A stretch of DNA of 24,782 bases, from IMG/VR virus record IMGVR_UViG_3300023697_000607, positions 1 through 24,782 of that record; one strand, written 5' to 3'. This document shows, piece by piece, positions 1 through 24,782 of this stretch. The translations under genes were made by a program, and so were the position numbers. How positions within the stretch are numbered: position 1 is the first letter of the stretch; each line of letters opens with the position of its first letter. Source of the DNA: a virus. The notes under the pieces are model-generated. The model did not search any database, was not told where the DNA came from, and worked only from the letters and a program-made list of their open reading frames with translations.

Positions 1-261
1 CCTAGAAGGCACGCAAACTGCACGGCAATAGCAGCACAGCCACGGCCCACAATCGCACGCTGTAGGCCCGCATATCAAGCCGCCATTCTGTGCGCATGGA
101 TAGCAGCATCAGCCCCTGACTTACCGCGCACGCGCACGCATACACACGCGCACATGCACGCGCTACGCGCACGCGGTCACACCCGCATGGGGGAGCGGGC
201 ACGCGCATCGGATCGGAGGTACCCCCGCGCTTATGCTACCCAAATTTAGGTCGCTATCACG
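1..261. other. Gene-poor region with alternating purine-pyrimidine tract
   Basis: I see no convincing gene here. Positions 125-163 alternate pyrimidine and purine without a break (CG, CA and TA steps), and a second alternating run continues to 175. One minus-strand frame is open through most of the region (start at 208 or internal ATGs at 109 and 97), but across the tract it encodes an implausible RVRVARACARVYACACAVS. Its last 35 residues, ending VRLWAVAVLLLPCSLRAF, look hydrophobic and might be a tiny membrane peptide, at very low confidence. Composition differs clearly from the genes upstream. It may be approaching the genome end or a boundary of the late region. Confidence 0.4.
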
Positions 262-275
262 GCTTAACGCTAAGC
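262..275 (-). other. Small perfect hairpin after the last gene
   Basis: GCTTA-GCGT-TAAGC on the minus strand is a perfect 5-bp stem with a 4-base loop, starting one base after the stop codon of the last gene. No T-run follows, so it is at best a weak or Rho-assisted end signal for the late transcript. Confidence 0.35.
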
Positions 276-276
276 A

Positions 277-666
277 TTACGCACGAATGCGGTAGCCATA
301 CAGACTAATAGCAGCGCCAGTGTTACCTGCACCGAAGGCTGGTACGCTAACAGTAATGGCGGTGTTTGCTGCTGAGGCAGGAATGCCATTAGGCCAGTCA
401 GGACTCCATGCTGTGTTAGGTGCGTTAGTATTAACGCCAGCGGGCACAGCCAAACGTAGGTTAGGGCCAGCAGCACCACAGCCAGTAGTGGTCACATCAA
501 TAGCAGAAGCGGCTGTTGCACCCGTACCAGTGATCTTAAAACCACGTAAGACGTTAATATAGCCGGGCACAGCAGGCATCACTGCGTTCATTGCAGCGTT
601 GGCGACTACACCCACGTTGATATTGACGGCTACTGCATCTGCGGGTAAGCCAAATTTGTCAGTCAT
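277..666 (-). CDS. Beta-rich protein of unknown function, possible decoration protein
   Basis: This 129-residue protein is called from the ATG one base after the Rz1 stop, with AAAGGATTAAC as ribosome binding site; an in-frame ATG further upstream falls inside Rz1 and is not preferred. The sequence is rich in Ala, Gly, Asn, Thr and Val with few charged residues: MTDKFGLPADAVAVNINVGV, then PGYINVLRGFKITGTGATAA, SAIDVTTTGCGAAGPNLRLA, PDWPNGIPASAANTAITVSV and GAAISLYGYRIRA. Alternating hydrophobic stretches suggest a beta-sandwich such as a capsid decoration or tail accessory protein. No signal peptide or catalytic motif is seen and I do not recognise the family. It is the last supported gene of the late operon. 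Confidence 0.72.
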   Translation of the reverse strand: MTDKFGLPADAVAVNINVGVVANAAMNAVMPAVPGYINVLRGFKITGTGATAASAIDVTTTGCGAAGPNLRLAVPAGVNTNAPNTAWSPDWPNGIPASAANTAITVSVPAFGAGNTGAAISLYGYRIRA

Positions 667-667
667 G

Positions 668-928
668 TTAATCCTTTGCCCACTCACGGAGAGCAGATTT
701 GTCGTTGTTACAGTTACGGAGAACCCAACGGAGCTGGCCCACGTAGGACACAAGCTCACCATTGGTTGTTACCCCAGTGGGGGAGGGCTCAGCGCAATCT
801 TGCAGGAGGCCAGCGGGAGGTAAGTCACGCTGTCGAACCTTGATGTACTCAGTGCTGCCGCAGCCAGTCAATGACAGGAGCAGGGATAGGCACACCAGCC
901 CACTCAGGAGCCAGCTTGATTGCCGCAT
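668..928 (-). CDS. Rz1: Outer-membrane spanin Rz1 (o-spanin lipoprotein)
   Basis: This 86-residue protein starts at the ATG inside the Rz gene (80-base overlap in a different frame), giving MRQSSWLLSGLVCLSLLLSL as a lipoprotein signal peptide with lipobox LTGC (Cys23). The mature part begins CGSTEYIKVRQRDLPPAGLL, with Pro residues as usual in Rz1. It continues with ELVSYVGQLRWVLRNCNNDK and ends ALREWAKD, a common Rz1/Rz1-like end. It is larger than lambda Rz1 because it extends past the Rz stop. The overlapping arrangement of inner and outer spanin is diagnostic. Confidence 0.9.
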   Translation of the reverse strand: MRQSSWLLSGLVCLSLLLSLTGCGSTEYIKVRQRDLPPAGLLQDCAEPSPTGVTTNGELVSYVGQLRWVLRNCNNDKSALREWAKD

Positions 929-1175
929 TTTCTGCGGTGATTGAGGCGCGTAATCGCCGCAAGGCCGCTTGGTCTTGTGCAGCCTTGAGCTGGGCCACAC
1001 GTTCAAGCCGCTTGGCCGTTTGTTCTTGGGCATCTAGAGCCTCCTTTTGGTCACGGATGACACCAGACTGTCGATCAATCACGATAGCCGCTTGCGCGGC
1101 CTTCTGGTGCATCCACGATGCGTACCCAGCGCACGCCAAACATAGGGCGCACAGGGCGGTTATGATGTATTTCAC
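849..1175 (-). CDS. Rz: Inner-membrane spanin Rz (i-spanin)
   Basis: This 108-residue protein starts at a GTG overlapping the previous stop codon (GTGA). The longer frame with an upstream ATG overlaps the GNAT gene and adds a charged leader before the membrane segment, so the GTG is preferred. Residues 3-20 (YIITALCALCLACAGYAS) form one N-terminal membrane anchor. A long coiled-coil periplasmic helix follows (RQSGVIRDQKEALDAQEQTA, KRLERVAQLKAAQDQAALRR), and the C-terminus IPAPVIDWLRQH is typical of Rz. With Rz1 it fuses the inner and outer membranes in the last step of lysis of Gram-negative hosts. The Rz1 gene begins inside it in another frame. Confidence 0.9.
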   Translation of the reverse strand: MKYIITALCALCLACAGYASWMHQKAAQAAIVIDRQSGVIRDQKEALDAQEQTAKRLERVAQLKAAQDQAALRRLRASITAENAAIKLAPEWAGVPIPAPVIDWLRQH

Positions 1176-1585
1176 AGGTTTACTTTCCAGTATAGGCCGT
1201 CTGCCCAGCCCCATTTGAAGTTTGGGGTGTATAGGCGAAAGCCAGCGCGTATTAGGCCGTTGGCCGAGCGCGTATTCCAGTTGGCTGTGTCCGTTATGCA
1301 GGTTCGCATGCCAGCCTTGCGCATGGCCTTGAAGGCCGCACGCAGAAGGCGGGGATATAAGCGGTTGCCCTCATGTTCAGGTAGGGTGCCCGCACGTTTG
1401 AGGTACCAACAGTCGGTATAGCGATACATGACTATGAACGCCACAGGCTCATGGTCGTTAAACGCAAGCCAGTATAGGCTTTGCGGCTCATCGTCGATAG
1501 GCTCATCACCCGGAAGACATGCCTTCTGCAAGTCGTGTATTGCTGCGCTATATGGACTGGCCTTTACTGTATATCTCTTAGACAT
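1172..1585 (-). CDS. GNAT-fold acetyltransferase-like protein inside the lysis module (gp13-like?)
   Basis: This 137-residue protein starts within the last codons of the lysozyme gene (22-base overlap) and ends in GTGA with the spanin gene. It has the GNAT strand order: an N-terminal helix, SLYWLAFNDHEPVAFIVMYR (paired strands), a helix in EGNRLYPRLLRAAFKAMRKA, then the strand GMRTCITDTANWNTRSANGL, with IRAGFRLYTPNFKWGWADGL near the end, the N-x-(A/S)-x-x-x-(Y/I)-x-K/R-x-G-F type motif of the family. Motif A is weak, so CoA binding is doubtful. T7 gp13, an internal virion protein missing from its usual place here, shows a similar layout (CWFVTSD..., helix, ...NTSHIRFLKTIGA). It may therefore be a relocated gp13 equivalent rather than an enzyme; this is inference. 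Confidence 0.75.
   Translation of the reverse strand: MSKRYTVKASPYSAAIHDLQKACLPGDEPIDDEPQSLYWLAFNDHEPVAFIVMYRYTDCWYLKRAGTLPEHEGNRLYPRLLRAAFKAMRKAGMRTCITDTANWNTRSANGLIRAGFRLYTPNFKWGWADGLYWKVNL
1543..1565 (-). promoter_or_regulatory. Candidate late promoter motif at the lysozyme/GNAT junction
   Basis: The minus strand reads GGCCAGTCCATATA then GCGCAG, proposed +1 G at 1548. It sits right after the lysozyme stop and inside the first codons of the GNAT-like gene (Ser-Pro-Tyr-Ser-Ala), upstream of the spanin genes. It shares GTCCATATAGCGC with the copy at 17078. Coding coincidence cannot be excluded. Confidence 0.3.
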
Positions 1586-2031
1586 AGGGCATTCTCGTCA
1601 CGGCGGCGCTTGGTTAGCCCAGCCAGCTTGACTGCCCCGGCGTAATCCCAGCGAAGTAGTTGATTGCAAGCGCCAATGTGGTCGCCAGCGTTGAGTTTCT
1701 TGAGTAATGTGGACTTAGCTAAGTTGCCTCGCCCCACATTGAAGGTAAAACTTGTGTAAGCGTCAAGCTCACCCTGAGTTAAAGGCACCTTAGCTAAATC
1801 AAGAACCGCAGTCGAGGCCTCTGCCGCATCAGCAGCGAGAAGCACAAGGCATTGTTGATCGGTACGTACTTGTCCCCGTTCTGCTGTGGCCGTGTGACCA
1901 TAGCAGATGGTGGGTACGCCCCATCCGTAGGCAGGGTCTTGATAAGCGGTGTTGCTCTTACCTTCGTGAGTGGCGATAAAGCCAAGCCCGGCCACGCTCA
2001 CCACAAGGGCTGCAAGTCGGGCTTTACTCAT
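1564..2031 (-). CDS. SAR-type endolysin, GH24 lysozyme (muramidase)
   Basis: This 155-residue protein cleaves the glycan backbone of peptidoglycan. After the short basic start MSKAR, residues 6-20 (LAALVVSVAGLGFIA) form a weakly hydrophobic Ala/Gly/Val-rich segment, typical of signal-anchor-release domains that hold the enzyme in the inner membrane until the holin collapses the potential. The GH24 catalytic triad is visible as E23 (HEGKSNTAY), D32 (YQDP) and T41 in TICYGHT, with an insertion (PAYGWGVP) between D and T. The later NVGRGNLAKSTLLKKLNAGD and RWDYAGAVKLAGLTKRRRDE blocks match the family. T7 itself uses an early amidase instead; a SAR lysozyme after the terminase is the phiKMV arrangement. 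The start is in TAATG with the upstream gene. Confidence 0.92.
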   Translation of the reverse strand: MSKARLAALVVSVAGLGFIATHEGKSNTAYQDPAYGWGVPTICYGHTATAERGQVRTDQQCLVLLAADAAEASTAVLDLAKVPLTQGELDAYTSFTFNVGRGNLAKSTLLKKLNAGDHIGACNQLLRWDYAGAVKLAGLTKRRRDENALCLRDIQ

Positions 2032-2525
2032 TAGGCGTTGTTAGTTACAGCTTGGGCACCAAACGTAGCCAGCAAGTTGCCGGATGTGTCACGCACACCG
2101 TTGACACCGGGCTGTGTATACGCCACAGTGATGGCAGACGCAGTGAATGCAGTGGTGCTGGTGAGCACAACAGTGTTGCCCACCACGGACACAGCAGCCA
2201 CAGGGCCACCTTGCGACAATGTGAAGGCAGAAGCCGCAGGCACAACAGTCGCATCCAAGCCTTCGCTCAGTGTGATAGTCAATGTCTTGGGTGCAGCAGC
2301 GCGGTTCACAACCGCAGAGGTGAACGTGGGCAACACGCTATCCACGAAAGCAGCAACAGCAGCTACGCAGGCGTTGAAGAATGTGGTCAAGCTCTTGGCT
2401 TGCTCAGTCTTGCCACCCTTGAGAGAGGCCATGACTTCGGTGTAGCTGATTGCTTTGACACATTGCTTCTGCAATTCGAGGCCGGAGCCGATAAAGCCGG
2501 GAGATGGGAGTGCATCGTATTTCAT
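2031..2525 (-). CDS. Ig-like/SwmB-like domain protein, possible virion surface protein
   Basis: This 164-residue protein follows the large terminase by two bases. Residues 1-65 are a helical segment (GFIGSGLELQKQCVKAISYT, SLTTFFNACVAAVAAFVDSV). Residues about 66-160 form a beta-sandwich-like module: TLTITLSEGLDATVVPAASA, FTLSQGGPVAAVSVVGNTVV, LTSTTAFTASAITVAYTQPG, then VNGVRDTSGNLLATF. The arrangement of L(x)LSE..., ...V..V....V.LT...., I.V.Y..P, and D.sGN.. is typical of SwmB/Big-type bacterial surface domains, which occur on phage decoration and fibre proteins. No catalytic residues are seen. It may decorate the capsid or bind host surfaces; this is inference. The ribosome binding site is weak. 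The stop overlaps the lysozyme start (TAATG). Confidence 0.72.
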   Translation of the reverse strand: MKYDALPSPGFIGSGLELQKQCVKAISYTEVMASLKGGKTEQAKSLTTFFNACVAAVAAFVDSVLPTFTSAVVNRAAAPKTLTITLSEGLDATVVPAASAFTLSQGGPVAAVSVVGNTVVLTSTTAFTASAITVAYTQPGVNGVRDTSGNLLATFGAQAVTNNA

Positions 2526-2527
2526 AT

Positions 2528-4288
2528 TTACTTTCTGTATTTGGCAAAGAGGCCTTTGCGCGTTGAGGGAACACCATAGCGGGTGTGGTTGAGTGGATCG
2601 CGGATAAGCTCAGCGTACTCTTTGTCACGCTGGCGCTTGACCGCATCATCTTGGTTCTGTTGGAGTAACGCCTGCCAGTAACGCACTGCGCCCTCAAGGG
2701 CATCAGCACGGTCATCATGGACTAGAGCATTCCGTTCGCGTGTCATCTTCGCAAGTTGATGAAACAAACTGTACTGCATGCGCAACGCCGGAGCGTACCT
2801 GTTGCAGTCCTCAATATCACGTTCGATGATTGACTCATTCACGATCAATGCACCTCGGCCAATGACAGGCTCTAAGGTGTTAATGATCCGCTGTTCTTTC
2901 TGGCCGTGTACCATGTCATCTTCGACGGCACACTTATGCACTTTGTGTAGTACGGGTAAGAACACTTCACGGAATGCACCGTAACCCATGTTCTTTTCAA
3001 TGATGATTGTGTTGGGCTTCCAAATGGCCACGCGCTTTGCAAGTTCTTCGAGTACGGTGAGAGAGTAACCACCGGGCAACCCGCCTATGTCTAGGAGGTA
3101 CACGTTGCCGTTGAGAAAACCAGTGACAGCGTAAGCCGTCTCGTCACCGTTAATACCGCCGCCCGCAGGATCAATATAACAAATGATCCCTTGGAACTGA
3201 GCAGTCTCAGGAGAAAGCTCGTGAGGTGTAGACACCTTAAAACCAAACGTGTGAACGTGGTAGTCACGAAGCGAGGCTCCACCAAAACCACGCACAACAG
3301 TCATAGGCATGCGCGATTGCACAGCCATCACAACAAGTTGTTCGAGTTTCAATGGGTAGCGTAATGCGTCCACCAGCTTGGTGTTCAGCATGTGCTGGAG
3401 TTGGAAGTAACTTGTACCTTGGTCGAGTTCTTTCTTTTGCAGAACGTCCTCATTCATCAGCACGGAGTCAATAGGCTGGCCTTGGTCGCCAAGCATACCA
3501 CCACCGAACGCTAGTTCAGGGTTCTGCTCAAGCCTGCGTACAATGTACGGGGCCAAGTGCTCGCCATAGTTCTCACGCTGCTTAGGAGTCGGATAGCGCC
3601 CGGGCCAAATGCGGATTGAAACTCCGCGCCCCGGCAAGGTATTGTAGATCGACTCCATACTCTGAGGCGTACCAAGCCAGATGATCCGGCCTGTCGAACA
3701 GATGGAGGTAAAGTCCAACGTCAAGTGCATGAGCTGTGCACGCTGCACCGCTGTCATTGAGTTCTTTGTAGATTCAATGTCGTCAGCGATGAGCAAGTCT
3801 GCACGCTTACCCTGCAAGTTACCTGTGATACCCACGCAGGCTACACTTGGTGATTTGTCCACGCCCTTTAGGGAGTAGTGCACATCGAAGTGCTCCACCG
3901 ACGAGCGGTCGCCGTTGTTTGTATCAGGTCGCATACACTCAAGTTCATCCATCGTCATAATGATTCGGATGATGAGCGTGCTAATATCACTCGCCTGTGC
4001 ACCACCCGCCGACAGAATCAGGCAGCGTGCACGGGGGTTGTGAATGAGAGTCCACACAGCGAACGCTGCGCAAATGGTTGTCTTTGCTTGACCCCGCTGA
4101 GCCTGCACCATAAGGTAGTGCGGGCCGTGAGCGATATACATCGCAATGTCATGCTGGATTTCGGTGGTACTGAAACCTAAGAGGTGCATCACCTCCTCAA
4201 GAAAAGGGATGAACTCGCGGTAGTGCTTCTGCACCACTTCGAGTTTGCGCCATCGTAGCAGCGCATTTTGTGTAGACTCGCGTGCCAT
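2528..4288 (-). CDS. terL: Terminase large subunit, T7 gp19-like
   Basis: This 586-residue protein equals T7 gp19 in length and is the ATPase-nuclease motor that packages DNA into the head. ATPase landmarks are Walker A at about residues 62-71 (QAQRGQAKTT), a likely C-motif region (SAGGAQAS), and Walker B at about 164-170 (DLLIADD) followed by E172. The nuclease domain is at about 370-535: D373 in IICYIDPAGGGINGDETAYA, E431 in NTIIIEKNMGYGAF, and the acidic cluster VHDDRADALEGAVRY (D525, D526, D529). All key residues are present, so it should be active. It lies downstream of the small subunit. After it the operon departs from T7 and continues with accessory and lysis genes. Confidence 0.96.
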   Translation of the reverse strand: MARESTQNALLRWRKLEVVQKHYREFIPFLEEVMHLLGFSTTEIQHDIAMYIAHGPHYLMVQAQRGQAKTTICAAFAVWTLIHNPRARCLILSAGGAQASDISTLIIRIIMTMDELECMRPDTNNGDRSSVEHFDVHYSLKGVDKSPSVACVGITGNLQGKRADLLIADDIESTKNSMTAVQRAQLMHLTLDFTSICSTGRIIWLGTPQSMESIYNTLPGRGVSIRIWPGRYPTPKQRENYGEHLAPYIVRRLEQNPELAFGGGMLGDQGQPIDSVLMNEDVLQKKELDQGTSYFQLQHMLNTKLVDALRYPLKLEQLVVMAVQSRMPMTVVRGFGGASLRDYHVHTFGFKVSTPHELSPETAQFQGIICYIDPAGGGINGDETAYAVTGFLNGNVYLLDIGGLPGGYSLTVLEELAKRVAIWKPNTIIIEKNMGYGAFREVFLPVLHKVHKCAVEDDMVHGQKEQRIINTLEPVIGRGALIVNESIIERDIEDCNRYAPALRMQYSLFHQLAKMTRERNALVHDDRADALEGAVRYWQALLQQNQDDAVKRQRDKEYAELIRDPLNHTRYGVPSTRKGLFAKYRK

Positions 4289-4551
4289 TAGTGCATACCC
4301 TCTGGCATGGCCTCGTGGAAGTCAGGAAGCACAGGAGGTGAGCGCTTGGCGCGTCGAGCCTCCATGATCTTCTCCAACTCGCCCAAGGCGTTGTCATCAC
4401 TTGGAGCACAGGTGATGTTGTTGTTTTTCAAGAAGCTAATCGCAGCACTGATCTCAGCAGCAGACGCTTCACCACCCTCGATACGCTCGGTAAGGTGAGT
4501 GGCAATAGCGTTATGCAACGTACTCAGTTGCGACTCAGTTGCCTTTGTCAT
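4288..4551 (-). CDS. terS: Terminase small subunit, T7 gp18-like
   Basis: This 87-residue protein starts MTKATESQLSTLHNAIATHL behind a GGAG ribosome binding site eight bases upstream; an in-frame ATG 18 bases earlier precedes that site and is less likely. T7 gp18 is 89 residues with similar layout: an N-terminal helical region, SAAEISAAISFLKNNNITCA matching the QLYNAINKLLDRHKF stretch, then a central GELEKIMEARRAKRS and a flexible C-terminus. It recognises concatemeric DNA and recruits the large subunit to the portal. It is followed directly by the large terminase, with TAATG stop-start overlap. Confidence 0.88.
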   Translation of the reverse strand: MTKATESQLSTLHNAIATHLTERIEGGEASAAEISAAISFLKNNNITCAPSDDNALGELEKIMEARRAKRSPPVLPDFHEAMPEGMH

Positions 4552-4759
4552 TGTGTTCTCCAATATCACAGCGCGGCTTTACCACGTCCTTGTAGATTTG
4601 GTAGAGCTTATGGCCGATCAACAGTGTTGTGTAGATGAGCGTGGCCCACAACACAAGTTCATTCACAGAGTAGCCAGCTACTGTTGCGATTGACACGGAA
4701 GTGGGTGGGCCGAGTTTGGTCACGACTGCCGCAGCAGTCTCGGTCTTGTGGTCGGTCAT
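4535..4759 (-). CDS. Class II-like holin, T7 gp17.5-like
   Basis: This 74-residue protein is called from the ATG one base after the previous stop (MTDHKTETAA); an in-frame ATG 51 bases upstream would extend back into the RCC1 gene and is not preferred. It has one clear membrane segment (about residues 32-56, VNELVLWATLIYTTLLIGHK then LYQIY) and a hydrophobic N-terminal stretch, then a charged tail (KDVVKPRCDIGEHNDKGN). T7 gp17.5 (67 residues) has the matching LNEWFYVAAIAYTVVQIGAK. Role: triggers lysis by permeabilising or depolarising the inner membrane, which would also release the SAR lysozyme encoded further on. It lies just before the terminase genes, as in T7, and overlaps the small terminase start by 17 bases. 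Confidence 0.85.
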   Translation of the reverse strand: MTDHKTETAAAVVTKLGPPTSVSIATVAGYSVNELVLWATLIYTTLLIGHKLYQIYKDVVKPRCDIGEHNDKGN

Positions 4760-4760
4760 A

Positions 4761-6416
4761 TTAGAAGACGATAGGTAAAGGTGTGTACGAGTTGTTCGAG
4801 TTATAGTCACCGTTCATGTATTGACCAGCATAACCCGACACCATAACCTGTCCATCATCCATGAGAAAGACGAGGCCACCCTCAGATGTATTACCATAGG
4901 CGGCAATATCTGTTACGGTACGCACACCAATAGGAGCAAGAACAGGAGAACTACGCACTGTAACATCACCTACGCCAAGCTGGCCGTTGCCATTGTAGCC
5001 CCACACATACACTGTGCCGTTAGCGAGAAGCGCTGCGCCGAAGTTGTATGAACCTGTACCACCAATAACGGCTTTCACTACAGTGTTGCCAACAGGAAGT
5101 TGCACGAAGGTGGAACTAACTGTTGCAGCAACAACACCATTAGCGGAGTAGTTGCCTGCACCACAGCCCCATAGCGTACCATCCGTCTTCTTAATAAGCG
5201 TAACGGGGTAGTCGTAGGTTGTTGTATAGCAGTCGGCCACACTGGTCGCACATTGCACAGGTGTAAACTGGTTTGCCAGTGTACCATTACCCAGAGGCCC
5301 ATAAGTGACGTTTGTTCCCCAGCCATGTAAGGTACCTGTGCTGTCAAGAGCAAAAGCACACATGTAACCGCCAAAGACTTTCACAATAGTCTTGCCTGCA
5401 AGCGTACCACCAGTGCGCTGCACGGGCAAGTTTGCCTGTGTTACGCCACCGTCACCAAGTTGACCATCACCGTTGTAGCCCCACGAGTACAACTTACCAT
5501 CAGAAGTAACTGCATAGCATGCAGTGTAGCGTTCACGGCCAGTAACTAATTGGGTCACGTTGGCAAGCACAGGTAACTGGACAAACTGGTTGCGTTGTGT
5601 AACGTCACCAAGCCCTAATTGACCGTAGCCGTTGTAGCCACAGGAGTGTACAGTACCATCACTGCAAAGTACGAGTACGCTTTGATAGCCTTCATTGCCT
5701 CCAGCAGTGGCTACTTGCACAACAGTCTTGTTGTAGATGGAGCTTGTAGATAGACCACTCGCGTAGAACGGAACAGTGCGTGCTGTTGTATCGTTCGCAC
5801 CAAGTTGACCGTAGCCGTTGTAACCCCACGACCACAATTTACCATTCACGTCTAAACAGTAGCGTGCACCATCGTGCGTCTCGTACAATTCAGCCGCGCC
5901 GGGGAAGCCAGTGGGGAAGCCCGGACGCACAGGTGTACTACGTGCAAATGTAGTGCCATCGCCAAGGTTGTAGTTGTCGTTACGTCCCCAACGGCGCACG
6001 GTGTTGTCATTCATAATGACACCAAAATTGCGGTAGCAAGCAGTCTGACGATTCTTTGATGCGTTGCAAAGTTTCTTTACCTTTGTGCCAGAGCGCACAT
6101 CAGGAGTACCCCATGAGGGCATACCAGATGAGTTGACCGTCAACACTTGACCAGCAGTACCAGCAGCTAGCGCGGCAAGTGTTGTACCATTATGGTAAAT
6201 TACTTCGCCAGCGGAGCTGGAGACACCTTGCGTACCCTGCGCAAACAACTGCCACTTAGGCCCGTTTACTGTAGGAGTTACTCCGATGGTTGCATCAGCA
6301 ATACAGACGTAACTATCGCCATTGTAGGAGACTACATCCTGCTTGCTATAGGTGGTGCCTGCGGCATACACACCTTTCCAAGAGAATGCAATCTTCCCTA
6401 AATTTACTGTACCCAT
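4761..6416 (-). CDS. RCC1-type beta-propeller protein 2, probable receptor-binding tail protein
   Basis: This 551-residue protein is a relative of the preceding gene. Residues about 8-58 form the same W-G-x-Y...Y...D-V-V module (FSWKGVYAAGTTYSKQDVVS, NGDSYVCIADA). A linker typical of phage fibres (GTAGQVLTVNSSGMPSWG, about 86-103) joins it to eight RCC1-like repeats, much closer to consensus than in the first copy: LWSWGYNGYGQLG, VHSCGYNGYGQLG, LYSWGYNGDGQLG, VYVWGYNGNGQLG. The repeats leave near-identical DNA segments (for example around 4985, 5470, 5625 and 5812), which could recombine to gain or lose blades. The start ATG is preceded by AAGGACTCATA. The stop is one base before the holin ATG. 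The receptor-binding role is inferred from position and fold. Confidence 0.86.
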   Translation of the reverse strand: MGTVNLGKIAFSWKGVYAAGTTYSKQDVVSYNGDSYVCIADATIGVTPTVNGPKWQLFAQGTQGVSSSAGEVIYHNGTTLAALAAGTAGQVLTVNSSGMPSWGTPDVRSGTKVKKLCNASKNRQTACYRNFGVIMNDNTVRRWGRNDNYNLGDGTTFARSTPVRPGFPTGFPGAAELYETHDGARYCLDVNGKLWSWGYNGYGQLGANDTTARTVPFYASGLSTSSIYNKTVVQVATAGGNEGYQSVLVLCSDGTVHSCGYNGYGQLGLGDVTQRNQFVQLPVLANVTQLVTGRERYTACYAVTSDGKLYSWGYNGDGQLGDGGVTQANLPVQRTGGTLAGKTIVKVFGGYMCAFALDSTGTLHGWGTNVTYGPLGNGTLANQFTPVQCATSVADCYTTTYDYPVTLIKKTDGTLWGCGAGNYSANGVVAATVSSTFVQLPVGNTVVKAVIGGTGSYNFGAALLANGTVYVWGYNGNGQLGVGDVTVRSSPVLAPIGVRTVTDIAAYGNTSEGGLVFLMDDGQVMVSGYAGQYMNGDYNSNNSYTPLPIVF

Positions 6417-6425
6417 TATGAGTCC

Positions 6426-8087
6426 TTAGAAAATGATTTGATTAGGAACGGCGCGGTAGTTACCTTGTCGATCTTGGTTAGCCCATCCATTAGGTGCGCC
6501 TGTAGTATAGACGCGCCCATCTGTTGTGAGCATGTGGTAGGCAATGTTACTTGGTGTAGTGCTACCCTGCCCAGTCACAGCAAAGTCTGCAATCGTCTTC
6601 TCTAGTAGCACGAAGCCTGTGTGTGGAAGGGAACTACCATCTGTAATGTCTGCACGGCCTGACTGTCCTGCATCGTTGACGCCCCAAATAACCATCTTGC
6701 CATCAGAGCGTAACGCCGCACAAGATGTACCGTAGCTGCCACCTTTACAGCGGAGCTTGGTGACATTGGTTAAATACGTACCACCAATGGTTGTCCATGT
6801 TGTATGGTCAGCACCACCACCAATACCATAACCATTGTAGCCTGAGTGTTTAACTGTGCCATCTTTCATCAAGACAATACTACGTGAGTAACCACCAGCA
6901 AACGTGTAACAGTCAGCGACACCAGTTAAGCATTTATATGGGAATAGTGCATTGGTTGGGCCAATGTCTGTACCGATAGCTGTTCCAGTTCCCCAACTTC
7001 CGTTCACTGTGCCGCTATCATCACCCCACATATAGAGGTCGCCGTTATCTAGTACCACAGCCACACGGCGGTAGTAGTCAGCAGGAATAGCAGAGTTTAC
7101 TGTTTCATTTGCACGGATGCACTTAACAGTATTACTTTCACCCCATGGCATAAATAAGCGTGGGAGCTGATCGTCAAGATTGAGCCCAGACAAATAGGCC
7201 TGTCCACATGTCCACATGCGGCCAGCAGTATCGAGGAAGTAGGTTGCTGGATAATACCCACCAGACAAATACATATCCTTGATTGGTGTTGTTGCAGTGA
7301 ACGGCACAAGTTTGGGTACAGTTGATGTGCCTGCATACCCAAGTGTGGAGTAGCGGTTAGTTGCACTCCATGCGTACACCTTACCAGTTGAATCAATACA
7401 AGCCGCTGTGCGATAGTCGTAGTAGCCCAAACCAAACACCATCTTCACAATCTTAGCAGATGCTGGAATATCACCAGTACCATTTAATTTGTAAGGTGTC
7501 GCTCGTTCTGCATTACTACCAGAGCAACCATTTGTGTTTGCACCTGTATGCCATAAGCCACCACTTGCATCAATAAAGAATGTACAGTCATAACCTGACT
7601 GCATATCTGTGATAGGTGGGGTGCCGGGAGGAAATGCAACTTGTGCAGGCATAATGCGGTTGATAGCTTGGCTACCTGAGCCTCCCTGTCCGTTATCTTG
7701 TGCGCCCCACATGCGTACAGCGCCTTCATTCATAATGGCACCCATGCCAAAACGGTGCCCTGTATACTCACCACCAATATCTGTGTTGATTAGTTTAGTA
7801 GCGATAGTGCCATTACGCTCGTTCATAAAGCGGAACTCAACACCACCATCGCCATTACTATGGAGTACCATGCCCCAGCTACCACCAACAGCCACGCCAC
7901 CTGTTAGGAGTTTACCCCCTAAAAGTGCGTCTTGTTGTCCAAGAGCAAATGGTTGTGGTGAGCCACCTTGGATTACAAAGGCTCCACCATCTTTAAAAAC
8001 CACGTCACGTTCTTTATACGCGAGGTTAGTAGAGTAGATACCGCGCCAACGATAGCCAAGGTCGTCAATATTTAACTGTACGTTCAC
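6426..8087 (-). CDS. RCC1-type beta-propeller protein 1, probable receptor-binding tail protein
   Basis: This 553-residue protein starts at a GTG overlapping the fibre stop codon (GTGA). Residues about 8-40 (GYRWRGIYSTNLAYKERDVV then FKDGGAFVIQGG) resemble the small W/Y-rich carbohydrate-binding fold found at the ends of phage tail proteins and chitinases. From about residue 60 to the end there are about eight RCC1/ATS1-like repeats of the form (a)xxLxxDGxVxxWGxNxxGQxG, for example IMNEGAVRMWGAQDNGQGG, FIDASGGLWHTGANTNG, LRSDGKMVIWGVNDAGQSG and LTTDGRVYTTG. RCC1 repeats fold as a beta-propeller and bind other macromolecules. Context (between fibre anchor and holin, paired with a similar gene) supports a surface-recognition role; that role is inferred. 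Confidence 0.85.
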   Translation of the reverse strand: MNVQLNIDDLGYRWRGIYSTNLAYKERDVVFKDGGAFVIQGGSPQPFALGQQDALLGGKLLTGGVAVGGSWGMVLHSNGDGGVEFRFMNERNGTIATKLINTDIGGEYTGHRFGMGAIMNEGAVRMWGAQDNGQGGSGSQAINRIMPAQVAFPPGTPPITDMQSGYDCTFFIDASGGLWHTGANTNGCSGSNAERATPYKLNGTGDIPASAKIVKMVFGLGYYDYRTAACIDSTGKVYAWSATNRYSTLGYAGTSTVPKLVPFTATTPIKDMYLSGGYYPATYFLDTAGRMWTCGQAYLSGLNLDDQLPRLFMPWGESNTVKCIRANETVNSAIPADYYRRVAVVLDNGDLYMWGDDSGTVNGSWGTGTAIGTDIGPTNALFPYKCLTGVADCYTFAGGYSRSIVLMKDGTVKHSGYNGYGIGGGADHTTWTTIGGTYLTNVTKLRCKGGSYGTSCAALRSDGKMVIWGVNDAGQSGRADITDGSSLPHTGFVLLEKTIADFAVTGQGSTTPSNIAYHMLTTDGRVYTTGAPNGWANQDRQGNYRAVPNQIIF

Positions 8088-8998
8088 AATGTCACCACCA
8101 AAGAATTGTTAATGATCGAGAACGTGATGTTCTCACTAAGTGTTGATGCCAAGTAATTGGAGGCTGTATAGTTATCTCGCCCACTTTCCAAGATTAACTC
8201 AGTGCCGTCTGCTGAAAGTTTGAAACCATAGAATGTAGGCTTAGCCGCAGATTCCACAAATTCATAACCTGACGCATCAGCTTTGACTTGCAAGAATTTC
8301 AGCGCAGCCCCTACAAGACTGGATGGCAGTCCGGCAGCAAGCAGTTTAGCAGTTGTCTGCGCCAACAAGTCTTGCATGGTCGAAGTGATAGCGGCACTGT
8401 CTGCTGCTAGTTCACTTAAGATTGCACTACCATCTGAGTTAATTGTAGCAATCTTCTCATCACCAATAGTGGTGAGTGTAGCAATCGCAGTTGTAGCAGT
8501 TGCTTCGGCCTCAGCAGCAGAAGCAGCAGACGCAACAGCGGCAGCTTCGGATGCACCCTTAGCAGCTTGTGCTTGGGTAATCGCGTTATTAGCTGCGTCA
8601 AGCGTGATTGTGATTGAGGTAGTGAGTTGCTTAACCACATCAGCATTAGATGCGTCAGCAGTCTCAGCGCCAATAAACACAGCCTGCTGTGCTACCTTGT
8701 CCAAGTTAGCCTCAGTTAATCGGCTACCTGTTGTGAAGTCAACCAGAGGCCCACCCTTAGGTGTGTCTCGGTAGATCACGATGTTCTTGCCTACAGGCAC
8801 AGGAACACCAATGTCGATTGTGAAATCTCCTACGAACATCGAAGGCAGAATTTCAAGGTCAACCCGTGCTAGTGTCTCAGCGTCTTCAAGATACGCCTTA
8901 ACATGGGTCTTATCCATGTAGCCACCAGAGAAGCTGAACTCGAACTGCGTGTTCGTACCATCACCGGGAACCCGATATGTCGCGTATAGCGTAGTCAT
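8084..8998 (-). CDS. Short tail fibre / fibre adaptor, T7 gp17 N-terminal type
   Basis: This 304-residue protein carries the N-terminal phage T7 tail-fibre attachment domain (about residues 1-115): YATYRVPGDGTNTQFEFSFS, YMDKTHVKAYLEDAETLARV, GKNIVIYRDTPKGGPLVDFT and GSRLTEANLDKVAQQAVFIG parallel the start of gp17 including LVDFTDGSILRAYDLN. An alanine-rich coiled coil follows (about 120-230), then a short C-terminal beta-rich end. T7 gp17 is 553 residues, so the receptor-binding C-terminal part is missing or tiny. The stop overlaps the start of an RCC1 protein (GTGA), suggesting that this protein is the anchor and the two downstream proteins supply binding. Ribosome binding site GGAG, preceded by a promoter-like motif. 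Confidence 0.92.
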   Translation of the reverse strand: MTTLYATYRVPGDGTNTQFEFSFSGGYMDKTHVKAYLEDAETLARVDLEILPSMFVGDFTIDIGVPVPVGKNIVIYRDTPKGGPLVDFTTGSRLTEANLDKVAQQAVFIGAETADASNADVVKQLTTSITITLDAANNAITQAQAAKGASEAAAVASAASAAEAEATATTAIATLTTIGDEKIATINSDGSAILSELAADSAAITSTMQDLLAQTTAKLLAAGLPSSLVGAALKFLQVKADASGYEFVESAAKPTFYGFKLSADGTELILESGRDNYTASNYLASTLSENITFSIINNSLVVTL

Positions 8999-9015
8999 AC
9001 GTTCTCCAAAAATTA

Positions 9016-9038
9016 TTGCGTTATATGGATGCGGGGCC
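9016..9038 (-). promoter_or_regulatory. Candidate phage RNA polymerase late promoter upstream of tail fibre gene
   Basis: The minus strand reads GGCCCCGCATCCATATA then ACGCAA with proposed +1 A at 9021. It shares ATCCATATAACG, and a GGC five bases upstream of it, with the capsid-gene copy: 15 of 20 aligned positions are identical. It lies in the 55-base gap before the fibre gene, the position of T7 phi17, and leaves a 23-base leader containing GGAGAA. The motif is seen; the function is inferred. Confidence 0.55.
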
Positions 9039-9047
9039 GTAGTCCCG
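9032..9047 (-). other. Short hairpin after the gp16-like gene
   Basis: The minus strand CGGGAC-TACG-GCCCCG folds into a six-position stem with one A-C mismatch and a c(UACG)g-type tetraloop. It starts seven bases after the stop codon and runs into the promoter-like motif at 9021. There is no T-run directly after it, so it is not called a terminator; it may protect the 3' end of the upstream message. Confidence 0.4.
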
Positions 9048-9053
9048 TTACCA

Positions 9054-12000
9054 TTAGTCTTCTTTCAAAGCGTTGACACCAATCATTAACATTGGCGTGT
9101 TCGCACCGGGCAGCAGCTTCGCAATCTTGTGCGCATCAGGGTCTTGTGCTGTCTTGTAAATGTCGTCTAAGTAACCAGCGGCAGGAATGAACTTGCCAAC
9201 CAATCCCTTAGCTGCACCTTGACGGCCACCTGTCTGCTCAAAGTCAAGCACTGGGCCAAGCAGGTCAATGAGTTCACCAGCAAAGCCGGATGAGCCCACG
9301 TAGTTCAGCGAAGCGCGTGCGATCTGCATTGGGTCAAGCATCTTGTCCAAGTATGCCTCACGATCAGGACGGCCCACCGCTTGCATAGCAATGCGAGCCA
9401 TGTAGATCGGGGCCACAAAGGCCATAGAGCCCGCTAAAATGCCGAGGGCACCCGCTACCCCATGGTTGAGTTTATTGCGGCCCCACTGCTTCTCCAATGC
9501 GACGAGAGGGAAGTTGCGGAACTGGGTCAACAAGCGGCCCATGTCACTGTGTGTCCACTTACCCACCTCACCAATGAATGAACCTTGGATGATCTGGTGT
9601 GTACCACGGCGCACAGCAGTGATGAACTCATCAGCAGCGTCACCATGTGTAGCCTTGGTAATGTCGAACTGTGCCACGTTTCCGTTAGCGTCCCACTTCA
9701 CCATGGTGTCAAGGTCACTGCGGAACTTCTCAACCAGTGATTGAGTGAAGCCCATGTCAGCGAGCGCCTTGTCGTTGCCACCATCACGGATATACTTCAA
9801 TGCCTTGCTCGTGATCTGCTCTGCCATGCCGCGCACTTGCGTAGCTTGGATCATGCGGTGCATGCTGAGGGAGCCCACCATGTGTGAGCCAGTACGCAGC
9901 GCACGGTCAAACCATGTCACTGAGCTGTGGCCGTAACTTGCGTGCACGTTCTCAGGGTTATCGTAGGCCGTAACCATCTTGTACCCATCCATGCCCCACT
10001 CACCACCACCGCCCCACTGCTCCATGCTGGAGAGCAAGCCATTGACTTTCTCCCCACGCGCCATTGCACTCACCTCAGCGCGGAGACGTGGCATGTCAGC
10101 AATAGACTCTAGGGTGTTCTTCACACCCACAGCCCACACACCATTAAGCGATTCACCAAGCTGCGGCCAGCCCATGCCACCGAGGCGGGTCATGGATGTG
10201 GCGGTCAGCAAACGATCAAGTGCTTTGCTCTTGGCTGAACCAAACGGACGGCCTAAGAACTCAGCAGCAGTTTGATCGAACGCTTCCATAGCGCGGTTAT
10301 CTGCCTGTGCTCCACCGCCGTGCATCAAAGCACTGCGAAGCAACGTCAAGCCCTGTGCGCCCATCACACCATTCTGTGACAAGGCCACTTCACCAGACAC
10401 ACGGCGTGCGTAGTTACGCAGCAATGACAACTGGTCAGTGTTGAACAGCTCCATCAGCGTGGTCTTGCTACCATCAGCCTTGGTGAACTCTTGTGTCAAG
10501 TTCAAGTGCAAGCGCTTCTTAGTGTGACTTGCACCACCAGCAGCGTAGCGCCCCATGGCAGCGGCTACTTCTTCCTTGTTCATGCCCATAGCCTCAAGCG
10601 CACCGCGCACCATATCCGCAGCAGCGGGGTTGTGCACGTTGGCAGGAATCTCGTGACCACCGCGAGCGTTGATACGAGCGTGCCCAATGTAGGAGCGTGC
10701 AAGTTCCTGTGAGAACTCAGTGCTGAATCCTTCAATATCTTGGAACTGGTTGCTCAACACCTCAGTGAACATGCGCTGCTCATCAAGTGTCAGAGTTTGC
10801 AAACGCTCAGCAGCAAGCACGTGTGGCATGTAGCCACGTGAAGTCTCAGGCAAGCGTGCCCAACCCACCGTCTTCGCATTAACCTGTGCGAGGCGCATGC
10901 GTTCATACGAGCGCTCCAATGAGTCAGCAGCCTGCTTAACCAGTGCATGAGAAGTTGTCTCCTCGTCACGTAGGCGAGCGTCCTGCTCCATTGCTACCTC
11001 ACGATTGAAGCGGTTGCGCATCTCAGGATCGAAGTGGTCTTTCAATGCGCCACCACCATGCTCTTGTCGCCAAGCAGCATACATATTGTCGTACTCAAGC
11101 AGAGCGTTACCAATGAAGCTACGCTCGTGCAAGTCCTTCGCAATCGCGGCAGTGCGGCGACGACCACTTGCACCTGTTGCGTTCTCCAGCAGTGTGCCAG
11201 CAATCATGCGTGCAACTGGGTTATCACTCGATGCAAGTAGTGTAGCAGGCAACGCCACGTTGAATGTGTCATTGTTACCGATGAGGTTCTTTAACGCTTC
11301 AACATCAGTAGGGTTCTCAGCATTCCACTGTTCAGCCTTGATGTAAATGTCGCGCACGGCTTTGTACTCTGCACGTTCGCGGGGTGTACCCTGTGGCATC
11401 AAGTCAAGGCCATACTTCTGGCTAATGTCATGTTGCAGTGTACCGATCTCGCCTGTATCACGAGCAACACCGGGACGACCTTCACCAGCAGCAACCTTAG
11501 CACGCACGCTCTCAAAGAAATCTTCAAAGCGTGGATCAGCACCAAGTAGGCCACGGTCAGCAGCGCGTGTAAACAACTCAAGCAAGCGCTTGTAGAGCGC
11601 CTTAGCACTGTCAACGATCTGTTGTGACCAATTAACATCTTTGCCTTTGCCAACACCCAATGCGCCAGCCTCAGCGTACTTAGCAAACTGCTCAGCCGTA
11701 ATCTCCTCAAAGCCCAACCAGTAGTCATCCACATACGATGTGTCACCCATGTTGCGCTTGAGCATGCCCTCACGCAAGGACACGTTGCCGTCAGTGAACG
11801 CGAGTTTCTCTTGACGTGCAATAGGGCTGCGCATGGAGAGCGCCGAGCCAGCCTTGCCCTTTGTGTTAGCGAGCGTGGAGAAGTCCTCAAACATCTTGAG
11901 CACGCCAGCCTGAATCTCAGGTGACGCATTCTTGAAGTGAGCAACCTTAATAGCATGGCCCAGCTCATGCACCAACGTGGTAGGAGCAGCATCACCCAAG

Positions 12001-13421
12001 CGTTTGTTCACTTGGATGGTGATAACGTCCGTGCTCTTATTGGTTGCCATCTGACCATTGAGTGCATCATTACCATCAACACCTGCAATGATGACCTTGC
12101 GTCCCGGCAGCATGTCGCGCACAATAGGTAGTGTGCTTTTATGCAGGGCTTGGAAGAATGGATCAGCAGCGATACTTGGTGCAAGATGCGTACCGGGTGT
12201 GATACCCTTCAAGAAGGTATCATCAATCGTTGGATCAATTCCAGCAAAGCTCTTGCCGCTGTAGCCCTTCATGTCAGCGAGTGCACTACCGTCCTTGTTC
12301 TGTTGACGTACACTGTCAATGGTGAAGTCATCCTCAACGATGGGAGCTTCATCAATGTTATGCGCGGGCAGGCGGTCAATCTCAGCAGCCGTACTCATGT
12401 GAGTGGTACGAATCTTTTGCATGTCCTCAGCTTCAAGGCGCTTCATCTCTTTGCGTTGAACCTCAACAGGCGCATCCACACCCACGTTCTTCTGAGCACG
12501 CTCAGCAAGATTCATGTTAGCAGCAAACACTTGCTTGTGCACGTTAGCTGCAAACGCAGCTTGTGCTTGCTTGTAGACGAATGGCCCAGTCACAGCAGAG
12601 AGCGCTGCGCCCTGTGCAATGGCGATACCGTAGTCAGCGACTGAGCGATGCTCACCAGCAAGGTCAAGGGCAGCTTCATACGCTACGTTGCCAAGCACGT
12701 TCTCACCAATGTTAGAGACGACAGCGAGGCCGGGGCGTGCTTGCAGTGCAAAGCGTGCAGCGCCGTAGCCTGCCGCCCCAACCATCTTTGCTGCACCGTA
12801 GCCTGCAATGTAGTTGGTAGGGTCGAGCAAGCCCGCTGCCAGACCTGCCGTCAAGCGGCCACCCATGCTTGCATTAGAGAGTGTCGCGTTGTCTGTGCGC
12901 TCTGTGCGAATGCGCTCTACGCGATGGTCGTAGTCAGCTTGGCTCTCAGCATCCATCAGGGACTCTTGCTCGTGCTGACTAAAGCCACCCATATACTCAG
13001 GCCACTTGCGGTTACGCTCGTCGATCCATGCTGGGTCAGCTTTGAAATCTTTGGAGAAGTTACGCTCCAGCAGTGCAACCGTTGGTGCCATTGTCTGACG
13101 GTAGGTTGCACCGAATGTTGTGTCAGTCTGCCACGGCAAGCCGAAGCTCTGCTCCTCCTTGCGGAGTTGCGTTGCCTCGTTTGCTCGTTGTACAAGCTCA
13201 GTGCCTGCACCGATAATGGCATTGTCAGTAACGTCACCAGTCGCGTACTTATCACTTGTAGTTGGTGCAGTGCGCAAAGGCTTCTTGCCCTTCTTCGGGC
13301 GAGTGCCACCAACTGTGTCGTAGATAGAAGCAGCCGCTGGGCCGCCGACTGGTGTGGACTGAATAGTGGGAGTTCCACCTGTCACGCTGTCGTTAGGGCT
13401 TGCGCCCACTAAATCATCCAT
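9054..13421 (-). CDS. Internal virion protein D, T7 gp16-like, with HELGH zinc-protease motif and no transglycosylase domain
   Basis: This is the largest gene, 1455 residues (T7 gp16 is 1318). Two regions match gp16 closely by eye. Around residues 160-205, DYDHRVERIRTERTDNATLS then GGRLTAGLAAGLLDPTNYIA parallels NLDDLIKLANENFENDSRAA then LGAKLSAGIIGAGVDPLSYVP. In the last 170 residues, MGRLLTQFRNFPLVALEKQW and then REAYLDKMLDPMQIARASLN parallel LGKMVMQFKSFTIKSLNSKF and KEYLERALDPTMIAHAALS. That part includes a hydrophobic stretch at about 1323-1350. The T7 N-terminal transglycosylase (ESRF...GMMQF) is missing; the first 60 residues look disordered. Residues 485-489 are HELGH, a zincin HExxH motif, followed at 572-577 by EEITAE, a possible third-ligand segment. 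Inference: the ejected core protein uses a peptidase-like rather than a glycan-cleaving domain. Confidence 0.9.
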   Translation of the reverse strand: MDDLVGASPNDSVTGGTPTIQSTPVGGPAAASIYDTVGGTRPKKGKKPLRTAPTTSDKYATGDVTDNAIIGAGTELVQRANEATQLRKEEQSFGLPWQTDTTFGATYRQTMAPTVALLERNFSKDFKADPAWIDERNRKWPEYMGGFSQHEQESLMDAESQADYDHRVERIRTERTDNATLSNASMGGRLTAGLAAGLLDPTNYIAGYGAAKMVGAAGYGAARFALQARPGLAVVSNIGENVLGNVAYEAALDLAGEHRSVADYGIAIAQGAALSAVTGPFVYKQAQAAFAANVHKQVFAANMNLAERAQKNVGVDAPVEVQRKEMKRLEAEDMQKIRTTHMSTAAEIDRLPAHNIDEAPIVEDDFTIDSVRQQNKDGSALADMKGYSGKSFAGIDPTIDDTFLKGITPGTHLAPSIAADPFFQALHKSTLPIVRDMLPGRKVIIAGVDGNDALNGQMATNKSTDVITIQVNKRLGDAAPTTLVHELGHAIKVAHFKNASPEIQAGVLKMFEDFSTLANTKGKAGSALSMRSPIARQEKLAFTDGNVSLREGMLKRNMGDTSYVDDYWLGFEEITAEQFAKYAEAGALGVGKGKDVNWSQQIVDSAKALYKRLLELFTRAADRGLLGADPRFEDFFESVRAKVAAGEGRPGVARDTGEIGTLQHDISQKYGLDLMPQGTPRERAEYKAVRDIYIKAEQWNAENPTDVEALKNLIGNNDTFNVALPATLLASSDNPVARMIAGTLLENATGASGRRRTAAIAKDLHERSFIGNALLEYDNMYAAWRQEHGGGALKDHFDPEMRNRFNREVAMEQDARLRDEETTSHALVKQAADSLERSYERMRLAQVNAKTVGWARLPETSRGYMPHVLAAERLQTLTLDEQRMFTEVLSNQFQDIEGFSTEFSQELARSYIGHARINARGGHEIPANVHNPAAADMVRGALEAMGMNKEEVAAAMGRYAAGGASHTKKRLHLNLTQEFTKADGSKTTLMELFNTDQLSLLRNYARRVSGEVALSQNGVMGAQGLTLLRSALMHGGGAQADNRAMEAFDQTAAEFLGRPFGSAKSKALDRLLTATSMTRLGGMGWPQLGESLNGVWAVGVKNTLESIADMPRLRAEVSAMARGEKVNGLLSSMEQWGGGGEWGMDGYKMVTAYDNPENVHASYGHSSVTWFDRALRTGSHMVGSLSMHRMIQATQVRGMAEQITSKALKYIRDGGNDKALADMGFTQSLVEKFRSDLDTMVKWDANGNVAQFDITKATHGDAADEFITAVRRGTHQIIQGSFIGEVGKWTHSDMGRLLTQFRNFPLVALEKQWGRNKLNHGVAGALGILAGSMAFVAPIYMARIAMQAVGRPDREAYLDKMLDPMQIARASLNYVGSSGFAGELIDLLGPVLDFEQTGGRQGAAKGLVGKFIPAAGYLDDIYKTAQDPDAHKIAKLLPGANTPMLMIGVNALKED

Positions 13422-13422
13422 G

Positions 13423-15747
13423 TTATTTCACTTTCTGTTGTTTACGATACGCAGCCCATTCAGCCTCTGTAGCGTAGATGCTAGGCATCTGGTCTACGGG
13501 GCGTGCTGGAGCAGCGCCTGCACGGAATGCAGGATAAGCGGCAGGGCCAGCTTTAGGAATTGCGCGTTCGTGTACTTGACGAATATCGCGTGAGCTAAAC
13601 ACAATGGGTTTCTCACTACCGTCTTCGGCAATAGGGTAGTAGGTGAACTGCGCCTGACCATCACGGTCATGGCCGCGCAGCAGCGTGTACTTCTGTGGGG
13701 ATGCACCAGCGCGTTCGGCCAGCTCTTTCATCAGCGTAGTCATCGCATCTGAAATCTGTCCTTGATCCATGTACGCATCACCACGCTCATTGGCAAAGTA
13801 GGAGGTGAGTGGTTTCTGGTCACGGCCATTGTGCCATGCGTGTCCACCGACAATCTCAAGGCCTGCTGCCTTTGCTTTCTCGAACGACTTGTTGAGCAAC
13901 TGCTCACCAGATAGCACGTCCTTGTCCTCAGCGTAGCGCTGTTGAACGGCGTTCTTAATCACAGCCAAGCTGGAATCTGTAAAGCCGCCACCGCGCCCTC
14001 CGACGAACCAGCCAGCAAACATGCTTGGCCCTTTCTTCTCGACGTACTTGGCAATCTCAGCCTTCTCATCCTTGTTCACTGAGGCAACTTTGTTGCGTCC
14101 CTTGTTAGTTGCCTGCCATGCTTGTTCAGCCAGCGACAAACCATCAGGAATCAACTTACCCTCATTGTCAAAGATTTGACGACCACCAAGCCCACGATGG
14201 AACTCAGCCATGCGCTTGTCTGATTCACCGAAGTAGCGTGCTTGTGCAGCAGCACCACCGGGAGTATCTTCCATGCGCTTCCAAATGTCATACGCTTTGA
14301 TTAGGTTTGCATTAGCCGCATCACCCACGCTATTGACCAACGACTGCACTGTGTTGAACACGTAGTCGTTACGGTACCCAGCAGGTGCGTTAATTGTGAG
14401 CATACGGTTTGCAACGTCAGGGCTTGTGAGTGCAAGCGATTTCCACTGCTCGTGAAAGACGTTCTTCAACAGCGCAGCTTCTTTACCACCCATCTCTTGA
14501 ATCGCCATCGCTCCACCCTTGTGCACTTCACCCAAGATAGCGATACCTGCATTCTGCGTGTCGGCCATGCTTGCAGCATTACTTGCAGCAGCACGCTGTG
14601 AACGAACAACGGCTGACATAGCAGCGCGTTCATCAGCAACGTAATCACCCTTGCGCATGAGCGGTGCAGAGTTACCAGACTTCGCACGGTACTCAGCGTT
14701 CAGCTCATCGTAGCGCTTGTGCACTGTCTTTGCAGAGATGACACCGTTCTGTGCGTCCTCTTTGATTTGCGAGATGCGGTCACTGTACTCGATAGCAGCC
14801 TCAGCCGCATGATGAGTTTCGTAACGATTCACCAAACCTTCGACAGCGAGGCGCTTCTCTGGGTTCATGCGAGATAGCACACCAGCTTCACGGAAAGCAG
14901 CAACGCCATGGAAGTTGCCCTTCTCTGCCATCAGCCCCATGGACGTGGCAAGGTCTTTCTCCCATGACTCTGGGTCAGCGCCCATTGTCGGTGTGCTCAC
15001 TGCCAACAACGCATCCTTGCGCTGCTGGATTTCTTCCGGCGTATAAATTCCGGGAGTTGTTGTCTGTGCAAGGTTGAGCAGTGAGCCCTGCGTAACGATA
15101 GCATCGACACGTTGACGGCTTACCGTCTCCTGCTGCCACTTGTAGTGCTCTTTCGTTTGACGCTTGATGAGCTGTGGAGCGAATGACATGACACGCGCCT
15201 GCAATGCAGCATCAGTATCAGCATCGCCAGTTGACAGCGACTTCATTGACTCAGCCAGCATTCCGGGGATTGCCTCAGGCTTGTGCGTGCGGAGCTTCTC
15301 CATCTCCTGCTCTTGCTTAGCTGCCCAGCTACCAGCGGTAGTCTCTACAGTGTAAGCGCGTGCACCTTCAACGAGTGGCCCATCGCCATAAATCTTTGTG
15401 TACCACGGTTGCGTGTTCACAATGTCGGACATTGCCTCACCAGAAGCTGCCTTCTGCATACCAGTGAGGTACTGCTTCTCGCGCATCTTCTTCATGTGCG
15501 GTGCCATAATGTCTTCACCAACTTTGGTGAGCATCTGCAATGTACGATCAGCACCAGCAGCGTCGATGCCCGGTGCCTGTGTTGTCAGGCCCGGTGCGAC
15601 ACTACCAGACATACCCATCTGTACAGGCACTGCTTGGCCCGCTACACCGGGGCTTGTTCGGACTGCATCAGGTGGAACGAACGTGAACGTACTAGGCCCA
15701 CGCTCCTCTCCACCTTGTCCTTTTTCAGAATAACCAGCCCATACCAT
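13423..15747 (-). CDS. Internal virion protein C, T7 gp15-like
   Basis: This 774-residue protein (T7 gp15 is 747) lies between the gp14-like and gp16-like genes. In T7, gp15 is a ring of the internal core that is ejected and spans the periplasm. The sequence is almost wholly alpha-helical in character, with no signal peptide or membrane segment. There is a disordered Pro/Gly-rich N-terminus (about 1-65), then helices through about residue 600 (HKPEAIPGMLAESMKSLSTG, RVDAIVTQGSLLNLAQTT). A globular C-terminal part has YTLLRGHDRDGQAQFTYYPI, and the Pro/Ala tail ends WAAYRKQQKVK. The strong ribosome binding site AAGGAG lies seven bases before the ATG. It ends just ahead of the gp16-like start (TAACATG). 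Confidence 0.88.
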   Translation of the reverse strand: MVWAGYSEKGQGGEERGPSTFTFVPPDAVRTSPGVAGQAVPVQMGMSGSVAPGLTTQAPGIDAAGADRTLQMLTKVGEDIMAPHMKKMREKQYLTGMQKAASGEAMSDIVNTQPWYTKIYGDGPLVEGARAYTVETTAGSWAAKQEQEMEKLRTHKPEAIPGMLAESMKSLSTGDADTDAALQARVMSFAPQLIKRQTKEHYKWQQETVSRQRVDAIVTQGSLLNLAQTTTPGIYTPEEIQQRKDALLAVSTPTMGADPESWEKDLATSMGLMAEKGNFHGVAAFREAGVLSRMNPEKRLAVEGLVNRYETHHAAEAAIEYSDRISQIKEDAQNGVISAKTVHKRYDELNAEYRAKSGNSAPLMRKGDYVADERAAMSAVVRSQRAAASNAASMADTQNAGIAILGEVHKGGAMAIQEMGGKEAALLKNVFHEQWKSLALTSPDVANRMLTINAPAGYRNDYVFNTVQSLVNSVGDAANANLIKAYDIWKRMEDTPGGAAAQARYFGESDKRMAEFHRGLGGRQIFDNEGKLIPDGLSLAEQAWQATNKGRNKVASVNKDEKAEIAKYVEKKGPSMFAGWFVGGRGGGFTDSSLAVIKNAVQQRYAEDKDVLSGEQLLNKSFEKAKAAGLEIVGGHAWHNGRDQKPLTSYFANERGDAYMDQGQISDAMTTLMKELAERAGASPQKYTLLRGHDRDGQAQFTYYPIAEDGSEKPIVFSSRDIRQVHERAIPKAGPAAYPAFRAGAAPARPVDQMPSIYATEAEWAAYRKQQKVK

Positions 15748-15756
15748 AGGGACTCC

Positions 15757-16533
15757 TTAATAAAGTGAATACTTGCTAGGGCTCGCTTTGAAACTATACG
15801 AATCAGGTGAGCCGCTGCTGAGGCTATATGGATTGCTTGAATCATACGGCGAGGGTGCAGCGTTAATTCCACCTGTCGTGTTCTGCACGCCACCGTTAGC
15901 TGCACCGGGCTGTGGTGCTTGCCCTGTGATGAGCGCCATAGCGTTCTCACCAGCAGAGATTACATCAGACCACATGTTGTCACTGATAAGGTTCTCCTTA
16001 GCAATAGACTGGCTGTAGTCAATGCCCGCGCTCACGTAGCTAAGGTCAAGCCCTGCTACCGTTTGAGGCATGATGCCACTGATCTGACCTAGCGTGTCAT
16101 ACGTTGCTTGGCCTTGTGCCTTGCGCCGCGCTTGTGCAGCGCGTGCGTTCTTGAGCTGCATGGTACGATCAATCATGTCAACCGCATTACCACCTGTGCC
16201 TGTCATCGCAACGTGGGCAGCATACGCGCCTCCAGCCTCAGCAGCAGCAAGCTGTGCTTCGAGGTTGCCAGTGGTGAATGCTTCTTGCATGCGTTGCAAA
16301 TTAGTTACGCCCGCTTCAAGATTCTTCGCACCAGCGGCAAGCCGCCGCTTGTTGTTCTCGGTCTGCATGAAATATGCAAGCCCGGTCTGTGCCGCCTTTG
16401 ACTCATTCTGCGCCTCACGAATAAGGTTAGATGCGTCAGCTTCGGCTTTCCATACTTGGTTTTGTGAGCGACGAATGGAGCGTGATTGCGTGCCATTGTA
16501 CAAGCTCATAAACAGGTTAGGACTTCCTGCCAT
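15757..16533 (-). CDS. Internal virion protein B, T7 gp14-like
   Basis: This 258-residue protein follows the nozzle gene directly; T7 has gp13 in between, which is absent here. T7 gp14 (196 residues) is part of the ejected core that forms a channel in the outer membrane. Visible features are an N-terminal hydrophobic patch (MAGSPNLFMSLYNG), a long helical/coiled-coil-prone region at residues about 25-145, rich in Ala/Gln/Glu (KAEADASNLIREAQNESKAA, RMQEAFTTGNLEAQLAAAEA), and a Gly/Asn/Pro-rich linker. The C-terminal tail (about 230-258) repeats Tyr-Ser pairs (NPYSLSS, DSYSFKA, SKYSLY), which is unusual and not a feature I know in gp14. The ATG is preceded by AGGAGG. The assignment is mostly positional plus helical character. 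Confidence 0.82.
   Translation of the reverse strand: MAGSPNLFMSLYNGTQSRSIRRSQNQVWKAEADASNLIREAQNESKAAQTGLAYFMQTENNKRRLAAGAKNLEAGVTNLQRMQEAFTTGNLEAQLAAAEAGGAYAAHVAMTGTGGNAVDMIDRTMQLKNARAAQARRKAQGQATYDTLGQISGIMPQTVAGLDLSYVSAGIDYSQSIAKENLISDNMWSDVISAGENAMALITGQAPQPGAANGGVQNTTGGINAAPSPYDSSNPYSLSSGSPDSYSFKASPSKYSLY
15819..15841 (-). promoter_or_regulatory. Candidate late promoter motif ahead of internal core protein C
   Basis: The minus strand reads CAAGCAATCCATATA then GCCTCA with proposed +1 G at 15824, 77 bases upstream of the ATG of the gp15-like gene. The match to the shared core TCCATATA(A/G)C is exact, but the following base differs from the other copies. It overlaps codons for Asn-Pro-Tyr-Ser in the Tyr/Ser-rich tail, so coincidence with coding is possible. 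Confidence 0.35.
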
Positions 16534-16542
16534 ACTACCTCC

Positions 16543-19080
16543 TTATACTCGCTTAGCGTTGTAGAAATACTGACCAGTCCATTCAAGGCTTGTCAGCGTC
16601 ATTGGGTACCACTCCTTAGAAGCGATCTTTAAAGTGTACGAGCGAACTTCACGTCCTACGAACACGGGCACAGCACCCTTGTGTACAGCTTGTTTGCCCA
16701 CCACGTTGGTAATGTCACCGAGAATACGGGCGTTAAAACTCAGGGCCACATCTTCACTGAACTCAGTGGTCGTTGTAGCTTCAAGACGTGCTGTATCAAC
16801 ATAGGCAATCGTCACACGAGTGCATGTCAAATAGCCAGTCACCACCACGTTACCCTTGCCATCACGCATGAACGGGTTGGTCATCTCGATATACGAGGTG
16901 AACGGTGCGCCACACACAAGGTCGCTAGATGGTACAGTTGGGAACTCACTCATCATCGACGGCACGTTAGCAAGAACTGCATCGCCCTGCAAATACGCAG
17001 AGGTGCCCTTCTTGTAGGCAGTGTGCACAGGTGTACCCAAGTGCCATGAACGGTTAGCGCTACCACCAATGACGGCGCTATATGGACGTGCAGAGTCGAG
17101 GTACGGCTTAGTGTCTAGCTTTGGGAGCAACGAAGCACGATCCACGCTTAACCATGTGCGAGTGACACCACTAGCATCCACGGCTGTGCGTGCCCAGTAC
17201 AACAGCACCTGTCCACGGTAGACGCTGAAACCAATAAGGTCGCCAAGCATCTCATCAAACTCCCAACGACTCCATGAGTCAAGCAGCCGCTCGCGGCCAC
17301 CTAGTGAGTCAATGTAGCGGAAGGTGTAAATCTTGTTGTAGCTATCGTTGGTACGGGCCAACAGCATGTTCGGTGAAGTCGTAGCGATAAACTCCAACGG
17401 CGTACCGGGAATGTAATCGTACAACTGCTGTGTAAGTTCCGAGCTGTTACTCGTGTCTGACACATCACCAATGGTGAGCTGGTACACTTGCGATACGCCC
17501 TCGCGCTCTTTCATGTAGAACACCAAGTCACCGGAAGCTACAGGCTCCGCAGTGGTAGTGTCCTCATGTGAGCTGGACTGAATCACAGAGATAGTAGCAG
17601 GCGTAACTGGGTTGCGGCCTGAGATACTGTACTGTGCCTTGTCACCGAATAGGAGCAGCGACTTGTCAAACAACACGGAGTTGCGGATAATGTCGTTCTC
17701 AGCACCAGTCGAGAACACCTCAACAGGGTCAGTGTCAACCACAGTCAGCACCGATGTGCGGAAGAAGTTGAAGTATTCACCAACCTCACTCATGGTAATG
17801 ACAGAGCCACTACCAATCACCAAGCGATCTTGGAAGTTACCAACGTAGGTAATAGGGTTGTTGATGAAGTACGGTGCGCGGTTTGAATCCAAGTCACCTA
17901 CGCTGCGGCCACCCAAGTCTGGGATAGCCAACGTGGGCACGAGCGTGCGCAGCTTAGCGGGTGTACTTGCAACATAGAAGTGCTCGCCCTCTACCGTACC
18001 GACAGCAAACCAGACACCGGGTGTAAAGCTATGTGAGGCCGCTTCTTCCCACACCACCTCAGTGTAACCTGTGGTACCGGGGACGCGAGGCACAGCCTTC
18101 AAGAAGTAGGCAGGGTCATTGTCCTTAGCCTGCACCTTGATTACTTTCCCAACGTAGTGCATGTTGGTAAGCTGTGAGGCCTCGACTACAGTTTGGTGAG
18201 CAGCACGCAAGAAGGTACCATCACCGTTGTCGTTCACCGTGATACCAGTCAAGGTAGCATCGTCAATAAACAAGTGGCTACCACTGCGAGTAACTGTGAT
18301 GCCTTGTGCTGCGATCAATGTGCGGAGCTGTTCAGCAACGGCCTGAGGTTGGGTAGCGGCAGCAGCCGAACCAATCCATGCAGTTACTGCGGAGTTGTAT
18401 GCGTTGACGCGATCATTCACCTGCTTCTGGTAATCAGTAGCGGTTGAGGGAATGTCGGATGTAACCAGCGTGCCTTGGTAAGAACTGCTAGGTGTCGTGT
18501 ACGCGATGGTTGTGATTGTGCCATTGCGTGTAATCACGACTGTGTACGTGCGTGAGTATGCCCCGCCCTTGACCCAGATCGAACCATAGCGGCGGTTAGC
18601 CACCACGCCATACACGTCCGTGCTCGCACCCGCTGGAGTGTGCGTCTTGCCCGCGATCACCATGATGCGGCCAATCTGGGCCACGCCGGAGACACCCCCG
18701 TGCAGAATGCTCAGAACGTCCGTATCGGCGCTATCGTACTCAACTGGTACGTTGGTATTGGTTGCCTTATTAAAGCAGTACAGCGGGGCTGTGGACGAGC
18801 CTGAGGGGCGTGCTGACTTACGGTACAGCAGGTCATACTCAGTCGTGCTGATTTTGAAGCCACGGGTAATGAAGCTGCGCAGGTCAGACTTGTCGCTCGC
18901 GTTTGGATTCGTGAGGATCGGAATGTCAATCAGGTTGTCCGTACCACGGCGGCGGGCTAGGCCTGCCACGGGGTCAGAGAGCATGTTGACTTGCTCACCG
19001 TGCTGCCCATCTAAGCGGGCCTCAGGGATTTGCTGGCTTACACCACGGTGTACCGTAGCGTAGGAACCGCTAACTTTCAT
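16543..19080 (-). CDS. Tail tubular protein B (nozzle), T7 gp12-like
   Basis: This 845-residue protein (T7 gp12 is 794) forms the hexameric conical tail nozzle. The N-terminus is diagnostic: GVSQQIPEARLDGQHGEQVN followed by LARRRGTDNL parallels ISQQPDILRYPDQGSRQVNG and LQKRPPLVFL in T7. Further family landmarks are NFQDRLVIGSGSVITMSEVG then EYFNFFRTSVLTVVDTDPVE (residues about 420-458), the SVLFDKSLLLFGDKAQYSIS block, and RLLDSWSRWEFDEMLGDLIG. It ends ...LEWTGQYFYNAKRV, comparable with the GCGWEGNYLRRSSGI end of gp12. The ribosome binding site AAGGAGACATT precedes the ATG, nine bases after the gp11-like stop. A copy of the promoter-like motif lies within its 3' half at 17078. Confidence 0.95.
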   Translation of the reverse strand: MKVSGSYATVHRGVSQQIPEARLDGQHGEQVNMLSDPVAGLARRRGTDNLIDIPILTNPNASDKSDLRSFITRGFKISTTEYDLLYRKSARPSGSSTAPLYCFNKATNTNVPVEYDSADTDVLSILHGGVSGVAQIGRIMVIAGKTHTPAGASTDVYGVVANRRYGSIWVKGGAYSRTYTVVITRNGTITTIAYTTPSSSYQGTLVTSDIPSTATDYQKQVNDRVNAYNSAVTAWIGSAAAATQPQAVAEQLRTLIAAQGITVTRSGSHLFIDDATLTGITVNDNGDGTFLRAAHQTVVEASQLTNMHYVGKVIKVQAKDNDPAYFLKAVPRVPGTTGYTEVVWEEAASHSFTPGVWFAVGTVEGEHFYVASTPAKLRTLVPTLAIPDLGGRSVGDLDSNRAPYFINNPITYVGNFQDRLVIGSGSVITMSEVGEYFNFFRTSVLTVVDTDPVEVFSTGAENDIIRNSVLFDKSLLLFGDKAQYSISGRNPVTPATISVIQSSSHEDTTTAEPVASGDLVFYMKEREGVSQVYQLTIGDVSDTSNSSELTQQLYDYIPGTPLEFIATTSPNMLLARTNDSYNKIYTFRYIDSLGGRERLLDSWSRWEFDEMLGDLIGFSVYRGQVLLYWARTAVDASGVTRTWLSVDRASLLPKLDTKPYLDSARPYSAVIGGSANRSWHLGTPVHTAYKKGTSAYLQGDAVLANVPSMMSEFPTVPSSDLVCGAPFTSYIEMTNPFMRDGKGNVVVTGYLTCTRVTIAYVDTARLEATTTTEFSEDVALSFNARILGDITNVVGKQAVHKGAVPVFVGREVRSYTLKIASKEWYPMTLTSLEWTGQYFYNAKRV
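17073..17095 (-). promoter_or_regulatory. Candidate late promoter motif inside the tail tubular B gene
   Basis: The minus strand reads CACGTCCATATA then GCGCCG with proposed +1 G at 17078. It shares the TCCATATAGCG core with the copy at 1548. It lies about 545 bases upstream of the gp14-like gene, comparable in layout to T7 phi13, which lies in the end of gene 12. It is in-frame coding sequence (Arg-Pro-Tyr-Ser), so coincidence is possible. Confidence 0.3.
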
Positions 19081-19089
19081 AATGTCTCC

Positions 19090-19695
19090 TTAACGGTAGC
19101 GTGCACGACGACCACCCATGTACGGACGGCGGTAGCCAATGATGTTTGCCAAGGTCGCTGCAACACCGGGGCGTGCAAGCATGTTAGACTTCTTGCGACG
19201 AATGTGCTCTGCGTTGAACACAACGAATGCACGTTGACGGCGATCAGTTAGCAGGCGGGTCTTAGTCTCATCACCGTCGATAGAGGTCTGAAACTGGATC
19301 AATGCCTCAGCACCAATGTAGGCGCGGGCTGACATGGGTAGCTCATCGAAGGCAACCAAGCGGTGCATACGCACGGGCACTTGGTCATCGAACTGATAGG
19401 TGCTATCGTCGTTGTTGTAGAGTTTGCCGTTACGCATCGACACGTTGGGTGATGCCGTAAGGGAATCTACTGCGAGGCAATCTGAGGGCAACAAGATTTC
19501 CTTGTTACCAACTTGAGGAATGAGGGTAGGTGTCTCTACGTTGAACCACCACTGGTCAGCTTGGATGCTGGACTGAGCGGTATCAATAGAGGACAGTGCG
19601 CGGGGCACTACGGGATGAAAAGCATCAAGGTCGTTGACTGGAAGTTCACCAAGCAGGCCTAGCATCTCGTTCACGATACTGAGAGTTGTAATCAA
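19090..19695 (-). CDS. Tail tubular protein A, T7 gp11-like (TTG start)
   Basis: This 201-residue adaptor (T7 gp11 is 196) forms the ring joining portal to tail nozzle. It has the family N-terminus: LSIVNEMLGLLGELPVNDLD matches the T7 pattern of a helix with N-x-x-L-x-x-x-G-E-P-P-V. QWWFNVETPTLIP corresponds to GWTFNIEEGITLLP, and LVAFDELPMSARAYI to the conserved DYDEMPECFRYWI. There is no ATG before the conserved region. The best start is the TTG at 19695, six bases after GGAG; other in-frame TTGs at 19707 and 19713 fall inside the terminator tail. The C-terminus is unusually basic (RRPYMGGRRARYR). The gene is the first after the terminator, and the rare start codon may further reduce its output. 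Confidence 0.92.
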   Translation of the reverse strand: MITTLSIVNEMLGLLGELPVNDLDAFHPVVPRALSSIDTAQSSIQADQWWFNVETPTLIPQVGNKEILLPSDCLAVDSLTASPNVSMRNGKLYNNDDSTYQFDDQVPVRMHRLVAFDELPMSARAYIGAEALIQFQTSIDGDETKTRLLTDRRQRAFVVFNAEHIRRKKSNMLARPGVAATLANIIGYRRPYMGGRRARYR

Positions 19696-19711
19696 AATTT
19701 TCTCCAAAAGC

Positions 19712-19742
19712 AAAAAACCCCCACCGAATGAACGATGGGGGT
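19712..19742 (-). terminator. Rho-independent-type terminator after the capsid gene (T-phi equivalent)
   Basis: On the minus strand ACCCCCATCG pairs with CGGTGGGGGT (10 bp with one G-U) around the loop TTCATT, followed by six T residues. It lies 24 bases after the capsid stop and just before tail tubular A, exactly where T7 carries its T-phi terminator. It probably lowers expression of the tail and core genes relative to the capsid. Confidence 0.93.
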
Positions 19743-19765
19743 ATTTGTGGCTAGGCCAGAGGTGC

Positions 19766-20782
19766 TTACGGCAGCATCAAAGCGCCAGCGTATTCAGCAC
19801 GGTTAGGGCCGACAGCAAAGGCCAAGTGCGAATCCACGAACCAAGACTTGTACAGCTTGTCGTAGAACACGTCAGTGGTCAATGGGATTGTCTCACCGCC
19901 CATGATGGCACGAGGGCTGAATGCCAAGACACCCAACTTCGAGAAGTCGCCGTCATAAGCATTGCCGTTGCCAGCGTTGGACAAGTGGTGGCCGGTGATG
20001 TTCAAACCAGCGGGCAAGTTGTTCGAGCTGAACACAGGCACGCCATAGGTCTTCAACACCCAAGCATCATTCACTTTGTTGCCAGAAGCAGTGACGTACT
20101 CAGTGTTGACCAACTGCTCAGCTTGGATCAGAGTGTAATACTCCTCAGGCTTCACAACGATCATCACGTCATCATTGCGTGGGTCAACGTCTTTGTTCTC
20201 GAACTTGACCATCAAGCGAGCCAAAGCTGCGTACAACTTAGCTGGGTCTTTCAAGTCCAAGGCAGAAGACAACACTTCTTGGTTGCCACCGAAGTGACCA
20301 GAAGGTTTGCCAGAGGTGCCCTTAGAGAAGGTGGATTGAGTCAACAATGCAGCCTTAACAGCTTGGATGAAGAACGCTTGATCCCAGAACTTAGCAATCT
20401 CTTTGCCTTGTTCGGTAGCGACTTCACGGCGCACGTCGATCTGAGTTTGGAACACGTCCAACAGAGGGAACGATTCGCGGGCTGCAACCACTGTATCAAC
20501 AGTCACCGAGTTCTTGGAGAAGTCAGACTTGATACCGTCGAGTTGTTGGCCGGGCACAACCTTCTGCAAGGTCGATTTACCAACTGCGTGGTTTGTGAAG
20601 GTAGCAGTAACCTTCACGGTACGGACAGGCACAACACCTTGCAACACCGAGCGGCGTGCAATGGTGCCTTCAACCATGCCTGTAAATTCTTCAATGACAA
20701 GCGCCAGCTTCTCGGCTTGAGTGGAGTCAACGCCGTTGATAGCATTGGGGAAGGTTACATTAAAGACATCATCTAAAGCCAT
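19766..20782 (-). CDS. Major capsid protein, T7 gp10-like
   Basis: This 338-residue protein is close to T7 gp10A (344) and is the main shell subunit with the HK97 fold. It is flanked by the scaffold upstream and a strong terminator downstream, as in T7. The central part resembles the spine-helix and P-domain layout of podophage capsid proteins: a long helix around QIDVRREVATEQGKEIAKFW (residues about 114-133), then a segment with NDDVMIVVKPEEYYTLIQAE (about 203-222). The C-terminal strands contain DKLYKSWFVDSHLAFAVGPN. Sequence is divergent from T7 itself. The ribosome binding site AGGAG lies eight bases before the ATG. I see no obvious slippery site and +1/-1 extension like T7 gp10B at the 3' end: the downstream gap is only about 20 bases before the terminator. 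Confidence 0.92.
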   Translation of the reverse strand: MALDDVFNVTFPNAINGVDSTQAEKLALVIEEFTGMVEGTIARRSVLQGVVPVRTVKVTATFTNHAVGKSTLQKVVPGQQLDGIKSDFSKNSVTVDTVVAARESFPLLDVFQTQIDVRREVATEQGKEIAKFWDQAFFIQAVKAALLTQSTFSKGTSGKPSGHFGGNQEVLSSALDLKDPAKLYAALARLMVKFENKDVDPRNDDVMIVVKPEEYYTLIQAEQLVNTEYVTASGNKVNDAWVLKTYGVPVFSSNNLPAGLNITGHHLSNAGNGNAYDGDFSKLGVLAFSPRAIMGGETIPLTTDVFYDKLYKSWFVDSHLAFAVGPNRAEYAGALMLP

Positions 20783-20882
20783 GTGGGCTCCTATTTAAAA
20801 GTAACCCGCTGGGGTGCGCAAAGGTGCGGAGCGGGTGTTGTTAGAGAAACGAGGCCCGCCGCATGCAGCGGTTAGGTTCTCG
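20783..20882 (-). promoter_or_regulatory. Structured 5' leader of the capsid mRNA (two hairpins)
   Basis: The 109-base gap before the capsid gene holds two inverted repeats. At 20856-20871 is a 6-bp stem with a 4-base loop (CCGCTG/CGGCGG including one G-U pair). At 20804-20836 the perfect 7-bp arms ACCCGCT and AGCGGGT enclose a second CGCA/TGCG stem. The second is followed by TTACTTTTAAAT and then AGGAG, the capsid ribosome binding site. Such hairpins could stabilise or be the processing site of the capsid message, as RNase III sites do in T7. The U-content is too interrupted for a convincing terminator. Confidence 0.5.
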
Positions 20883-20900
20883 TTATATGGATCAATAGCC
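20878..20900 (-). promoter_or_regulatory. Candidate phage RNA polymerase late promoter upstream of capsid gene
   Basis: The minus strand reads GGCTATTGATCCATATA then ACGAGA, with the proposed +1 A at 20883. The core TCCATATA(A/G)C recurs at 9021, 1548, 15824 and 17078. Aligned on TATA and +1 it mirrors T7 (TCACTATA, +1 G). It lies between the scaffold and capsid genes, where T7 places phi10, and the predicted transcript soon enters a hairpin. The motif is directly visible; promoter function is inferred. Confidence 0.55.
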
Positions 20901-21665
20901 AGAGCGCTTCGCTGCCAGACGTTGTGCCTGCAAAGCCTTGTAGGCTGGAGTGTCAGCAATGTCGCGGCCACCAGCGGCACGGGAAAGTTCCTGTACTGCT
21001 GCTGCATAGGCCTTAGCAGTAAGTGGTGCATTACCTGAACCACCAGCGCGGGCAGCATTAGGAGCCACCACCGAAGCGGGTTCCTGCACACTGCCTGCAC
21101 TCTTGTTGTAGCACTGCACCAAATAGTTCAGGGCCATCTTAGCTTGTGCGCCACCAGCAGCAAGCGCTGCATTGATGGTTTGCTTCTCTTGTGGATCAGC
21201 GTTTGCACTTGCCCACGCTTGGACTTGCGCCCAGCGTTCTTCGCCACCAGCAGCTTGTATTGCCAGTTGACCGAGAGCCTTTTCATTTGCTTCGTGCTTA
21301 GCCACCGTGTTCTGGTAGGCTTGTTCAGCCAATGCAATCACGTCTTGGTAGCCAGCAGCCTTTGCACCCATGGTCGCAAGCTGTGCTTGGATGAGGGTGA
21401 AGTCGCCAGACATAGCGGCTTGTACCGCTGCGTGCTCAGGGCCGAAGCCCAAGTTGCCCACAAAGTTCAATGCGTAGTCTAAGCCTACATCGCCTGTCTT
21501 CTCGTAAGTGACTGGCACTGTGGCCTCAGCAGCAGGAGCTGCGGGTTCAGCGGCTACGGCGGCAACAGTAACTACCGGAGCGGCTGGGACAACTACCGGA
21601 GCGGCAGGTGCAGCAGGCGCTGCGGGTGCAGCCGGGGCTGCGGCTTGTGTTACTTCATCTGTCAT
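20892..21665 (-). CDS. Capsid assembly scaffolding protein, T7 gp9-like
   Basis: This 257-residue acidic/alanine-rich protein lies between portal and major capsid genes, the gp9 position. Scaffold proteins direct procapsid assembly and leave before DNA packaging. The first 60 residues are an Ala-Pro repeat region (PAAPAAPAAPAAP), encoded by GC-rich repeated DNA at about 21600-21650 and probably unstructured. Residues about 65-200 are helical (TYEKTGDVGLDYALNFVGNL). The C-terminus is helical and basic (AYKALQAQRLAAKRSGY), the end that contacts the capsid protein in this family. It starts within the portal stop codon (ATGA). The candidate late promoter of the capsid gene begins within its last codons. 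Confidence 0.92.
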   Translation of the reverse strand: MTDEVTQAAAPAAPAAPAAPAAPVVVPAAPVVTVAAVAAEPAAPAAEATVPVTYEKTGDVGLDYALNFVGNLGFGPEHAAVQAAMSGDFTLIQAQLATMGAKAAGYQDVIALAEQAYQNTVAKHEANEKALGQLAIQAAGGEERWAQVQAWASANADPQEKQTINAALAAGGAQAKMALNYLVQCYNKSAGSVQEPASVVAPNAARAGGSGNAPLTAKAYAAAVQELSRAAGGRDIADTPAYKALQAQRLAAKRSGY

Positions 21666-23200
21666 TGAGCTTTAGCTCCTTGTGTGATTACGTTGCCAGC
21701 GGTCTGTGCAGCAGTCTCAGTCATCATTTGTTGCTGAGCCTGTTCTTGTACCTGTGCCTGTTCAGCTTGTTGTTCTTGTGCAGACTTAACAAACTTGGTG
21801 GCAGGAAGGCCATGACCGTGGAAGATTGTGGAGTAGATCACGTCCAACTTGAGTGGGCCTGTGATTTGTGGAGGAAGGCTACCGATCTGCGCCACGTCAC
21901 CGAGTGCAGAACGCATAGCGTCCAAGTCACCACTACGTGAGAGTGCATCCAAGCCAGTAACAATCGTGCGCTCAATCTGAGTTTTGCTCAGGTCAAGAGA
22001 CACAGCTTGCAACAACCAGTCAGCGACTGGGCCTTGGAAGTCTACAGCGATGCGTGAGTATGTACCACCAAGACTTGTCTCAAGCTCATTGGCTTGCTGA
22101 CGAATCTCCTCGGCAGTAACGCGCTCAGCGTCACGAGTGACAGCGCTGTTCAGCAAGAAGCCACGACCGATACGCTGGATGTAATCACTAGCGATGGCCT
22201 GCACAACTTGCAGATCACCGGGCTTGCTGTTCGCAATAAGTGATACGTCACCTTCGAGGCCGGGCAATGCTGCACCGTTCTCGCTTTCCTCCAAGTCCTC
22301 AGGCTTAGTCACACCACCGGGGTTGACCAACCAGCGGAACTCAGAAGACAGGATAGCACCCTTGATCTGAGATTCACTGAGGGCTGACAGAGCAGCGAAG
22401 TCGCCAGAGTAGTCCTCTACCAAGCCCGTGCCATAATCAGCTTCATCACTGATCTGCCATGTCAAGGCACGGTATGGTAACTTGTCCTCAGGCCAGTAGC
22501 CGTCGAACTCAGATGGCAAACGCTTAGTGTCAACCCACTGTGACATACGGTACTTACCGTCACGTTGACGTTCAATCCACTGGAAGAACTCAACCTCAGT
22601 CTCAGGGTTACACTTTGTCTTCTGTGCTACAAGGTAGTCTTGCACCTTCTGCTCAAGCTCGTCGTACATGACCTTCTCACGGATGAGGATGGTCTTGACT
22701 TTGCCAGCAGCAGTGCGGCGCACACAGTAGGACTTCACACCAAAGACACGCAGCTCGTCTTCCTTCTTGCGAGGGAGATACACGAGGGCATTGCCCAACA
22801 CAACGAGGTTGGACAAAGTTTGGTACAGCTTAGGACGCACGGTGCCACGACGATCAAGTTCCTTGATGGCTTCTTGTTCGCCCTTAGCAAGTGCTTCATC
22901 AATGTCAGCCTCAGGGATGCCCTGAGCTACTGCCTTCTTCTTCCAGTCTGGCTTAGCTTCTAAGCGGAAGAATGGACGAGAGGGAGCAAACAGTGCAAGC
23001 ACCAGTTTGTTGACAATGTGATTGACGGCTTGTGCACCAACTGATTGCCAGTCGTGTGCAAGCTCGTCGTTATCCTGCTTGTAGTTTTCCTCAGTGCAGA
23101 GACGTGGGAGTGTGAAGCCAGCGTACTTTTCGCAGCGGTTGATGAACCCCCGCCGCAAGCTAGTCAGCTTCTGACACTCGCCTAATGCGGTGTTCTTCAT
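21662..23200 (-). CDS. Portal (head-to-tail connector) protein, T7 gp8-like
   Basis: This 512-residue protein is close in length to T7 gp8 (536). It forms the dodecameric ring at the capsid vertex through which DNA is packaged and ejected. Characteristic features are the N-terminal helix with CEKYAGFTLPRL, the segment SVGAQAVNHIVNKLVLALFA followed by PSRPFFRLEA, the conserved LVVLGNALVYL, and the helical RVTAEEIRQQANELETSLGG near residue 360 typical of this connector family. The C-terminus is Gln/Ala-rich (about residues 465-512), as in relatives. The start is preceded by AAAGG. The TGA stop overlaps the scaffold ATG (ATGA), so the two are probably translationally coupled. Confidence 0.95.
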   Translation of the reverse strand: MKNTALGECQKLTSLRRGFINRCEKYAGFTLPRLCTEENYKQDNDELAHDWQSVGAQAVNHIVNKLVLALFAPSRPFFRLEAKPDWKKKAVAQGIPEADIDEALAKGEQEAIKELDRRGTVRPKLYQTLSNLVVLGNALVYLPRKKEDELRVFGVKSYCVRRTAAGKVKTILIREKVMYDELEQKVQDYLVAQKTKCNPETEVEFFQWIERQRDGKYRMSQWVDTKRLPSEFDGYWPEDKLPYRALTWQISDEADYGTGLVEDYSGDFAALSALSESQIKGAILSSEFRWLVNPGGVTKPEDLEESENGAALPGLEGDVSLIANSKPGDLQVVQAIASDYIQRIGRGFLLNSAVTRDAERVTAEEIRQQANELETSLGGTYSRIAVDFQGPVADWLLQAVSLDLSKTQIERTIVTGLDALSRSGDLDAMRSALGDVAQIGSLPPQITGPLKLDVIYSTIFHGHGLPATKFVKSAQEQQAEQAQVQEQAQQQMMTETAAQTAGNVITQGAKAQ

Positions 23201-23208
23201 GTTGGCCT

Positions 23209-23529
23209 TTAGATGCGAATACTAGAACCGGGAGTTCCAGTGTTGCTAGGAGGAGTGCGGAAGTTCTGACGTGACTTAGCTACGTTGCGATTCAATCGCC
23301 CTGTACCCACGTTCACCTCAGCGTCACCACCCTGTGCACCTGCCGCAGCTTGGGGGTTGCCCTGCTGAACAGACACGCTGGCAGTACCTTGCGCTTCGTT
23401 AGTTGCCACCTGCGTTGGTGCAGGAGCCGCTTGTTGTTGCTGAGGTGCTGACACGATGCCAACACTTTGAGCCAAGTCCACAACGGGATTAGCTACCTTC
23501 TTAACCAAATTTGAAACTGAACCGCCCAT
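23209..23529 (-). CDS. T7 gp7.3-like tail/adsorption protein, copy 2
   Basis: This 106-residue protein begins MGGSVSNLVKKVANPVVDL, an amphipathic helix much like the start of T7 gp7.3. A Gln/Ala/Pro-rich linker follows (QQQQAAPAPTQ), then a Gly/Ala stretch, then a basic segment (GRLNRNVAKSRQNFRTPP), and it ends SSIRI. The same -IRI terminus and MGG start occur in the preceding gene, making a tandem pair. Of the two, this one better fits the gp7.3 N-terminus and lies directly before the portal gene, nine bases away, as in T7. Expected role: minor virion protein at the tail, needed for fibre function or adsorption. The call is positional plus motif-based. Confidence 0.65.
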   Translation of the reverse strand: MGGSVSNLVKKVANPVVDLAQSVGIVSAPQQQQAAPAPTQVATNEAQGTASVSVQQGNPQAAAGAQGGDAEVNVGTGRLNRNVAKSRQNFRTPPSNTGTPGSSIRI

Positions 23530-23531
23530 GA

Positions 23532-23873
23532 TTAAATCCGAATAGGGTTGCCCGCTGGAGTAGCGGTGGATTGATAAGCAGCACGCTTACGTGCCGTCGA
23601 TGAGGTGCGCTTTGCAGCTACAACCTCGACCTCAGAAGCGCTTGTCGGTGCTTTAGCATCAGCAATTTCTTGCTCTACCTTTGCACGCGCCGCAGCATTC
23701 TCTTGCTGCATAGCTGCACCACGTGCCGTCTCACGGGCCTGTGCTGCTTGGGCTTCTGCCGATGCCTTGATGATTGCTGACTGTCGGTCAGCAGCGGCTT
23801 GGGCATCACCCGCTGGATCAATGCCTAATGCCTTGAATGGCATTGACGTTAGTTTCTCGATAGTTCCACCCAT
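23532..23873 (-). CDS. T7 gp7.3-like tail/adsorption protein, copy 1
   Basis: This 113-residue Ala/Lys/Arg/Gln-rich protein lies two genes upstream of the portal, where T7 encodes gp7.3, a small virion protein needed for adsorption and tail assembly. Shared general features are an N-terminal MGG/MGK segment, a low-complexity charged alpha-helical middle (coiled-coil-like, about residues 22-75, EAQAAQARETARGAAMQQ), a basic Ser/Arg patch (KRTSSTARKRAA) and a C-terminus ending NPIRI, comparable with the GGGINI end of T7 gp7.3. It starts at the ATG overlapping the previous stop and ends two bases before the next gene. Assignment rests on position and terminal motifs because this family diverges quickly. 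Confidence 0.62.
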   Translation of the reverse strand: MGGTIEKLTSMPFKALGIDPAGDAQAAADRQSAIIKASAEAQAAQARETARGAAMQQENAAARAKVEQEIADAKAPTSASEVEVVAAKRTSSTARKRAAYQSTATPAGNPIRI

Positions 23874-24310
23874 TAGAGTTTCCTTGTGAGATGTTGATGA
23901 GATGCTTTGTAACCAAAGCGGCCTAGTAGCTTAGCACGGTCTGCGTCACCGAAGTCTGTACCTATTACGATAGCGGTGCAGCCGTTGTCTGTAGCGAACT
24001 CCTCAATGGACTTCATAGCTGTGCGCATACCCAGCGGGGTGCCGGGGATGTGGTAGATGAAGTGCTCATAGAGTCCAAGGTCTTCGTTGGCAAACCCGTA
24101 ACCTATGCTGCACAGCATTAGGTAGCGGTTGTCTCCAACGATAGCATGCACATCTGGGTGAGCGCCACGCAGGGTTAGCATCAGTTCGTGCTCTACTCGA
24201 CCCCGCCTATAAGTGGGGTGCCGTAGTAAGAACTGATCTGTAATGTCCTGCAAGTGGTCGAGTAACTCTGGGCAATCTCTTGCCAAGACATAGTTACTTA
24301 CCGATGACAT
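23873..24310 (-). CDS. GNAT-like acyltransferase-fold protein
   Basis: This 145-residue protein is called from the ATG giving MSSVSNYVLARDCPELLDHL. A longer frame open to 24382 would run through most of the preceding small gene and has a poor N-terminus, so it is not preferred. The spacing from the upstream GAGAAGG to this ATG is unusually short, so the exact start is uncertain. The C-terminal third (IEEFATDNGCTAIVIGTDFG, then RAKLLGRFGYKASHQHLTRK) has the strand, helix, GFGY-type turn and final strand typical of GNAT motif B. The pyrophosphate-loop motif A (Q/RxxGxG/A) is weak (GTPLGMRT). T7 gp13, an internal virion protein, also has GNAT-like features, so a virion or assembly role is as likely as an enzymatic one. 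The stop overlaps the next start (TAATG). Confidence 0.68.
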   Translation of the reverse strand: MSSVSNYVLARDCPELLDHLQDITDQFLLRHPTYRRGRVEHELMLTLRGAHPDVHAIVGDNRYLMLCSIGYGFANEDLGLYEHFIYHIPGTPLGMRTAMKSIEEFATDNGCTAIVIGTDFGDADRAKLLGRFGYKASHQHLTRKL

Positions 24311-24473
24311 AGCCTTCTCGCAGCATCTTGAGTACATGCTGAATGCCCAACTGGAACCCGGCTTGCAGGTCAGTGGTGTCACGTTGCACGCTAGGTGCAG
24401 GCAGCTTGCGCTCTAAGTCCTCGTAGACTTCTTTCGTCAAGCGTGCGTATGTTTTTGCAACTACTTCGCCCAT
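24294..24473 (-). CDS. Small conserved-looking protein, unknown function (59 aa)
   Basis: This short reading frame begins at the ATG overlapping the MazG-like stop codon (TAATG) and runs 59 codons to a TAA. It starts MGEVVAKTYARLTKEVYEDL, continues with LERKLPAPSVQRDTTDLQ and ends in an amphipathic stretch, FQLGIQHVLKMLREGYVIGK. There is no signal peptide or membrane segment. Composition (charged, helix-forming, no rare-residue runs) is like a real small soluble phage protein, and it exactly fills the space between two genes. Its end overlaps the next gene by 17 bases. The family is not recognised; the position suggests an accessory or structural late protein. The tight TAATG coupling is the main reason to call it. 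Confidence 0.72.
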   Translation of the reverse strand: MGEVVAKTYARLTKEVYEDLERKLPAPSVQRDTTDLQAGFQLGIQHVLKMLREGYVIGK

Positions 24474-24778
24474 TATGCTTCCTTCACAAATACACCATTG
24501 GGTAGCGTAGTACCCTTGCGGTCTTTGATCTCGTCATAAGCTAACTCCATGCAGCTCACGAGATCAATGTCTCGCAATGCACAGTAGTTAATCAGACAAA
24601 CCATCACGTCACCCACGCCGTCCTTCTGCTTAGCAGTGTCGCCCTTGATCTCTGCATCACACAACTCACCGAGTTCTGATACAGCCTTGAGCAACTGAGT
24701 ATGCGGCTTGGAGTTTGGGATAATCTTGCGGGCCTCAGCCCACTGGATAATTTGAATTTCTACTTCTGAGTAACTCAT
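24473..24778 (-). CDS. MazG-like nucleotide pyrophosphohydrolase
   Basis: This 101-residue protein resembles the small MazG-like all-alpha NTP pyrophosphohydrolases found in many T7-like phages, which hydrolyse (d)NTPs or ppGpp-type nucleotides to monophosphates. Visible features are the helix with SELGEL (E35 and E38, the ExxE half of the metal site) and the second helix KDGVGDVMVCLINY with D57. The Glu expected three residues before D57 is Gly54, with Asp53 beside it, so the second metal half-site is the D-x-x-G-D variant seen in phage members rather than the textbook ExxD. The start lies four bases inside the window edge, so its ribosome binding site cannot be seen. The stop codon overlaps the next gene in TAATG, implying coupled translation. 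The family call is good; substrate and activity are inferred. Confidence 0.8.
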   Translation of the reverse strand: MSYSEVEIQIIQWAEARKIIPNSKPHTQLLKAVSELGELCDAEIKGDTAKQKDGVGDVMVCLINYCALRDIDLVSCMELAYDEIKDRKGTTLPNGVFVKEA

Positions 24779-24782
24779 TGAG

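Follow-up and report, generated by a model that had tools for sequence, protein, structure and literature searches.

Two small proteins encoded just upstream of the portal in a T7-like podophage share a C-terminal tag, a candidate docking peptide of the tail channel

Two adjacent coding genes, A and B, directly precede the portal gene in a part of a T7-like podophage covered by the 24,782-nt stretch of DNA analysed here (IMG/VR record IMGVR_UViG_3300023697_000607, positions 1 to 24,782; hereafter the window). The small proteins that they specify end in the same kind of peptide; this terminal motif is enriched among genes at the same place in other phages, the ends of A and B are conserved, and in phages encoding two such proteins the two ends match each other. 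By analogy with T7, A and B are, at a probability of about 0.68, minor virion proteins of the tail lumen, each docked by this common kind of C-terminal peptide.

Gene order, coding status and conservation

The structural genes of the window lie on the minus strand, as do all features given below by window coordinates. Gene A (23532-23873) encodes 113 aa that start MGGT and end NPIRI, and gene B (23209-23529) encodes 106 aa that start MGGS and end SSIRI, so the two adjacent open reading frames described in the earlier note were confirmed. Directly upstream of A is an acetyltransferase-like gene (23873-24382; phrog_6472, E 2.8e-7; phrog_1249 acetyltransferase, E 0.025), which is the usual neighbour in relatives too; a phrog_5112 protein (24294-24473) and a MazG-like gene (24473-24778) lie on its far side. 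The next gene downstream of B encodes the portal protein (21662-23200; phrog_449, E 9.1e-179), followed by scaffold and capsid genes named by gene order alone, a T7 gp11-like adaptor (19090-19713; phrog_446 tail protein, E 1.2e-52), a T7 gp12-like nozzle protein (16543-19080; solved nozzle proteins, best E 1e-35; T7 gp12, E 8.1e-24), which is the proposed docking partner, and an internal virion protein (15757-16533). Elsewhere in the window, two adjoining RCC1-repeat proteins of ~550 aa (4761-6416 and 6426-8087; PF25390 RCC1-like domain, E 2e-54 and 8.2e-36) come after a short tail-fibre-type protein (8084-8998; PF03906, T7 tail-fibre N-terminal domain, E 2.7e-12), a combination that would make an unusual receptor-binding module.

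Both A and B look like real genes under purifying selection, with pN 0.065 and pS 0.569 for A, and pN 0.175 and pS 0.619 for B, between the window and L004 (the L numbers denote portal loci of the survey described below). An AAGGA ribosome site is found upstream of A. B starts 2 nt past the stop of A, as it does in L004 (1 nt in L005), without an evident ribosome site, which suggests that translation of B is coupled to that of A.

The two bodies differ. A is composed of a predicted helical body, a basic cluster (ARKRAAY) and the C-terminal tag, and its low-confidence AlphaFold model has a long helix at residues 20-74 (mean pLDDT 65.8, pTM 0.26). B has a mostly disordered body, a basic stretch (RLNRNVAKSRQNF) and the tag, and is modelled, again at low confidence, mostly without regular structure and with a helix at residues 78-91 (mean pLDDT 54.2, pTM 0.19). 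The middles, described in the earlier note as unrelated low-complexity helices, are therefore helical by prediction in A; that description does not suit B.

Both proteins are present in L004 and L005, whose portals are 92% and 90% identical to that of the window, whereas L041, with a portal 70% identical, has a single A-like protein, ending AAGSIRI. The B protein of L005 has a much longer N-terminal part and the same end. Identity is higher in the last 20 residues than in the rest for A (95% versus 88% with L004; 90% versus 73% with L005) and for B (100% versus 71%; 70% versus 37%), and the last 20 residues of B show pN 0.000 at pS 0.457 against L004. A broader claim, of strongest conservation over the last 35 residues, was given up, as it fails for A against L005, where these residues are not better conserved than the rest (pN 0.278 versus 0.156). 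In the last 20 codons of A, pS against L004 is 0.118, compared with 0.679 in the rest; this low synonymous change at the end of A (window 23529-23552) looks as if start signals of B constrain the DNA. Such signals would add to conservation at the end of A, part of which may thus be due to the start region of B in the same DNA.

A terminal motif of genes before the portal

Portal loci were collected from 25 named-phage regions and from IMG/VR, and those with over 450 nt of upstream sequence, 255 in all, were grouped at 90% portal identity into 165 clusters. For 162 of these the gene before the portal was counted, leaving out L004 and L005 as near relatives of the window and L082, where no ORF ends before the portal. 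A motif of the form small-hydrophobic-x-hydrophobic, [GSATNP][ILV]x[ILVFYM] within three residues of the end, was present in 114 of these 162 genes (70%), compared with 0.6-8.6% across four control sets: portals themselves (1/160), the genes next downstream (6/149), other long ORFs upstream (18/319) and shadow frames of the portal gene (8/93). Because the pattern was written after many ends had been seen, the 70% is descriptive only, and it is the contrast with the controls that counts. The C-terminal motif is thus kept among relatives, which the earlier note had set as a test. Its middle residue is N, R, G, T, S, Q or others; since this residue varies and is not basic as a rule, 'hydrophobic-basic-hydrophobic', the wording of that note, does not describe it. 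Among the 48 genes lacking the motif, some were picked in error because the longest ORF was taken, as in T7, where gp7.7, itself without the motif, lies between 7.3 and the portal, and others appear to be true exceptions (S28phi1, L064 and others). The terminal tag seems, in many related viruses, to be a fastening of a small protein in the tail channel, the exit route of the DNA.

A C-terminal HMM trained on 37 motif-chosen proteins of other phages, with the window clade and L041 left out, placed A (E 0.0032) and then B (E 0.010) at the top of the 177 window ORFs, the next being at 1.7. When all 48 proteins were used with no motif filter, A and B remained first and second at E 0.046 and 0.14, values that alone would not be significant. 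With the last four or five residues cut from training set and target, A stayed first (E 0.004-0.007), whereas B lost significance, coming second at E 0.59 or 0.37, or fourth at E 1.7 when a closer training set was used. A therefore carries a longer module; in B only the tag itself is clear, the part before it being no more than suggestive. From the HMM and profile comparisons, the module is placed in about the last 34 residues plus stop of A (23532-23636) and about the last 38 residues plus stop of B (23209-23325), the latter weak without its last four residues.

Profile comparisons were each run with 100 column-shuffled controls. A against B aligned weakly, over the last 36 columns with a probability of 0.8, 1/100 shuffles being as high, when three A rows were used, and over 32 columns with a probability of 11.5 (E 0.0026) when L041 was added as a fourth; BLASTP of A against B gave nothing, and tblastn of either against 50,697 phage records gave no match at E up to 1. 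A matched phrog_9212 (E 4.7e-4, residues 21-105) and, in profile, 19 phrog_9212/6529-type relatives along its length (residues 13-113, probability 96.9, 0/100 shuffles as high). These two families, of unknown function (Paku, EspYZU05, P26059B, Scott and Babayka), have the same gene place and the same kind of end as A, which by this homology belongs to an unnamed phrog_9212/6529 family. B matched the same relatives in the last 21 columns only (0/100 shuffles as high), with no match of the body and no hit to these families in the PHROG search, and on these comparisons is best described as a second protein of the gene place, sharing only the C-terminal region with the family of A. In Pfam, no match was found for A and one chance-level match for B.

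The shared MGG start means little. An N-terminal HMM ranked A eighth (E 3.4) and B nineteenth (E 12) of the window ORFs, and the start was dropped as evidence because this model recognises neither protein; moreover, M-G or M-C begins 97 of 164 genes before the portal, with C as residue 2 in 51 of 164. It is not diagnostic, and its reading as a meaningful motif, as in the earlier note, was abandoned.

Likeness to T7 gp7.3 and docking in the tail

A docking tail-channel protein is already known from the T7 structure. According to the report of that structure (PMC11784390), six copies of gp7.3 residues 84-98 lie at the nozzle-adaptor junction. Each copy is anchored on a pair of adjacent gp12 nozzle subunits, with K84 and K85 at the DNA end; gp7.3 is proposed to act as a scaffold when the nozzle attaches, and particles assembled in its absence do not adsorb. 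The comparison with its end holds, gp7.3 (phrog_1320 'host range and adsorption protein'; PDB 9jyz) ending GGGINI. Like gp7.3, A and B are small and encoded shortly before the portal, and both carry basic residues near the C-terminus followed by a small-hydrophobic-x-hydrophobic end. The likeness of A to gp7.3 does not extend to detectable homology, with no phrog_1320 hit at E up to 1 and 48/100 column shuffles as high. B gave a weak match to gp7.3 over 11 columns toward the N-terminus, away from the C-terminus (1/100 shuffles as high), and phrog_1320 was matched at E 0.0018 by the L004 B and at 0.46 by the window B, the L005 B not being listed. The phrog_9212/6529-type relatives matched gp7.3 in about the last 10 columns only (0/100 shuffles). 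What joins the family of A, B and gp7.3 is thus the C-terminus. The suggestion that this end is a docking peptide gains from its conservation at this gene, from the anchoring of the gp7.3 end in T7 (PMC11784390), and from the matching of ends within pairs (below).

From T7 we infer docking at the nozzle, contact with DNA, a role in assembly and the presence of both proteins in virions of this phage. A and B would each consist of a body of its own and a shared kind of C-terminal docking region, in which the basic cluster could lie against the DNA end and the terminal peptide would insert at the nozzle-adaptor junction, as do the last residues of gp7.3. Both would aid assembly of the nozzle onto the adaptor, fill the channel until ejection and leave early when it occurs; across the wider clade, A would be the protein usually encoded at this position, with B as a second one.

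Another small virion protein from the same region of T7, gp6.7 (phrog_1391), lies around the portal barrel in the head (PMC11784390). One of the two proteins here, most likely A, might dock on the nozzle while the other had taken over the role of gp6.7, bridging portal and core proteins in the head, its end being left from a duplication. In its favour, a scan of eight window proteins turned up no phrog_1391-type protein, several A-type relatives have MCFG or MCG starts that somewhat resemble the start of gp6.7 (MCFS), and a gp6.7 homologue (L128:1612-1836; phrog_1391, E 7.5e-24) ends SGVNMG, near the tag. However, at E up to 1 there is no phrog_1391 match for A or for B, whereas gp6.7 itself gives one at 2.1e-33; the tag of B is constrained at the protein level, as its last 20 residues show; and the ends of pairs match within phages. 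We consider this division of roles unlikely. In a separate observation, genes that start MC like gp6.7 and end GLNI like gp7.3 occur widely before the portal in marine T7-like phages (L027:2752-2967, L030:2573-2995 and many A2-type loci), and the two T7 proteins may be relatives or have merged in part.

The tag could instead bind the adaptor, the portal or a core protein in the window clade, given that the gene adjoins the portal gene and that, as far as the literature covered goes, nozzle docking is reported for T7 alone. This is similarly improbable: the same kind of end lies on the nozzle in T7 (PMC11784390), and a phiKMV-type relative is deposited as a 'tail channel protein' (PDB 9s0y). 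The latter comes from the gene that precedes the portal (phiNFS, E 4.2e-51) and ends LGINY. A further deposited protein, gp20 of PDB 23sg, is similar to VP93-type (E 0.0017) and phiNFS-type (E 0.00087) proteins and has the end NPLGL, which it shares with the protein encoded before the portal in L242. Both deposited proteins are unlike A and B in sequence except at the end, and as far as seen neither is one of a pair. The Scott, SP6 and Paku proteins had no PDB match at E up to 1.

Pairs of tagged proteins

Two small genes directly before the portal are also found in JG068 (gp30 and gp31), the likeness being one of gene position; in the available part of its report they are annotated as hypothetical and without relatives, and no additional structural proteins are named (PMC3765740). 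Paku likewise has a gene pair directly before the portal, with ends GAGISIS and GSGITLS. In the survey, tagged pairs were found in 16 of 164 clusters, an assignment that is partly manual: a rule of tight gene coupling listed 25 loci, of which, by eye, 13 were accepted (L005, L020, L043, L045, L053, L059, L067, L085, L114, L146, L166, L173 and L235) and 12 rejected (L024, L031, L035, L072, L080, L086, L154, L163, L183, L216, L241 and L260), and three missed by the pattern or distance rule were added (L004, L015 and L030). The single state at the other loci of the 164 clusters may hide missed pairs. Counting upstream motif ORFs without tight coupling gave 49/753, no better than the 49/878 on the opposite strand, and this count was therefore not used. 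On a quick portal tree of 57 rows, 13 of them paired, with SH-aLRT support only, the pair state requires nine changes, at least eight of them on starred branches, and 8 of 500 shuffles need as few. The pair state is thus somewhat clustered, with gain and loss indistinguishable.

Matching within phages was examined in 15 pairs, namely the window (standing for L004 and L005), L016 (a cluster-mate of L015) and 13 others. For the last eight residues the match within phages was 19.3, compared with 13.4 between phages, and none of 20,000 permutations was as high; residues -40 to -9 also matched better within phages (p 0.004). No better match within phages was seen for the body (p 0.11) or for the first 30 residues (p 0.25), the latter comparison being rough, with eleven upstream members taken as whole stop-to-stop frames and the downstream ones begun at the start codon that gives the longest product. 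Matching of the last eight residues persisted when three doubtful pairs were removed (p 0.0002) and among the eight proteobacterial-type pairs alone (p 0.022). Because the types of end are specific to clades, descent accounts for part of the matching; fitting of both ends to one nozzle would also explain it.

Alternatively, B might be redundant, recently added and with no role of its own, and the matching ends would then reflect common descent in clades rather than fitting to one site, a reading that agrees with the single such protein of L041 and with the clade-specific ends. It is nevertheless very unlikely, since B is under purifying selection, the pairs are scattered on the portal tree and the matching holds within the proteobacterial-type pairs. 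That the shared -IRI is a coincidence between two low-complexity proteins, both rich in A, Q and S, is hardly credible; a three-residue match alone would be weak, yet coincidence is contradicted by the motif survey, the HMM ranks, the within-pair matching and the selection on both genes.

Docking of both A and B by a common kind of peptide could have a wider form, which is put forward tentatively and has somewhat less than even odds. The terminal peptide may be a general plug-in tag for T7-type nozzles, repeatedly joined to unrelated bodies, and phages with two tagged proteins may build a mixed plug whose partners divide the work and are fitted to the same nozzle sites. In such a plug, helical A might be an assembly scaffold or spacer, with disordered B around the DNA end. 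Among open-licence PubMed Central papers, no description was found of a general terminal tag, of its use by families with unrelated bodies or of recurrent matched pairs. Together with the gene place, the tag offers a simple finder for such proteins and predicts where they sit, turning hypothetical genes into testable structural ones, and pairs with matched ends provide a natural test of two ligands at one symmetric docking site. Large second partners with the same kind of end were also observed, of 355 aa in L235 (1406-2473) and 209 aa in L043 (1857-2486), with weak PHROG matches (best E 0.002 and 0.007).
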